This document shows, piece after piece, positions 1 through 64,000 of a stretch of 64,000 bases of DNA. The notes under the pieces are model-generated. The model was given only the letters and a program-made list of their open reading frames with translations. It had not been told where the DNA came from and did not search any database. A program made the translations under genes and the position numbers. Origin of the DNA: Thioclava marina (GTDB taxonomy: Bacteria > Pseudomonadota > Alphaproteobacteria > Rhodobacterales > Rhodobacteraceae); assembly GCF_002020135.1 (NCBI RefSeq), contig NZ_MPZS01000003.1, forward strand, positions 310,001 to 374,000, in the 5' to 3' direction. The stretch's first letter is position 1; every line of letters begins with the position of its first letter.

Positions 1-20
1 CGGGCGTGCGCCGCTTCTGA

Positions 21-917
21 TCAGCCCATCCGCTCGGAGGCGTAGGCGCCGGGCGAAGCCGGGAAGACCACCGTCTTGTTGCCATTGAGGAAGACGCGGC
101 TTTGCACATGGGCGTGGATCGCGCGCGCCAGCACCTGCGCCTCGACATCGCGACCCAGCGAGACGTAATCCTCGGGGCTCTGCGCATGGGTGACGCGCAC
201 GGTGTCCTGCTCGATGATCGGACCCTCGTCGAGATCGGCGGTCACGTAGTGCGAGGTCGCCCCGATCAGCTTCACGCCGCGCTCATAGGCCTGCTTGTAG
301 GGGTTCGCGCCCTTGAAGCTCGGCAGGAAGGAGTGGTGGATGTTGATGATCCGGCCCGACATCTTCTGGCACAGCGCATCCGAGAGGATCTGCATGTAGC
401 GCGCCAGAACGACCAGCTCGGCGCCGCTCTCGTCGACCACGTCGAGCAGGCGCTTTTCGGCCTCGGGCTTGTTCTCCTTCGTCACTTTGATGTGGTGGAA
501 GGGCAGGTCGTGGTTCACGACGACCTTCTGATAGGTCATGTGGTTCGAGACCACGCCCACGATCTCGATCGGCAGCGCGCCGATGCGCCAGCGATAGAGC
601 AGGTCGTTCAGGCAATGGCCGAAATTCGACACCATCAGCAGGACCTTCATCTTCTCGGTGGCATCGCGCACCGCCCAGTCCATCTGGAAATCCGTTGCGA
701 CGGGCTCGAAGGCGGCGCGGATCGCGTCCGCATCGGCACCCTTTTCCGACACGAAGCTCACACGCATGAAGAACTGCCCGGTCTTCGGGTCGTCATATTG
801 ATGCGAGTCGGTGATGTTGCAGCCCTGATCGGCCAGCACATTGGCAATGCCCGCGACGATCCCCCGCGTCGAGGGGCAGGCAACGGTGAGAACGTAGGCT
901 TTGGCGGTCTCGGTCAT
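21..917 (-). CDS. purU: Formyltetrahydrofolate deformylase PurU
   Basis: Hydrolyses 10-formyl-THF to formate and THF, balancing the one-carbon pool and supplying formate for purine synthesis; cytosolic. An N-terminal ACT regulatory domain (about residues 6-85) precedes a formyltransferase-fold catalytic domain (about 90-285). The catalytic signature is visible as NIHHSFLP (N192, H194) and the Asp of LDEGPII (D230). The 298-residue length is normal for the family. It is monocistronic here, reading leftward with its stop about 20 bases from the window edge. About 195 bp without a gene separate it from the divergent zinc-finger gene on the right. Confidence 0.95.
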   Translation of the reverse strand: MTETAKAYVLTVACPSTRGIVAGIANVLADQGCNITDSHQYDDPKTGQFFMRVSFVSEKGADADAIRAAFEPVATDFQMDWAVRDATEKMKVLLMVSNFGHCLNDLLYRWRIGALPIEIVGVVSNHMTYQKVVVNHDLPFHHIKVTKENKPEAEKRLLDVVDESGAELVVLARYMQILSDALCQKMSGRIINIHHSFLPSFKGANPYKQAYERGVKLIGATSHYVTADLDEGPIIEQDTVRVTHAQSPEDYVSLGRDVEAQVLARAIHAHVQSRVFLNGNKTVVFPASPGAYASERMG

Positions 918-1113
918 GGCTGGCGTCCTTTCGCATCTTCGCGCGTTGGCTTACCCCGCGCGGGCTGGAGGCACAATCGGGGTTTGCACGCCCGCAAGCT
1001 GACGGGAAAGCGACGGCGCGGGGGGAAAAAGCGGCGTGGTGCGAGAGTGATGCGAGATTTTGACCCAAGGGCGCAGGCGCGCTAGATTCGCGTGATCGGC
1101 GCAGGAGGCGTTC

Positions 1114-1383
1114 ATGGCAGGCGGCTGGGCGAAAGACGGAGCGGTGAGCGAGCAGATCGAAGCCTCGATCCGCGACGAGCTTGACCGGCTGAAGGCGCGG
1201 CGCGGCCCGGTGGGCGAGAGCCTCACGGAATGCGCCGATTGCGGCGAAGAGATTCCGCAGGCGAGGCGCGAGGCGATCCCCGGGGTGAAGCTGTGCGTGG
1301 AGTGCGCCTCCGAGCGCGATGCGCGCCGCGCCCCGCATGCGGGCATCAACCGGCGCGGCTCGAAGGACAGCCAGCTGAAGTGA
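1114..1383 (+). CDS. DksA/TraR-type C4 zinc-finger protein (89 aa)
   Basis: Small predicted cytosolic protein with a C4 zinc-binding site (C40-x2-C43, C61-x2-C64) in the DksA/TraR arrangement. An N-terminal helix (about residues 10-30) is much shorter than the DksA coiled coil. Short homologues of this kind are common in alphaproteobacteria and are thought to touch RNA polymerase, but that role is inference here. The ATG has a strong AGGAGG Shine-Dalgarno just upstream. Its stop codon directly abuts the stop of the convergent FG-GAP gene (TGATCA junction), so no separate terminator fits between them. Confidence 0.85.
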   Translation: MAGGWAKDGAVSEQIEASIRDELDRLKARRGPVGESLTECADCGEEIPQARREAIPGVKLCVECASERDARRAPHAGINRRGSKDSQLK

Positions 1384-2141
1384 TCAGAGCGCGCAGGCCA
1401 TCGCCTTGTCGAAGGCGGCGGGCGAGGTGTCGGACCCGAGGCTTTTCCATATCACATTGGCCTCGGCATCCAGATGGATCGCGCGCAGCTGCGACCAGTC
1501 GAAGCTCGCCACGATCATTTCAGGGCCTTCGCCGCAATCTCGCACGCCGCCCATGATCCGGTCCGCGCCGAAACGGTGATTGGTCAGCTTGCCGCCCGAG
1601 AAAACCTCGCGCAGCGTGCCATTCTCGAACTGGTAGAGGCGCAGGATGCCCAGCCTGTGCGGGGCGTCGATCAGCGCGATCTCCTGATGGCCGTCGCCGT
1701 TGAAATCCGCGATCCCGATGGGGGCGACCCAATGGTTCGGCTCGCCGACGAAGGGGGTGGAGGCGAGATAGGCAGGCGCGCCGTCCTTCGCGCTCAGGAC
1801 CAACACGCGCGAACCTCGTTTCAGGTTGGACTGCACCACGACCACATCGGGAAGCCCGTCGCCATCGAGATCGGCGATGCGCGGCGCGGTGTCCTCAAAG
1901 ACCATGTCCGCATCGGCGGGCAGGCGATAGGTGAGGGTGCTCCGACCCCTGAACAGCCCGCCTTCCGGTCCCGCCTTGCGGGCAATCTCGATGAAGAGCG
2001 TGGCGAATTCCTGCCCGGGGCCGAGCGCGTCATGCCCGTAGCGATCGGTCGGATCGGCATAGCGCGCCGTGACCGAGACCTCGGCCCAAACGGGCGGGGC
2101 GGCGGCGATCAGCAACAGGGTCGTGAACGCCGCGCGCAGCA

Positions 2142-2142
<1 letters not shown>
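1384..2142 (-). CDS. Exported FG-GAP/VCBS-repeat protein
   Basis: A 252-residue protein with a Sec signal peptide (about residues 1-20, ending PVWA) and FG-GAP/VCBS-type calcium-binding repeats, seen as DLDGDGLPD and DFNGDGHQE. Such repeats form beta-propeller blades; the protein is probably periplasmic. No catalytic motif is visible. Its start overlaps the stop of the upstream ferredoxin gene by one base (TGATG), which suggests translational coupling of an exported protein to a cytosolic iron-sulfur protein. The functional link is unknown. Confidence 0.75.
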
Positions 2143-2522
<380 letters not shown>

Positions 2523-2622
2523 CTAAGCCTCTTTGCCCAGTTTGACCAGAGGGGGGCGGCCGGGGATTGCCGCGCGGCGCGATTGCGCTAATCTCGCGGG
2601 CAGGCAGGCAAAGGAGCAGCGC

Positions 2623-3183
2623 GTGAGCCATGATACCTCATCGACCCGCAGGGCCGGGCGCGTGGCACTGGTGTTCACGGGTCTCCTTGCGCTTGCGGGA
2701 TGTCAGGAAGAGACCGCGTCGCAAGGCAAGCCCTCCCGTCCGCCCGCACAGACGCTTTCCGAGGTGCTGATGGAACGCAAACCCGCCGATGACGCGCAGG
2801 GCTGTTATGCCGAGCTGAAAGCGCCCGCGACGGTGGAGACGGTGACCGAACAGGTGCAGGTCGTGCCCGAGCAGCGCGATCCCGGGACAGGCGAGATCAC
2901 GCAGCCTGCCGTCTATCGGGAGGTCAGCGCGCAGCGCATCGTCGAGGCCTCGCGCGCACGCTATTTCCAATCGGTCTGTTCGGGGGATCTGACGCCCGGA
3001 TTCGTCGCGATGCTGCAACGTGCGCTGAAGGTGCGCGGGCTCTATTCCGGGCCGGCCGACGGCAAGCTCGACCCGGCGACGGGGCGCGCGATCTCTGCCT
3101 ATCAGGGTCCGCGCGGGCTCGACAGCCCGACGCTTTCGGTGCGCGCGGCGCAGGAGCTGGGACTGTATATCTGGGGCAATTGA
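2623..3183 (+). CDS. Peptidoglycan-binding lipoprotein
   Basis: A 186-residue protein with a lipoprotein signal peptide (lipobox LALAGC) and a C-terminal peptidoglycan-binding domain type 1 (about residues 125-185: MLQRALKVRGLYSG then AISAYQ). Probably anchored in the outer or inner membrane and touching the cell wall. I chose the GTG start at 2623, preceded by AAAGGAG; the in-frame ATG at 2533 would put 30 residues before the signal peptide. The middle (residues 35-120) resembles nothing I recognise. Confidence 0.82.
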   Translation: MSHDTSSTRRAGRVALVFTGLLALAGCQEETASQGKPSRPPAQTLSEVLMERKPADDAQGCYAELKAPATVETVTEQVQVVPEQRDPGTGEITQPAVYREVSAQRIVEASRARYFQSVCSGDLTPGFVAMLQRALKVRGLYSGPADGKLDPATGRAISAYQGPRGLDSPTLSVRAAQELGLYIWGN

Positions 3184-3289
3184 GCGACCCGGTGGATCGC
3201 GATTTCGCCAATGCTGGCGGGGGCGGGGCTTGTGTCGGCGGGCGGGCTCGTCTCTAAACGGGATGAATTCACCTATTCTTTGAACCCTG

Positions 3290-4528
3290 ATGTCCGGCTT
3301 TTTCGACAGCAACCTGCGTTTTCTGCGCGACAATGCCCGCTGGCTGGCGGCGGGCTTCCTGCTGACGTTGTTTTCCTCTTTCGGGCAGACCTTTTTCATC
3401 GGCCTGTCCGGAAACGAGATCCGGGCGAGCTTCGGTCTATCGGGCGGAGCTTTCGGTGCGCTCTACATGCTGGCCACGCTCGCCTCGGCCTCGACGCTGC
3501 CCTTTCTGGGGCGTACGCTTGACCTGATGCCCGGCTGGAAGGTGGTGCGCTTCACCATTCCGCTTCTGGCGCTGGCCTGCATCGGGATCACTTTGGCGCC
3601 CAATTTGGTCGTGCTTACGCTCGCGATCTACATGCTGCGGCTCTTTGGGCAGGGCATGATGACCGAGATCGCCTTCACCGAGATCGGGCGCTGGTTCATT
3701 GCCAGTCGCGGCAAGGCGATGTCGCTGATCGTCCCGGGCCAGCCCTTCGGATCGGCGGTGCTTCCGGTGATCGTCGTGCTGGTCGATCAGGCGAGCGGGA
3801 CGTGGCAACTGGCCTGGTGGCTGTCGGCGGGACTGCTGGTGGGGATCGCGTTGCCGCTGGTGGTGACGCTGATGAAGGTCGAGCGCGTGCCGCTTGCCGC
3901 AGAAGCGCAATCGAGCACCGCCAGCACCGCGCGCGACTGGACCCGTGCCGAGGTGATCCGCGATCCGGTCTTCTACATGTTGCTGGCCGGTCTGCTCGCG
4001 CCACCTTTCATCGCCACGGTGATCTTCTTTCATCAGGGCTACCTGACAGAGCTGCGCGGCTATTCCGATCTGGCTTTTGCTGCGGCTTTCCCGGTGATGT
4101 CGGTGGCCACGGTGGGCTTCGGTTTCGTCTGCGGCGGGCTGATCGACCGGTTCGGGGCGCTTCGGCTGTTGCCTTTCGTGCTGATCCCGCTGGCACTGGC
4201 TTCGCTGAGCGTGGCCGCCGTCACGCCGGTCTGGGGTGTCTATGCGTTCATGGCGCTGCTCGGGGTCTCGAACGGGTTCACCGGGACGCTGATGGGGGCG
4301 CTCTGGCCCGAGGTCTACGGGGTGAAGAACCTCGGCGGTATCCGGGCGCTCGTGGTCGCGGCGATGGTGCTTTCGACCGCGGTTGGGCCGGGGATCACCG
4401 GTGTGCTCATCGATATGGGGGTGGATCTCCCCACGCAGATGTTCGGCATGGCGACGTGGTGCGTGATTGCCGCTGCGGTGTTGACGCTGGCATCGTGGCG
4501 GGTGCGCGCGCGTGAGGTCCGCCCATGA
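3290..4528 (+). CDS. Major facilitator superfamily transporter
   Basis: A 412-residue inner-membrane carrier with about twelve hydrophobic segments in two halves, and a central cytoplasmic loop near residues 200-225. The pattern fits an MFS antiporter or uniporter. The substrate cannot be read from sequence. It is followed immediately by a strong hairpin terminator shared with the convergent Do protease gene. About 105 bases without a gene precede it. Confidence 0.85.
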   Translation: MSGFFDSNLRFLRDNARWLAAGFLLTLFSSFGQTFFIGLSGNEIRASFGLSGGAFGALYMLATLASASTLPFLGRTLDLMPGWKVVRFTIPLLALACIGITLAPNLVVLTLAIYMLRLFGQGMMTEIAFTEIGRWFIASRGKAMSLIVPGQPFGSAVLPVIVVLVDQASGTWQLAWWLSAGLLVGIALPLVVTLMKVERVPLAAEAQSSTASTARDWTRAEVIRDPVFYMLLAGLLAPPFIATVIFFHQGYLTELRGYSDLAFAAAFPVMSVATVGFGFVCGGLIDRFGALRLLPFVLIPLALASLSVAAVTPVWGVYAFMALLGVSNGFTGTLMGALWPEVYGVKNLGGIRALVVAAMVLSTAVGPGITGVLIDMGVDLPTQMFGMATWCVIAAAVLTLASWRVRAREVRP

Positions 4529-4529
4529 A

Positions 4530-4553
4530 AAAGGCGCCCCGGGGGGCGCCTTT
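4530..4553. terminator. Bidirectional rho-independent terminator
   Basis: A GC-rich hairpin AAAGGCGCCC-CGGG-GGGCGCCTTT sits between the convergent MFS and Do protease genes. The A-run on one side and T-run on the other let it stop transcription from both directions. Confidence 0.85.
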
Positions 4554-4575
4554 CCGTGTCATTCGGTTTCGCTGA

Positions 4576-6039
4576 TCACTCGACTGGCAGCGCCACGAAA
4601 CGCGGCTCGCCACCACGGCGGATCAGCAAGAGCACCGATTTGCGCCCCGCATCCTTCGCCGCCTGCACGCGCTCTTCAAAATCATCGACCGAGGAGACGG
4701 GCTTCTGGCCGACCTCGGTGATCAGATCGCCCGCGCGCAGACCTTTTTCATAGGCGGCGGAGGTCTCGTCGATCGACTTGATCACGAGCCCCTGTGCATC
4801 CTTGGTCAGGCCCATCTCGGTACGCAGCTCGTCCGTGAGCGGCGTCACCGTCAGCCCGAGCATGTCCTTCTCGACCTCCTGCGGGGCCTGCACCGCCTTG
4901 GGCGGTTCTTCGCCCTCGGCCAGCTCGCGCCGGCCCAGCGTCACCAGAAGCGTCTTGCTCTCGCCATCGCGCAGCACCGTCACGCGGACCTTTTCGCCCA
5001 CCGGCGCATCGGCCACGCGGCGCACGAGATCGCGGGTGCTCTTCACCTCGCCGCCATCGAAGGAGGTGATCACGTCGCCCGCCTCGATCCCGGCCTCTTT
5101 TGCAGGCCCTTCGGGCACCTCGGAGACCAGAGCGCCCTCGGGCGTCTCAAGACCCATCGCCTCGGCCATGTCGGGCGTCACGTCCTGGATCTTCACCCCA
5201 AGCCAGCCGCGGCGGGTCTCGCCGAATTGCTTGAGCTGGTCGACCACTTTCGAGACCACGTTCGAGGCCATCGAGAAGCCGATCCCGATCGAGCCGCCAT
5301 TGGGCGACAGGATCGCGGTGTTCACGCCGACGACTTCGCCCTCCATGTCGAACAGGGGACCACCCGAGTTGCCCCGGTTGATCGCCGCGTCGGTTTGCAG
5401 ATAGTCGTCATAGCTGCCCGAGAGCTCGCGGTTGCGCGCCGAGATGATGCCCGCCGAGGCCGAGAATCCCTGGCCGAGCGGGTTGCCCATCGCCATCACC
5501 CAGTCGCCAACGCGGACCTTGTCGGAATCGCCGAAGGTGACGAAGGGCAGGGGCTCGTCGCTTTCGACCTTCAGCAGCGCGATATCGGTTTTGGGGTCGG
5601 TGCCCACGAGCGTCGCATCGAGCCGCTTGCCCGAGAAGAACTCGATCTCGATCTCGTCGGCATCCTCGATGACGTGGTTGTTCGTCACGATATAGCCGTC
5701 TTCCGAAATGACGAAGCCGGAGCCGAGCGCGTTCGACCGCCGTGGTGCGCCGCGTCCGTTCGGGCCGTTGGGGCCGGGCAGGCCGAAATCGCGAAACAGA
5801 TCCTCGAAGGGCGAGCCGGGCGGGAAATTGGGAATGTTGCCCGTGGGCGCCGCCACCGTCGTCGACGTGGTGATGTTCACGACCGAGTTCGAGACCTGAT
5901 TGACCAGCTCGGCAAAGCTCTCCGGCGCGCCGCGGGCATAGGCGGGGCCTGCAAGCGGGGCGCAGGCGAGCGCGACGGCAAGCATGGCCGCGCCCATCCC
6001 GGCACGCAGCGAGGATCCGGGTCTGGTGAAGAAATTCAT
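4576..6039 (-). CDS. Periplasmic Do-type serine protease (DegP/DegQ family)
   Basis: A 487-residue secreted trypsin-like protease/chaperone of the HtrA family for periplasmic protein quality control. A signal peptide (about residues 1-36) is followed by the protease domain with triad H122 (NNHVIE), D152 (TDIALL) and S225 (GNSGGPLF). Two PDZ domains follow (about 255-350 and 375-480). Full length, with every catalytic residue intact. It lies directly downstream of hflK-hflC-DUF2065, the usual alphaproteobacterial grouping of membrane and periplasmic proteolysis genes, but 135 bp separate it from the DUF2065 gene. Confidence 0.95.
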   Translation of the reverse strand: MNFFTRPGSSLRAGMGAAMLAVALACAPLAGPAYARGAPESFAELVNQVSNSVVNITTSTTVAAPTGNIPNFPPGSPFEDLFRDFGLPGPNGPNGRGAPRRSNALGSGFVISEDGYIVTNNHVIEDADEIEIEFFSGKRLDATLVGTDPKTDIALLKVESDEPLPFVTFGDSDKVRVGDWVMAMGNPLGQGFSASAGIISARNRELSGSYDDYLQTDAAINRGNSGGPLFDMEGEVVGVNTAILSPNGGSIGIGFSMASNVVSKVVDQLKQFGETRRGWLGVKIQDVTPDMAEAMGLETPEGALVSEVPEGPAKEAGIEAGDVITSFDGGEVKSTRDLVRRVADAPVGEKVRVTVLRDGESKTLLVTLGRRELAEGEEPPKAVQAPQEVEKDMLGLTVTPLTDELRTEMGLTKDAQGLVIKSIDETSAAYEKGLRAGDLITEVGQKPVSSVDDFEERVQAAKDAGRKSVLLLIRRGGEPRFVALPVE

Positions 6040-6174
6040 GTGGCACTCCCTTGGCTCCGCCGGCGGCAGGGCCAGCGTATTCCTCTCGTTTGATTGAAAT
6101 GTAGGAGCGGGGATGCCGGATGGGAAGTTTTTACGTTCCCCGCAAGCGGGAAATTCCGTCGCAGGGGGGCGATC

Positions 6175-6366
6175 TCAGCCCCAGAGACGGATCGCCCAGA
6201 GGAGCGCCACGCCCGCCGCCAGTCCCGCAAGGCCCAGCATCCGGCGCTGGCCGGGCGTCATGGCGCGCAACAGATCCAGCGCCTCCTCGATACGAGAAGG
6301 GGCCAGCGCAAGCGCCAGCCCCTCGATCACAAGGACCAGTCCAAGACCGGTCAAGAGCATCGCCAT
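6175..6366 (-). CDS. DUF2065 small membrane protein
   Basis: A 63-residue protein with two hydrophobic helices around a short polar loop (residues about 3-22 and 43-60), matching the DUF2065 family that commonly follows hflC. I use the ATG at 6366, which overlaps the hflC stop by one base (TGATG); a GTG one codon earlier is also possible. Function unknown; the gene order implies a link to the HflKC complex. Confidence 0.85.
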   Translation of the reverse strand: MAMLLTGLGLVLVIEGLALALAPSRIEEALDLLRAMTPGQRRMLGLAGLAAGVALLWAIRLWG

Positions 6367-7274
6367 CACTGGCCAGCCGCGTTCGCGACCCCGGCGCCCG
6401 GCTTCTCGCCGATCGAGCGCAGGAAGCGTTCATAGTCGAAATAGAGGCTGTCCGGCTGGGTCACCAGCGAGGAGGTCTGCGTCTTCATCGACTGCGCGTA
6501 GAACTGTAGCGCCCGGTTGAAGGCGAAGAACTCGGGATCCTTGCCGTAAGCGTCGGCATAGATCTTGTTCGCCTGCGCATCGGCTTCACCGCGCACGATC
6601 TCGGCTTCCTTCTTGGCCTGCGAGGTCACCTCGACTGCGGTCCGGTCGGCGGTGGCGCGCACGCGCTGCGCGGCCTCGGCGCCGCGGGCGCGCTCGTCTG
6701 CGGCCTCACGTTCACGCTCGGCGCGCATCCGGCCGTAAGTCGCTGCCAGGTTCTGCTCGGGCAAGTCGGTGCGGGTCAGGCGCACGTCGATCACGTCGAC
6801 GCCCAGCGAGGAGGCCTCGCGCCGCGCCAGATCGCGGATCCGGTTCATCAGCGGGGTGCGGTCATCCGACAGCACGGCCGTCGAGGGAACCGAGCCCAGA
6901 ACTTCGCGGATCGCGTTGTTCAGGATGCCGTCGATGCGGTTCTTGGCGATCTGCTCGCCACCCGCGCCCACGGCCTCACGGAATTTCACCACGTCGACGA
7001 TGCGCCAGCGTGCGAAAGCATCCACCACGAGACGACGATCGTCCTCGGGGGTGACTTCGAGCGGCTGGGTGGTCAGGCTCAGGATCCGGTCGTCATATTT
7101 CACGACCGTATCGACCACGGGGATCTTGAAGCCGAGACCGGGTTCTGTCTTGACCTGCTGCACCTCACCGAAGCGCAGCACGAGAGCTTTCTCACGCTCG
7201 TCCACCACGAAGACCGAATTCAGCCCCAGCGCGACGAGAATGACGAGAACGGCAAGTGCGATAGGTCCGCGCAT
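6366..7274 (-). CDS. hflC: HflC, modulator of FtsH protease
   Basis: A 302-residue SPFH/band-7 protein anchored by one N-terminal transmembrane helix (about residues 5-25) with the bulk in the periplasm. With HflK it forms the cage that surrounds and modulates FtsH. The SPFH domain spans about 20-190, followed by a long charged helix (about 195-245, rich in AERE and ADER runs). Its start overlaps the hflK stop by one base, so the pair is translationally coupled. Confidence 0.95.
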   Translation of the reverse strand: MRGPIALAVLVILVALGLNSVFVVDEREKALVLRFGEVQQVKTEPGLGFKIPVVDTVVKYDDRILSLTTQPLEVTPEDDRRLVVDAFARWRIVDVVKFREAVGAGGEQIAKNRIDGILNNAIREVLGSVPSTAVLSDDRTPLMNRIRDLARREASSLGVDVIDVRLTRTDLPEQNLAATYGRMRAEREREAADERARGAEAAQRVRATADRTAVEVTSQAKKEAEIVRGEADAQANKIYADAYGKDPEFFAFNRALQFYAQSMKTQTSSLVTQPDSLYFDYERFLRSIGEKPGAGVANAAGQ

Positions 7275-8431
7275 CAGTTGTTCCCTCCGGTGTTGCTGTT
7301 GGTCGTGGGGGTGCTCTTGCGCAGCTGATCGAGCGGCAGATAAGGCACGACGCCCCCGTCACCCGGCTTGGTGTCCACGACGACCTTGTCCACGCCCGAG
7401 AGCACCTGGCCCATCGTCTCGTAGAACATACGGCGCTTGGTCACGTCCGGTGCCTTCTCGTATTCCGCAAGGATCGAGGTGAAGCGCGCGGCGTCACCTT
7501 CAGCGGCGTTCACGATCTTGGCGCGGTAACCCTCGGCCTCTTCCTTGAGCTGGGCGGCCTCACCGCGTGCGCCTGCCGTCACCTTGTTGGCATAGGCGTC
7601 GGCTTCCTTTTCAAGGCGGTCACGCTCTTGCTGGGCGGCCTGCACTTCGCGGAAGCTGTCGATCACTTCGCGCGGCGGGTCGGCACGGTTGAAGTTCACG
7701 CGCACGATGTTGATGCCCGCGTCATAGCTGTCGAGCGTATTTTGCACCGCTTCGCGCAGATCGGCTGCGATCTCACCACGCGCGGTCGACAGGATCGGCG
7801 CGAGGTTCGAGCGCGCGATGATGTCGCGCATCGCCGATTCCGACACCGCGCGGATCGTGTCCTGCGGGTCGGTCAGGTTGAACAGGTATTTCGCCGGATC
7901 GTTGATGTTCCAGACCACCTGGAATTCGAGATCCACGATGTTCTGGTCGCCCGTGAGCATCAGCCCAGTATCGTTCGTGCCCGCACGCCCCGAGCCGATA
8001 TCGACGGTCTGTTCGCGCGTCACCGGAACCTTGGTGTAGGTGATGAAGGGCCAGGGCGCGAGGTTCAGACCCGGACCCTTGGTCGCGTAATAGCGCCCGA
8101 ACATCAGTTCGACCGAGCGTTCTTCGGGGTTCACCTTGTAGAGCGAGGAGCCCAGCCAGATCGCGACGACCGCGACGAGGCCGACCACCACGGCGATCTT
8201 GGTCGGGAAGGGGCCACCAGAGCCGCCGCCCGCGGGTCTGCCGGGACGGCTGCCGCCGCCCTTGCCACCCATCAGCACCTTGAGCTGCTCGGAGCCCTTG
8301 CGCATGAATTCCTCGATCTCGGGGATTTGTCCGCCCTCACCGGGGCGGCGCTGACCGGGGCGCTTGTCTTCGCGGTCGTCATTGCGGTCGTCGCCGCCAC
8401 CGCCGCCACCCCAGGGGCCTCCATTGCTCAT
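7274..8431 (-). CDS. hflK: HflK, modulator of FtsH protease
   Basis: A 385-residue partner of HflC. A Gly/Asp-rich cytoplasmic N-terminus (residues 1-70) leads into one transmembrane helix (about 73-95), then the SPFH domain and a coiled helix (about 255-320). The C-terminus is Asn/Thr rich, as is common for HflK. First gene of the hflK-hflC-DUF2065 unit; only about 55 bp separate it from gor upstream, so gor may be co-transcribed. Confidence 0.95.
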   Translation of the reverse strand: MSNGGPWGGGGGGDDRNDDREDKRPGQRRPGEGGQIPEIEEFMRKGSEQLKVLMGGKGGGSRPGRPAGGGSGGPFPTKIAVVVGLVAVVAIWLGSSLYKVNPEERSVELMFGRYYATKGPGLNLAPWPFITYTKVPVTREQTVDIGSGRAGTNDTGLMLTGDQNIVDLEFQVVWNINDPAKYLFNLTDPQDTIRAVSESAMRDIIARSNLAPILSTARGEIAADLREAVQNTLDSYDAGINIVRVNFNRADPPREVIDSFREVQAAQQERDRLEKEADAYANKVTAGARGEAAQLKEEAEGYRAKIVNAAEGDAARFTSILAEYEKAPDVTKRRMFYETMGQVLSGVDKVVVDTKPGDGGVVPYLPLDQLRKSTPTTNSNTGGNN

Positions 8432-8486
8432 ATGGTCCTCACCTTTCCGTTATCTTGTCGGTGACTTGGGTATTCGTTTCACGATT

Positions 8487-9839
8487 TCAATAATGTCGCA
8501 CCGGGTTCCGCATGGTTACGAGCTCTTCGCCCATCGTGGGATGCACGGCGCAGGTCGCGTCGAACTGTTCCTTCGTCGCGCCCATCTTCATTGCGATTGC
8601 CACCATCTGTATCATTTCGCCCGCTTCGGGGGCCACGATATGACAGCCCAGAACCTTCCGGCTCTCACGGCAGACGATCAGTTTCATCAGCACCCGCGCG
8701 TCCGATCCGGCAAAGCCCGAGCGCATCGGCTTGAAGCTCGAGACATACACTTCGGTATTGCCGCGCTCCTCGGCTTCTTCCTCGGTGATCCCGCAGGTAC
8801 CGAATTCGGGCTGGGTGAACACGGCCGAAGCCACGAGCTCGTGATCGGAGGGGCGGGCATGCGCGCCGAAGACGGTATCGGCGAATGCATGGCCCTCGCG
8901 GATCGCGACCGGGGTAAGGTTGATGCGGTCGGTCACATCGCCCACCGCGTAGATCGAGGGGATATTGGTCTGCGACCATTGATCGACGATCACTTCGCCC
9001 CGCTCGCCCAGGGTCACACCGGCCTCCGCGAGCCCGAGCCCATCGGTGTTGGGAACCCGACCCGTGGCGTAGAGCACTGCGTCGAACCGATCGACCCGCC
9101 CATCGCCGCAGGTGACGACGAGATCCGCGCCGTCCTTCTCGATCTTCGAGATCACCACATGGGTATGGATGTCGATGCCGCCTGCCGCCATCTGATCCAC
9201 GATCAGGTCGCGCGCTTCGCTGTCGAAGCCGCGCAGCAGGGGCGAGCGGTTATATTGCGTGATCTTCACGCCCAGACCGTTGAGGATGCAGGCGAATTCG
9301 CAGGCGATATAGCCGCCGCCGACGATCAGGATGCGCTCGGGGAGATGCTCCATCTTGAAGATTTCGTTCGAGGTCATCACATGCTTGCAGCCCTCGAACT
9401 CGGGCACGAAGGGCCGCCCGCCGGTCGCCACGAGGATATGCTTGGTCGAGACGGTGGTGCCGTCGGCGAGGCGCACCTCATGCGGGCCCGCGACGGTGGC
9501 GCGCTGGTCATAGACGGTGACGCCCGCGCCCTGCTGGCCCTTGCGGTAGATCGCCTCGAGCCGGTCGAGTTCGGCGTCGAGCCTGGCGCGGAAACCCGTC
9601 CAATCGAAGGCGCCGACCGCCGCTTCCCAGCCATAGGCGCGGGCCTCTTCCACCGCGCCGGGGGCGGTGGAGGCAAACACCATCAGCTTCTTGGGCACGC
9701 AGCCACGGATCACGCATGTGCCGCCCATGCGGTATTCCTCGGCCAGCGCGACCTTCGCGCCGTGGGTCGAGGCGATGCGCGCAGCACGCACCCCGCCCGA
9801 GCCGCCGCCGATGACGAAAAGGTCGTAGTCGAAGCTCAT
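8487..9839 (-). CDS. gor: Glutathione-disulfide reductase
   Basis: A 450-residue FAD-dependent enzyme that reduces GSSG with NADPH in the cytosol. The FAD-binding GGGSGG is near residue 12 and the redox disulfide is C42/C47 in GGTCVIRGCVPKK. The NADPH-binding GGGYIACEFA motif is central, and the C-terminal His is in AVHPTMGEEL. I start at MSFDYD (9839) because an upstream in-frame start adds 24 unlike residues. Reads toward hflK. Confidence 0.94.
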   Translation of the reverse strand: MSFDYDLFVIGGGSGGVRAARIASTHGAKVALAEEYRMGGTCVIRGCVPKKLMVFASTAPGAVEEARAYGWEAAVGAFDWTGFRARLDAELDRLEAIYRKGQQGAGVTVYDQRATVAGPHEVRLADGTTVSTKHILVATGGRPFVPEFEGCKHVMTSNEIFKMEHLPERILIVGGGYIACEFACILNGLGVKITQYNRSPLLRGFDSEARDLIVDQMAAGGIDIHTHVVISKIEKDGADLVVTCGDGRVDRFDAVLYATGRVPNTDGLGLAEAGVTLGERGEVIVDQWSQTNIPSIYAVGDVTDRINLTPVAIREGHAFADTVFGAHARPSDHELVASAVFTQPEFGTCGITEEEAEERGNTEVYVSSFKPMRSGFAGSDARVLMKLIVCRESRKVLGCHIVAPEAGEMIQMVAIAMKMGATKEQFDATCAVHPTMGEELVTMRNPVRHY

Positions 9840-10535
9840 GGCGCGCCCTTCCTGAAAATCCTGCGTCCCTTGGTTAGCGCTCCGCGCCGCCATCGGCAAG
9901 CCACGGGGCACGGCGGATCGGTTCCGCTATGCGAAGCGCGAGGTTTTCGGCCTCCCTGAGACGGGTCGGGGTCAGGTGAAATTTTCGTGCGTCGCTCGGG
10001 CTGCTCGTAGTCCCTAGGCAGAGATGGGGGTTCGGGTGCCGAAGGTGATATTGGCCGGGTCGTCGACTGAACCGGAAGAAGGGGGATGAGAGCGGGCTCG
10101 GGCGCGGCCTCATGTCACGCCGGGTTCGAAACGGTGGAGGCAGGTCGGTGAGACGCAGGTGTACTAAGACGTGTGCTGTCGTGTCGCCCGCGTCCAGCCG
10201 ATAGCTCTGCTGAGGGCCGGTTTGCAGACCCGACGCATCGTTTTCACATTGTGCTGCGGGATCGTGGCGCTGGGGGGCAAGATCTGCTCCCTGTCAGCGT
10301 GGCGGCCGGTCAGCCCGCAGGGCTGCGCAATGCCCGGCTGCTCGTTGCTCAACAGGAGGCGCGGGCGGTGGATCGTTCGAACCGCAATCCCGTCGCGGCG
10401 CGGCCCGAGGATGTGCCTCGTAGTGCCGCGCTACGGGCGGCGAACGCGCATGGCTGTGCTGCGCATTCGCTCTACATGTAATCCGCGCCGCCGATCGCGA
10501 GACGCATGCGTCTCGCATCGACCGTTCAGGTCGGA
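9840..10535. other. About 700 bp without a convincing gene
   Basis: No open frame here has coding-like composition or a recognisable motif, although several short frames of 60-100 codons exist on both strands. The stretch has ordinary high GC. At its right end lies a perfect 20-bp palindrome next to the rpiA stop. It may be a decayed gene, a non-coding RNA locus or an old insertion scar; I cannot tell which. Confidence 0.5.
10497..10516. repeat. Perfect 20-bp palindrome after rpiA
   Basis: GCGAGACGCATGCGTCTCGC is fully self-complementary. It lies 20 bases downstream of the rpiA stop on the minus strand. Without a following T-run it is not a classical terminator, but it could act as an RNA 3'-end hairpin or a protein-binding site. 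Confidence 0.6.
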
Positions 10536-11321
10536 TCAGTCCAGGTCGCGGAAGATGTTTTCATCCTCGACGAACTCGATCTGCTCATTGGCGATCGTGC
10601 CCTCGTTGATGTCGCGGATCTCGACCTGGCCATCGGTGCCACCGATGATGACCTTGTCGCAGATGTCGATGAAAAGCCCGTTCTCGACCACGCCAGGGAT
10701 CTGGTTGAGCACCAGCGCCAACTGGCGCGGATTGCCGATGCGGTTGAGATGCAGGTCGACGATGTAATTGCCCTCATCGCTGATGAAGGGCTGCTCGCCA
10801 TTGAGGCGCAACGAGGTCTGGCGGCCCAGAACATCCATCGAATCAAGCAGTTCTTCGATCAGCGCGCGGGTCACCTGCCAGCCGAAGGGCACGACTTCGA
10901 CGGGCAGCGGGAAGGCGCCCAGATGGCTCACTTCCTTCGAGGCGTCGGTGATCACGACCATCTGGTCCGAGGCGGTCGCGACGATCTTCTCTTGCAGATG
11001 CGCGCCGCCGCCGCCCTTGATCAGGTTCAGGTCCGGGTCGAACTCGTCGGCGCCGTCGATCGTGATGTCGAGCCATTTCGCCTCGTCGAGCGTCACCACC
11101 TCGATGCCTACCTGGCGGGCGAGATCGGCGGTGCGGGTCGAGGTGGGCACGCCGATCAGCTTGAGCCCTTCCTCGCGGACGCGCTCGCCTAGGCAGCGCA
11201 CCATCCACGCAGCGGTCGAGCCGGTGCCGAGGCCCACGCGCATCCCGTCCTCGATAAGGTCAACGGCACAGCGGGCAGCGGCGAATTTCGCCTTGTCGAT
11301 CGGGGAGAGGTCGGCAGCCAT
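10536..11321 (-). CDS. rpiA: Ribose-5-phosphate isomerase A
   Basis: A 261-residue cytosolic enzyme that interconverts ribose 5-phosphate and ribulose 5-phosphate in the pentose phosphate pathway. Family motifs are clear: the phosphate loop GLGTGSTAAW (about residue 31), DGADEFD (about 90) and LIKGGGGAHLQEK (about 100). The length is slightly above the usual 220-235 because of a longer C-terminus. Monocistronic. Confidence 0.95.
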   Translation of the reverse strand: MAADLSPIDKAKFAAARCAVDLIEDGMRVGLGTGSTAAWMVRCLGERVREEGLKLIGVPTSTRTADLARQVGIEVVTLDEAKWLDITIDGADEFDPDLNLIKGGGGAHLQEKIVATASDQMVVITDASKEVSHLGAFPLPVEVVPFGWQVTRALIEELLDSMDVLGRQTSLRLNGEQPFISDEGNYIVDLHLNRIGNPRQLALVLNQIPGVVENGLFIDICDKVIIGGTDGQVEIRDINEGTIANEQIEFVEDENIFRDLD

Positions 11322-11460
11322 CGGTCACTCCATGAAGCAGCATTTCGCGACGCTTATAGGCAATCGCGCGCGGAGGCGCGAGGGGCTTTCTGGTGCGCGG
11401 TGCGGCTCTGTCGCAAATCGGACGCGAGGGGCGGGGCATCGCGAGGTGTCGTGCACGAAG

Positions 11461-12156
11461 TCAGCCCGCCAGAAAACGGGCGATCCCTCCGGTACGTGGC
11501 AGGGTGGGACGCGCTTGGGAAGGAGAGGGGCTGGCAGGCTGAACCTGCAATGCGCATGTATCGCGCGCAATGGCGCCGACTGGGCGAAGGGCGGTCTCTC
11601 CATTCGCGGCGAGGGGAGAAGCGTGCCGCGCGAGGACGCGAAGGTCGCGCACCCCCGACCGGAGGCTTTCGACGCGCAGCCCTTCGGCAAAGACGATCTC
11701 TGTTCGTTTGAAACGCAGCTGCCACCAGGTGTCGATTGCTTCTTCCGCGCGGGTGATGCCGGGTCTTCCCAGGAGATCCTGTGCCGCGATGCGAACCTCG
11801 CGCCCGTGACGCATCCCGCGACCAGCCTGCAAGACGAGGCGTTGGCGGGGCGGGAGGGTCAGCGCGCGCTCATTTCCGAGGGCTCCGGCGGCGATCCGGA
11901 TTGTCGTGACTGCCAATTCCGGCCGTGGCATCACCCCAAGCAGGTCGCGATACCCGTGATCGGCGGTGAGAAGGCGCATGCCGGGTTTCAGATCCTCGAC
12001 CGCGCAGGCACCTGCCTTCGTCGCCATTCGCGTGCCGCGCGCAAAGCCGCTGTCCCAGGTCTTCGCACGGTTATCGCGCCTTTCGGATATGCCATGCCCC
12101 TGCGCGGGGACGCACAGGGCATCGCCCGTCCAACTTTCATCGCCCCAGACATCCAT
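11461..12156 (-). CDS. Hint-domain protein lacking the nucleophilic cysteine
   Basis: A 231-residue protein with a Hint (hedgehog/intein) fold domain of the type common in Rhodobacteraceae: GFARGTRMAT at residue 37, VEDLKPGMRLLTADHG, and a later block near residues 85-105. The first Hint residue, normally Cys in self-processing members, is Gly37 here. I chose the ATG at 12156 because GGAGG lies five bases upstream; an in-frame TTG at 12213 has no such site. No signal peptide. Divergent from sdaA by about 150 bp. Function unknown. Confidence 0.75.
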   Translation of the reverse strand: MDVWGDESWTGDALCVPAQGHGISERRDNRAKTWDSGFARGTRMATKAGACAVEDLKPGMRLLTADHGYRDLLGVMPRPELAVTTIRIAAGALGNERALTLPPRQRLVLQAGRGMRHGREVRIAAQDLLGRPGITRAEEAIDTWWQLRFKRTEIVFAEGLRVESLRSGVRDLRVLARHASPLAANGETALRPVGAIARDTCALQVQPASPSPSQARPTLPRTGGIARFLAG

Positions 12157-12305
12157 TGCAGCCTCCAGCCAGCCCGACGTCAATCTTCGCGCAAAGGGTG
12201 AAGATCGCGTCAACGATGTTGGTTTTGTCTCGCCAAGGTCGTTTTGGGGCTGTCACTCGCGCCTTGCCCGCGCCAGTCTGGGCGGGACAGGGCAGGGAGT
12301 GCGGC

Positions 12306-13685
12306 ATGTTTCTGAGCGTCTTCGATATCTTCAAGATCGGCGTCGGGCCGTCCTCGTCGCATACGATGGGGCCGATGGTGGCGGGCGCGCGATTTCTGAA
12401 AGCTCTGCGTGCCTCGCCCTTCTCCGCGCATGGGGTGCGGGTGCGACTGCACGGCTCGCTGGCCTTCACCGGCAAGGGACATGCGACGGATCGCGCCTCG
12501 ATCCTAGGGCTCGCCGGGATCGAGCCCGAGAGCTATGACAATGACTACGCCGAGAAGGTGCTGGTGGCGAATGCTCGCGATCACGTGCTGAAACCCGAGG
12601 GGCTGCCGCCGCTGGCGTTCGATCCCGCGCGCGATCTGATCTTCGACTATGACGTGCCGCTTCCGGGCCATGCGAACGGCATGGTGATCGAGGCGCTCGA
12701 CGCGCAGGGCGACGTGCTGATGCACGAGGTTTATTACTCGATCGGCGGCGGCTTCGTGCGCACCGAGGCCGAGCTGGCCGCCGTGGATGATGCCGCCCGC
12801 GACGCGCCGAGCCCGGTGCCGTTTCCCTTCAAGACCGCCGAGGAAATGCTCGCGATGGCCCATGCCTCGGGGCTTTCGATCGCGCAGATGAAGCGGCGCA
12901 ACGAGGCGCGGTTCCGCAGCCAGGAGGAGATCGACGCAGGGCTCGCGAAGATCTGGGCCACGATGCGCGACTGCATGGAGCGTGGTCTGAGCACCGAGGG
13001 CGAGTTGCCGGGCGGCTTGCGGGTGAAGCGCCGCGCCAAGGCGATCCATGAAAGTCTGAAGGCCGATTGGGGGCAGAACCTCGCGCCGCCGCATCAGATC
13101 AATGACTGGATCTCGGCCTATGCGATGGCGGTGAATGAGGAGAACGCTGCGGGCGGGCAGGTCGTCACCGCGCCCACGAACGGGGCGGCGGGCGTGCTGC
13201 CTTCGGTGATCCGCTATTGGCTCGATCATGTGCCGACCGCGTCCTCGGCCAAGATCCCCGATTTCCTTCTGACCGCGGCCGCGGTGGGGGGGCTGATCAA
13301 GACCAACGCCTCGATTTCGGGGGCGGAATGTGGCTGTCAGGCCGAGGTCGGCTCGGCGGCGGCGATGGCGGCGGCGGGGCTGGCGGCCGTGCTGGGCGGA
13401 AGCCCTGAGCAGATCGAGAACGCGGCCGAGATCGCGCTGGAGCATCACCTCGGCATGACCTGCGATCCGGTGAAAGGGCTGGTGCAGGTCCCTTGCATCG
13501 AGCGCAATGGCTTGGGCGCGATCAAGGCGGTCTCGGCGGCCTCGTTGGCACTGCGCGGGGACGGGACGCATTTCGTGCCGCTCGACGCCGCGATCGAGAC
13601 GATGCGCCAGACGGGGCGCGACATGCACGAGCATTACAAGGAGACGAGCCTCGGTGGGCTAGCGGTGAACGTGCCGAATTGCTGA
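12306..13685 (+). CDS. sdaA: L-serine ammonia-lyase (iron-sulfur dependent)
   Basis: A 459-residue single-chain L-serine deaminase converting serine to pyruvate and ammonia with a [4Fe-4S] cluster. The N-terminal SSSHTMGPM motif and the C-terminal cysteine-bearing segments [12 protein letters not shown] and MTCDPV...VPCIERN, which supply cluster ligands, are all present. I start at MFLSVFDIF (12306); upstream in-frame codons are not family-like. The two hairpins after its stop probably end the transcript. Confidence 0.95.
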
Positions 13686-13712
13686 GGGTGCCGCCCGCCC
13701 TTGCTTGAACCC

Positions 13713-13766
13713 GCCCGGGGCGACCAGCCCCGGGCAGCGCCCGACCTCCCCCCGGGAGGGCGCTTT
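13713..13766 (+). terminator. Two tandem hairpins after sdaA
   Basis: The first hairpin is a perfect 9-bp stem, GCCCGGGGC at 13713 and GCCCCGGGC at 13727, with loop GACCA. The second pairs GCGCC/GGCGC and CTCCC/GGGAG around 13737-13762 and is followed by CTTTTG. Together they look like a terminator for sdaA. Confidence 0.6.
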
Positions 13767-14159
13767 TGCGACGTTGATGCGCGCACCGTCCTTGGTCGGA
13801 TGTGGCCTGATAAAGCGCAAACCACCCAACTCGCGCCAGCGCCCACCCGAGGTCGGGCGCAGCCCTCGTCGCGTATCGCGCATTCGTAAAAACGCGCGCC
13901 CCCTTGACTTTTCCCCTCATCACGCGCATTTAGCGCTCATCGCCGCGCTGCCGCGTGAGCTAGCCGCGCCCCGAAGAGGCGCATCGGCGATACCTCCCTA
14001 AGTTCCCATTCACGCAGGGTTCTGACACGCAAGACCGGATCGCGCGGGAACCGCCCGCCTGTCTTTGAGGTCTGCGTCAACCTGCGCTCCGGGCAATCCC
14101 GCCCGGGCTGATCTCCGTGCGTCGCCCGCGTCGGGCACCACGGTCATAAAGGATAGGCA
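13767..14159 (+). promoter_or_regulatory. Long untranslated region before the DEAD-box helicase gene
   Basis: About 390 bp without a convincing gene. A TTGACT at 13904 is a possible -35 element, but the best -10 at 17-bp spacing (CATTTA, 13927) is weak. If used, the leader would be over 200 nt. Long autoregulated leaders are known for some DEAD-box helicase genes, so this could be one; no specific structure is proven. Confidence 0.35.
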
Positions 14160-15533
14160 TTGTCCGATTTCTCCTCGCTGGGGCTTTCCCCGGCCATCCT
14201 CAAGTCGCTCTCGCGCGCCAATTTCACCCAGCCGACCCCGATCCAGGAGCAGGCGATCCCGCTCGTTCTGGCGGGCCATGACGTGCTGGGCCTCGCCCAG
14301 ACCGGCACCGGCAAGACGCTGGCTTTCGGCCTGCCGCTCATCGACAAGCTGATGGCGCAACAGGGCAAGCCCTCGCCCAAGACCTGCAAGGCGCTGATCC
14401 TTGCACCGACCCGCGAGCTGGTGAACCAGATCGCCGAGAACCTCGCGAACCTCGTCAAGGGCACGAAGATGAACGTGGCCACCGTCGTCGGCGGCCAGTC
14501 GATCAACCGTCAGATCAGCCTGATGCATCGCGGCAATGACATCCTCGTCGCGACCCCGGGCCGCCTGATCGACCTGATGGACCGTGGTGCGGTCGACCTG
14601 CGCTACACCCGCCATCTGGTGCTCGACGAGGCCGACCAGATGCTCGATCTCGGCTTCATCCACGCGCTGCGCAAGATCGCTCCGCGCCTTGGCACGCCGC
14701 GCCAGACGCTGCTCTTCTCGGCCACGATGCCCAAGCAGATGGAGGAAATCTCGCAGGCTTACCTGACCGATCCCAAGCGCGTGCAGGTCTCGCCCCCCGG
14801 CAAGGCTGCCGACAAGATCACCCAGTCGGTGCATTTCCTCGACAGCAAGGCCGAGAAGGCCCGCAAGCTGCGTGATATCCTTGCCGCCGATATGGGCGCG
14901 CTGACGCTCGTCTTCGCGCGCACCAAGCATGGCGCCGAGAAGCTGATGAAGGGCCTGCGCGCCGACGGGTTCAACGCCGAGTCGATCCACGGCAACAAAT
15001 CGCAGGGCCAGCGCGACCGCGCGATCAAGGGCTTCCGCGATGGCAAGGTCAACGTGCTGGTCGCGACCGATGTCGCCGCGCGCGGCATCGACATTCCGGG
15101 CGTGGCCTATGTGGTGAACTTCGACCTGCCCGACGTGCCCGACGCCTATGTCCACCGGATCGGCCGCACCGCGCGTGCCGGTCGCGAGGGCGAGGCGATC
15201 GCCTTCTGCTGCCCCGACGAGGCCGATAACTTCCTGCAGATCGAAAAGCTGATGAAGATCGAGATCCCGACCGCGAGCGGCGAGCGCCCGGCCGAAGCCG
15301 TGCGCCCCTCCGCCCGCGCAGCCCGTGGCCGTGGTCGCGGCGGCCCGCGCGCCGGTGGCAACAAGGGCCGCGGCGGCAAGCCTCAGGGCAAACCGCAGGG
15401 GCAGGGTCAACCGCAAGGTCAGGTCCGCGCCAAACCGCGCAGCGAGGCGAAACCCAAGGTCGAAGCGGGCGGCAACGCCATGCCCAAGCGCCGCCGCCCG
15501 CGCCGGCGCAATGCGGGCGCTACGAGCGCGTAA
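14160..15533 (+). CDS. DEAD-box ATP-dependent RNA helicase (RhlE-like)
   Basis: A 457-residue RNA helicase. Q-motif FTQPTPIQ (about 22-29), Walker A AQTGTGKT (46-53), PTREL, DEAD (156-159), SAT (FSATMP) and HRIGRTARAG in the second RecA domain are all intact. The C-terminal 80 residues are a basic Arg/Gly/Lys/Gln-rich tail, as in RhlE/SrmB-type ribosome-assembly helicases. The start is a TTG preceded by AAAGGAT; no ATG fits the Q-motif spacing better. A clear terminator follows its stop. Confidence 0.93.
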   Translation: MSDFSSLGLSPAILKSLSRANFTQPTPIQEQAIPLVLAGHDVLGLAQTGTGKTLAFGLPLIDKLMAQQGKPSPKTCKALILAPTRELVNQIAENLANLVKGTKMNVATVVGGQSINRQISLMHRGNDILVATPGRLIDLMDRGAVDLRYTRHLVLDEADQMLDLGFIHALRKIAPRLGTPRQTLLFSATMPKQMEEISQAYLTDPKRVQVSPPGKAADKITQSVHFLDSKAEKARKLRDILAADMGALTLVFARTKHGAEKLMKGLRADGFNAESIHGNKSQGQRDRAIKGFRDGKVNVLVATDVAARGIDIPGVAYVVNFDLPDVPDAYVHRIGRTARAGREGEAIAFCCPDEADNFLQIEKLMKIEIPTASGERPAEAVRPSARAARGRGRGGPRAGGNKGRGGKPQGKPQGQGQPQGQVRAKPRSEAKPKVEAGGNAMPKRRRPRRRNAGATSA

Positions 15534-15539
15534 ATGAGG

Positions 15540-15568
15540 AAAGGCCGCGTCGAAGGACGCGGCCTTTT
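15540..15568. terminator. Rho-independent terminator after the helicase gene
   Basis: A 12-bp perfect stem AAAGGCCGCGTC / GACGCGGCCTTT with a GAAG tetraloop, ending in a short T-run. The A-run at the left end means it can also act on the convergent HNH gene. Confidence 0.9.
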
Positions 15569-15584
15569 GTTAACAAAGGCGCCG

Positions 15585-16484
15585 TCAGCTGGCGCGGGCT
15601 CTGCTGCGTATTTCGTCAACCCCGGTGCGAAGGTCATGGGTGTAAGTTATCGGCGCCGTCTTGATGCCTAAACTGGGAAACTCCACGATGAATCTGAGGG
15701 TCCCAAACAAACGGACTTGGACCTGAGCATTTGGTCGGTTTCCTTGAAACGCAATTCCGTGAAATGGGGCGGTTGCGGTAGCCAATCCCACCTCAATCAG
15801 GGCATCTGCGCTGGCTTCATCTTGATCGGTCAGGATACGTCTGACTTCTTGAAGTGTATGGTTGCGCTGATAAACGGCTCCGCCAAGAATGAGGGAGACA
15901 AATTCAAACGCAATCTTCAACGGCACAAGTGGACTTAGGGCTGGCTCATCGTACGTTGGGTGAGCCGGGTGATTTTGCCATTTTTTGATGACGACTCCGT
16001 GTCCGAGATCCACCTCCGTGTTTGGCGGAGCTTCTTCCCAACTTTTCACAGCACTATTTATCTCGCGATCTGAGGCGCCACTTTTCCCCAGCATGGACCG
16101 GATTTTTTGTTCAGCTTCCTTCTCAGGAACAATGAGAGAGCTGTCCTTTAATTTCGCTGCTCCAAGCACACGATCTTTTCGCAGCTCTGCCGTTCTGTCG
16201 TTATCGCCGAAACTTTGCTTGTATCTCGCTCCAACTTCGAGCCTGTCGCGCAAGTCGCTGATGCTTTCGCCATGCTGTCCCGCAGCTTTGCGTATCTCGG
16301 GGGCAATCCGAGTATCGGCTTCGAACCCGGCGCCGAACCGCTCGTTGCAGCTTTTGCACAGAAAACTACACGTCAGTATCCCGCCAATACTTCGGGGAAT
16401 AATATGTTCGATGGAGAGATCCGCTTCTTGCATGCAAACGATGCAGCGCGTGTCATTCCAGTTGAGGCCGCTGGAAATTGTCAT
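15585..16484 (-). CDS. HNH endonuclease-like protein with unknown C-terminal region
   Basis: A 299-residue protein. The N-terminus is a zinc-dependent HNH module: C14-x2-C17, then EHIIPRSIGG (E26, H27), then C43-x2-C46-N47. The remaining 240 residues match nothing I know; they include a charged helical stretch (60-130) and a beta-rich end. Base composition is visibly AT-richer than the flanks and the Shine-Dalgarno is weak, both consistent with horizontal acquisition. It lies 25 bases from the aminotransferase stop on the same strand. Possibly a defence or recombination nuclease; the target is unknown. Confidence 0.75.
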   Translation of the reverse strand: MTISSGLNWNDTRCIVCMQEADLSIEHIIPRSIGGILTCSFLCKSCNERFGAGFEADTRIAPEIRKAAGQHGESISDLRDRLEVGARYKQSFGDNDRTAELRKDRVLGAAKLKDSSLIVPEKEAEQKIRSMLGKSGASDREINSAVKSWEEAPPNTEVDLGHGVVIKKWQNHPAHPTYDEPALSPLVPLKIAFEFVSLILGGAVYQRNHTLQEVRRILTDQDEASADALIEVGLATATAPFHGIAFQGNRPNAQVQVRLFGTLRFIVEFPSLGIKTAPITYTHDLRTGVDEIRSRARAS

Positions 16485-16509
16485 GCAACTCGTTCTCTTT
16501 AGGTAGCCT

Positions 16510-17868
16510 TCACCCCACCTCCGCGAACACCTTCTTCAGCGCCGTCTCCAGCTTCTCGAACATCTCGTCCATCTGCGGCTCGGTGAGGATGAAGGGCGGG
16601 CAGAGCACCACCGATTGCCCGAGCGGGCGGCAGATCAGCCCCTGATCGGTGCAGGCATTGGCGATGCGCTCCGAGACCGAGAGCGAGCCGTCGAACGGGG
16701 TCTTGGTCTCGCGGTCCTTCACCGCCTCCAGCGCCCACATGTAGCCCACGCCGCGCAGCTCGCCGATATTGGGGTTCTGCGCGATCTGGGCGAGGCCGGC
16801 CTCGAGGCGGGGGCTGAGGCGTTTGACGTTATCCGCCAGCCCTTCGTTCATCACCACGTCGATGGCCTTGAGCGCGATCGCGCAGCCGACTGGGTGGCCC
16901 GAGGCGGTGAAGCCATGCGGGAATTCCTCGATCACTTCCGAGGCCGCCTGCATCCGCCCCGCCAGTTCCGGCCCGAGGATCACCGCGCCCATCGGGAAGA
17001 ACCCGGCGGTGAGGTTCTTCGAGGAGATGATCGCGTCGGGCATGAACTCGTAGGTCTCGCAGCCCCAGGTGTTGCCGGTGCGCCCGAAGCCGCAGATCAC
17101 CTCGTCCGAGATCAGCGGGATGTCGTATTTCTTGAGGATCTTCGACACCGCCTGGAAATAGCCCTTCGGCGGCGTGATCACCCCGCCCGCGCCCATCACC
17201 GGTTCCGCGAAGAAGCCCGCGATCGTGTCGGCGCCTTCCTTGATGATCGTGGCTTCGAGCTCGTTTACGAGGCGCTGGGTGAATTGCTCTTCCGTCTCGC
17301 CGGGCTGACCCTCGCGCCAGAAATGCGGGCAGGTTAGGTGCAAAAAGCCCGGCAGCGGCAGGCCGAAGACCGCGTTATAGGGCTTGCCGGTCATCGAAGC
17401 CGAGACCGCCGTCACCCCGTGATAGGCATTCTTGCGGGTCAGGATCTTGCGCTTCTGCGGCTTGCCTTCCGAGGCATGCATGAACCACAGCATCTTGACC
17501 ATCGTGTCATTCGCCTCGGAGCCCGAGTTGGTGTAGAACACCTTCCCGTCGTCAAAGGGCGAAACCTCGATCAGCTTTTCCGACAGCATCACCGTCTGGT
17601 CCGACATCCGCCCGAAGAAGGCGTGATAGCCGGGAAAGCGCGCATATTGCGCCTGCGCCGCCTCGATCAGACCGGGATGATCGAACCCCGCGACCATGTT
17701 CCAGAGCCCCGAATTCGCGTCGAGATACTTTCGGCCCTCGGTGTCGAAGATGTAGGGGCCTTCGCCATGCGTCACCACGACCGTGCCGCGATCGTGGATC
17801 GTGGGCAGATCGGTGAAGCCGTAGAAGCTATGCGCGTCGGCGCGGGCCTGCCAGCTTTGGTCTTTCAT
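16510..17868 (-). CDS. Class III PLP-dependent aminotransferase
   Basis: A 452-residue fold-type I aminotransferase of the omega-amino acid/amine group (putrescine, beta-alanine or taurine transaminase relatives). Motifs visible: NSGSEANDTM (PLP phosphate), DEVICGFGRTG (Asp contacting the pyridine N) and the PLP lysine in ISSKNLTAGFFPMG. The start at 17868 (MKDQSWQ) removes 19 leader residues that overlap the promoter region. Divergent from a LysR-type gene, which probably regulates it. The exact amine donor cannot be told from sequence. Confidence 0.88.
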   Translation of the reverse strand: MKDQSWQARADAHSFYGFTDLPTIHDRGTVVVTHGEGPYIFDTEGRKYLDANSGLWNMVAGFDHPGLIEAAQAQYARFPGYHAFFGRMSDQTVMLSEKLIEVSPFDDGKVFYTNSGSEANDTMVKMLWFMHASEGKPQKRKILTRKNAYHGVTAVSASMTGKPYNAVFGLPLPGFLHLTCPHFWREGQPGETEEQFTQRLVNELEATIIKEGADTIAGFFAEPVMGAGGVITPPKGYFQAVSKILKKYDIPLISDEVICGFGRTGNTWGCETYEFMPDAIISSKNLTAGFFPMGAVILGPELAGRMQAASEVIEEFPHGFTASGHPVGCAIALKAIDVVMNEGLADNVKRLSPRLEAGLAQIAQNPNIGELRGVGYMWALEAVKDRETKTPFDGSLSVSERIANACTDQGLICRPLGQSVVLCPPFILTEPQMDEMFEKLETALKKVFAEVG

Positions 17869-18014
17869 CTTGCGACTCCTCGTCTTGTCTGGCCAAGAGG
17901 CTATCCACGGTATCGGCGGCGTCAATGGTTAGCGAACGCGCAGGGGTGGCTTGCGCGAGAAGGCGGGGCAGGGCAGTCTGCGCCTCGGAACAGATCCCTC
18001 AACGGAGCCTCCCC

Positions 18015-18965
18015 ATGCCCGCCGCCCATCCCCGCATCAGTCTCTGGGCGGTCGAGGTCTTCGTGGCCATGGCCGAGGAAGGTGCGATTACCGCCGTCGC
18101 GCGCCGTCTTGGCGTGTCGGCCCCGGCGGTCAGTCAGCAGCTTGCCACGCTGGAGGCGGCGTTGGGGGCGGAACTGGTGGACCGCTCGGCCCGGCCTTTC
18201 GCACTGACCGCGGCGGGGCGGGCTTTCCTGCCCCATGCCGAGGGGATGCTTGATGAACTTGCGCGCGGGCGTGCCGAAGTGGGGCAGGCCGATCCGGCGG
18301 GGCTGAGCAGTCTCAGGCTGGGGATGATCGAGGATTTCGAGGCCGAGGTGACGCCGCTTCTCCTTGCGGACATGGCCGATGAACTCAGCGCCTGCCGCTT
18401 CGAGCTCGAAACCGGACCGAGCCACCGGCTTCTCTCGAAGCTCGAGGCGCGTGGGCTCGATGTGGCGGTGGTGGCCGAGCCGCAAGGCGCGGCGCTCGAA
18501 GGGATCGAGGTACATCCCCTGCTGATCGAGCCTTTTCTTGCCGTACACCCGGCGATCGCATCTGCGGGCGGGGGGATGGATCTGCCTTTGATCCATTATT
18601 CGCAACGCACGCTGATGGGGCGGCAGATCGCGTCCCATCTTCTGCACGCGGGCGGAGTGCCCGGGCATCGGCTGGAACTCGACAGCTATCCCGCGATCCT
18701 CGCGCTGGTCGCGGCGGGGCGGGGCTGGACGATCCTGACCCCTTCGGCGGTGCGCCACGCGCCGCGCGCAGGTCTCGCGCTTTCGCCGCTCGAAGGCGCG
18801 CCGCTCACCCGGCGCATCGTGCTGGCCGCGCGCGAGGGGATGATGGGCGATTGGCCCGCGAAAGTGGCGGGTCGGTTGCGCAAACTGCTGGCAGCGCGGG
18901 TGGTGCAGCCCGCGCTGGCCGACGCTCCCTGGCTGGAAGGGGCGCTGCGGGTCGAGACGGGTTGA
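18015..18965 (+). CDS. LysR-family transcriptional regulator
   Basis: A 316-residue regulator: an N-terminal winged helix-turn-helix (about residues 5-65, with AVARRLGVSAPAVSQQLATL) and a C-terminal effector-binding domain. Start at MPAAHPR (18015), preceded by AACGGAG. Its divergence from the aminotransferase, 146 bp away, is the classic LysR layout, so that gene is the likely target. Confidence 0.9.
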   Translation: MPAAHPRISLWAVEVFVAMAEEGAITAVARRLGVSAPAVSQQLATLEAALGAELVDRSARPFALTAAGRAFLPHAEGMLDELARGRAEVGQADPAGLSSLRLGMIEDFEAEVTPLLLADMADELSACRFELETGPSHRLLSKLEARGLDVAVVAEPQGAALEGIEVHPLLIEPFLAVHPAIASAGGGMDLPLIHYSQRTLMGRQIASHLLHAGGVPGHRLELDSYPAILALVAAGRGWTILTPSAVRHAPRAGLALSPLEGAPLTRRIVLAAREGMMGDWPAKVAGRLRKLLAARVVQPALADAPWLEGALRVETG

Positions 18966-18974
18966 ACCTGTCGG

Positions 18975-19628
18975 TCAGCCGATCCCCAGACCGGTGAGCG
19001 CCGCACCCAACGTTTCGCGCGGAAGCATGACCAGCGCCGGGCCTTCGAGGGCGATATCGACCGCTCCGGTCGCGCGGTTCGACGTTCCAACCCGCTCCGA
19101 CGGCGTGAAGTCGATCCCGTCGAGCGGCCAATAGAGCCCCTTGGAGCGCGCCTTTACCTCGCCAAATGGAAACAATGACACGCGCGTGTCCTCTGCCAGA
19201 TCGAGCGAGAGCCGCGGCGGGCAACGGAAGATCACCTCTTCCTCGGCCAGCATCACCACGCGATGCGCGCTGCGGATCAGGTCGGTCATCGCCGCCAATG
19301 TGTGGTCGAGCCGCAACCCGGTGAACCCCAGCGCCAGAACGAATGGAGCCTCGATCAGCTGAAGGGATTTGGCGAAATCGGTGCTGTCCTGCTCTGCGAT
19401 GTGATGGACCCGCGCCCCGAGCCGCTCACGTGCGCCCTGCGAGAGCGAATCGAGATCGCCGATCACCGCCTCGGGTTCCAGCCCCATCGCAAGGGCGCGA
19501 TCGCCGCCGCCATCGGCCGCGACGAGGCACGGCGCGATTGTCAACGCTTCGTCAACATCGCTGTGCTTGATTGCCCCGGCGCCCAAGAGCGTGACCCCGG
19601 TGGATGAATGGACAATCCCGGTGAACAT
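18975..19628 (-). CDS. Thiamine diphosphokinase
   Basis: A 217-residue enzyme that pyrophosphorylates thiamine to thiamine diphosphate with ATP. Catalytic-domain motifs are visible: LVAADGGGDRAL (about 35), VIGDLDSL (about 55), STDFAKSLQ (about 82) and GLRLDHTLAAM (about 105). The C-terminal thiamine-binding domain follows. The start is uncertain: ATG at 19628 gives a family-like N-terminus but lacks a strong Shine-Dalgarno. The gene reads away from the giant acidic protein gene; the two share a 140-bp AT-richer promoter region. Confidence 0.88.
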   Translation of the reverse strand: MFTGIVHSSTGVTLLGAGAIKHSDVDEALTIAPCLVAADGGGDRALAMGLEPEAVIGDLDSLSQGARERLGARVHHIAEQDSTDFAKSLQLIEAPFVLALGFTGLRLDHTLAAMTDLIRSAHRVVMLAEEEVIFRCPPRLSLDLAEDTRVSLFPFGEVKARSKGLYWPLDGIDFTPSERVGTSNRATGAVDIALEGPALVMLPRETLGAALTGLGIG

Positions 19629-19769
19629 GCCATGATTGATGACGAATATGGCAAAGAAACGCAATCGAGACCGATAAAATACCTTTCAATTGCCATTATT
19701 CGTTCACGCGAAAGAACCAGTTGGCCCGGAAAGTGCGTTCAAAGAGGTCCAAATGAAAGCGAGTGGTCC

Positions 19770-22643
19770 ATGGTTGGTGCGAACAAGATCCTGACCGTAT
19801 CCTACGGCACCTTTTCGTGCACCCTGGAAGGGTTCGACGAGCCGTTCAACACGATGAAGGCGATTGCGGAATATTTCCGCGATCTGGCTGCCGACGACCG
19901 TTATTTCGGGGCCGAACCTCCGCAGCCCGACGCAGAGATGCTCCACCGCATCGCCGAGCGCGAGATCCAGCGCCGTGTCGAGGCGAAGATCCAGGAAAAC
20001 GGTGTTGTCCTGCGCGCCCAGGATACGCTGCTCGGCGCTCAGGCCGAGGCTGCGGAAGCGCCTGCCGCGCCCGTCGAGGAACCTCTTGTGACCGAAGCGC
20101 CCGTACCCGTCGCGGAGGAGCCCGCGCCGCAATCGGTTGCCGCCGAAGTCACGCCGGAACCCGCGCCCGAGGTCGCCCCGGCTGCGGGCGAGCCCGCCTC
20201 CGATTCCGTGGCCGCCAAGCTGCAACGCATCCGCGAGGCGGTGGCCCGTGCCCGTGCCGCCCAGACTGAAAGCTTCGCCGAAGAAGACGAACCCGCACCC
20301 GTGATGGAGCCCGAGGCCCTGCTGGGGCAGTTCGACGCGCAGACGCCTGCGGAATCCGAGGATTTCGGCTATGAGCTCGATATCTCGGGCCCGCTGAGCA
20401 TCGATGAGATTGCCGCGGATGAAGCGGAAGAGCTGTCCGGTCCGGTCGAAACCCCCGAAGCTGAAGCGGCGATCGAAGCGCCTGCCGTCTCGGTTGAAGC
20501 CGAAGAAGGAGTGATCGCGGAAGAGATCGCTCAAGCTGAAACCGCCGGGACGACGGTTGAGGCTGTGGCCGAAGACCAAGAGGAAGTCGTTGAAGAAACG
20601 GCTGAAGCCGCCGACGCCACCGATCCCGAGGCTGAGAAGCGCCAGGCGCTTCGCCGTGCCCGGCGCGCTGCCAAACGTCAGAAACGCATTGCTGCACTGA
20701 AGGCTATGGCCGAAGAGCTGTCCGAGGAAGAAGTCTCCGAGGATGAGGCCGTGCCGGCGCTCGAGATGGCCGAAGAGGCGCCCGAGGTCGAAGAAGCGCA
20801 GGTTACTCAAGAGGCTCCGGCGATCGAAGAGGCGGCTGAAGCCTTCAGCGTGCTTTCCGAAGAGCTTGTTGACGAAGAAGCTGTCGTGGATGACGCCTCT
20901 TCGGAAGAGGACCTCGCCGCCGAGGAGCCCGAACAGCTTTCCGAAGACGCGATCGAACCAGAAGAGATTTCCACAACGATTGATGAGATCGCGATCGAAC
21001 CAGAAGAGATCGCCGAAGCTCCTGCGGAAGAAGCCGCGGCCGAGACCCCGCCGCTGCGTGCGCGCGTGATCAAGGTGCGTCGCCGCGAGGCGGTCGCCGT
21101 GACCGAGGCCGCCGTTGCGGAAACGGCCGAAGCGGTCGTGGCGGAGCAGGACGAGGAAGAGGACGATCTCGCCGCGCGTCTCGCCGCCGAGTTGGGGGCC
21201 GAAGAGGAAGCGCAGGACAAAGCGCCGGTCATGGGCATGCCTGGCAGCCTCTCGCCCGAGGACGAAGAAGATCTGATGCGCGAGCTGGCCGCGCTCGAAG
21301 AGGATGACACCGCCGAGGCGCCTGCCGTCGAGGATGCCGAAATTGCGGCTGACATGCCCGAGATCGACCTTTCCGGCCTGAGCTTCGAGCCGATCGCTCA
21401 AGAGCCCGCTGAGGCCGAAATCGAGGCCGAAGTCGAGATCGTGGACGAGGCCGCCGAGGAAGAGGCGCCCGTCGCCGAAGTCGCCGCCGAAGTCGAGGAA
21501 ATCGAGGAAACGCTCGCCGGGATCGGCGATGTGATCGAGGCCGAAGATATCGCCGAACCGAAAGAGGCGCTGTTCACGGACGAAGCGAGCGAAGCGCAAG
21601 AGCCGGTCGTCGCGGAAGAAGAACATGCCGAGGCCGAGCAAGAGCCCGAAATGCTCTCGGAGGAGCCCGACGAAACCCCCTCGCGCCCGGACGTTCTGAT
21701 CCTGGGAGAGGCGCTCGCATCCGAGCCGGAGGAAGACGAAGTTACGTTCGATCACGAGGAAGATGCCGCAGAGCTTTCCGAAGAGATCGAGGCCGCAGCG
21801 GAAAAACTCGCAGAGGAAGACGCTGCACAGCAAGAGCCCGCGATCGCCGCGCGCGAAACCACGCCTCTGCCGCTCCCGCCGGTTTCGGAAGATGACCGCG
21901 AGGCCGAGATGTCGCGCCTTCTCGCCGAAGCTGACAAGCAGGCCAAGGGCGTCGAGACCCGTCGTCGTTTCTCCGCGATCGCCCATCTCAAGGCCGCCGT
22001 GGCCGCGACCGTTGCAGATCGCCTGGCCAAGGGGCAGGATACGGCCTCGGGCGGCGCGCCCGAATCCGATGCGAGCGAGCCTTACCGCGCCGATCTCACC
22101 CAGGCCGTGCGCCCGCGCCGCCCGGTGAACTCGGGGGAGACGCATTCGCGCCGCCCCGAGCCGATGCGCCCCGCGCCGCTCGTTCTGGTCTCCGAACAGC
22201 GCATCGATTCCGAGCCCGTTTCGGAAGCTCCGAGCGAAGAGGAAGCCCCCGTCGGCAAGACCCATGTGATCCGCCCGCGCCGCATCTCGGCCGCGCAGAT
22301 CGCCGCCGCCGAAGAGGCCGAAGTCGCGCCGATGGATCCGCAGCAGGCCACGAGCTTTACCGAATTCGCCGAAAGCCTCGGCACGCAGGGCCTGTCGGAC
22401 CTGCTCGAGGCCGCCGCCGCCTATACGGCTGCTGTCGAGGGGCGTCCGCATTTCTCGCCGCCGCAGATCATGCGCAAGCTCGCATCCTTCGAGGAAACCG
22501 CGGAAGTGCCGCGCGAAGAGCGGATGCGCGTCTTCGGTCGCCTGCTGCGCCAGGGCAAGATCACCAAGGTGAAGCGCGGTCAATACGCCATCACCGCGGC
22601 ATCGCGCTACTGGGACGAGGCGAAGATCGCGTCGAACCAGTAA
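19770..22643 (+). CDS. Giant acidic Ala/Glu-rich protein with conserved ends
   Basis: A 957-residue protein. Residues 1-90 are a compact domain beginning MVGANKILTVSYGTFSC with an IAEYFRDLAADDRYFG helix. Residues about 95-860 are almost entirely Ala, Glu, Pro, Val and Asp, hence very acidic and probably disordered. Residues about 865-957 fold again, with a winged-helix-like ending (FGRLLRQGKITKVKRGQYAI). Short basic islands interrupt the acid region, including three like VIRPRR. Homologues in Rhodobacterales are sometimes labelled CheA; no histidine kinase motifs are present. Start at 19770 is preceded by AGAGGTCC. Function unknown. Confidence 0.8.
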   Translation: MVGANKILTVSYGTFSCTLEGFDEPFNTMKAIAEYFRDLAADDRYFGAEPPQPDAEMLHRIAEREIQRRVEAKIQENGVVLRAQDTLLGAQAEAAEAPAAPVEEPLVTEAPVPVAEEPAPQSVAAEVTPEPAPEVAPAAGEPASDSVAAKLQRIREAVARARAAQTESFAEEDEPAPVMEPEALLGQFDAQTPAESEDFGYELDISGPLSIDEIAADEAEELSGPVETPEAEAAIEAPAVSVEAEEGVIAEEIAQAETAGTTVEAVAEDQEEVVEETAEAADATDPEAEKRQALRRARRAAKRQKRIAALKAMAEELSEEEVSEDEAVPALEMAEEAPEVEEAQVTQEAPAIEEAAEAFSVLSEELVDEEAVVDDASSEEDLAAEEPEQLSEDAIEPEEISTTIDEIAIEPEEIAEAPAEEAAAETPPLRARVIKVRRREAVAVTEAAVAETAEAVVAEQDEEEDDLAARLAAELGAEEEAQDKAPVMGMPGSLSPEDEEDLMRELAALEEDDTAEAPAVEDAEIAADMPEIDLSGLSFEPIAQEPAEAEIEAEVEIVDEAAEEEAPVAEVAAEVEEIEETLAGIGDVIEAEDIAEPKEALFTDEASEAQEPVVAEEEHAEAEQEPEMLSEEPDETPSRPDVLILGEALASEPEEDEVTFDHEEDAAELSEEIEAAAEKLAEEDAAQQEPAIAARETTPLPLPPVSEDDREAEMSRLLAEADKQAKGVETRRRFSAIAHLKAAVAATVADRLAKGQDTASGGAPESDASEPYRADLTQAVRPRRPVNSGETHSRRPEPMRPAPLVLVSEQRIDSEPVSEAPSEEEAPVGKTHVIRPRRISAAQIAAAEEAEVAPMDPQQATSFTEFAESLGTQGLSDLLEAAAAYTAAVEGRPHFSPPQIMRKLASFEETAEVPREERMRVFGRLLRQGKITKVKRGQYAITAASRYWDEAKIASNQ

Positions 22644-22665
22644 GCGCGGAGAATGAGATTGAAAA

Positions 22666-22694
22666 CGGGCGGTCCCGAGGGGCCGCCCGCTTTC
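22666..22694 (+). terminator. Terminator after the acidic protein gene
   Basis: Stem CGGGCGGTCCC / GGGGCCGCCCG (one G-T wobble) with a two-base tip, followed by CTTTCG. It lies 20 bases after the stop codon. Confidence 0.75.
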
Positions 22695-22814
22695 GTTCAA
22701 GAGATGCGTGGCTCGCTTGCGCCCGACGCCGGTCAAGCCGTTGCGGCAGAGGTCAAGCCAACTGGGTCACGAGATGACGCGACCCGAAGGCAGGTTAGGG
22801 CAGGAGCCCCGCCC

Positions 22815-23051
22815 TCACTCTTTCGGCGCGTCGGGATCTTCCTTGCCGACCCCGGTGAAGATCGGCTTGAGCGGGAGGATCCACAAAATCCCGAGCCCGT
22901 TATAGACGCAGAACTCGGCCCAGATCGGCAGCCGGCCCCAGCGCGCGCCCGCCCAGTTCACCACCGTGACGGCAATGACGATATAGGCGGGCAGGCCCAC
23001 GACGAGGGCCAGAACCGACAGTCGGCGGCGGGCCTTGTAGCTCAGCGCCAT
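22815..23051 (-). CDS. DUF2842 small inner-membrane protein
   Basis: A 78-residue protein with two transmembrane helices (about 10-32 and 44-64) and an acidic tail, matching DUF2842. It starts four bases after the purA stop on the same strand, so the two are probably co-transcribed. Function unknown. Confidence 0.85.
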   Translation of the reverse strand: MALSYKARRRLSVLALVVGLPAYIVIAVTVVNWAGARWGRLPIWAEFCVYNGLGILWILPLKPIFTGVGKEDPDAPKE

Positions 23052-23055
23052 CGGA

Positions 23056-24351
23056 TCAGTCCGCGAAGGGATCGGTCACGAGGATCGTGTCGTCACGCTC
23101 CGGCGAGGTCGAAAGCATCGCAACGGGGCAGTCGATCAGTTCTTCGACCCGGCGCACATATTTGATCGCCGCGGCCGGAAGATCGGCCCAGCTGCGCGCG
23201 CCCTCCGTGGATTCGCTCCAGCCTTCGATCTCTTCATAGACCGGCACGCAGCGGCTTTGCTCTTCTGCCGCTGTAGGCAGGTAATCGAGACGCTTGCCGT
23301 CGAGGTCGTAGCCCACGCAGATCTTGATCGTCTCGAACCCGTCGAGCACGTCGAGCTTGGTCAGCGCAATGCCGTTCACACCCGAGATCGCGCAGGTCTG
23401 GCGCACCAGAGCCGCGTCGAACCAGCCGCAGCGGCGCTTGCGGCCGGTGACGGTGCCGAATTCATGACCGCGCGTGCCGAGGCGCTCGCCGTCGGCGTCG
23501 TCGAGTTCGCTCGGGAAGGGGCCTTCGCCGACGCGCGTCGTGTAGGCTTTGACGATGCCGAGGACGAAATCGATCGCGCCCGGCCCCATGCCGGTGCCCG
23601 CCGCCGCCTGACCCGCGACCACGTTCGAGGACGTGACGAAGGGATAGGTGCCGAAATCGATATCGAGAAGCGAGCCCTGCGCGCCCTCGAAAAGGATCCG
23701 TTTGCCCTGCTTGCGCTTCTCGTTGAGCACTTTCCAGACGGGAGCTGCGTATTTCAGGATCTCGGGGGCGATTTCCTTGAGCTGCGCGATCAGCGCGTCG
23801 CGGTCGATCGGCTCGATGCCGAGACCCTTGCGCAGCGGATCGTGGTGCTGGAGCGCGCGGTCGACGCGTGCGATCAGCGTCGCCTCGTCGGCCAGATCGG
23901 CCACGCGCACCGAACGGCGGCCCACCTTGTCCTCATAGGCCGGGCCGATGCCGCGGCCGGTCGTGCCGATCTTGGTGCCCTTCGAGGCCGCTTCCTCGCG
24001 GGCGCGGTCGAGCTCACCGTGAATCGGCAGGATCAGCGGCGTGTTCTCCGCGATCATCAGCGTCTCGGGCGTGATCTCGACGCCTTGTTCGCGGATCTTC
24101 TCGATCTCCTTGAGAAGGTGGAACGGGTCGAGCACGACACCGTTGCCGATCACCGAGAGCTTGCCGCCGCGCACCACGCCCGAAGGCAGCGCGTTGAGCT
24201 TGTAGACCTTGCCGTCGATCACCAGCGTATGGCCCGCGTTATGTCCACCCTGAAAACGCGCGATCACGTCCGCGCGTTCGGACAGCCAGTCCACGATCTT
24301 GCCTTTCCCCTCGTCACCCCATTGGGCGCCGACGACGACGACATTGGCCAT
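23056..24351 (-). CDS. purA: Adenylosuccinate synthetase
   Basis: A 431-residue enzyme that joins IMP and aspartate with GTP hydrolysis, the first committed step to AMP. The GTP loop GDEGKGK is at residues 12-18. [11 protein letters not shown], the adenylosuccinate-binding [13 protein letters not shown] and the GTP base-recognition TKLD segment ([10 protein letters not shown]) are intact. Normal length. Followed by the DUF2842 gene. Confidence 0.97.
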
Positions 24352-24476
24352 TGCTCTCTCCTTGGCAGGTATGAAACCGCGCGAGGTATAGCGGCTCGGC
24401 GCGCGGGGCGAAAGCCCGCATTTCTGTGGAGGCGTCGGGCGCGTCTTGCCCGGCCGGTGCGCGGGTGTCGCCTGCG

Positions 24477-24512
24477 GGAGCCTCCGGCGGGGATATTTGG
24501 ACCAAGAGGAAG
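24477..24512 (+). repeat. Diverged half-copy of the dispersed palindromic element
   Basis: This 36-base stretch (GGAGCCTCC ... GATATTTGGACCAAGAGGAAG) aligns with the left arm of the large palindrome at 43.7 kb with a handful of substitutions. It sits in the divergent purA/secG intergenic region. Confidence 0.6.
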
Positions 24513-24646
24513 GGGCGGGGGCTCCGGAAACGGGAACTGCGCGGATTTGACCCCGCGAAATCCGAAAAACGGGCAGACCGGCCTTGCGCCTTTTGCCTCA
24601 TCCGCCTAGATAGGCGCGTCGCAAGAAAGAAGGCCCGGACCCGTTC

Positions 24647-25105
24647 ATGGAAAACGTCGTTCTCTCGATCCATCTGATCCTCGCACTGCTGCTGATTGGC
24701 GTGGTGCTGCTGCAACGCTCCGAAGGGGGTGGTCTCGGCATGGGATCTTCGAGCAGCTCGAGCGGTGTGGGCGGGTTGATGACCGGTCGCCAGGCCGCCA
24801 ACGCGCTGACCCGCGTGACCTGGATCCTCGCCGCCGGTTTCTTCGCGACGTCGGTGACGCTGACCGTTCTGGCCGCGCAGAAGGCGCGCAACGAGTCGGT
24901 CGTCGACAGCGCCACCACCGAGCAGAGCGCGCCGGCAGCAACTGCGCCCGCGACGCCCGCAAACGACGCCCCGGCGACCCCGCCCGCGCTTGATGTGGTG
25001 ATGCCGCCTGCGCCGAGCGGGTCGGAGGCCTCGACCGGCGGCACTTCGGGCGAAACCACCACCGAGACGCCTGCCGGCCCGGTAACGCCGCCTGCGTCCA
25101 ACTGA
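24647..25105 (+). CDS. secG: Preprotein translocase subunit SecG
   Basis: A 152-residue SecYEG channel subunit. Two transmembrane helices (about 4-24 and 55-77) flank the conserved Gly/Ser loop (SEGGGLGMGSS). The tail (about 85-152) is a long Ala/Thr/Pro-rich, low-complexity cytosolic extension, as in many alphaproteobacteria. Upstream of pyrG in the same direction; 169 bp and the pyrG leader lie between them. Confidence 0.93.
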   Translation: MENVVLSIHLILALLLIGVVLLQRSEGGGLGMGSSSSSSGVGGLMTGRQAANALTRVTWILAAGFFATSVTLTVLAAQKARNESVVDSATTEQSAPAATAPATPANDAPATPPALDVVMPPAPSGSEASTGGTSGETTTETPAGPVTPPASN

Positions 25106-25210
25106 TCCAGCACACTGGGCGAGCCACAAGCGATTGAGGCTCTCCGCTTTCTTAACCCAATAGCTTGCGGTCCGGTTGCGGGCGGGCCGCGAATCGTGTA
25201 AGCATTAAAT

Positions 25211-25274
25211 CCCGTGATCCTGACCTTCCTCGGTCAGGGAAACCTTTCGAATTTCGCAGATCACGGGGGTCTTC
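25211..25274 (+). promoter_or_regulatory. Structured leader that may hide the pyrG ribosome-binding site
   Basis: A perfect 9-bp outer stem (CCCGTGATC at 25211 with GATCACGGG at 25259) encloses an inner 6-bp hairpin (CTGACC / GGTCAG at 25220-25237). The right outer arm overlaps the G-rich Shine-Dalgarno (GGGGG, 25265-25269) five bases before the pyrG ATG. If it forms, it would block initiation. Ligand and regulatory role are unknown. Confidence 0.55.
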
Positions 25275-26918
25275 ATGGCACGTTATGTCTTCATTACCGG
25301 CGGCGTCGTCTCGTCGCTCGGAAAGGGCTTGGCATCGGCCGCCCTGGGGGCATTGCTGCAAGCGCGCGGCTTCTCGGTCAGGCTGCGCAAGCTCGACCCT
25401 TACCTGAATGTCGATCCCGGCACGATGTCGCCGTTCGAGCATGGCGAAGTGTTCGTCACCGATGACGGGGCCGAGACCGATCTCGACCTGGGTCATTACG
25501 AACGTTTCACCGGCGTGTCCGCGCGCAAGACCGACTCGATCTCCTCGGGGCGGATCTACACCAACGTGCTCGAGAAGGAGCGTCGCGGTGAATACCTTGG
25601 CAAGACGATCCAGGTGATCCCGCACGTCACCAACGAGATCAAGGACTGGATCTCGGTCGGCGACGACGAGGTCGATTTCATGCTGTGTGAGATCGGCGGC
25701 ACCGTCGGCGATATCGAGGGGCTGCCTTTCTTCGAAGCGATCCGCCAATTTGCGCAGGATCGTCCGCGCGGCCAGGTGATCTTCATGCACCTTACGCTGC
25801 TGCCCTATCTGGCGGCCTCGGGCGAGTTGAAGACCAAGCCCACGCAGCACTCGGTCAAGGAGCTGCGCTCGATCGGCCTTCAGCCCGACGTGCTGGTCTG
25901 CCGCTCCGAGCAGCCGATCCCGGACAAGGAACGCGCCAAGATCGCGCTGTTCTGTAACGTGCGCCCCGATGCCGTGATCCCGGCCTATGACCTGAAGTCG
26001 ATCTACGAGGCCCCGCTGGCCTATCACCGCGTCGGTCTCGATCAGGCGGTGCTGGACGCCTTCGGTATCTCGCCCGCGCCGAAGCCCGACATGAGCCGCT
26101 GGGAAGACGTGATGGACCGCCTCGACAATGCCGAGGGCGAAGTGCGCGTCGCGATCGTGGGCAAATATGTCCAGCTTGAAGATGCCTACAAGTCGATCGC
26201 CGAGGCGCTGACCCATGGTGGTATGGCGAACCGCGTCCGGGTGAAGGCGGAATGGATCGACGCCGAGATCTTCGAGCATGAAGACCCCGCGCCCTATCTG
26301 GAGAATTATCACGCGATCCTCGTGCCCGGCGGCTTCGGCGAGCGCGGCACCGAAGGCAAGATCCGCGCGGCGCAGTTTGCGCGCGAGAAGGGCGTGCCCT
26401 ATCTGGGGATCTGTCTCGGGATGCAGATGGCGGTGATCGAGGCCGCGCGCAACCTCGCCGGCGTCAAGGATGCAGGTTCGGAAGAGTTCGATCACGAGGC
26501 GGGCAAGAAACGCTTCACCCCCGTCGTCTACCACCTCAAGGAATGGGTGCAGGGCAATCACCGCGTCGAGCGCAAGGTGACCGACGACAAGGGCGGTACG
26601 ATGCGCCTGGGCGCCTATTCGGCCGCGCTCAAGGAGGGCTCGAAGGTCGCCGAGGTCTACGGCTCGACCGATATCGAGGAGCGCCACCGCCACCGCTACG
26701 AGGTCGATATCAAGTATCGCGAACCGCTGGAGAGCTGCGGCCTGACCTTCTCGGGGATGTCCCCCGACGGCCGCCTGCCCGAGATCGTCGAGCACAAGGG
26801 ACATCCGTGGTTCATCGGTGTGCAGTTCCACCCCGAACTGAAATCCAAACCCTTCGCGCCGCACCCTCTGTTCGCGGGCTTCATCAAGGCCGCGCTGGAG
26901 CAAAGCCGCCTCGTCTGA
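25275..26918 (+). CDS. pyrG: CTP synthase
   Basis: A 547-residue enzyme that makes CTP from UTP, ATP and glutamine. The synthetase domain (1-270) begins [17 protein letters not shown] with the P-loop. The class I glutaminase domain (about 295-545) has nucleophile C380 in YLGICLGM and the His/Glu pair in QFHPELKS. Complete, no missing residues. A hairpin terminator follows. Confidence 0.97.
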
Positions 26919-26937
26919 GCTGGCAGCGACATGCAGC

Positions 26938-26976
26938 AAAAGGGGCGATCGCAGCGATGCGGTCGCCCTTTTCCTT
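26938..26976 (+). terminator. Terminator after pyrG
   Basis: An imperfect stem AAAAGGGGCGATCGC / GCGGTCGCCCTTTT with one bulge, ending in TTTTCCTTTT, 20 bases after the stop. Confidence 0.8.
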
Positions 26977-27038
26977 TTCGTCCTTGGCGGCAGGTCGAAA
27001 CAAAGAGGACTTCAACGATCTCCAGCATATCAAACTAA

Positions 27039-27619
27039 GTGCGTGCCAATCCTCCCGCGGCGCCCCATGGCGCGCTGGGAGAACTCGATACCGGCACAAA
27101 GAGAAATTTCGAGATCGCCGTCGGCTATCAGCTCGACCCGAACCTTCCGGTCGAGGTGAGCTATGCGAATATGATTATGGCGACACCGACTGGGGAACCG
27201 ATTTTTCCGGCACCTACAGCTTTGCAAGTGCAACGCCTTTCTCGGGCAAATTCTCGTCGGATATGCTCTTTGTCGGCGTGAACTACTTGCAGGATTTCGC
27301 ACCCAACTGGAACCGGCAATTCGGCGTGGCGGTCGGCGTGTCGCGCACCAAGTTCCACCGCGCCACGGAAGGGACCTATGCAGAAGTTCGGCCCACCGCA
27401 CAGAGGTAGTCTGCCCATAAGGTGAGCGCCGGTCTCGGCTACAAGCTGAGCGAGCACATCAAGGTGCTGGGCAATGTCGGTCTGGTGAGCCTAGGCCGCT
27501 TCGAATCCGCCAAGCAACGGGATGGGGACTGGAGCGCCACCCCGAACCCGAACGCGCCCCAAAAGTTCGACACGAATCTTCAGCCCGTCGTCAGTCTCGG
27601 CCTGTCCCACACGTTCTGA
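27039..27619 (+). pseudogene. Broken outer-membrane beta-barrel protein gene
   Basis: Coding-like sequence runs through two frames. One gives FEIAVGYQLDPNLPVEVSYAN up to about 27175; another continues DTDWGTDFSGTYSF, DMLFVGVNYLQDF and FGVAVGVSRTKF, meets a TAG at 27407, then resumes as SAGLGYKLSEHIKVLG and ends QPVVSLGLSHTF. Alternating hydrophobic strands and a terminal Phe are outer-membrane barrel traits. No signal peptide is present, so the 5' end is missing too. At least one frameshift, one stop and a truncation are needed to explain it, unless the stop is a sequencing error. Confidence 0.7.
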
Positions 27620-27833
27620 TCGGCTGACTGCCCGGACAATCCCGCCCCGAGCCGATGCGCTTCGGGGGACGCCTTGTCTTGCGGCATCGGCCTGAGAGGG
27701 GTGCCCCTCGACAGGCAACGCGCCAAGGCTTTCAACCGTTGGCTTCGAGCAAACGTCGCAAATTCAGACTGCGCGCCCAAAACGCTTTAAAGTCAGCGCG
27801 TTGCACGGAAGCTATGCTCTGCAAAAGGAGAGA

Positions 27834-27908
27834 TGGCTGGGGCGGTAGGATTCGAACCTACGGTGCGCGGTACCAAAAACCGGTGCCTTACCACTTGGCT
27901 ACGCCCCA
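27834..27908 (-). tRNA. tRNA-Gln (anticodon TTG)
   Basis: The minus strand folds as a 75-nt tRNA with encoded CCA. The acceptor stem TGGGGCG pairs with CGCCCCA. The anticodon loop is TTTTGGT (anticodon TTG) and the T arm carries GGTTCGAATCC. The anticodon arm resembles the E. coli glutamine tRNA. Confidence 0.95.
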
Positions 27909-28008
27909 ACGTGGAGCGGTGTTTAGCCAAGCTCGGGCGGGGCTTCAAGAGGAAAATCGGAAGAAATTTCGATTGCGTGCAGATCGGCTCTCGGGCAGGA
28001 GGCGGGGC

Positions 28009-29199
28009 ATGGAACGAAGTGATGTGGTGATCCTCGGTGCGGGCGCGGCGGGGCTGATGGCGGGGATCGAGGCAGGGCGCCGCGGGCGTTCGGTCACGGT
28101 GCTCGATCATGCGCGCAACCCCGGCGAAAAGATCCGGATTTCGGGCGGGGGGCGGTGTAATTTCACCAACCGGCTTCTGACGCGCCAGAATGCGTCCGAG
28201 CGGTTCCTGTCCCGCAATCCCCGCTTCGCACTCTCCGCACTGTCTCGCTACACGCCCGCCGATTTCATCGCGCGGGTCGAGGGCGCGGGCATCGCCTGGC
28301 ACGAGAAACATCTGGGCCAGCTCTTCTGCGACGGCAAGGCCACGCAGATCGTGCAGATGCTGGTCGAGGATCTGCGTGCATCAGGGGGGCGCCTCCAGCT
28401 CGAGACATCGATCGAGAGCCTGCGACGCGTCGGTGAGAGATTCGTCGTCGAGACGTCGGCGGGCCCCATCGCGGCAGAGGCGGTGGTCGTGGCGACCGGC
28501 GGCAAATCGATCCCGAAAATGGGCGCCACCGGGCTTGGGTACGAAATCGCCAAAAGCTTCGATATCGAGATCGTCGAGACACGTCCCGCGCTGGTGCCGC
28601 TGACCTTCGCAGAGCAGGATCTTGCGCGCACCGCGCCGTTGGCCGGGCTCGCCCGCGCCGCCCGCGTGAGCCACGGCAAGACCCGCTTCGACGAGGATTT
28701 GCTCTTCACCCATCGCGGCCTCTCTGGCCCGGCGATCCTGCAGATCTCGAGCTACTGGCGCGAAGGCGATGCAATCACGATCGACCTCATGCCGGAGGGA
28801 GATATTGCGGCGCTCCTGGCCGCGCAGCGCGCCGAGGCAGGCAGGCAGGCGCTCCATAACGCGCTTGCGCGCCATGTTCCCGAGAAACTCGCGCAATTCG
28901 TCGTGGCCGAGGCGGGGCTGACGGGCCGGCTGGCGGATCAATCCAACAAGGCACTGGCGCGTCTGGCGGAGCAGATGCATCGCTGGCAGGTGCGCCCGGT
29001 GGGCTCGGAGGGCTACCGCACGGCCGAGGTCACGCTGGGTGGTGTCGCGACGGATGAACTCGACGCAAAGACGATGGAGGCCCGCCGCGTGCCGGGGCTC
29101 TATTTCATCGGAGAGGTGGTCGATGTGACGGGTTGGCTCGGCGGCTATAATTTCCAGTGGGCCTGGGCCTCGGGTTGGGCGGCAGGGCAGGCGGTCTGA
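28009..29199 (+). CDS. BaiN/HI0933-family flavoprotein
   Basis: A 396-residue NAD(P)/FAD-dependent oxidoreductase. The FAD-binding Rossmann motif GAGAAGLMAG is at residue 10, followed by the family signature GEKIRISGGGRCNFTN (about 43-58). C-terminal GGVATDEL and the flavin-contacting GYNFQWAWASG motif are present. Start at MERSDVV (28009). The physiological substrate of most family members is not known. Its stop is 11 bases from a dispersed palindromic element. Confidence 0.88.
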   Translation: MERSDVVILGAGAAGLMAGIEAGRRGRSVTVLDHARNPGEKIRISGGGRCNFTNRLLTRQNASERFLSRNPRFALSALSRYTPADFIARVEGAGIAWHEKHLGQLFCDGKATQIVQMLVEDLRASGGRLQLETSIESLRRVGERFVVETSAGPIAAEAVVVATGGKSIPKMGATGLGYEIAKSFDIEIVETRPALVPLTFAEQDLARTAPLAGLARAARVSHGKTRFDEDLLFTHRGLSGPAILQISSYWREGDAITIDLMPEGDIAALLAAQRAEAGRQALHNALARHVPEKLAQFVVAEAGLTGRLADQSNKALARLAEQMHRWQVRPVGSEGYRTAEVTLGGVATDELDAKTMEARRVPGLYFIGEVVDVTGWLGGYNFQWAWASGWAAGQAV

Positions 29200-29210
29200 A
29201 AGGCGCGCCT

Positions 29211-29280
29211 CTTCTTCTTGATGAAAATATCTCGGGGGGTGAATTCGGCGAAAGCCGAAGAGGGGGGGCAGCGCCCCCCA
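29211..29280. repeat. Half-copy of the dispersed palindromic element
   Basis: CTTCTTCTTGATGAAAATAT followed by CTCGGGG is shared with the right arm of the 43.7 kb palindrome. A GAAGAGGGGGGGCAGCGCCC block follows, as in that copy. It lies between the convergent BaiN-type gene and ugd and may serve as a terminator for both. Confidence 0.75.
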
Positions 29281-29311
29281 ATTCCGTTTCCCCCTTGCGC
29301 GGTATCGGGTC

Positions 29312-30616
29312 TTACCGCCCGACGCCCACATAGGCCTCGAACCCGGCCTGCTTGGCGTCCTTATCGGAATAGATGTTGCGCAGGTCGGCCATGCGCGGGG
29401 TCTCCATCTTCTTCGCGAGCTTCTTGAGATCGAGGGCGCGGAACTCGTTCCACTCGGTCAGTATCACCACGCAATCGGCCTTGGCGGCGGCCTTGTAGGC
29501 GTCATCGACCCATTGCACGCCCGGCAGCAGGGCCTCGCCCTCGCGCTGGCCCTGCGGGTCGACCACGCGCACCTTGGCACCACCGCCCACCAGCGCGGGC
29601 ACGATGGTCAGGGCAGGGGCTTCGCGCATGTCATCGGTGTTGGGTTTGAAGGTCACTCCGAAGACCGCGATCGTCTTGCCGTTCACCGATCCGCCGCAAA
29701 GATCGACGACCTTCTCGATCATCCGGCGCTTGATGTCGTCATTGACCTTGATGACGGTCTCGACGATCTCCATCGGGCAGGAATAGTCCTGACCGATCCG
29801 CGCCAGCGCCGCGGTGTCCTTCGGGAAGCACGAGCCGCCATAGCCCGGACCCGCATGCAGGAACTTGTTGCCGATCCGCCCGTCGAGCCCCATCCCGCGC
29901 GAGACCTGCTTGATATCGGCGCCGGTCTTTTCGCACAGCCGCGCGATCTCGTTGATGAAGGTGATCTTCGTCGCGAGGAAGGCGTTGGCAGCGTATTTGA
30001 TCATCTCCGCGGTCTCCAGATCCGTGTAGAGGATCGGGAATTCGCGCAGGAAGAGCGGGCGGTAGATCTCGCCCATCACCGCTTCGGCCTTCTCCGAGGT
30101 GGTGCCGACGACCACGCGGTCAGGACGCATGAAATCGTCGATCGCGGCGCCTTCGCGCAGGAATTCGGGGTTCGAGGCCACGTCGAACTCGGCATTCGGA
30201 TTGGCCTTGCGGATGGTTTGCTTGACCTGGCGGTTGGTGCCCACCGGAACGGTCGACTTGGTCACGATCACCGCATAGCCGGTCAGCGCGTTCGCGATCT
30301 CCTCGGCGGCCGCCATCACGTAAGTCAGATCGGCATGACCGTCGCCGCGCCGCGTGGGCGTGCCCACCGCGATGAAGACCGCATCGGCGCCCGCAACGGC
30401 GGATTTGAGATCGGTGGAAAAGCTCAGACGGCCCGCCTCGACATTCTTGGCCAGCAGCGCATCGAGCCCCGGCTCGTAAATCGGGACCTCGCCTTTGAGC
30501 AGCATCTCGATCTTCTCGGGGTTCTTGTCGACGCAGACCACCTCATGGCCGAAATCCGAGAAACATACCCCGGAGACGAGCCCGACATAGCCCGTGCCGA
30601 TCATTGCGATTTTCAT
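29312..30616 (-). CDS. ugd: UDP-glucose 6-dehydrogenase
   Basis: A 434-residue enzyme oxidising UDP-glucose to UDP-glucuronate with two NAD+, supplying uronic acid for polysaccharides. NAD-binding GTGYVGLVSG is at residue 7, ASNPEFLREG is central and the catalytic cysteine is C263 in GPGYGGSCFPKD. All conserved residues are present. Monocistronic, close to a yjbH-yjbF exopolysaccharide pair, which suggests a common extracellular-polymer role. Confidence 0.95.
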   Translation of the reverse strand: MKIAMIGTGYVGLVSGVCFSDFGHEVVCVDKNPEKIEMLLKGEVPIYEPGLDALLAKNVEAGRLSFSTDLKSAVAGADAVFIAVGTPTRRGDGHADLTYVMAAAEEIANALTGYAVIVTKSTVPVGTNRQVKQTIRKANPNAEFDVASNPEFLREGAAIDDFMRPDRVVVGTTSEKAEAVMGEIYRPLFLREFPILYTDLETAEMIKYAANAFLATKITFINEIARLCEKTGADIKQVSRGMGLDGRIGNKFLHAGPGYGGSCFPKDTAALARIGQDYSCPMEIVETVIKVNDDIKRRMIEKVVDLCGGSVNGKTIAVFGVTFKPNTDDMREAPALTIVPALVGGGAKVRVVDPQGQREGEALLPGVQWVDDAYKAAAKADCVVILTEWNEFRALDLKKLAKKMETPRMADLRNIYSDKDAKQAGFEAYVGVGR

Positions 30617-30926
30617 AGTGTGACGCCCCTTGTGGCTGCCTTGTCTTTCGTGATTCCCGCTCCGCGCCGTCCTTGGACCGGATCGGGCAACCCCTCGTGT
30701 TTCTTCTCAGAATCCGGACGATAAAACGAGAGGCGAAACGCCGCCCCGGGTTGGTTGCGGCGAAATTCTGGCCATTTCATGCAAGAAAAGTGCCAAACTG
30801 CAACAGTCTTTAATGCCACGTGATGAGGTCACGAATTTCCCCCTTTGCAATCAAGATTAGCTGTGTAAATCTCGCCCGGAAGCTGCCAGTTATGGGTGGC
30901 TCCTTACGGTAATGACGGAGATTACT
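30617..30926. promoter_or_regulatory. Divergent promoter region of ugd and the small secreted protein
   Basis: About 310 bp without a gene, AT-richer than its surroundings in the half nearer the small-protein gene. TTGCAA at 30845 could be a -35 box, but I find no well-spaced -10. GACGGAG (30914-30920) is the likely ribosome-binding site of the small gene. Confidence 0.4.
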
Positions 30927-31115
30927 ATGAAAAAGATCGCTACCATCGCTCTCGCCCTCGGCCTCACCGGCTCGACCGCTTTCGCCGGCGGCTACACCGC
31001 TCCGGTCGTTGAGCCCGAGCCCGTTGTGGTTCAGCAGTCGTCGTCCTCGAACCCGGCGATCGTTGTTCCGATCCTGCTGCTGGTTGCCGTGGCTGTCGCT
31101 GCGTCGAACAACTAA
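30927..31115 (+). CDS. Small exported protein with a C-terminal hydrophobic helix (62 aa)
   Basis: A signal peptide (about residues 1-20, ending STAFA) leads into a Pro/Val/Glu stretch, a QQSSSSN linker and a final hydrophobic helix (about 43-59) ending ASNN. It could be a periplasm-facing membrane peptide. The size, the signal peptide and the neighbourhood (yjbF, yjbH, ugd) recall YjbE of the enterobacterial yjbEFGH operon, but there is no clear sequence match. Strong start site and double terminators suggest a well-expressed monocistronic gene. Confidence 0.75.
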   Translation: MKKIATIALALGLTGSTAFAGGYTAPVVEPEPVVVQQSSSSNPAIVVPILLLVAVAVAASNN

Positions 31116-31137
31116 TTTCGGCTAACACCGATTTTGG

Positions 31138-31172
31138 AAGGGGCCGGACGCATGCGTTCCGGCCCTCTTTCA
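31138..31172 (+). terminator. Terminator of the small exported protein gene
   Basis: Stem AGGGGCCGGA / TTCCGGCCCT closed by a self-complementary CGCATGCG tip, followed by CTTTC. Confidence 0.8.
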
Positions 31173-31214
31173 TATCCGGACAGGAGGGGTAGGGCCTGAC
31201 AGTCCGGGGACTGG

Positions 31215-31246
31215 AAAAAGCCCGCGTCTTTGCGCGGGCTTTTTTC
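31215..31246. terminator. Bidirectional terminator between the small gene and yjbF
   Basis: A perfect 12-bp stem AAAAAGCCCGCG / CGCGGGCTTTTT with a T-run on one side and A-run on the other, 25 bases from the yjbF stop. Confidence 0.9.
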
Positions 31247-31270
31247 GTTTCGGAAGAGGGAGGCGGGCGC

Positions 31271-31966
31271 TCAGTTGCGCAGCTGTTGGATCGCCACGTA
31301 TCCAAGCGCAGGCCCGATCCATTGGCGCGACGCGAGGATCGTGCCGTTGCCGTCCACCAGATAGCTCAGGTCAAGCGTGACGCCAGAGCCTTCGCAACGT
31401 TCGGCTACCTGCCGGGCCGAGATCCCGCCCTGATCGACGATGCCCGCGGGCTGGATCGTACAGGTGACGGGCAGGGGGCGTTCCGCCCCGTCGCCGTCGA
31501 GATAACGGAAGGTTCGTTTCGCGGTGCCTGCCTTGCGCGCATGGATCAGCGCGCCTGCCGCAGACGTATCGGCCGACATCAGGTCGCGCCCGAGGCCGCG
31601 CGTGCCCGCAAGCAGCCCGTCACGCAGGATGAAGGCGCGGGCATCGGGCGTCTGGTAGGTGCGCATCGCCCCGTTCTCGCCGCGCATCGCGCCCACGGTC
31701 GAGGCGTTGCCCGCCTCGAAGGTCACGAGGATGACGGGGCCCTGGATCGATTGCAGAGCCGCCGCCGCGAGGCTTGCCGGGTCGCTGGGTGCTGCCGGGG
31801 CCGCGTCCGCTTTCTTGCCGGGAAGGATCTTGCCGAAGGCCGATTTCACCATCGTGCCGCCGACCGAGCCGCCTTCCTGCACGCCGGCGCTGTCGTGGTT
31901 CGAGCAGCTCGCAAGCAGGCCGAGGCCCAGAACCGCCCCGAACAGGGCGCGAGGGGCCCCGCTCAT
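31271..31966 (-). CDS. YjbF/GfcB-family lipoprotein
   Basis: A 231-residue lipoprotein (lipobox LLASC at about residue 21) of the YjbF/GfcB group, which works with YjbH/GfcD in exporting or anchoring extracellular polysaccharide. The domain core VILVTFEAGNAS, ...ARAFILRDGLLAGTRG and LDGDGAERPLPVTC fits the family. Its start overlaps the yjbH stop by four bases (ATGA), so the two are coupled. Order here is yjbH then yjbF, unlike E. coli yjbEFGH. Confidence 0.82.
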   Translation of the reverse strand: MSGAPRALFGAVLGLGLLASCSNHDSAGVQEGGSVGGTMVKSAFGKILPGKKADAAPAAPSDPASLAAAALQSIQGPVILVTFEAGNASTVGAMRGENGAMRTYQTPDARAFILRDGLLAGTRGLGRDLMSADTSAAGALIHARKAGTAKRTFRYLDGDGAERPLPVTCTIQPAGIVDQGGISARQVAERCEGSGVTLDLSYLVDGNGTILASRQWIGPALGYVAIQQLRN

Positions 31967-34053
31967 CGCCAGAACCTCCCCCAGTCACGATAGAGACCGC
32001 CCTGGTGGCTGCCCTCGAGCGTCTCGTAGAGCCGCCCGTCGACATTCACCTGAGCGCCGCCATCGCCGACCGACGGCCGGATCGTCGTCGAGAAGCTCTT
32101 GAGCGAGGGCTGGCCGGTCGCGTACCCCAGCGGGATCGTCAGGCGGATACCCTTGTCGAAGTGGCCGTCGCCGAACTCCTCTTCCGACATGTCGGTGAAG
32201 GTCGCGAAGGCGCCGATCTTCCAGCCGTTGGCCATCTCGCGGTCGAGCGAAATCGTCGCGCCCCAATCCTCTGCGAGGTAGCGACCCACGTCGAGCTGGC
32301 CGGTCAACCCGTCGCCGAAGTCGTAATAGGCCGAGACGAAGCCGGTGACCGTGTCGTAATCCTGGAAGCCGAAGCGCTGGTCGAAATCACGCTGCTTGAC
32401 CCAGTTCAGCTCGGCCCCGAGCGCAAGGCGGCTGTCGACGGGCTTCCACAGCAATTCGCCCGAAATGCCGCCATACATCCGCTCGAGATAGCCCACGGTG
32501 ACGCGCGAATAGAGATCCTTGCCCGGGCGTCCATAGGCCGCGAAGGTCAGGTTCTGAAGCGCGAGATCGCCGTGTTTCTGGTATTCGTAGATGTCGCTGC
32601 GTACATGCGGCACGGTCGAGGTGGAGGTGGTGGTAACCTCGTCGAGATTGCCCAGAACCTTCTGGCGCACCTCGCCCGCAAGCACGAGCCCGGGCGCGAA
32701 TTCGTAACGTGCCTTGATCGCAAAGCCCATATCGGCATGCAGCCCTTCGCCCGGATCGAAGGGCGACAGCTCGAGGTAGGGGCCGATGCCCCAGAGCAGG
32801 CGCGGATAGAGCCCAGCCGTCTGTACATAGCCCTGATTGCCGCGCTCGGCCTCGCCGATCTGCGCGACAGCCGCGATCTGGGTCGAGGGGCCGTTTTCCA
32901 GCCGCTCGATATCGCTGCGCGAGAGGGTCGTCGTCGAGGCGGGCATGCCGCGCTCCACCAGCGTGATCTTGATCGTCTCGACCGAAGCGGGCAGGGCGCG
33001 CGTCGCGATGCGCGCGGCATGGCCGATCGCCTGCGGGTTGGCGCGATAGGTCTCGTTCGAGATCCGCAGATCGGCGGAGGTCGGGCTCAGCTTGAGCGAT
33101 TCCAGAACCTGCCCGTCCTTGCGCAGCGCATCGGCGATCGCGGTCTGGATCGCGGGGCGGGCGGTCGAGTCATTGGCCCAGTCGGTCGACCAGGTCTCCG
33201 GGTCGGCCGCGCGTGCGGAGCGCGGCGCGACGGGGATCGGGGCGCGCTCAAGCCCCGAGGGGGCGACCGGATGACGCGGATCGAGCGCGATGTTGAATTG
33301 CAGCCCCAGCTTGTCGCCATGCAGCACATAGCCCGAGACCGAGGCGATCTGGTTGATCCTGTAATCGACGCCGAAGTTGAACGGCGTCTTGACGTCAATC
33401 TCGCCCGCGGCCTCCTGCGCCGAATAGGCGTCCTTGGAGTATTCCGCCTTCAGCGTGAGCTTTTCGGTGGCTTGCCAGGCGATCGACGCGAAGGGTGCCG
33501 AGGGGCCCTTGAACCAGGCCTCCGAGTTCAACCCGCCCGTCGTGGAGGGGGCAGGGCGCGTGCCGCCACCCGAGCCGTCCGAACCGAGCCGACCCCAGCC
33601 CCAACCGATGCTGGCACGCAGGCGTGGTGTGATGGTCTTGGTCGCGACCACATATTCCGAGGCGTAGATCCCATTGTCGAAGATGTCGCGCAGGCCGACG
33701 GCGAAGGCCGGGCGCCAGCCCTTTTCGTTCAGCACCTGGAGATGCAGATCGAGGCTGCGATCCTTAAGCGTATCGCCCGCATCGAGCCCCTGCTCGCGCG
33801 AGTAACGCACGGTCGCGGTCAGGCGCGGGAAGACCTGAAAGGAGAAGTTCGCGCGCTGGCTGCCCTGATAGCCCGAGAGCGAGCCCACCAATTCGCCATC
33901 GCGGAAGACCTCGGCGGTGGGGGTGTCGATCGCACCGGGTGCGCCAAGCGTTCCGACGCTCCAGGCGATGGTCGATTCCGCCCCCGCCGGTTGCGCGAGC
34001 CCCATGCCCGCCAGAAGCGCCGTCGTCGCGATGCCGCCCGTGATCCGTTTCAT
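31963..34053 (-). CDS. YjbH-family outer-membrane exopolysaccharide protein
   Basis: A 696-residue predicted outer-membrane beta barrel of the YjbH/GfcD family. A signal peptide (about 1-25, ending QPAGAE) is followed by an N-terminal barrel-like part, a central soluble section (about 225-330, with IKITLVERGMPAS) and a C-terminal barrel ending LYRDWGRFWR. YjbH proteins are required for export of some polymers. Start at MKRITGG (34053); the earlier in-frame start adds 37 basic, unlike residues. First gene of a two-gene operon with yjbF. Confidence 0.85.
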   Translation of the reverse strand: MKRITGGIATTALLAGMGLAQPAGAESTIAWSVGTLGAPGAIDTPTAEVFRDGELVGSLSGYQGSQRANFSFQVFPRLTATVRYSREQGLDAGDTLKDRSLDLHLQVLNEKGWRPAFAVGLRDIFDNGIYASEYVVATKTITPRLRASIGWGWGRLGSDGSGGGTRPAPSTTGGLNSEAWFKGPSAPFASIAWQATEKLTLKAEYSKDAYSAQEAAGEIDVKTPFNFGVDYRINQIASVSGYVLHGDKLGLQFNIALDPRHPVAPSGLERAPIPVAPRSARAADPETWSTDWANDSTARPAIQTAIADALRKDGQVLESLKLSPTSADLRISNETYRANPQAIGHAARIATRALPASVETIKITLVERGMPASTTTLSRSDIERLENGPSTQIAAVAQIGEAERGNQGYVQTAGLYPRLLWGIGPYLELSPFDPGEGLHADMGFAIKARYEFAPGLVLAGEVRQKVLGNLDEVTTTSTSTVPHVRSDIYEYQKHGDLALQNLTFAAYGRPGKDLYSRVTVGYLERMYGGISGELLWKPVDSRLALGAELNWVKQRDFDQRFGFQDYDTVTGFVSAYYDFGDGLTGQLDVGRYLAEDWGATISLDREMANGWKIGAFATFTDMSEEEFGDGHFDKGIRLTIPLGYATGQPSLKSFSTTIRPSVGDGGAQVNVDGRLYETLEGSHQGGLYRDWGRFWR

Positions 34054-34374
34054 CCGTCTTCCCCGAAGGTTCGTTCCCAGTCTGAGGCCTTTCGTAACCG
34101 CTTTTGCACGCGCGCGCGAGAGGCGAGTGAAGATGTGTGAACGGGCGTTGCAGTTTGGCGGCATGGGGGCAGTCGATCTGCGCCCTCAATGCGAGCGCAA
34201 TCACCCTGAGCGCAACATCTGCGGCCACCCCTTGAGGCGGGGCGATCCGCGATGGGGCTGCGCCAGTCCGGTGTTCGCGATGTACACGCGTTCGCCGGGG
34301 CGTCCTGCGGCTGGGGGGCGATTGGCCCCGACCTGCCCCCTGCGGCAATCTGTCAGAATGATCTCTCGAAAATA

Positions 34375-34393
34375 TATGTTATCTGATAACATA
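34375..34393. promoter_or_regulatory. Perfect 19-bp palindrome, candidate Zur box
   Basis: TATGTTATCTGATAACATA is a 9-1-9 perfect inverted repeat, strikingly AT-rich for this genome. Its core ATGTTATC-T-GATAACAT differs from the ATGTTATA-n-TATAACAT form reported for proteobacterial Zur sites at one symmetrical position per half. Its centre is 27 bases before the ATG of the His-rich protein gene, where a repressor would block transcription. Confidence 0.6.
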
Positions 34394-34410
34394 ACGAAGT
34401 GAGGAGCCCG

Positions 34411-34920
34411 ATGTCGCAACCTGCCGAGCATATGCCGAACGCGCGCCGCCATGGTCATGGCAAGGGCCATGGCCCCGCCCATGCCGCGCGGCATCAGCAG
34501 GACCAGCACGATTTCCACACGCTTCTGAAGCATCACGCCCAGATCGCCCGCGAGGTCACCGAGACCCCTGACGGCATCATCGCCACCACGCGTTCGCACG
34601 ATCCGCAGATCGCGGCGCTGATCCGCAAACACGCGGTCTCGATGCATGAGCGGATGGAGAAGGGCCTTGGCTTGCGCAACTGGGATCCGGCTTTCGCCGA
34701 GATCTTCGCGCAGGCCGACAAGGTCGAGATGCAGATCGAATTGCTGCCCGATGGCGTGCGCGTCATCGAGCGGTCCGATGATCCGAATGTGGCGATCCTG
34801 ATCCACGCGCATGGCGCGGTGGTCTCGGGCTTCGTCGAAGGCGGAGCAAAGGTCGCGGCTCACGAGAGCCCCTTGCCCGACGCCTATATCCGAATGGCCG
34901 GCTCGTCACCGGTCGGGTGA
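34411..34920 (+). CDS. His-rich, internally duplicated cytosolic protein
   Basis: A 169-residue protein without a signal peptide. Residues 1-45 are His-rich (HGHGKGHGPAHAARH, then HDFHTLLKHH), a probable metal-binding tail. The rest is an internal duplication: PDGIIATTRSHDPQIAALIRKH (about 55-76) repeats as PDGVRVIERSDDPNVAILIH (about 116-135), each in a beta-beta-helix unit. Start at MSQPAEH with GAGGAG upstream. The palindrome before it suggests metal control. A zinc store or chaperone is plausible but is inference only; I do not recognise the family by name. Confidence 0.75.
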   Translation: MSQPAEHMPNARRHGHGKGHGPAHAARHQQDQHDFHTLLKHHAQIAREVTETPDGIIATTRSHDPQIAALIRKHAVSMHERMEKGLGLRNWDPAFAEIFAQADKVEMQIELLPDGVRVIERSDDPNVAILIHAHGAVVSGFVEGGAKVAAHESPLPDAYIRMAGSSPVG

Positions 34921-34972
34921 GCGATCCGGCGGCACGCTGCGTCCCTAGTGCCGCCGGATCCGCCCTTATTTC

Positions 34973-36121
34973 TTAAATGCAGGACTCGAACAGCGCGCGG
35001 GTGTTCTCGCGCGTCATCTCGACCGGGTTGCCGCCGCAGGAGGGATCTTCCAGCGCCATATCCGTCAGCATGTCGAGGTCTTCCGCTTTCACGCCCATCG
35101 CGGTGAGGTTGGCGGGGATACCCAGCTCGGTGCGCAGGCTCTCGACGCGCGCCTTGAAGCCCTCGAACCCGCCCGCGATGCCTAGGTAAGCCGCCGCTTG
35201 CGTGATCTTCTCCTCGATGGCGTCGCGGTTGAAATCGAGCACCATCGGCATCACGCAGGCATTGGTCGTGCCGTGATGGGTGCCGTAGACCGCCCCGACC
35301 GGGTGGCTGAGCGAATGGATCGCGCCAAGCCCTTTCTGGAACGCGACCGCCCCCATCGCCGCCGCCGACATCATATGCGCGCGCGCCTCGATATCGGTCG
35401 GGGTGGCGTAGGCCTTGGGCAGGTTCTCGAACACCAGCCGCATGCCTTCGAGCGCGATGCCCTGGCTCATCGGGTGGTAGAAGGGCGAGCAGAACGCCTC
35501 GAGGCAATGCGCCAGAGCGTCCATCCCGGTGCCAGCCGTGATGAAGGCGGGCATGCCCACCGTCAGCTCCGGGTCGCAGATCGTGACCACCGGCAGCAGT
35601 TTCGGGTGGAAGATGATCTTCTTCTTGTGGGTCTCGGAGTTGGTCAGAACGCCCGCGCGCCCCACTTCAGAACCGGTGCCTGCCGTGGTCGGCACCGCGA
35701 TGATCGGTGCGATCGTGTCGGGGTTGGCCCGCGTCCACCAGTCACCGATATCCTCGAGATCCCAGACGCTTACCGACTGATCCACCATCAGCGCGATCAT
35801 CTTGCCCAGATCGAGCGCCGAGCCGCCGCCGAAGCACACGACCCCGTCATGCCCGCCCGCGCGATAGACCTTGAGCCCGTCTTCCATGTTCTTCTCGTTC
35901 GGGTTCGGATCGACCTGCGAGAAGACCGCGCGGCCCAGACCTGCGGAGTCGAGAATTTCCAACGCCTGCGCGGTGATCGGCAGGCTCGCCAGCGCCTTGT
36001 CGGTCACCAGAAGCGGCTTGGTGATGCCTGCGGCCTTGCAGTGATCGGCCAGTTCCTTGACCCGGCCGGGGCCGAATTTGATCGCGGTCGGATAGGACCA
36101 GTTGGCGGTGGGGGCGCTCAT
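34973..36121 (-). CDS. Iron-containing alcohol dehydrogenase
   Basis: A 382-residue group III, Fe-dependent, NAD(P)-linked alcohol dehydrogenase. The nucleotide loop GGGSALDLGK (about 97-106) and metal-binding Asp/His ligands in GMDALAHCLEAF and HSLSHPVGAVYGTHHG are intact. Start at 36121 overlaps the aldehyde dehydrogenase stop by four bases (ATGA). Last gene of the seven-gene operon; together with the aldehyde dehydrogenase it should carry a primary alcohol to the acid. Confidence 0.93.
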   Translation of the reverse strand: MSAPTANWSYPTAIKFGPGRVKELADHCKAAGITKPLLVTDKALASLPITAQALEILDSAGLGRAVFSQVDPNPNEKNMEDGLKVYRAGGHDGVVCFGGGSALDLGKMIALMVDQSVSVWDLEDIGDWWTRANPDTIAPIIAVPTTAGTGSEVGRAGVLTNSETHKKKIIFHPKLLPVVTICDPELTVGMPAFITAGTGMDALAHCLEAFCSPFYHPMSQGIALEGMRLVFENLPKAYATPTDIEARAHMMSAAAMGAVAFQKGLGAIHSLSHPVGAVYGTHHGTTNACVMPMVLDFNRDAIEEKITQAAAYLGIAGGFEGFKARVESLRTELGIPANLTAMGVKAEDLDMLTDMALEDPSCGGNPVEMTRENTRALFESCI

Positions 36122-37506
36122 TTCGTCACCTTCTTGAGATGGTAGGATTTGGGTCGGGTCAGCGCGTGATAGCCGAGCACGGAGAGCGAGCCGCCACGGC
36201 CCGTTTCCTTGCAGCCCGTCCAGCACAGCGCCGGGTCGAGATAGTCGCAGCGGTTCATGAAGACCGTGCCGGTCTGCAGCCGGGCGCCGATCGCCTCGGC
36301 GCGCACCGGATCGGCGGTCCAGATCGAGCAGGTCAGCCCGTAGTCGCAATCGTTCATCGCGGCGATGGCTTCCTCGTCGTTCTTCACCGACATGATGCCG
36401 ACGACGGGGCCGAAGCTCTCCTCGCGCATCACGCGCATCTCGTGGTTCACATCGACGAGGATCTGCGGCGCGAGATAGGCGCCGCCATCGTCCGCCGGGA
36501 ACAGCGCCGGGTCTAGCAGCGGCTTTGCCCCGTCGGTGATCGCATCTTCGATCTGGCCGCGCACGACATCGGCAAAGCGCTTGTTCGCCATCGGGCCGAT
36601 CGTGGTTTCCGGCTCGAACGGGTTGCCGAGTTTCAGCTTGCTCGCCCAGTCCACGGCCTTCTCGACGAAGGCGTCATACAGGCTTTCATGGACATAGATC
36701 CGCTCGATCCCGCAGCAGCACTGGCCCGCGTTGAACAGCGCGCCATCCATCAGCCCGTCGACTGCGGCATCGAGATCGGCATCCTTGGCCACATAACCCG
36801 GGTCCTTGCCGCCCAGCTCCAGCCCCATGCCCACGAAGGTACCCGCCGCGGCTTTCTCGATATTGCGCCCGCCACCGACCGAGCCGGTGAAGTTGATGAA
36901 GTCGAAGGCGCGCTCGCCCAGCAGCGTCTCGGTCACCTCATGGCTGAGGAAGACGTTCTGGAACACGTCCTGCGGGATGCCCGCCTCGTGGAAGGCCTCG
37001 GCGATGCGCTCGCCCACCATCAGCGTTTGCGTGGCGTGTTTCAGCATCACCGTATTGCCCGCGATCAGCGCCGGCACGAGCGAGTTGATGACCGTCATGT
37101 AAGGGTAGTTCCACGGCGCGATGATCAGCACGAGGCCCACCGGCTCGCGGGTGATCTGGCGCAGGAAGGCCGGGCTTTCCTCGACCACCATCGGCGCGAG
37201 CGCACTTTCCGCGATCGAGGCCATGTAGCCCGCGCGCTCGTTCATGCCGCCGAATTCGCCGCCATAGCGGGTGGGGCGGCCCATCTGCCAGGCCAGCTCC
37301 TCGACGACCTGGTCCTTCTTCTCGTTGAGCTTGGCGATACCAGCCTCGACGAGCTTGATCCGCTCGGCCAGCGGACGCGCCGCCCAATCGGCCTGGGCCG
37401 CCTTGAGCTGCGCGACCATCGCCTGCGCCTCCGGGTGGGAGAGCGTCTTGCGCTCGGCATAGACCTGCCCGTCGACGGGCGAGATGCATTGGATCACTTT
37501 CGACAT
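36118..37506 (-). CDS. Aldehyde dehydrogenase family protein
   Basis: A 462-residue NAD(P)+-dependent aldehyde dehydrogenase. The general base is E230 (LELGGKDPG), the nucleotide motif FTGSVGGGRNI is near 206 and the nucleophile is C264 within an unusual CCC triplet (GQCCCG). I take the second of two adjacent ATG codons because AAGGAG is then properly spaced. Translationally coupled to the downstream alcohol dehydrogenase and 48 bp from the ligase gene upstream. Confidence 0.92.
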   Translation of the reverse strand: MSKVIQCISPVDGQVYAERKTLSHPEAQAMVAQLKAAQADWAARPLAERIKLVEAGIAKLNEKKDQVVEELAWQMGRPTRYGGEFGGMNERAGYMASIAESALAPMVVEESPAFLRQITREPVGLVLIIAPWNYPYMTVINSLVPALIAGNTVMLKHATQTLMVGERIAEAFHEAGIPQDVFQNVFLSHEVTETLLGERAFDFINFTGSVGGGRNIEKAAAGTFVGMGLELGGKDPGYVAKDADLDAAVDGLMDGALFNAGQCCCGIERIYVHESLYDAFVEKAVDWASKLKLGNPFEPETTIGPMANKRFADVVRGQIEDAITDGAKPLLDPALFPADDGGAYLAPQILVDVNHEMRVMREESFGPVVGIMSVKNDEEAIAAMNDCDYGLTCSIWTADPVRAEAIGARLQTGTVFMNRCDYLDPALCWTGCKETGRGGSLSVLGYHALTRPKSYHLKKVTK

Positions 37507-37554
37507 CATGTCTCCTTGCGGGCGTCCACGGCCCGCGGTCTCACTTTCAAAAAC

Positions 37555-38919
37555 TCAGGCGCGCTCGAAGCCGCGCATCCGTTCCCAATCGGTCACGACG
37601 CGGTTCTGCTCTTCCAGCTCCCAGCGCGCGGCACGGGCGTAATGGGCGACCACCTCAGGGCCGAAGGCCTCCTTCAGCATCGCGCTGCCTTCCAGCGCGC
37701 CGAGCGCCTCGCCCAGAGATTTGGGCACCTCGGTCACTTCGCCCGCCTTGTAGATATCGCCTGCGGCTTCCGGCCCCGGGTCCATCTCGCCCTCGATCCC
37801 CGCAAGCCCCGCCGCGAGCAGCGCGGCACAGGCGAGGTAGGGGTTTAGGTCTGCCCCGCCGATCCGGCATTCCACGCGGATGCTCTTGGTGCCCTCGCCG
37901 CAGATGCGGAAGCCCGCGGTGCGGTTGTCGAGCGACCAGACCGCTTTCGTCGGCGCGAAAAGCCCCTCGCAGAAACGCTTGTAGCTGTTGGTGTAGGGGG
38001 CGAGGAAATAGGTGATCTCGCGGGCATGGGCCAGCTGCCCGCCAAGGTAGTGATGCATCAGCTCGGACATGCCGTTGGGCGCCTCCGCATCGAAGAAGAC
38101 GGGCTTGCCAGCTTTCCACAGCGACTGGTGCACGTGGCTCGACGAGCCCGCCTTGTCGGTGTGGTATTTCGCCATGAAGGTCGCCGAGAGCCCATGCGAC
38201 TGCGCCACTTCCTTCGCGCATTGCTTCACCAGCACATGCATGTCGGCGGTCTCGAGCCCGCCCGAGTATTTCACGTTCAGCTCTTCCTGACCGCGCTCGG
38301 CCTCGCCCTTCGAGCACTCCACCGGGATGCCCGCGCGGTAAAGCGCATTGCGCATGTCGCGCATCGCGGGCTCGCAGCGGGAATTGCCGAAGATCGAGTA
38401 ATCGACATTGTAGCGCGCCACCGGGGTCGGGTCGGGATAGCCCGCGTCGAACAGCTCGGGGTAGCTTTCCTCGAACAGGAAGAACTCCAGCTCGGTCGCC
38501 ATCATCACGTCATAGCCCATCTCCTTCGCGCGCCCGATCTGGCGCTTGAGGACCGAGCGCGGCGCATGGGGCACCGGCTGATGGGTGTGATGGTCGAGCA
38601 GATCGCAGATCACCAGCGCCGTGCCCGGCACCCAGGGAATCAGGCGCAGCGTCTCCATGTCGGGTTTCATGACATAGTCGCCGTAACCACGCTCCCAGCT
38701 CGAGGCCTCGTAGCCCTGAACCGTGGCCATCTCGAGATCGGTGGCGAGCAGGTAGTTGCAGCAATGCGTCTCCTGCCAGCCGCTATCCACGAAATGTTGG
38801 GCGTGGAAACGCTTGCCCTGAAGGCGGCCCTGCATGTCCACCAGTGCGGCGATCACGGTGTCGATCTCGCCGGCCTTCACGGCCTTCTTGAGCGCGTCGA
38901 ACGAGAATTTGGCGGTCAT
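37555..38919 (-). CDS. Glutamine synthetase-family ligase (PuuA-like)
   Basis: A 454-residue glutamine-synthetase-fold enzyme of the gamma-glutamylpolyamine/amine synthetase type rather than GlnA. It has the catalytic segment KYHTDKAGSSSHVHQSL and the ATP/glutamate segment NSYKRF...DNRTAGFRI. It lacks the extended GlnA adenylylation loop, as far as I can judge. Expected reaction: ATP-dependent joining of glutamate to an amine. Start at MTAKFSF (38919), with GGAG upstream. Its place between a TRAP transporter and the aldehyde/alcohol dehydrogenases points to an amine or amino alcohol as substrate. Confidence 0.88.
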   Translation of the reverse strand: MTAKFSFDALKKAVKAGEIDTVIAALVDMQGRLQGKRFHAQHFVDSGWQETHCCNYLLATDLEMATVQGYEASSWERGYGDYVMKPDMETLRLIPWVPGTALVICDLLDHHTHQPVPHAPRSVLKRQIGRAKEMGYDVMMATELEFFLFEESYPELFDAGYPDPTPVARYNVDYSIFGNSRCEPAMRDMRNALYRAGIPVECSKGEAERGQEELNVKYSGGLETADMHVLVKQCAKEVAQSHGLSATFMAKYHTDKAGSSSHVHQSLWKAGKPVFFDAEAPNGMSELMHHYLGGQLAHAREITYFLAPYTNSYKRFCEGLFAPTKAVWSLDNRTAGFRICGEGTKSIRVECRIGGADLNPYLACAALLAAGLAGIEGEMDPGPEAAGDIYKAGEVTEVPKSLGEALGALEGSAMLKEAFGPEVVAHYARAARWELEEQNRVVTDWERMRGFERA

Positions 38920-39039
38920 TGGCTCCTCCGGGGTTTGAATGCGCCCCGCGACACTGCCGCGAGGCGAGGCGCCCGGCAAGAGCCGGACGTGGGGCAGGGC
39001 GCGCGGAACCGATCAAAGCGTCGCGCGCCCGCGATGTCG

Positions 39040-40074
39040 TCAGCCGTAGCGGTAGGGCGGGCCTGCCTTCGCCATGGTGTCGTTGTATTTCTTGAAGATG
39101 TCCACGACCTTCGCCTTGAGCGGGCTTTCGGCAGCGATTTCGTCCCAGAACTTGTGGGCGGCGTCTTCGACCTGTTTCCACTCGGCATCGGGGATCGTGG
39201 TCAGCTGCATCTCGGTGCCGTCCACGCGCAGCTTCGCTTCGCCCGACCAGTACCAGTACTGGCGGTGGTAATGCGACTGGTCGAAGCAGGTCTTCATCAG
39301 CGTCTTGAGACGATCCGGGACCTCGTTCCAGCGATCCATGTTGGCAAAGAAATGCCCGATCCACGCGCCCGAGATGTTGTTGGTCAGGAAGTAGGGCGCG
39401 TTCTTGCCCCAGCCCGAGGTGTAATCCTCGGTGATGCCCGACCAGGCGACACCGTCGAGCTCGCCGGTCTGAAGCGCGACTTCGACGTCTTCCCACGGGA
39501 TCGTCACCGGCACGACGCCGAATTGCGCGAGGAAGCGCCCCGCGGTCGGGAAGGTGAAGACCCGCTTGCCATTGAGATCGGCCAGCGACTTCACCGGCTC
39601 TTTCATCGCGAAGTTGCACGGATCCCACGAGCCCGCCGAGATGTGCTTGATGCCGACGGCCGAATACTGCTCGTCCCAGATCTCGTTGAGACCCCATTCG
39701 TTGAACAGCGTCGGCACGTCGAGCGAATAACGCAGCCCGAAGGGGAAGTAGCCGCCGAAGACGGTCACTTCGGTCGGCGAGGCCATCGAGTCGTCATCCG
39801 ACTGGACCGCGTCGATCGTGCCCGACTGCATCGCGCGGAACAGCTCCGAGGTCGGCACGAGTTGGTCGGCGTAATAGAGTTCGATCTCCATCTGACCGTC
39901 AGCGATCTCGTTGAAGGTCTTGATGCAGTTGTCCACGACCTGTTCGGCGAGTGCCGGACCTGCATAGGTCTGCATCCGCCACTTGATCTTGGATTGCGCG
40001 AGCGCGGGCGCCGCGAGACCGGCTGCCGCCGCCCCCACCGCCCCGGTGGTCAGAAACTTACGTCTTGTCGTCAT
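39040..40074 (-). CDS. TRAP transporter substrate-binding protein (DctP family)
   Basis: A 344-residue periplasmic binding protein with a twin-arginine signal (TTRRKFLTTG, cleavage after APALA near residue 26). The DctP fold follows (YYADQLVPTSELFRAMQSG, then GKRVFTFPTAGRF around 165). It captures the substrate for the adjacent permease. The substrate cannot be read from sequence. Confidence 0.92.
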   Translation of the reverse strand: MTTRRKFLTTGAVGAAAAGLAAPALAQSKIKWRMQTYAGPALAEQVVDNCIKTFNEIADGQMEIELYYADQLVPTSELFRAMQSGTIDAVQSDDDSMASPTEVTVFGGYFPFGLRYSLDVPTLFNEWGLNEIWDEQYSAVGIKHISAGSWDPCNFAMKEPVKSLADLNGKRVFTFPTAGRFLAQFGVVPVTIPWEDVEVALQTGELDGVAWSGITEDYTSGWGKNAPYFLTNNISGAWIGHFFANMDRWNEVPDRLKTLMKTCFDQSHYHRQYWYWSGEAKLRVDGTEMQLTTIPDAEWKQVEDAAHKFWDEIAAESPLKAKVVDIFKKYNDTMAKAGPPYRYG

Positions 40075-40123
40075 CTTTCATTCTCCTTGTTGGTAGGAAA
40101 GGCCCGGTTTGTCCGGGCTCTGG

Positions 40124-41449
40124 TTATCGTCCCAAAACCGCATGCGGCAGCCAAAGCGCCAGCTGCGGGAAGATCATCACGAGGATCAGCGTCAGGACCA
40201 TGACGCCCACGAAAGGGATCACCGAGGCATAGATCACCGGCAAGGTGAACTCCTTCGGCGCCATCGCCTTCATCAGGAACAGGTTATAGCCGAAGGGCGG
40301 CGTCAGATAGGCAACCTGACAGGTGATGGTATAAAGGACACCATACCAGATCATGTCGAAGCCCAGATGCCGCGCGAGGCTGACATAGACCGGCGCCACG
40401 ATCACCAGCATCGCCGTGTCGTCGAGGAACATCCCCATCACCAGAAAGCTCAGCTGCATCAGGATCAGGATCTGCCACGGGCCAAGGCCGAGGCTCTCGG
40501 TGAAGAAATCCTCGATCGCGCGGCCAGCGCCCAAGCCATCGAACACCGCGCCGAACGACAGCGCCGCGGTGATGATCAGCATGAACATCACGGTGATCTT
40601 GAGCGTGTTCTCGGTCGAGACCTTGAAGACCTGCCAGGTGAAGCGGCGCTTCACCGCCGCCGCCAGCACGGCCGAGAGCGCACCGATCACCGAAGCTTCG
40701 GTCAGGCTCGCCCAGCCCTTCAGGAAGGGCACCATCATCGCCACGAAGATGAAGACCGGCATCAGGCCCGCGCGCAGCAGCCGCAGCTTTTCGCGCATGG
40801 TGATCGCGGCGCGTTCCTCGGCATCCATCGGCGGCGCGAGATCGGGGTTCAGTTTGCAGCGGATCACGATGTAAGCGACGAACAGCACCGCCATCAGCAG
40901 CCCCGGAATGGCGCCCGCGAGCCACAGCTCGGACACCGGCTGGCGCGCGATCAGCGAGAACAGCACCAGCACGACCGAGGGCGGGATCAGGATGCCAAGG
41001 CTCGACCCTGCCTGAATCACGCCTGAAATCATCAGCTTGTCGTAATTCCGGCGCAGCAGCTCCGGCAGCGCGATCGTGGCGCCGATCGCCATGCCCGCGA
41101 CCGACAGCCCGTTCATCACCGAAATCATCACCATCAGCAGGATCGTCCCGATCGCGAGCCCACCCGGCAATGGCCCGAACCAGACGTGGAACATCCGGTA
41201 AAGATCCTCGGCCAGCCGGCTCTCGGACATCACGTAGCCCATGTAGACGAACATCGGCAGCGTCAGCAGCGGCGTCCACTTCATCAGCTTCATCACCGAG
41301 CCGAAGCCCATCTGCGTGCCGCCGGGCCCCCAGAGCGCGAAGGCCGCCACGACCGCGACGAAGCCGATCGCGCCGAAGACCCGCTGACCGGTCAGCATCA
41401 TCAACAGCATCGTCGAGAACATCAGTAGGGCGATGGTGTTGTGATCCAT
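40124..41449 (-). CDS. TRAP transporter large permease (DctM family)
   Basis: A 441-residue inner-membrane sodium/substrate symporter subunit with about twelve hydrophobic segments in the DctM pattern (GAIGFVAVVAAF at the start, ILIPPSVVLVLFSL in the middle, LTPPFGYNLFLMK near the end). Its start overlaps the dctQ-like stop by one base; the binding-protein gene follows after about 50 bp. Confidence 0.93.
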   Translation of the reverse strand: MDHNTIALLMFSTMLLMMLTGQRVFGAIGFVAVVAAFALWGPGGTQMGFGSVMKLMKWTPLLTLPMFVYMGYVMSESRLAEDLYRMFHVWFGPLPGGLAIGTILLMVMISVMNGLSVAGMAIGATIALPELLRRNYDKLMISGVIQAGSSLGILIPPSVVLVLFSLIARQPVSELWLAGAIPGLLMAVLFVAYIVIRCKLNPDLAPPMDAEERAAITMREKLRLLRAGLMPVFIFVAMMVPFLKGWASLTEASVIGALSAVLAAAVKRRFTWQVFKVSTENTLKITVMFMLIITAALSFGAVFDGLGAGRAIEDFFTESLGLGPWQILILMQLSFLVMGMFLDDTAMLVIVAPVYVSLARHLGFDMIWYGVLYTITCQVAYLTPPFGYNLFLMKAMAPKEFTLPVIYASVIPFVGVMVLTLILVMIFPQLALWLPHAVLGR

Positions 41450-41955
41450 CAGATTTCCTCCCCGCGGATCGTCGCGATGTCGCGGATCAGAAGAGCGCTC
41501 GCCTGCAACAGCATCATTGCGAAACCGAAGGTGATGATCGTCTTGATCGGCCAGAGATAGGGCCGCCAGGCGGTCGGGTTCCGCTCGTTATATTCGAACG
41601 CGTAAACCGTGGAATCGAAGGCCGAGTAGACCATGATCCCGAGATAGAACATCAGTGCGAAGACGGTGAACGCATCCCACCAGGCCTGACCTTTCGGGGA
41701 CCAGCGCGAATAGAGAAGGTCCATGCGCACATTCGCGTCCCCCTGCAGCGACCACGGCGCGCCGAGCATGTAATAGGCCACCAGCGTGAACTGGGCCATC
41801 TCCAGCGTCCAGAGCGCGGGGATATGCAGGATCTTCGTCGCCGACGAAAACAGCATGATCGCCATGATCACGTAGAGCAGATACATCGCCACTTTCCCGA
41901 GGCGACGGTTGAACCCCTCGACAAAGCGGACATAGGCGCGGATCCATCCCGGCAT
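41449..41955 (-). CDS. TRAP transporter small permease (DctQ family)
   Basis: A 168-residue inner-membrane subunit with four transmembrane helices (about 18-40, 50-70, 92-112, 135-158) and a Trp/Arg-rich loop (RMDLLYSRWSPKGQAWWD), as in DctQ. One-base stop/start overlaps on both sides couple it to the amidohydrolase gene upstream and the large permease gene downstream. Confidence 0.92.
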   Translation of the reverse strand: MPGWIRAYVRFVEGFNRRLGKVAMYLLYVIMAIMLFSSATKILHIPALWTLEMAQFTLVAYYMLGAPWSLQGDANVRMDLLYSRWSPKGQAWWDAFTVFALMFYLGIMVYSAFDSTVYAFEYNERNPTAWRPYLWPIKTIITFGFAMMLLQASALLIRDIATIRGEEI

Positions 41956-42725
41956 CAGGCGGCCTCCCCGGTCTGAGTTTCGATGCGCGCGATCGCAGCT
42001 TGCAGCACCGGCGCGAGGGTCGCGGCCATCGCAGCCTGCGCGTTCGCATCCGCGATCAGGTCGTTGCGCAGCTCCAGCATCACGTTCGGAAGCCCCATCG
42101 GGGTCGCCTGCAACGCGAGCGTATGGGTCACGCCATCGGCGCCCGAATAGGGCTCGTTGAGCCGCGCATCGAGGCCCGTTCGCGCCTGCGCCTCCGCCAG
42201 CACGGCCTCTGCGAGAGTGGCATCGGCATCGTGGATCATACCCAGTTCGACATCCCGGCGCTGCCCGAAATAGACCGGCGTGAAGGAATGCACCGTCACG
42301 ATCACAGGGGCAGCACCGCGCGCAAGCCTTCCCGCGATCAGCGCGCGCAGCTCGGCATGGAAGGGCAGGTAGAGCGCCTCTGTCCGCGCCGCACGCGCGG
42401 CCCGCGTCAGTCCTATATTCCCGGGAATATCATGGACTTCCGAACGTTCCGGCATCGCGCCCGCGTGCTGCGGCGGGCGGTTGAGATCATAGATCAGCCG
42501 CGATTGGCAGGCATGGGCCAGCGGCGCATCCAGTGCCTCGGCCAGCCCTTTCGCCAGCGCCAGCGCACCCGGATCCCACGCGATATGCGCGTCGCGCTGC
42601 TTGGCACTCAGCCCCAGATCGCCCCAGGGCGCGGGGAAGGAATTCGAGGCATGTTCGCAGATCACGACGCAGCGCCCCTTCCGGGCAGCCCCTTCGATCC
42701 GGATCGGTGCTATACTCCCGCTCAC
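41955..42725 (-). CDS. N-formylglutamate amidohydrolase-family protein
   Basis: A 256-residue metal-dependent amidohydrolase of the FGase family (histidine-degradation HutG relatives). Metal and active-site segments are visible: VVICEHASNSFP (about 20), HIAWDPGA (about 47) and IVTVHSFTPVYFG (about 140). No other hut gene is nearby. In this operon a hydrolase for gamma-glutamyl amides is more plausible than formylglutamate hydrolysis, but that is inference. First gene of the operon. Confidence 0.88.
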   Translation of the reverse strand: MSGSIAPIRIEGAARKGRCVVICEHASNSFPAPWGDLGLSAKQRDAHIAWDPGALALAKGLAEALDAPLAHACQSRLIYDLNRPPQHAGAMPERSEVHDIPGNIGLTRAARAARTEALYLPFHAELRALIAGRLARGAAPVIVTVHSFTPVYFGQRRDVELGMIHDADATLAEAVLAEAQARTGLDARLNEPYSGADGVTHTLALQATPMGLPNVMLELRNDLIADANAQAAMAATLAPVLQAAIARIETQTGEAA

Positions 42726-42854
42726 CCCAGTCCCCGATTCCCGCTTGCAACTCGCATTCAGGCTCGCCTCGCGTGCCCTTTTGTGTCAAGATATTTTCAG
42801 AATTTGTTTTTCTGTTACGATCTGTTCGATCCTTTTGGGCAAGGAGTGCACAAT

Positions 42855-43724
42855 TTGGCGGCAGTCTCGCAAAGCATCGAAGACCAGATCTCGGGCGCCA
42901 TCGAAGAGATGACCCGGGCCGAGAAGCAGCTCGCCAGCCATATCCTGCGCCATTACCCGATGTCGCTTCTGGGCTCGGTGACGCAGCTCGCCCGCGCCGC
43001 CGAGGTGTCGTCGCCTACCGTGGTGCGGCTCGCGCAGAAGATGGGTTTCGGCGGCTATCCCGGGTTGCAACAGGCGGTGCGCGACGAGCTGGAGGCGCAG
43101 CTTGTCTCGCCGCTGGTGAAACACGACCGCTGGGCCGGGGACGCGCCCGAGACCCATATGCTCAACCGTTTCGCCGATGCGGTGCTGGGCAATCTGCAAG
43201 CCACGCTGAAACAGATCGACCATGCGCAATTCGATGCGGCCGCCGCCCTTCTGGCCGATCCGAACCGCCGCATCTTTGCCACGGGCGGGCGCATCACCCT
43301 GCCGATCGCGCAATATTTCGTCTCGCATATGAAGGTGATCCGGCCCGGCGTCGAACTGCTCGAACCGGTGTCGAACGCCTGGCCGCCCGCGCTTTTGGAA
43401 ATGCGCAAGGGGGATGCGCTTCTCGTTTTCGATATCCGGCGTTACGAGAACACGGTGCTGCAACTGGTGGAAATGGCGGCCGATCAGGGCGTCGAGGTGA
43501 TCCTGTTCACCGACCCCTGGGTCAGCCCCGCCGCCGCCCATGCCCGGTTCCGTTTCTCTGCCCAGATCGAGGTGCCCTCGGCCTGGGATTCGACCGTCGC
43601 GATCCAGGTGCTGGTCGAGACGCTGATGGCCGCCGTGCAATCGCTCACCTGGGAAGAGACCGAAGCGCGGATGAAGCGCCTCGAAGAGCTCTACGACCGC
43701 GCGCGCTTCTTCCGGCGGAAGTAA
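42855..43724 (+). CDS. MurR/RpiR-family transcriptional regulator
   Basis: A 289-residue regulator. The N-terminal HTH_6 domain (about 10-85; ARAAEVSSPTVVRLAQKMGF) is followed by a SIS sugar-phosphate-binding fold (about 115-250; RRIFATGGRITL, GDALLVFDIRRYEN). A TTG start at 42855 is eight bases after AAGGAG; a GTG at 42846 overlaps that site and is less likely. Divergent from the amidohydrolase-TRAP-ligase operon, which it probably controls. The large palindrome starts one base after its stop. Confidence 0.9.
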   Translation: MAAVSQSIEDQISGAIEEMTRAEKQLASHILRHYPMSLLGSVTQLARAAEVSSPTVVRLAQKMGFGGYPGLQQAVRDELEAQLVSPLVKHDRWAGDAPETHMLNRFADAVLGNLQATLKQIDHAQFDAAAALLADPNRRIFATGGRITLPIAQYFVSHMKVIRPGVELLEPVSNAWPPALLEMRKGDALLVFDIRRYENTVLQLVEMAADQGVEVILFTDPWVSPAAAHARFRFSAQIEVPSAWDSTVAIQVLVETLMAAVQSLTWEETEARMKRLEELYDRARFFRRK

Positions 43725-43861
43725 GGGGGCGCTGCCCCCGTCTCCTTCGGAGCCTCCCCCGAGATATTTAGATCAAGAAGAAGCGGAACGGACCGCATCT
43801 TCTTCTTGATGAAAATATCTCGGGGGTGAATGGCCGATAGGCCAGAGGGGGCAGCGCCCCC
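43725..43861. repeat. 137-nt double-hairpin palindromic element
   Basis: Two nested inverted repeats. The outer arms GGGGGCGCTGCCCCC (43725) and GGGGGCAGCGCCCCC (43847) are exact reverse complements. The inner 28-nt arms (43756-43783 and 43799-43826) match at 26 of 28 positions and share the AAGAAGAAG/GAGATATTT core. Half-copies lie at 24477 and 29211. It sits just after the RpiR gene, like a REP/BIME-type element. Confidence 0.85.
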
Positions 43862-44028
43862 TAGGCGAATTCGCCGGGCGCGGCGAGCTGGTTCGTCGGT
43901 GCCGAGCTGATCCGCATCGTTCTGATCGTGCCGATCCCGGCGCGGGCTTTGCTGCCGCTGCAGGCGTGCGAAAAGAGCGGTGATTTTCACGCGCATCTGT
44001 GCGAGCATGAGCCGGAGGAGGACCGCCC

Positions 44029-44346
44029 ATGACCGAGATTTCCAGCGATTTCAACGGGCAGACCGTGATCTGCACCTTCGAGATGACCCCCGCCACCGCC
44101 GACGAACTGATGGAGAAGCTTCAGTCGGCCTATTCGGAAGTGATCTCGAAAGCGCCCGGCTTCGTTGGCGCGGGGTTGCATATGAATGATGCACGTACCC
44201 GCATCGCCACCTATTCGAAATGGGCAGAGCGCGGGGATTATCAGGCAATGCTGCGCAGCCCCGAGATGATCGCCCGCAACCGGGTGATCAACACGCTTTG
44301 CCGGAGCTTCGAGCCGGTGATGTACGAGGTCGCGGCAGATTTCTGA
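44029..44346 (+). CDS. ABM-domain (antibiotic biosynthesis monooxygenase-like) protein
   Basis: A 105-residue small dimeric alpha-beta-barrel protein of the ABM superfamily (VICTFEMTPATADELMEKL then PGFVGAGLHMNDARTRIATYSKW). Family members include cofactor-free monooxygenases and heme-degrading enzymes; the reaction is not determined here. GGAGGAGG precedes the ATG. Single gene. Confidence 0.85.
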   Translation: MTEISSDFNGQTVICTFEMTPATADELMEKLQSAYSEVISKAPGFVGAGLHMNDARTRIATYSKWAERGDYQAMLRSPEMIARNRVINTLCRSFEPVMYEVAADF

Positions 44347-44450
44347 GCGGCGCCTGCGCGGCCCGCGGTTTTTCGTGCGGTAGCGCTGGACGGATGGGAA
44401 CTTGCACCCCCATATCCGCGTTGATGTGAAAAGACATAGCGGAGAGTGAC

Positions 44451-44723
44451 ATGGAAGATGTTCTTCAAGCCATCGGGACGGTCGGGATGGTGCTGCTGGT
44501 CATCGCGGGGCTGCTTGCGGGCTGGTTCGCGAGCCTCGTCTCGGGCGGGCGTCACACGGGCGCCTATCTCGCGATCGGCGTCATCGGCGCGCTGATAACC
44601 CCCTTCATCGCGGCGCTGCTGGGGGGTGCGGTTCTCGCGGCGGGCGGTTTGCTCGCGATTGTCGGGATCGCGCTGGTGGGGGCAGTCGTGGTGCTTGTCA
44701 TCGGCAAGCTCATCCTCGACTGA
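44451..44723 (+). CDS. Small Gly-rich membrane protein, YeaQ/GlsB-like
   Basis: A 90-residue very hydrophobic protein with three transmembrane segments (about 10-30, 38-62, 63-87) and Gly-rich turns (GLLAGWFASLVSGGRHTGAY). This resembles the GlsB/YeaQ/YmgE transglycosylase-associated family. The family is stress-linked but its function is not settled. AGCGGAG lies ahead of the start. Confidence 0.7.
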   Translation: MEDVLQAIGTVGMVLLVIAGLLAGWFASLVSGGRHTGAYLAIGVIGALITPFIAALLGGAVLAAGGLLAIVGIALVGAVVVLVIGKLILD

Positions 44724-44736
44724 GCGCGCTTCGGCC

Positions 44737-45201
44737 TCACGGGGCCGGCGCCCCGCGCAAAAGCCACCATCCGAGCTTGAGATAGGCAAATCCTTCGCGG
44801 GCGCGGGCCTTCGCGCTCGCGCGGTGGTCGGGGCAGTCGGCCCGTGCCATCAGCCCCATTGCCCGCGCAATGACGATGGCGCGCGGTGCGTGATAGGGAT
44901 CGGTGACGATGACGACCTCGCGGGCTGTAAGCATCTCGCGCGCGAAGGCGACATTCTCATAGGTGCTGGTCGAGCGATCCTCGAGCGCGATCGCAGCCTC
45001 CGGTACCCCTGCGTCGCGCAGGATCGCGGCCATGGCCTGCGCCTCGCTCGGCTCATGCCGCCCGAGCCCGCCGCAACAGATCACCCGATCGCTTTTCCCG
45101 GCGTGGAAAAGTCGCGCCGCGTGGCGTGTGCGTCGCACCAGAGCGGGCGAGGGGGCGCCACCGGGCCAGACGGCCGCGCCGAGGATCAGGATGGTGCTCA
45201 T
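44737..45201 (-). CDS. YdcF/DUF218-family protein
   Basis: A 154-residue DUF218 protein (ILILGAAVWPGG start, RVICCGGLGRHEPSEAQAM, EDRSTSTYENVAFAREML, VVIVTDPYHAPRA). The fold is nucleotide-binding-like; some members act in envelope biogenesis (ElyC). It lacks the N-terminal membrane helices of ElyC. Single gene, convergent with the small membrane protein gene 13 bases away. Confidence 0.85.
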   Translation of the reverse strand: MSTILILGAAVWPGGAPSPALVRRTRHAARLFHAGKSDRVICCGGLGRHEPSEAQAMAAILRDAGVPEAAIALEDRSTSTYENVAFAREMLTAREVVIVTDPYHAPRAIVIARAMGLMARADCPDHRASAKARAREGFAYLKLGWWLLRGAPAP

Positions 45202-45252
45202 CCTTCCGAGCTAGGCGCTGGCCTCTTGCAGGACAAGCCGGAATGCGCATGC

Positions 45253-45258
45253 TATAAT
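45253..45258 (+). promoter_or_regulatory. Consensus TATAAT -10 box before the rhodanese gene
   Basis: TATAAT lies 20 bases ahead of the ATG in an AT-rich patch. No good -35 is found at normal spacing (TTGCAG at 45226 is 21 bases off). It implies a very short leader with GGGAGG as ribosome-binding site. Confidence 0.5.
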
Positions 45259-45278
45259 TTTAAAAATGGGAGGTTTTC

Positions 45279-45860
45279 ATGCGCATTACGATCATCGCGG
45301 CGCTTCTTGCCGCAGCTCCGGCTTTCGCCGATCCGGTCAATATCCGCCCGGACATGATGTCGGTCACTGTCGAGACCGCCAATGGCCCAGTCGAGATCAG
45401 CCGCATCCAGGACAATGAGAACAAGCTGGAGGGCGACTGGGCCAAGACCTCGCGACCCTGTCCGAATTTCTGTATCCAGCCGATGGTGCCCGCCGAGGGC
45501 GTGTCCCCGATCGGCGAGCTGGAGATGCTGCAATTTCTGCAAGATCCCAATGTCGTGGTGATCGACGGACGGGTGAAGTCCGATTTCGACGGCGGCGCGA
45601 TCCCGGGGGCTGTCAACGTGCCCTATACGGAAGCCGCCGACCGTCTGGGCGAGCTGGGTTGCGAGCCCGATTTCGAGGGGTTCGACTGCTCCGGCGAGAA
45701 TGTGAAATCGGCCGCGCTCTATTGCAACGGCCCGTGGTGCGGCCAGTCCCCCACGGCCGCGCGGCGGATGATCGAGGCGGGCTTCCCGGCCGAGAAGATC
45801 TACTACTACCGCGGCGGGATGCAGCAATGGCGTCTGCTGGGGCTGACGGTGACGGAGTGA
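45279..45860 (+). CDS. Exported rhodanese-like protein
   Basis: A 193-residue protein with a signal peptide (about 1-17, ending PAFA) and a rhodanese domain (about 75-190). The active-site loop C149-NGPW-C154-GQS holds two cysteines; C149 is at the persulfide position. EKIYYYRGGMQQWRLLGL is the usual rhodanese end. A periplasmic sulfur or redox role is likely; there is no sulfur-oxidation gene nearby. Confidence 0.85.
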   Translation: MRITIIAALLAAAPAFADPVNIRPDMMSVTVETANGPVEISRIQDNENKLEGDWAKTSRPCPNFCIQPMVPAEGVSPIGELEMLQFLQDPNVVVIDGRVKSDFDGGAIPGAVNVPYTEAADRLGELGCEPDFEGFDCSGENVKSAALYCNGPWCGQSPTAARRMIEAGFPAEKIYYYRGGMQQWRLLGLTVTE

Positions 45861-45861
45861 G

Positions 45862-46322
45862 TTAGTCCAAGTGAGTTGCTGAGACAATTAGGTCAGGCGA
45901 AGTTCTCATTTCGTAATCTTCGCATGCGGAAAGAAACTCGTCTGGCCCGTCGTCTTCCGGCTTCACAAAACGAATTAGAAAATCTGCTGACCGGCCCATA
46001 GTGGCGAGGATGTCCTGTAGTAGGACACCCTCTATGATAACCGGGCGATTCCTCTCATGTCTCCGCGAAACGAGTTCGTTTGCACAAGCAGAGTGCGCAA
46101 TTAACCCGTTGCCTGTTTTGAAATTGTCAAGTTCTATGACTGGCATATTGAGGCGGAAGCTCAAGTATCTCGCAAATACCGATTTTCCAATTCCCGCCCG
46201 TCCATCCACTCCGATGATGAAAGAGCGCCATTCTGCAAGTGCAGCCCACGAAACTCTGACTGCTTTCTCCCACTCTGGCCCAATTTGAAAGTCATTCAAT
46301 GGGAAGTTAGGAGCGTCTTGCA

Positions 46323-46323
<1 letters not shown>
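45862..46323 (-). CDS. Uridine kinase-like P-loop NTPase
   Basis: A 153-residue P-loop protein with Walker A GRAGIGKS (residues 41-48) and a nucleoside/uridine kinase-like layout (VIELDNFKTGNG, RPVIIEGVLLQDIL). It appears short for a functional uridine kinase, about 210 residues. Base composition is clearly AT-richer than uvrB and other neighbours. Its ATG overlaps the uvrB stop by one base, and its own stop is one base from the convergent rhodanese stop. Substrate unknown. Confidence 0.7.
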
Positions 46324-48506
<2,183 letters not shown>

Positions 48507-48859
48507 CGCGCAGACCTTTCGCTGGACCCTAGATTTGTCCTCTTTTCGTTCGCGTTCAAGGGGTTGCGCACAGGGTTAAGGAAGGGTTTCTGGATGGTTC
48601 TGAATTTTACATATTTATCAATTTGTTATGGCCGGAACTTGCTTGATTCAGATCCTGGGACCATGCAAGGTGAGCGGGCAAGCAGTGTAGATCTGCCGGC
48701 CGGCGTACCACTTCACCCCTCGCTCCCCAGCCGGCTGGCAGAAACCTTTGGCTCTCAATGGGGATCTACGACGCGTGGGCGGTTTCTGGTGGCTTGAAGG
48801 CTTGCGATTTGTTTCCGATGCTCTAAGAGGAAGGGGAAGCATCGCTGAGGAGTTTGTCC
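48507..48859. other. Intergenic region with an 11-bp inverted repeat
   Basis: About 350 bp between divergent uvrB and the complex I subunit gene, with no convincing reading frame. TGCCGGCCGGC (48694) and GCCGGCTGGCA (48730) match at 10 of 11 positions and could form an mRNA hairpin in the leader. AT-rich bases at 48600-48640 are the likely promoter zone. I see no clear LexA box. Confidence 0.4.
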
Positions 48860-49171
48860 ATGCGCGCGCGCATCTACCAACCCGCCCGCAACGCCATGCA
48901 GTCGGGCACCGCGAAAACCAAGTTCTGGTATCTCGATTACGTTCCCGCCGACGCGCGTGAGATCGATCCGCTGATGGGCTGGACGAGTTCGGATGACACC
49001 CAGACCCAGGTGCGTCTGCGTTTCGAGAGCCGCGAGGCGGCCGAGGCCTATGCCAAGGAAAAGGGCATCGACTATCTGGTGACCGAGCCGCACAAGCGCT
49101 CCGCCAATATCCGCCCGCGCGGCTATGGCGAGAACTTCGCTACCGACCGGCGTGCCAACTGGACGCATTGA
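48860..49171 (+). CDS. NDUFS4-like complex I accessory subunit
   Basis: A 103-residue protein of the ETC complex I subunit family (mitochondrial NDUFS4 homologues, alphaproteobacterial hallmark). The family core is visible: [20 protein letters not shown], then [18 protein letters not shown] and a final RRANWTH. I prefer ATG 48860 over TTG 48854 because GAGGAG is then seven bases upstream. It supports NADH dehydrogenase in the respiratory chain. Confidence 0.93.
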
Positions 49172-49190
49172 TCCCGTATAGCACACCTGA

Positions 49191-49216
49191 GGTCTCCCGA
49201 TGGGAGGCCGGGTTTT
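49191..49216 (+). terminator. Terminator after the complex I subunit gene
   Basis: Stem GGTCTCCC / GGGAGGCC (one G-T pair) with a GAT loop, followed by GGGTTTT. Confidence 0.7.
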
Positions 49217-49417
49217 GCCTTGGGTCAAACGGCGTGGGCGCGGCTGGGGATTGCGCCTCGTTTTCGTAGGCTTTTTTGTGTCACGCAAGGTGGCGCGCGA
49301 TCGCGCGTCGCTCGCCAAAGACGGTCCGGGGTATGGGCGCTTTGAGGGGCGGTGAGGGGGGCTCCCGCTCGCGACGCGCTCTTGTGTTGCCCAGTACTGA
49401 CGCCATGAGATTTCTGA

Positions 49418-49582
49418 TCGGTCTGGCTCCTCCAACGGGCCGAACTGATCGCGGTTGAAACGCTGGCTGATGACCTTCGCACCAATGATCTGCGTTTCGT
49501 TCTCGAGCACACGCAGGACGACTCGCCTGCGACTTCAATCGCCGGTTTTCGCGTGTCCGGCGGGCGCCGTCAGAAATCGTAA
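49418..49582 (+). pseudogene. Short coding-like remnant
   Basis: An open stretch of about 54 codons reads LLQRAELIAVETLADDLRT, then FVLEHTQDDSPATSIAGF, ending at TAA 49580. Its composition is protein-like, it has no start codon, and an in-frame stop lies immediately before it. It may be the C-terminal relic of a lost gene. It overlaps the end of the SLC13 gene by 13 bases on the opposite strand. I do not recognise the family. Confidence 0.4.
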
Positions 49583-51399
49583 ACGATCGGCAAAAGCCCC
49601 ACCGCGACCAGCAAGGTGAAAAGCGCGAGCGGCGTCCCGATTTTCAGGAAGTCGACGAAACGGTAACCCCCGGGGCTCAGCACGAGGAGATTCACGGGCG
49701 AGGCGACGGGCGTCATGAACGCCGTCGAAGCCGCCAGCGCCACGCACATCATGAAGGGCTCTGGCGAAGCGCCCATGCCCTTCGCGATCGCAAGCGCGAT
49801 CGGCCCCATCAGCACGGCTGTCGCGGTATTGGACATGAACAGGCTCAACGTCATCGTCACCAGAAACAGCGTTCCGAGCACGACGCGCGGGGCGCTTTCT
49901 CCAAAGGTATCAAGGACGGTCGCGGCCGCAAGATCGACGCCGCCTGCGCGTTCAAGCGCCAGCGCGAAGGGTATCATGCCGGCGATGAGCACCAAGGTCT
50001 GCCAGTTGATCGCGCGATAGGCCGACGGAAGATCAATGCAGCCGAAAACCCCTAGCGCGATGCAGGTTATCAGTGCGATCTGCGCGTTCGGCAGCACCCC
50101 GAATGTCATCGCGAGCACCATGGCGGCAAGGACGGCGATTGCGGTCTTCGCTCGCTTGCGTTCGGGCACATATTCCTCGGCCTCCTCGGGCAGTTCGAGA
50201 AGGACGAGATCGCGCCGATGCTCCTGCAAACGCTGGATCGTCCTCCACGGACCGCTGAGCAGGAGCGTGTCGCCTGCTTTCAGCTGCGTATTGGCCACGT
50301 CGCCCGTAACGGGTTGCTGGCTGCGACAGATGCCCAGGACGCTCAGTTCCGAAATGGTCCTGAGGTTTGCCTCGACGGGCGATTTGCCCACCAGAGGCGA
50401 GTTCGGCGGAACCATCGCTTCGACGAGCCCCACGTCACGGTTGGGAAGGGGGGTGGAGTTTTCGAAAGAGGCGCATCGCTGCAAATCGTGCAACGCAATG
50501 TACCCATCGAGGTCGAAAGAGGGGGACGACAGGATGACGATGAGACGGTCGTTGGCGACAATCTGTTCATGGGCCTGCGGAAGCAGAAACTCCCTCCCGT
50601 GCCGCCTGCGGCGCTCGAGCGCGAAGATGGCGACGCCATCGCGTCCGAAGAGACCGAGCTCGTCGAGCCGATGTCCCGTGATGTTGCTCGCGGCCGGGAT
50701 GGCAATGCGCGCGATCCGATCAGCCAGGCCGAAGCGTTCAAGCAGATCGCGAAACCTCGGTCGCAGGCTGGCAGAGGTCGATGCCTGTTTCCCCGGGCCA
50801 AGAAAACGACGCATGAACAGCATGTAGAGGATCGCGAAGACCAGGACAGGCACGCCGAAAAGAGAGAAATCGAAGAACCCGAAACCGTCATATCCCTGCC
50901 GGATCAGCTCGGCATTGAGCACCATGTTCGGCGGGGTTGCGACAAGCGTGAGCATGCCCGAAATGAGCGCCGCGATCGAAAGGGACATCATCAGTCGGTT
51001 TGGCGGAATATGGACCTTGCGCGCTGCACTCAGGACGATCGGAATGAAGATCGCGACAACGCCCGTCGAACTCATGAAGGCGCTGAGCCCGGCGGCAAAC
51101 AGCATCAGCAGAACGAGCATCTTGGCCTCGCTGCCGCCCGAGCGGAGGCTGAGCTGATCGCCGATCCACTGGGTAACGCCGGTTCGCACCAGGGCTTCGC
51201 CCACGACGAACAAGGCCGCGATAAGAATGACGCTGGGATCGGAAAATCCCTTGAGCGCCTCGGAGACGGAAATCAGCCCGGTGAAGGGCATCGCGATCAC
51301 GAGCAGAACCGCGACCACATCCATGCGCGGTTTTCCCAGGACGAAGAGCGCAAGCGAGATAATGAGAAGGACCAGGACGGATGCGAGCTCGAATGTCAT
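49570..51399 (-). CDS. SLC13/DASS-type permease with TrkA-C domains
   Basis: A 609-residue inner-membrane anion transporter. About five hydrophobic segments (1-190), two RCK_C/TrkA_C regulatory domains (about 205-290 and 305-385; HRLDELGLFGRDGVAIF, VGKSPVEANLRTISELSVLGI), then a second membrane half (about 410-605; SNTATAVLMGPIALAIA). This is the layout of bacterial sulfate/dicarboxylate-like SLC13 carriers. The substrate is not determined. Confidence 0.9.
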   Translation of the reverse strand: MTFELASVLVLLIISLALFVLGKPRMDVVAVLLVIAMPFTGLISVSEALKGFSDPSVILIAALFVVGEALVRTGVTQWIGDQLSLRSGGSEAKMLVLLMLFAAGLSAFMSSTGVVAIFIPIVLSAARKVHIPPNRLMMSLSIAALISGMLTLVATPPNMVLNAELIRQGYDGFGFFDFSLFGVPVLVFAILYMLFMRRFLGPGKQASTSASLRPRFRDLLERFGLADRIARIAIPAASNITGHRLDELGLFGRDGVAIFALERRRRHGREFLLPQAHEQIVANDRLIVILSSPSFDLDGYIALHDLQRCASFENSTPLPNRDVGLVEAMVPPNSPLVGKSPVEANLRTISELSVLGICRSQQPVTGDVANTQLKAGDTLLLSGPWRTIQRLQEHRRDLVLLELPEEAEEYVPERKRAKTAIAVLAAMVLAMTFGVLPNAQIALITCIALGVFGCIDLPSAYRAINWQTLVLIAGMIPFALALERAGGVDLAAATVLDTFGESAPRVVLGTLFLVTMTLSLFMSNTATAVLMGPIALAIAKGMGASPEPFMMCVALAASTAFMTPVASPVNLLVLSPGGYRFVDFLKIGTPLALFTLLVAVGLLPIVYDF

Positions 51400-51644
51400 C
51401 AGGTTTCCGATTTCCGGGTTTGACGATGTCCTGTTGTCATCGGCATGCGCAACACGATCACCTCAGGGGGGAGGGAAGGTTTTCCTGAAACCCATCTTGC
51501 AGACCTTCGCGGGCAGATGAAAGGTCACTTGGCGAAACGGGTGTCTCGAAAAGCAATCGGATCACGCACCGATCCGCTCCCCGGGGCGGCCGTGGGCCCA
51601 CTTAGCCTACGCGGGCATTGCACTCGATCGTGTCAGCGTCTCGA

Positions 51645-52334
51645 TCACTGCGGAGGGTAGTGGGTGCGCAGGGCGATCATGTCCTGCCCGCCCAACCTGG
51701 TCACGGAATTCCCGTCCTCGGAAAAGATCGAGCGCTGCGTGTAATAGGGGTTCACGATATCGGTCGAAAATCCGAGGCTTTGGGTGAGTTCCTCGAGCAC
51801 GATCGAGCGAATGTCGCGCGACAGGATATCTCGGGTGAAGACGATATCGGCTTCGCTGATCCGGCCGGTATTCGTCTGCCAGAAGAAGGTGACGCGCGCG
51901 ACGCTGCCTTTTTCCATGCGCGTTCCGTCGACCATCCGGTCGCCCGTATCGCGCACGATGCCGCCTTCTTTCGTGGCGCTGAGAAAAATCTCGATATCGG
52001 CGCGCTTGCCCGTGACATAGGTCACTCGGAGATCGGCCCCGGCGGCGTTGATCTCCTGCGTGGAGTCGAGAAGCGCATTATGGATTTCGCGCCGCGTACG
52101 GTCCGGGAAATGCGGGGAGACGAACTTGATGGCCACGGTAAGGTTCCTGCGTTTCGGCGCGAACCATTTGCGCATCGGCAATTTGCAGGCGCCTCCGGGC
52201 TGCGCTTCGCAGGCGACGGCACGATAGAGATCGCGGTCGCTCAACTTGCCTTCACAACGCACCAGTCCTTCGGCGAAGAGCGGTGGTGCGCTAAGCGCGG
52301 TCATCAGGGCGGCGACGGTGAGGGCGTGGCGCAT
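51645..52334 (-). CDS. DUF2927 exported protein
   Basis: A 229-residue protein with a signal peptide (about 1-21, ending PLFAEG) and the DUF2927 domain, which recalls a metzincin-like fold, although no HExxH motif is seen here. Visible segments are ADLRVTYVTGKRADIEIFL, VARVTFFWQTNTGRISEADI and SIVLEELTQSLGFSTDI; the EELTQSLG stretch sits where a protease-like helix would be. Start at MRHALTV (52334). Function unknown. Confidence 0.8.
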   Translation of the reverse strand: MRHALTVAALMTALSAPPLFAEGLVRCEGKLSDRDLYRAVACEAQPGGACKLPMRKWFAPKRRNLTVAIKFVSPHFPDRTRREIHNALLDSTQEINAAGADLRVTYVTGKRADIEIFLSATKEGGIVRDTGDRMVDGTRMEKGSVARVTFFWQTNTGRISEADIVFTRDILSRDIRSIVLEELTQSLGFSTDIVNPYYTQRSIFSEDGNSVTRLGGQDMIALRTHYPPQ

Positions 52335-52416
52335 GGAGGCTCCCGGGCGCTGTGAGACGATGCTCACAGGGTTCACCGGGGGCCTCGGATGCGTCAAGCG
52401 ATTTGAGCGATTCGCC

Positions 52417-53493
52417 TCAGCTTTGCAGCGAAACGATGTGGTTGTCCCAGGCGCAGTCCTGCCGCCCGAGCGGTCGCGTGCCTTGCGCGCCGACCGCGAT
52501 CAGCCCACCCAGCCCGTCGCTGGCCAGATAGCCTGCCGGGTGGGTCGCGAGCCCGCAGACATCGGCACGCGAGACCGCGCCGAGGAAACTCCCGTCGGGC
52601 GCAAAGCGATGGAGCCTCCCCCCGCGCGGTGAGCTGATCGCGATTTCCGAACCATCGCCCGAAAAAGCGATGGAGCCGGCATAGCCCTTCATCGCCAGCT
52701 CGTCCGCAAGCGGGGCTGAGGCAAGCACCGGGGCCTCGCCCCGCCGATGCAGGCCCAGAAGGGGCGTGGCGGCATCCGGCGCGCCTTCCCATTGCATCGC
52801 GAAACCCACCTGTCCGTCGGGACCGAGCGCGAGGTGACGGATCGAGTTCTGCCAAAGCTCGGGCTCCAGCTCGATTGTCTCCAGAAGCCGCCCGTCGAGA
52901 TCGAAATAGCTCAGGTTCGGGCGCATCGTGTCGATGTTCAGCTTCGTTCGGTCGCTCGGATCGGTCGCGATCCCGCCATTCGCCCCGACCAGCGTGCGCC
53001 CATCCCCCATCAGCCGCAGGTCATGCGGGCCAATGCCGTGGGTCGCGAACTCCCCGACGCGCAGATAGCCCGCCTCGACATCCCAGATCCCGATGACGCC
53101 GGCGCTGGTGTCGGCCATCTGCTCGACCGTGAGGAGACGCGCGCCATTCTCGACATAGACGCCGTGGCCGTTGAACTGGCGTCCCTCGGGTGGCGTGAGC
53201 GTACGGATGACCGCGCCGCCCACGCAATCGATGACCAGCGCGAAATGGCCCGGACGGCGGGCGAAGGCCACGGCCTCTGCGCGGGTCGGGTGGCCTGCGC
53301 CCGCATGGCCGCGCGCGGGAAGGGGAAGTTGAAACAGGGTCGCGCCTTCGGGATCGAGGCCAAAGAGCGCGAAGCGCCCGTCGGGGGTTTTCGCGGCGGC
53401 GATATAGGCGGGGTCACCGGCGGCGGCCCAGCTCAGGTTCGGCGCGGCCGAGGCGGCGAGAAGACCGGCGAGGAAAAAGCGGCGGGTGGTCAT
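52417..53493 (-). CDS. DUF1513 beta-propeller periplasmic protein
   Basis: A 358-residue exported protein with a Tat-like signal (TTRRFFLAGLLAASAAP) and a WD40-like propeller of DUF1513 (repeated blade ends such as FNGHGVYVENGARLLTVEQ and SIAFSGDGSEIAIS). DUF1513 is typically found with imelysins and di-heme proteins, exactly as here. Last gene of the four-gene operon, four bases from the imelysin-like gene. Probable periplasmic partner of iron handling; biochemical role unknown. Confidence 0.88.
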   Translation of the reverse strand: MTTRRFFLAGLLAASAAPNLSWAAAGDPAYIAAAKTPDGRFALFGLDPEGATLFQLPLPARGHAGAGHPTRAEAVAFARRPGHFALVIDCVGGAVIRTLTPPEGRQFNGHGVYVENGARLLTVEQMADTSAGVIGIWDVEAGYLRVGEFATHGIGPHDLRLMGDGRTLVGANGGIATDPSDRTKLNIDTMRPNLSYFDLDGRLLETIELEPELWQNSIRHLALGPDGQVGFAMQWEGAPDAATPLLGLHRRGEAPVLASAPLADELAMKGYAGSIAFSGDGSEIAISSPRGGRLHRFAPDGSFLGAVSRADVCGLATHPAGYLASDGLGGLIAVGAQGTRPLGRQDCAWDNHIVSLQS

Positions 53494-53497
53494 GGGG

Positions 53498-54478
53498 TCA
53501 GTCTCCGTCTTGCGAGTTGAATCCGGCCGAGATGCCGAGCGCGGTGCCGATCTCGGTCTCGACCGCGCGGCGCATGGACTGCACCTGTTGTTGGAGGATC
53601 TCGACGCGGAGCCGGGATTGCGGATCGCTCACGCCAGATAAGTCTTTTTTGTCAATCGACTGAGCGGCTTTCTTGATGTTGTCCGACGCTGCGTCCACCT
53701 GCGGAAGATCGTGGTCGACAAGCGCATGGGCAAGCTGCTCGGCGGCTTCCGTCGACAGGAGAACATTGCGCAGGCTGCGACCGGAGCGCCGTGCTTCGGC
53801 AAGCTTGGGTCGGGGTTTGTCAAAGGTACCAAGGGGGCGCCCGAGACGGCTGTCAGCGGTGAATTCGAGCCCCGAAAGCAGTTGGGTGTAAAGCGCGCGG
53901 ATCGCCTCGTCATCGCTCATATAGGTCGCGTTGTCGGGCGCCCCGGCGGTTTCCAGAACCTTCGCGAACTCCTCCCAATCGGCGTTGAGCGCCTGTGCCT
54001 GACGCGCCAGTTCAATGCTCGCGGCCTGCACGTAGCGACAGCTGTAGCTATGCGCGTCATAGCCCGAGAAAGCGGGGTCGTAGAGCAGCATCTCGAGTGC
54101 GAACAAACCCTTGGCCGCGATCGAAGCCTCGGCAAAGCGTGCAGGGTCATCGACCACCGGATCTTGCTGTGCGACCATCTTCGTGACTGTTCGCTGCGTG
54201 AAACCGCGATCGTCGGGCCAGAAGGCAATCGACAGGGCCGCCGTCTCCGATGGCCCGAGGCGCAGGTCCCCCACCGCAAGCCAGGCATCGAAGGCGGCGT
54301 TATAGGCAGGGCGGACCGAAGGTGCGGTACAATCGGCCTCTGCTGTCTCGGCCAGCGTCCGGGCGGCTTCGGCAAAGCCTGCAAACCCTGGCAGGATGTC
54401 TTGCTCAAGCGCTTCAGAGACGCCGCCGAATGCGGGCGCGGCAAGCGTGAGCGATAGCAGAAGGGCGGGCAGGCGCAT
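53498..54478 (-). CDS. Imelysin-family protein without the motif histidine
   Basis: A 326-residue periplasmic protein (signal peptide about 1-18). It belongs to the imelysin/EfeO M75-like family. The GxHxxE motif is changed to G124-L-F126-A-L-E129, so the metal-ligand histidine is lost. A C-terminal helical part (about 225-326) is kept. Start at MRLPALL overlaps the di-heme gene stop by one base. It may bind iron differently or act as a structural partner of the upstream imelysin. Confidence 0.85.
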   Translation of the reverse strand: MRLPALLLSLTLAAPAFGGVSEALEQDILPGFAGFAEAARTLAETAEADCTAPSVRPAYNAAFDAWLAVGDLRLGPSETAALSIAFWPDDRGFTQRTVTKMVAQQDPVVDDPARFAEASIAAKGLFALEMLLYDPAFSGYDAHSYSCRYVQAASIELARQAQALNADWEEFAKVLETAGAPDNATYMSDDEAIRALYTQLLSGLEFTADSRLGRPLGTFDKPRPKLAEARRSGRSLRNVLLSTEAAEQLAHALVDHDLPQVDAASDNIKKAAQSIDKKDLSGVSDPQSRLRVEILQQQVQSMRRAVETEIGTALGISAGFNSQDGD

Positions 54479-56037
54479 TACAGGCTCTCCAGGAATTTGA
54501 TCAGGGCGTCGCGGTCGGCTTTCGGCATCTCGATCACGCGGGTCTTCGCGGGGTCCGCTTCGCCAGCATGCCAAAGGATCGCCTCCAGCAGGTTGCGCGC
54601 GCGACCGTCGTGCAGGAAACGGGTATGGCCGCTGACCGTCTCGGTCATGCCGATCCCCCAAAGCGGCGGCGTGCGCCATTCGCGTCCCGTCGCGCGACCC
54701 TCGGGGCGATTGTCGGCCAGACCCTCGCCCATGTCATGCAGCAGCAAGTCGGTGTAGGGCCAGATCAGCTGGAAGCTCTGCTCGGGCTGGCCCTCGAGCC
54801 GGTGGGTGACGAATTTCGGTTTGTGGCAGGCGGTGCAGCCAGTCTCGTAGAAGATCTGCTTGCCGCGCAATACCTGCGGATCGGCGGCGTCGCGGCGCGC
54901 GGGAACGGCGAGGTTGCGGCTGTAAAAGCTCACAAGATCAAGACCTTCCGCGTCGATTTCAAAGCCGTCCTCTTCCGGATCGCCGCCATGGATCGCGGTG
55001 CGGCACGCAGCTTGCGCCGCGGTGCAATCGCCCCAGGGATCGGGAAAGAGCGGCGAGGAAATCCCCATGTCACCGGAGAAAGCGGCAGCCGATTGTTCCT
55101 TCACCGTCGGCACACCGGCCTTCAAGCCGAAACGCCCCAGCATCGGGCGGGCCAGCTCGATCGACCAGACGATATTGGGACGCCCCGAAATCCCGTCGCC
55201 ATCACTGTCCTCGGGATCGGCCAGAGCGAGGATGTCCGCCGCCGGGATCGCTTCGAGCAAGCCAAGCCCGATCATCTGCGGCGCCACGCGCGGCGAGAGC
55301 ATCGCATCTTCGGCCAACGGACCATATCCGAGATCGGCCGCGCGGTAGTGGGGCTTGAGAAGCGTCGCGGTTTCGCCTTCGGACAGCGCCACGTCGACCT
55401 CTTCATACCGAATATCCAGCCGATATTCGGCCGCATGTCCGGTCGTCGCGAAATCCTGCAGCTGGCCGCCATAGATCGGGTCGGGGGCGCTCGCGATATA
55501 ATCCTCGATCTCGGCCATCTGCGCATTCAGGTCGGCCCGGTCGCCCGGCACCGAGACCCGCAGGAACATCGACACGGCGGTATCCTCGGGGCCCTCGGGC
55601 GGATGGCCGCGCCCGTCCTTGATATGGCAATTCTGGCAGCCCCGCGCATTGTAGAGCGTGCCCAACCCGTCGGAGGCGCGCGTCGAGGCGGGGGCCTCGA
55701 CCCAGATCTTGCGAAAGAGCCCGTTGCCGACCTTGAAGTCCAGTTCGCGCGCGAAGTCGATATTGCCCGAAGGCTGCGAGAACGCATCGGCATTGCGCCG
55801 AGCGCGCACGGTGGCAGCTCCGGCAGGCATTTCCTCGAAGCGCTCGGGCTTGGAGAAATCATGCGTCGGGGCGGTGACCGCCTCGATCCGCGCAGCCTCT
55901 TCGGGCGTGCGCGCGACCACCGCGAGATGCGGATCGTCGAGGGTGAGGGCCGCCGCGGGACCGGCGCAAAGACACGCCGCGGCCAGAGCGCGGCACGAAA
56001 GGTGGCGGAGGGGGTTGGCTGGGCGTGAGGAGGGCAT
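54478..56037 (-). CDS. Di-heme oxidoreductase (DUF1111 family)
   Basis: A 519-residue exported c-type cytochrome of the di-heme thiol oxidoreductase family. A signal peptide (about 1-30) precedes heme sites C134-x2-C137-H (GCQNCH) and C401-x2-C404-H (GCTACH). PDPIYGGQLQDFAT and SFYSRNLAVPARR are family-like. Predicted to transfer electrons in the periplasm, perhaps to reduce ferric iron for the flanking imelysins. Confidence 0.9.
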   Translation of the reverse strand: MPSSRPANPLRHLSCRALAAACLCAGPAAALTLDDPHLAVVARTPEEAARIEAVTAPTHDFSKPERFEEMPAGAATVRARRNADAFSQPSGNIDFARELDFKVGNGLFRKIWVEAPASTRASDGLGTLYNARGCQNCHIKDGRGHPPEGPEDTAVSMFLRVSVPGDRADLNAQMAEIEDYIASAPDPIYGGQLQDFATTGHAAEYRLDIRYEEVDVALSEGETATLLKPHYRAADLGYGPLAEDAMLSPRVAPQMIGLGLLEAIPAADILALADPEDSDGDGISGRPNIVWSIELARPMLGRFGLKAGVPTVKEQSAAAFSGDMGISSPLFPDPWGDCTAAQAACRTAIHGGDPEEDGFEIDAEGLDLVSFYSRNLAVPARRDAADPQVLRGKQIFYETGCTACHKPKFVTHRLEGQPEQSFQLIWPYTDLLLHDMGEGLADNRPEGRATGREWRTPPLWGIGMTETVSGHTRFLHDGRARNLLEAILWHAGEADPAKTRVIEMPKADRDALIKFLESL

Positions 56038-56096
56038 CGCTTGCTATTCGAAGGTTGCGCGGTGCGACATTAACTTCATGTCGCACCGCTTTGGTT

Positions 56097-57371
56097 TTAC
56101 TGGAAAACGGCGTTCGGATTGTCGAGGCTGTCCGAGCCTTCGAAGGCGATCTGGTCGAGCTCCAGCGTCCGGACGACCCGTTCGATCGAGCGGGTCTGGT
56201 CGATCAGCCCGTTCACGCCACCCATGATCAGCGCCTCGCCTTCGGCATTGCCCGCAGCGAGCATCATGTCATAGGCGAAACCATCTTCGGCCGCAGCCTT
56301 GATCGCGCCGAGCGCGTCCATCGTGGTGTCGAGCTTGCCGCGCATCTCGGCATCGAGCGCGGGGTCTTTCGCAGCCACCAGATCCGAGAGAGACGCACCC
56401 TCGATCACCGAGCCGTCGATCCGCTCGTAGCGGCCGAGATAGACGTTCCGGATGCCGAGCCCGTCATAGTAATGGCTGTTATGGGTGTTGTCGGAGAAGC
56501 AATCATGCTCTTCCTCGGGATCGTTCAGCATCAGCCCGAGACGCATCCGCTCGCCGGCCTGTTCGCCATAGGAAAGGCTACCCATGCCGGTCAGGATCGC
56601 GACAAGGCCCGCACCTTCATCGGCCGTGACCGACTGGCGTGCGTCGCCACCTTCGGCCCAGTTCGCGGCCATTTCTTCGAGATCGGCCACCAGCAGGTCG
56701 GTCGCCGCTTTCAGATAGGCCGAGCGGCGGTCGCAGTTGCCACCCGTACATCCCTCGCCGGTGACATAATCGGTATAGGGGCGCGCGCCGGCGCCGGGGC
56801 CGGTGCCATTGAGATCCTGCCCCCAGAGGAGGAATTCGATCGCGTGATAGCCGCGCGCGACATTGGTTTCGATCCCGTCGGCCTCGTTGAGGGTCTCACC
56901 GATCAACTCGGGCGTGATCTCGGTCGCGTCGACCTGCTGGCCCGCAATGGTGATCTGCGGATTGGCGATCACATTCAGTGCGGCCAGTTCATTCGCATCG
57001 CTCGGTCCACCATAGGATGCATCGACATAGTCGATCAGCCCTTCGTCGAGGGGCCAGGCATTCACCTTGCCCTCCCAGTCATCGACGATGGCATTGCCGA
57101 ACCGGTAAACTTCGGTCTGCTGATAGGGCACACGGGCGGCAAGCCACGCGGTTTTCGCCGCTTCCAGCGTTTCGGGCGAGGGGCTGGCGATCAGCGCATC
57201 GACCGCCGCTTGCAGCGCGCGGGCAGTGGCGAGGCTGTCGGCGTATTTCGCCTCCGCGATATCGGCATAGGTGTCGAGCACCGCAGCCGGGCTTGCCGCG
57301 GCCTCGGCCTGTGCCAGAGAGGGGGAGAGGCAAAGGGCAAGGTAGGTCGTTGCCATCAAGGATTTCATCAT
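56097..57371 (-). CDS. Imelysin-family (IrpA-type) periplasmic protein
   Basis: A 424-residue exported protein (signal peptide about 1-22, ending LAQAEA) of the imelysin family, related to iron-regulated protein A. The metal motif GYHAIE (G174, H176, E179) in GYHAIEFLLWGQDLNGTGPG is intact. First gene of the imelysin, di-heme, imelysin, DUF1513 operon. The first of two adjacent ATGs is taken, nine bases after AAAGGA. Presumed role is periplasmic iron binding or uptake; the family is iron-regulated elsewhere. Confidence 0.9.
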   Translation of the reverse strand: MMKSLMATTYLALCLSPSLAQAEAAASPAAVLDTYADIAEAKYADSLATARALQAAVDALIASPSPETLEAAKTAWLAARVPYQQTEVYRFGNAIVDDWEGKVNAWPLDEGLIDYVDASYGGPSDANELAALNVIANPQITIAGQQVDATEITPELIGETLNEADGIETNVARGYHAIEFLLWGQDLNGTGPGAGARPYTDYVTGEGCTGGNCDRRSAYLKAATDLLVADLEEMAANWAEGGDARQSVTADEGAGLVAILTGMGSLSYGEQAGERMRLGLMLNDPEEEHDCFSDNTHNSHYYDGLGIRNVYLGRYERIDGSVIEGASLSDLVAAKDPALDAEMRGKLDTTMDALGAIKAAAEDGFAYDMMLAAGNAEGEALIMGGVNGLIDQTRSIERVVRTLELDQIAFEGSDSLDNPNAVFQ

Positions 57372-57513
57372 GTGTCGCTGTCCTTTCGCGCGTCTGTTGC
57401 GGCCGACAGGTTTGGATGCCCGGACAGGGCATCGAACCGCTCTGGCCGATGTCCGTGTCTCTGGGCTTCCCGAGGTGCAAAATTCGGGTGGCTAAGAGGA
57501 TGCGGCAATACCT

Positions 57514-57539
57514 GATTGAATTGCTCGGATATGTCAATC
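57514..57539. promoter_or_regulatory. Inverted repeat upstream of the iron-type operon
   Basis: GATTGA (57514) and TCAATC (57534) form a 6-bp dyad with 14 bases between, extended by two more pairs beyond one mismatch. It is about 150 bases before the imelysin start. It could be an operator for an iron regulator, but I cannot match it to a known box. Confidence 0.35.
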
Positions 57540-57602
57540 GGGGTTTTGGAATGCTGTGGTTTTTCTTCCCGGCAGGGCGTCAAAAAGCGGGAGAGAGGTG
57601 CT

Positions 57603-57615
57603 TTTCGTCGTGAAA
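57603..57615. promoter_or_regulatory. Candidate GlpR/DeoR operator
   Basis: TTTCGTCGTGAAA is a TTTC-n5-GAAA dyad between the imelysin operon and glpR. TTTC/GAAA half-sites are typical for DeoR-family regulators. The position, 114 bases before the GlpR start, fits autoregulation. Confidence 0.35.
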
Positions 57616-57728
57616 CGATCAAAATCGCGCCCTATCACGCAGCGAAAGAGCCGCTTGGGCAGCTTGACGAAACTGTCGGATGACAAGAACGCGAAGCTGT
57701 GGCAGCAAGGGCAAAGACGGGGGGGGCG

Positions 57729-58493
57729 ATGGCACTGAATTTTCGACAAAGCGAGATTCTCGAGATCGCGCGCAACGAGGGGCGCGTGGGTGTCGAGGCA
57801 CTGGCCGAACGCTTCAACGTCTCGTTGCAGACGATCCGGCGCGACCTCACCGATCTGGCCGATGCGGGCCATCTGGAGCGGGTGCATGGCGGCGCGGTGA
57901 TCCGCACCGGCGTGGTGAATTTCGCCTATGAGGAGCGCCGTCGGATGAACGAGGCGGCGAAGGCCGCGATCGGGCGGGCCTGCGCGCAGGCGATCCCCGA
58001 CAACAGCTCGATCATCCTCAATCTGGGCACCACCACCGAAGCCGTGGCGCGCGAATTGCTCGGCCATCGCAACATCACCGTGGTGACCAACAATATCAAC
58101 GTCGCCAATATCCTGCTGGCCAATGAGAGTTGCGAGATCCTCGTGGCGGGCGGGAACCTGCGGCGCTCGGATGGCGGGTTGGTGGGCGATCTGACGGCGG
58201 ATTTCATTCGCGAGTTCAAGGTCGATTTCGCGGTGATCGGGGCCTCGGGGCTCGACGCGGACGGCGATCTTCTCGATTACGATCTGGCCGAGGTTCGGGT
58301 AAGCCGCACGATCCTGCGTCAGGCGCGCACGAAATTCCTCGTGACCGATGCCTCCAAGCTCGCGCGCTCGGCCCCGGTGCGGCTGGCGTCGCTGAGCGAA
58401 CTCGACCGGGTCTTCATCGATGCGCCTTTGCCCGGGGATCTCGCGCAGCTTTGCGCTGAGGCCGAGACCGAGGTCACCGTCGTCGGGTCGTAA
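57729..58493 (+). CDS. glpR: Glycerol-3-phosphate regulon repressor (DeoR family)
   Basis: A 254-residue DeoR-family regulator closely resembling GlpR. The HTH (about 5-60; ALAERFNVSLQTIRRDLTDL) is followed by the DeoR sensor domain (about 75-235; LNLGTTTEAVARELL, VTNNINVANILLANE, GGNLRRSDGGLVG). Start at MALNFRQ (57729). Its stop is three bases from a convergent gene. No glycerol kinase or GlpD gene lies in the window, although glpR usually sits beside them. Confidence 0.9.
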   Translation: MALNFRQSEILEIARNEGRVGVEALAERFNVSLQTIRRDLTDLADAGHLERVHGGAVIRTGVVNFAYEERRRMNEAAKAAIGRACAQAIPDNSSIILNLGTTTEAVARELLGHRNITVVTNNINVANILLANESCEILVAGGNLRRSDGGLVGDLTADFIREFKVDFAVIGASGLDADGDLLDYDLAEVRVSRTILRQARTKFLVTDASKLARSAPVRLASLSELDRVFIDAPLPGDLAQLCAEAETEVTVVGS

Positions 58494-58496
58494 TCT

Positions 58497-59972
58497 TCAC
58501 CCGCGCCGGAGCGTCTTGCGGTAGGCCTTGCGCAGGGGCTGGCCAAGCCCGGTCCCCATGAGGGCGCGGATCAGGCTGCGCCGCAACCTCAGCATGGCAA
58601 ATCGGGCACGCAGAGACAGAGGGCGGCGCGCGGGGCGCTTGTCCTGCGCCACGAGCAACGGCTCGATCCGCAACAGATCCTCGCGATCCTGTCCGGCAAG
58701 GCGGCGTGCCTTGAGAGCCGCGACCTCCGGAAGGCTCACGTAGCTCAGCCCCGCATAGCGAAAATGGAGCGCCGGATTGCGCGGGATCTCGGCGGGCGGG
58801 GCACTGTGATAGCCGCCTTCATGCTGCTCGATCGTGGTGCCGGGCGCCCCTTCAGGCAATGGTGCGGGCGCGATCACGTCAATATCAGTGGGTGGGCGCA
58901 CCCCGTAGAGCCCCATCACCATCCCGGTGTCCACCGCAAACGCATCCGCTGTCAGCCCCCGCGCATCGCGCCAGGTCGCAAGCGTCTCGAGATGGGCGCG
59001 GGTCTCGGCGAAAGCCATCGGATGGCCATGTTCGAGGAAATGCCGCGCATTGGGGTTCAAGAGCAGATGCGCCAGCTCCACCGCCTCGCGATGGGTATCG
59101 GTGATATGAACCGAGCTTTTCGCGATCCTGTAGAGCGCGCGGATCTCGTCTTTCAGCGCGACCCGGTCGAGGTCGGGCGGGGCATCGAAGACAAGAACCC
59201 GTAGCGGGCCGGGACCGGAGAAACACTCCAACAACTTGCGCCGGATGCCGGGGAAGTTCTCCTCGGACGGGCCGATCCAGGGCTCGTTCGGATAGACGCG
59301 GGTGAGCAGCGTATGGCCCGCGTGAAGCGACAGCTGCAAGGCGCGACGATAGGTGAGTGGGCCGATCAGCTGCTCGACCTCGCGTTCGCGCCCCTTGGCT
59401 GCGGGCCACAGGAGCGCGACGGCGGCATGGGGCATCGCCTCGACCAAGCGGATTGCGGATGCGTCGAGATCGGCCTCGGCCATGCCGCGTCCGGCAAAGA
59501 AGCGGTAATCGAAAACTTTCGGCTCCAACCCCGTCTCGACCGCCGTCACCGTCGTTCCAAGCGCGATGGCGCAGGCCGCGCGGTGACCTGCGTTGAGCAG
59601 GCTGCCGTCCGAGGCGAGCGGGACGAGGCTGCGCATAGGATCGAAGCCGCTGGTTTCCATGCTTTCCATCAATGCGTCGAAATCATCGCGATAGCGCGCG
59701 ATCCCCGTCTTGCCATCGCTGCCCGGCTCGATCATGTCGCCCAGCGAGAAGGCCGCGATATGCTCTTCATAGAGCCGATCGGCGAAAGGCGAGCCACCCG
59801 CGCGCCGTCCATCGAGCCACAAGAGCTTGAAGCCAAGATCGAAGCGGTTCCAGCTCGGGGTCGGGACGTAGGTTTTCAGCGGCAGCTCGGTCCGTACGGG
59901 GTCAATCTGTTGCGCGAGAAAGGCGTCGATCCGGGTCTCGAGCGCGGCACGGGGCAGGGTGGTTTTCGTCAT
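58497..59972 (-). CDS. Two-domain protein: ParB-like segment plus nucleotidyltransferase-like segment
   Basis: A 491-residue protein with no signal peptide. Residues about 90-145 hold SDGSLLNAGHRAACAIALG, resembling the ParB/sulfiredoxin-type DG-x-HR-xAA-ALG motif. Residues about 345-425 hold VMGLYGVRPPTDIDVI and VSLPEVAALKARR, resembling a minimal nucleotidyltransferase (G-x-R then DxD). The middle (150-340) is unlike anything I know. The C-terminus is very basic. Its start overlaps the glycosyltransferase stop by four bases, so it belongs to the surface-glycan operon. The reaction is not known. Confidence 0.65.
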   Translation of the reverse strand: MTKTTLPRAALETRIDAFLAQQIDPVRTELPLKTYVPTPSWNRFDLGFKLLWLDGRRAGGSPFADRLYEEHIAAFSLGDMIEPGSDGKTGIARYRDDFDALMESMETSGFDPMRSLVPLASDGSLLNAGHRAACAIALGTTVTAVETGLEPKVFDYRFFAGRGMAEADLDASAIRLVEAMPHAAVALLWPAAKGREREVEQLIGPLTYRRALQLSLHAGHTLLTRVYPNEPWIGPSEENFPGIRRKLLECFSGPGPLRVLVFDAPPDLDRVALKDEIRALYRIAKSSVHITDTHREAVELAHLLLNPNARHFLEHGHPMAFAETRAHLETLATWRDARGLTADAFAVDTGMVMGLYGVRPPTDIDVIAPAPLPEGAPGTTIEQHEGGYHSAPPAEIPRNPALHFRYAGLSYVSLPEVAALKARRLAGQDREDLLRIEPLLVAQDKRPARRPLSLRARFAMLRLRRSLIRALMGTGLGQPLRKAYRKTLRRG

Positions 59973-61072
59973 GCCGCGACCTTCCCCGGTTGCCCGAGCG
60001 CGATCAGCCGGTCGATCAGAGCATCGAAATTACGTCTGCCGTCGAAGCGCTGCGCGGCACGGGCGCGGGCCGTTTCGCCCATTCTCGCACGCAGGGCAGG
60101 ATCCTCGAGCAGCGCCGAAAGGGCGGCGACAAAGCCCGCATCGTCCTCGGGGGCGACAAGTCGCCCGGTCACGCCGTCCTCGACCAGATCAGGGATGCCG
60201 CCAAGCGCGCTGGAGACGACCGGAAGACCCGCCGCCGCCGCCTCGACGAGAACGAAGGGCGACATGTCAAGCCGGGTGGGCAGGCAGAAGAGATCCATCC
60301 GTGGCAACAGTTCCTGCATCAGCTGCGCATGTGACAGAGGTCCATGACAGGTGACGTGCGGGCCTTTCGGTGGTGGCGCGCTGTCGCCCGAGACGATATG
60401 CAGATGGCACCGCCCGGACAGGGGCCCGCCGACCCAGTCGGCCAGACGATACGCCCCTTTGCGCAGCAGGTTGTTGCCCACGAAAAGGATTTGCGGCACC
60501 GCGTTCACCGCCCCGCCCGCAGGTGGTGGCCATTGAGCGGGATCGAGCGAGGGCGGCTGGATCGTGATCCTGTCCATCCCGATCCCGAAATCCTCGCGGA
60601 GCGAATCCGCGGCCCAATGGCTCATCGGGAAGAGATGCGCGGCCTTGCGGCACAGCGTCGCTTCGGTTTCGATCTCGGCCGCGCTCCATCCCGGCAAGGG
60701 CAGGTCGCGCGTCAGCGCGGGGCGCGTCGTGTCGAGGGCGAGTGTCACCGGGATGTCGCCCCCGGTGACCGCGCCGGCGGGCCAATGAGCGGCGACGTGG
60801 ATGATATCGGGGCGATGGCGCGCGATGGCGGCCCGGATATCGCGCCCGAGCATCCCCTCATGCATCGCGATCGGATCAAAGGGCCGCAAGGCGCGGCCGA
60901 GAGCCCCGTCGGCATGGCGGCGCGCAAGCTGCATGGCAATCCGGGGCGGCGCGCGGTGCAGCACGGTTGCGCGCAGGTCGTCGCGCATGCGCAGCGCGGC
61001 CTCGAGCTGGCGCGCATAGGTCGCCCAGCCCAGCACGTCATTGGCCACGAAGAGAATATGCGTCTTCGCCAT
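59969..61072 (-). CDS. GT4-family glycosyltransferase
   Basis: A 367-residue GT-B-fold retaining glycosyltransferase. Donor-binding C-terminal half with LFVGNNLLRKGAYRL (about 195), DLFCLPTRLDMSPFVLVEA (EX7E-like, about 275) and GIPDLVEDGVTGRLV. It acts in the cytosol on a lipid- or sugar-linked acceptor. Coupled to the two-domain gene by a four-base overlap and divergent from another GT4 gene 150 bp away. Confidence 0.88.
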   Translation of the reverse strand: MAKTHILFVANDVLGWATYARQLEAALRMRDDLRATVLHRAPPRIAMQLARRHADGALGRALRPFDPIAMHEGMLGRDIRAAIARHRPDIIHVAAHWPAGAVTGGDIPVTLALDTTRPALTRDLPLPGWSAAEIETEATLCRKAAHLFPMSHWAADSLREDFGIGMDRITIQPPSLDPAQWPPPAGGAVNAVPQILFVGNNLLRKGAYRLADWVGGPLSGRCHLHIVSGDSAPPPKGPHVTCHGPLSHAQLMQELLPRMDLFCLPTRLDMSPFVLVEAAAAGLPVVSSALGGIPDLVEDGVTGRLVAPEDDAGFVAALSALLEDPALRARMGETARARAAQRFDGRRNFDALIDRLIALGQPGKVAA

Positions 61073-61223
61073 CAGATCCCTTGCCCCACCAAGGCGTGGC
61101 GTCCGTCCCCATCGAACGCCTGTGGCTCCCAGCCTGCGCCGCCCTCGCGCGATCCGTCAAGTTGGCGTATGAGAGAGGGGTGGCAATCACACCGAATGGC
61201 GATCCGGAGGCGAAGGAGCGGGC

Positions 61224-62453
61224 GTGCAAACTGCGGAGCGAAGCGATCCTCGGCTGACGCATGTCCTGATCGTGAGCGATTTCGCCGATGTGACCGGGGG
61301 TCAGGCGAAGGTCGCGATCGACACGGCGCGGCTTCTGGCGGGGGCCGGGCTTGAGGTGTCGTTCTTCGCAGCGACCGGGCCGGTGAGCCCGCTGCTCAGC
61401 CATCCGAAGATCCGCGTGGCTTGTCTTGGCCAGCATACGCTGCTCGACAATCCGAGCCGGATGCGCGCGATGCTCTCCGGGCTGTGGAACCGTGCCGCCG
61501 CGCAGGCCTTGCGCGCCGAGATCGCGCGCCATGACCCGGCGCACACGGTGATCTTGTGCCACGGCTGGGCCAAGGCGCTCTCACCGGCGATCGGGCCGGT
61601 GCTGACCGGGGGCGGGCTCCGCTGCCTCTATACGATGCACGAATATTTTCTCGCCTGTCCCAACGGCGGATTCTACGACTACCGCGCGGGCGAGATCTGC
61701 ACGCGCAAACCTCTGGGCGCGGCGTGCCTGACCCGCAATTGCGATGCGCGCCACGCGGTTCACAAAGGCTGGCGCGTCGCGCGGCAGGCTTTGGCGCGCG
61801 GCCCGGGACGGCTGCCAGGCGGCTTGAGCGACATTGCCTATATCTCACGGACGCAGTGCGCCGCGATGGCGCCTTACCTACCACGAGACGCGCGGCTCCA
61901 TCATCTGGCCAACCCGGTTGCGAGCGATGCCCCCCCGGTGGACGCAACCGCCAATGACGCCTTCGTCTTCGTCGGACGGCTCTCTCCAGAAAAAGGCGGT
62001 GCGATCTTCGCCGAGGCCGCAAGGCGCGCTGGGCTGCGCGCGGTTTTCGTGGGCGATGGGCCCGAGGCGGCCCACATCCGCGCGATCAACCCGCAGGCCG
62101 AGATCACCGGCTGGGTCACGCCAGACGAGGTCCAACAACATCTTGCGCGCGCCCGCGCGGTCGTCTTCCCGAGCCTCTGGTATGAATGCCAGCCCCTCGT
62201 GCCGATCGAGGCGCTGTTGCGAGGGGTGCCGGTGGTGACGGGGCGCTGGAGTGCGGCCCATGAGGTCGTCGAGGACGGGGTGAACGGGGTGATCTATGAC
62301 CGCCCCGATGCGCAGACGCTGGCCGAGGCGCTGGGCCGGGTGGAGCGGATCGGTCCATTCGAGAGCGCGGGCCTCGCCGAAGCGGTCTCGCCCGCGCGAC
62401 ATGTCGAAAGCCTCATCGCGATCTGCGAGGAGATGCTAGGGCGCCCAGCCTGA
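61224..62453 (+). CDS. GT4-family glycosyltransferase with Cys-rich insert
   Basis: A 409-residue glycosyltransferase. N-terminal VSDFADVTGGQAKVAIDTA is typical GT4, and the donor side carries FVGRLSPEKGGAIFAEAARR (about 248) and VFPSLWYECQPLVPIEAL (EX7E, about 320). Residues about 148-180 form a Cys-rich insert (CPNGGFYDYRAGEICTRK, then CLTRNC), known in several wall and LPS transferases. GTG start at 61224 with AAGGAG upstream. The 3' end overlaps the convergent sulfotransferase gene by 18 bases. Confidence 0.88.
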   Translation: MQTAERSDPRLTHVLIVSDFADVTGGQAKVAIDTARLLAGAGLEVSFFAATGPVSPLLSHPKIRVACLGQHTLLDNPSRMRAMLSGLWNRAAAQALRAEIARHDPAHTVILCHGWAKALSPAIGPVLTGGGLRCLYTMHEYFLACPNGGFYDYRAGEICTRKPLGAACLTRNCDARHAVHKGWRVARQALARGPGRLPGGLSDIAYISRTQCAAMAPYLPRDARLHHLANPVASDAPPVDATANDAFVFVGRLSPEKGGAIFAEAARRAGLRAVFVGDGPEAAHIRAINPQAEITGWVTPDEVQQHLARARAVVFPSLWYECQPLVPIEALLRGVPVVTGRWSAAHEVVEDGVNGVIYDRPDAQTLAEALGRVERIGPFESAGLAEAVSPARHVESLIAICEEMLGRPA

Positions 62454-63317
62454 GAGATCGAGGTCGAAGGCCTCGGCCAGCCGCGCATTCTTTTCCGCGA
62501 AACCCCGGCGCAGATCCACCATAAACGCCGCATCGCCGTCGCGCTCGGGCGGGCGGGTATTGAGTGTGCGATAGAGCGCGCGCGCGGCCGAATAGACCCG
62601 CCCCTTCGGCAATGCGCCCCGCACCGCGATATTGAGCCGTTGCAGGGCGCGGTTGCGCGGCGTGTAGCTCTCGTTCTCGACCGGGAAGGCATAAGCGGCG
62701 TAGAAAGCCGGGTCGATTCCGCACCAATCCGCAATCTCCGTCACAAGCCCGGTGGGATCGGTGCGCAGCCGGTCGAAGGTCACCACCTTCATCCGTGCGG
62801 GGTCCAGCCGGTCGCGCCAGCGCTCCAGCCAGGGCAGGTAATCGGCGCAGGCCAGCGCGTTCGCCGCCAGCTCGTTGCCACCGAAGACCTGCGTGCCCGC
62901 GCGAACCGCCGCGAGATAGTCGGGAAAACTCATTCCGGCGGGGATGTAATCCCAGTTGTCGCGGAAGTAATCATACCCGGAGCGGATCTGGCTTGCCGGT
63001 TCGCGCAGCACGAAGAGCGCGCGCGCCTTGGGCAGTTCGGGGATCAGGGCGAGCGCTGTGCGGGAATAGATCGTGCTGGGCGTACCCTCGACGCGCAGGC
63101 GGGTCGCTGCATCTAGGGGTGGGAAGGCGTCGGCCAACCTCTCGATCCCCTGACCGGCGTTGAACGTCGGGCGGAAGACATGGCTGCCGGGATCGGCGAA
63201 GAAACAGCTCTCCTTTTCGTGCGAGCCCTGCACCTGCGGATGATCTGCAAGCCAACCGAAAAGCGACGAGGTGCCCGCCTTCGGCACGCCGGCGAGAAAG
63301 AGGATCGGTGCGCTCAT
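62436..63317 (-). CDS. PAPS-dependent sulfotransferase
   Basis: A 293-residue sulfotransferase. The 5'-phosphosulfate loop PKAGTSS (residues 12-18) and the 3'-phosphate site (LREPASQIRSGYDY, about 105-118) are both visible. It should transfer sulfate from PAPS to a carbohydrate hydroxyl. It is flanked by glycosyltransferases and overlaps the next glycosyltransferase stop by four bases, so it probably sulfates a surface polysaccharide. Confidence 0.87.
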   Translation of the reverse strand: MSAPILFLAGVPKAGTSSLFGWLADHPQVQGSHEKESCFFADPGSHVFRPTFNAGQGIERLADAFPPLDAATRLRVEGTPSTIYSRTALALIPELPKARALFVLREPASQIRSGYDYFRDNWDYIPAGMSFPDYLAAVRAGTQVFGGNELAANALACADYLPWLERWRDRLDPARMKVVTFDRLRTDPTGLVTEIADWCGIDPAFYAAYAFPVENESYTPRNRALQRLNIAVRGALPKGRVYSAARALYRTLNTRPPERDGDAAFMVDLRRGFAEKNARLAEAFDLDLSGWAP

Positions 63318-64000
63318 CGCCGCGCCTCCAACTCTGCCAGATGAACTGCCATCTCGCGGGCAAAGCGCTCCAGCGTGAATCGGTTTTCGTAGCTTTGGCG
63401 CGCTGGACCGCGCATCGCCTGCAGGGCGTGACGGTCGAGCGAGGCAAGCATCCCGACCAGGGCGTCCGGTTCGAGTGCGAAGACGAACCCGGTCCTGCCG
63501 GAAGCCACCAGCGCGCCCATATCGCTGCGATCGGAGACAAGGACCGGCGTCCCATTGCGCAACGCCTCCGGCACGATCAGCGGCAGGCCTTCCCAGCGCG
63601 AGGGTACGATCAGCGCATCGGCCGCCGCGTAATATCCATTAAGCGCCTCGGGTGGCTGCCAGCCATGCATCGTGACGCCCTCGGGCAAATCCGGCGTCAC
63701 TCCTCCGCGCACCGGCCCGCCCACGAGGTGCAGATGCAAATGCGGCCCTGCGCGACGGGCGCTTGCGAAGGCGGGCAGGAGGATATCGAGCCCCTTCTGA
63801 TGGTCGAAGCGGCCGACGAACAGCAGATGGATCTCGTCCTCGGATCCACGGGCGAAAGGGGCAGGGGCCGTGTCCGGCGCGCGATCGGTCACGGCGTTTT
63901 CCACCACGACGTGCCGCCCGCGATAGCCATGGCGCCGCGCGAGCGCGAGATCGCCCTGCGAGACATTGACCACGAGATCGGCAAGCCCGCTCAGCCGCCC
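63314..64000 (-). CDS. GT4-family glycosyltransferase, 5' end beyond the window
   Basis: The C-terminal 228 residues of a GT-B glycosyltransferase. The frame stays open to the window edge (RLSGLADLVVNVSQ), so the N-terminal domain lies outside. Donor-binding motifs are complete: LLFVGRFDHQKGLDILL, DALIVPSRWEGLPLIVPEAL and GRTGFVF. Coupled to the sulfotransferase gene by a four-base overlap. Confidence 0.88.
   Translation of the reverse strand, partial: GRLSGLADLVVNVSQGDLALARRHGYRGRHVVVENAVTDRAPDTAPAPFARGSEDEIHLLFVGRFDHQKGLDILLPAFASARRAGPHLHLHLVGGPVRGGVTPDLPEGVTMHGWQPPEALNGYYAAADALIVPSRWEGLPLIVPEALRNGTPVLVSDRSDMGALVASGRTGFVFALEPDALVGMLASLDRHALQAMRGPARQSYENRFTLERFAREMAVHLAELEARR

Follow-up and report, generated by a model that had tools for sequence, protein, structure and literature searches.

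A probable ethanolamine-to-glycine gamma-glutamylation operon in Thioclava marina, orthologous to the published eto cluster

Which compound is handled by a minus-strand operon of Thioclava marina that joins TRAP transporter genes to a glutamine-synthetase-family ligase, and is this combination of genes new? The operon lies in the window, the whole stretch of DNA analysed here (64,000 nucleotides, positions 310,001 to 374,000 of contig NZ_MPZS01000003.1). The earlier note on this DNA had counted seven minus-strand genes and a divergent RpiR regulator, and this composition holds: the seven genes (42725 to 34973) and the regulator are present with their families confirmed by Pfam (Table 1), and none of the eight frames contains an internal stop. 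Based on comparison of sequences, we conclude with a probability of roughly 0.93 that this is an ethanolamine-to-glycine gamma-glutamylation operon, orthologous to the eto cluster already described in Phaeobacter sp. MED193.

Table 1. Coordinates (positions in the window) and supporting matches of the operon, its regulator and the control region between them.
Feature	Position	Strand	Matches and remarks
RpiR-family transcriptional regulator	42846-43724	+	292 aa, GTG start; Pfam HTH_6 1.8e-15, SIS 8.8e-14; diverges from operon
Divergent control region	42726-42845	none	TTGACA box; candidate promoter and putative RpiR operator
FGase-family amidohydrolase, predicted gamma-glutamylglycine amidohydrolase (GGAH)	41955-42725	-	PF05013 1.8e-41; Atu2144 (2odf) 9e-76
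TRAP small permease DctQ (EtoV-like)	41449-41955	-	PF04290 5.2e-18
TRAP large permease DctM (EtoW-like)	40124-41449	-	PF06808 9.8e-66
TRAP binding protein DctP, predicted ethanolamine binder EtoX	39040-40074	-	4uab_A 567 bits; Tat signal; Phe173
Glutamine-synthetase-family ligase (Gln-synt_C), predicted ethanolamine gamma-glutamylase	37555-38919	-	PF00120 1.2e-103; 5dm3_A 610 bits
Aldehyde dehydrogenase (Aldedh), predicted to convert gamma-glutamylated aldehyde to gamma-glutamylglycine	36118-37509	-	PF00171 1.5e-119; ELGGK, GQC
Iron-family alcohol dehydrogenase (Fe-ADH), predicted gamma-glutamylethanolamide dehydrogenase	34973-36121	-	PF00465 3.6e-46, PF25137 1e-44; DAxAHC, HxxSHP, THHGT

The overlaps and close spacing of the seven genes fit a single transcript. 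The stop of the hydrolase gene and the start of DctQ have one base in common, as do DctQ and DctM, the two dehydrogenase genes overlap by 4 bases, and the widest gap, between the binding protein and the ligase, measures 120 bases. The most likely start of the iron alcohol dehydrogenase is the ATG at 36121, within the overlap with the aldehyde dehydrogenase stop, rather than the TTG at 36349, and that of the ligase is most likely the ATG at 38919. Among the frames submitted to Pfam, the nearest flanking matches lie at 31963-34164 (a YjbH-type exopolysaccharide gene) and 44029-44346 (an ABM-domain gene); three frames between these and the operon (34201-34863, 34399-34920 and 43691-44008) gave no Pfam match. 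In the divergent control region, the TTGACA box is conserved among 11 aligned Thioclava and Rhodobacter sequences (11 of 58 intergenic regions), and so are the nearby stretches GTAACAGAAA and TTCTGAAAA. The box and these stretches are candidates for the promoter and RpiR operator, and regulation of this promoter by RpiR is probable.

Ethanolamine is a building block of lipids, and genes for its uptake and conversion to glycine by way of glutamylation are known from marine and other bacteria. A cluster for the ethanolamine route, MED193_10021 to _10056, is described in Phaeobacter sp. MED193 (PMC10132767). By rising locus tag, the genes given there encode RpiR, gamma-glutamylglycine amidohydrolase, EtoV, EtoW and EtoX, followed by ethanolamine gamma-glutamylase, gamma-glutamylated-aldehyde dehydrogenase and gamma-glutamylethanolamide dehydrogenase (PMC10132767). 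A comparison of the gene lists shows that these eight genes correspond one by one to those of the window, in identical order and with no difference in kind. The same source reports that MED193 EtoX binds ethanolamine with a Kd of 7.9 uM, the other analogues named there being unbound, and that five cluster proteins are significantly higher with phosphorylethanolamine (PMC10132767, Table 2). Ethanolamine binding by EtoX and the rise of the five proteins are thus shown for orthologues elsewhere; for T. marina, we infer the substrates of the enzymes and regulation by RpiR. The earlier note did not know of a described pathway that joins TRAP uptake to an iron alcohol dehydrogenase and an FGase-family hydrolase, but the view that this combination is undescribed is wrong: it matches, gene by gene, the cluster set out in PMC10132767. 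The gamma-glutamylation chemistry that the note had proposed, in which oxidation proceeds on the masked amine, is nevertheless the published reading of the same gene set, with ethanolamine as the best-supported substrate. The pathway is already known, and the operon adds no new mechanism to it.

In the proposed pathway, ethanolamine would be bound by the periplasmic TRAP protein EtoX and imported through EtoVW. The ligase would use ATP to attach it to the gamma-carboxyl of glutamate, giving gamma-glutamylethanolamide, the alcohol group of which would be oxidized to the aldehyde by the iron alcohol dehydrogenase. The aldehyde dehydrogenase would then convert the gamma-glutamylated aldehyde to gamma-glutamylglycine, which the FGase-family hydrolase is predicted to split into glycine and glutamate.

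The binding protein is the component that points to the substrate, and its sequence makes ethanolamine the most likely one. In a comparison with all solved structures, residues 26-343 matched 4uab_A with an E-value of 1.4e-169, compared to 89 bits and 3.8e-24 for the runner-up; the sequence of 4xf5 is identical to 4uab_A. We take 4uab to be Csal_0678, the ethanolamine-binding protein of Chromohalobacter salexigens, in a structure that contains ethanolamine. The Tat-type signal is supported by a model score of 20.6 bits (cut-off 16.7). The arginine with which TRAP binding proteins usually bind carboxylates is lost: position 173 is Phe, as is its equivalent in 80 of 80 related loci, and all 6 aligned paralogues of the same genome carry Arg there (the genome has nine DctP-family matches including that of the window, and two of the other eight, unaligned at the BLAST step, fall outside this count). 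In PMC4646407, Csal_0678, from the gammaproteobacterial ethanolamine cluster of C. salexigens, is likewise described as lacking the usual arginine and as binding ethanolamine. The arginine is absent from 199 of 6142 members of the TRAP binding-protein family, with Phe as its commonest substitute (PMC4646407), so that Phe173 agrees with a non-carboxylate ligand and is not proof of ethanolamine, which the review PMC5812351 describes as a surprising TRAP ligand.

The substrate is not fixed by the enzyme families alone, and for the ligase and both dehydrogenases all NCBIfam models listed score below cut-off (for the aldehyde dehydrogenase, the best 25 of 44 models). The glutamylation logic could therefore be retained with a different physiological substrate, either another amino alcohol (for example alaninol or 1-amino-2-propanol) or an amine like isopropylamine, as in the Ipu pathway. 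Against this stands the closeness of the binding protein to 4uab_A, presumably the ethanolamine binder Csal_0678. The operon moreover matches the cluster of MED193 EtoX, for which binding was measured with ethanolamine (PMC10132767), and we regard a different substrate as quite unlikely. As 4uab is Csal_0678 by presumption and the loss of the arginine is not specific to ethanolamine, our confidence in ethanolamine is slightly lowered and the case for another substrate slightly raised. It is very unlikely that the Thioclava/Rhodobacter operon has been retuned to take another amino alcohol too, for example 1-amino-2-propanol, yielding an amino acid other than glycine. Ethanolamine remains the most likely substrate.

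The best matches of the ligase among solved structures are 5dm3_A (E-value 3.6e-182), presumably a C. salexigens protein, and 11zs_A (568 bits), with the next at 195 bits. Its membership in PF00120 and its top NCBIfam match, the GlnA model of type I glutamine synthetase, would also suit an ordinary ammonia-using glutamine synthetase, but the GlnA score is 268 bits compared to an equivalog cut-off of 429, and PF00120 is matched more strongly elsewhere in the genome, at C1:396697 (446 vs 348 bits). A tree of 32 rows comprised 22 of 65 full-length cluster ligases, those of the window and of Paracoccus, six paralogues from the same genome (one entered twice) and E. coli PuuA. The 24 cluster ligases fall on one side of a branch, apart from the genome's own glutamine-synthetase-family proteins and PuuA, with support of 94/92, which the program rates as neither shown nor rejected, with a warning of long branches meeting. 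On the cluster side of this branch, the ligase of the window is placed with those of the Thioclava and Rhodobacter clusters (support 100/100). In an earlier quick tree of 24 cluster ligases, the GlnA candidate (L004) stood next to them without a resolved position, its end branch being 9.88 long. The alignment around the GlnA ammonium-binding loop was unsteady, with gaps in PuuA and a shift in the GlnA row, and yielded no usable marker. On balance, we reject the ordinary glutamine synthetase role as highly improbable. Membership in PuuA was rejected as well: the gamma-glutamylputrescine synthetase model gives 215 bits where its equivalog cut-off is 650, and identity to E. coli PuuA is 32% over residues 115-446 (27–34% to six other glutamine-synthetase-family proteins of the genome). 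The label "PuuA-like" given by the earlier note is consequently a loose one. The assignment that we favour for this protein is ethanolamine gamma-glutamylase.

A separate observation concerns the stretch C1:1056012-1061132 (L007, L092) elsewhere in the genome: a further glutamine-synthetase-family gene there lies about 2 kb from the glycine decarboxylase gene, groups with E. coli PuuA in the 32-row tree (96/83) and perhaps belongs to another glutamylation route.

Atu2144 is the sole match of the hydrolase among solved structures at E-values up to 0.001. Since PF05013 is named after formylglutamate amidohydrolase, we considered whether the enzyme could be an N-formylglutamate deformylase of histidine breakdown (HutG-type) that merely adjoins the transporter and dehydrogenases. 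The genome has no match to the histidase family (PF00221; the control gave matches in 5 of 14 genomes), so that formylglutamate would lack its usual source here. Another of its three FGase-family genes, C1:1588101, agrees much more closely with the family model (2.0e-72 vs 1.9e-41), and the hydrolase gene of the operon is matched in 58 of the 80 loci of the cluster. The deformylase role was rejected as having hardly any likelihood, and gamma-glutamylglycine remains the predicted substrate. As for the dehydrogenases, the stretches DAxAHC, HxxSHP and THHGT of the iron alcohol dehydrogenase are kept in at least 95% of 60 relatives, and ELGGK and GQC of the aldehyde dehydrogenase in at least 95% of 62; we assume that these are the sites of the metal ligands and catalytic residues.

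The earlier note had proposed a search for the same gene order among relatives, and the order proved to be conserved. When named genomes were searched with the binding protein, 223 relatives came up; the best 80 of these were taken as loci, and genes were scored as present by tblastn at E-values up to 1e-10. All eight genes, with order and orientation kept, occur in 50 of these 80 loci, which argues that the order is not due to chance. The closest such locus, in Thioclava pacifica DSM 10166 (L012), has 92–99% identity across the eight proteins, and plasmid 1 of Paracoccus denitrificans PD1222 carries the identical order as annotated, hydrolase included. Identity to the proteins of the window is 77% for the binding protein and 58–60% for the ligase in Roseobacter and Ruegeria loci (L056, L064, L065, L069, L081, L086), and 72% and 58%, respectively, in a Chromohalobacter israelensis locus (L077) with the same eight-gene order.

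The full order is absent from the other 30 loci, some of which end at contig borders. Ten of the 80 contain the TRAP trio alone (L021, L024, L036, L038, L040, L045, L054, L063, L072, L087), four of these (L021, L024, L054, L072) with about 10 kb present on both sides, which indicates that the link between transporter and enzymes is not a strict one; L074 has only two of the three TRAP genes. Around five of the ten TRAP-only loci, judged by reading frames only, a second pathway was not seen. Upstream of the trio in L038, frames may be histidine-utilisation genes, judging by their first residues. Every gene except the aldehyde dehydrogenase was matched in L049, and every gene except the hydrolase in L057, L078 and L091, where the amide may be split by another enzyme. 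Among the matches listed, binding proteins from the family of the organism form two groups, with at least 71% and at most 63% identity, and the lower group may bind another ligand.

No EutB-family match was found in the genome, so that by this test the ammonia-lyase route is absent, and a match to the glycine decarboxylase P protein (GDC-P) indicates that glycine can probably be used.

Other systems share parts of this scheme. The Puu pathway of E. coli follows the logic of gamma-glutamylation, oxidation and hydrolysis that is proposed for the operon, but differs from it in its substrate putrescine, its symporter PuuP and its different hydrolase PuuD. In the Ipu pathway of isopropylamine, likened here by description, the amine is glutamylated before oxidation, and the substrate and accessory enzymes differ from those of the window. 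The ethanolamine cluster of C. salexigens reportedly goes back to Vetting et al. 2015. Earlier studies of C. salexigens and of Agrobacterium tumefaciens are cited in PMC10132767. PMC6529630 presents the C. salexigens route as an in silico prediction and proposes like chemistry for Streptomyces coelicolor. As described there, the GlnA4 pathway of S. coelicolor resembles the operon in proposed chemistry, enzyme families and an FGase-family hydrolase and differs in that the relevant part of the text names no TRAP transporter (PMC6529630). A table in PMC9397018 lists the enzyme families PF00120, PF00465, PF00171 and PF05013 for both C. salexigens and S. coelicolor.

In PMC10132767 (figure 5 legend) and PMC6529630, the later enzyme steps are termed predicted, and the operon could for this reason serve as material for direct assays. 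Our results place the published ethanolamine route in T. marina, probably as an orthologue of the MED193 cluster, and relatives often have its binding protein too, a close one (E-value up to 1e-100) being present in 159 of 295 genomes sampled from the family of the organism.
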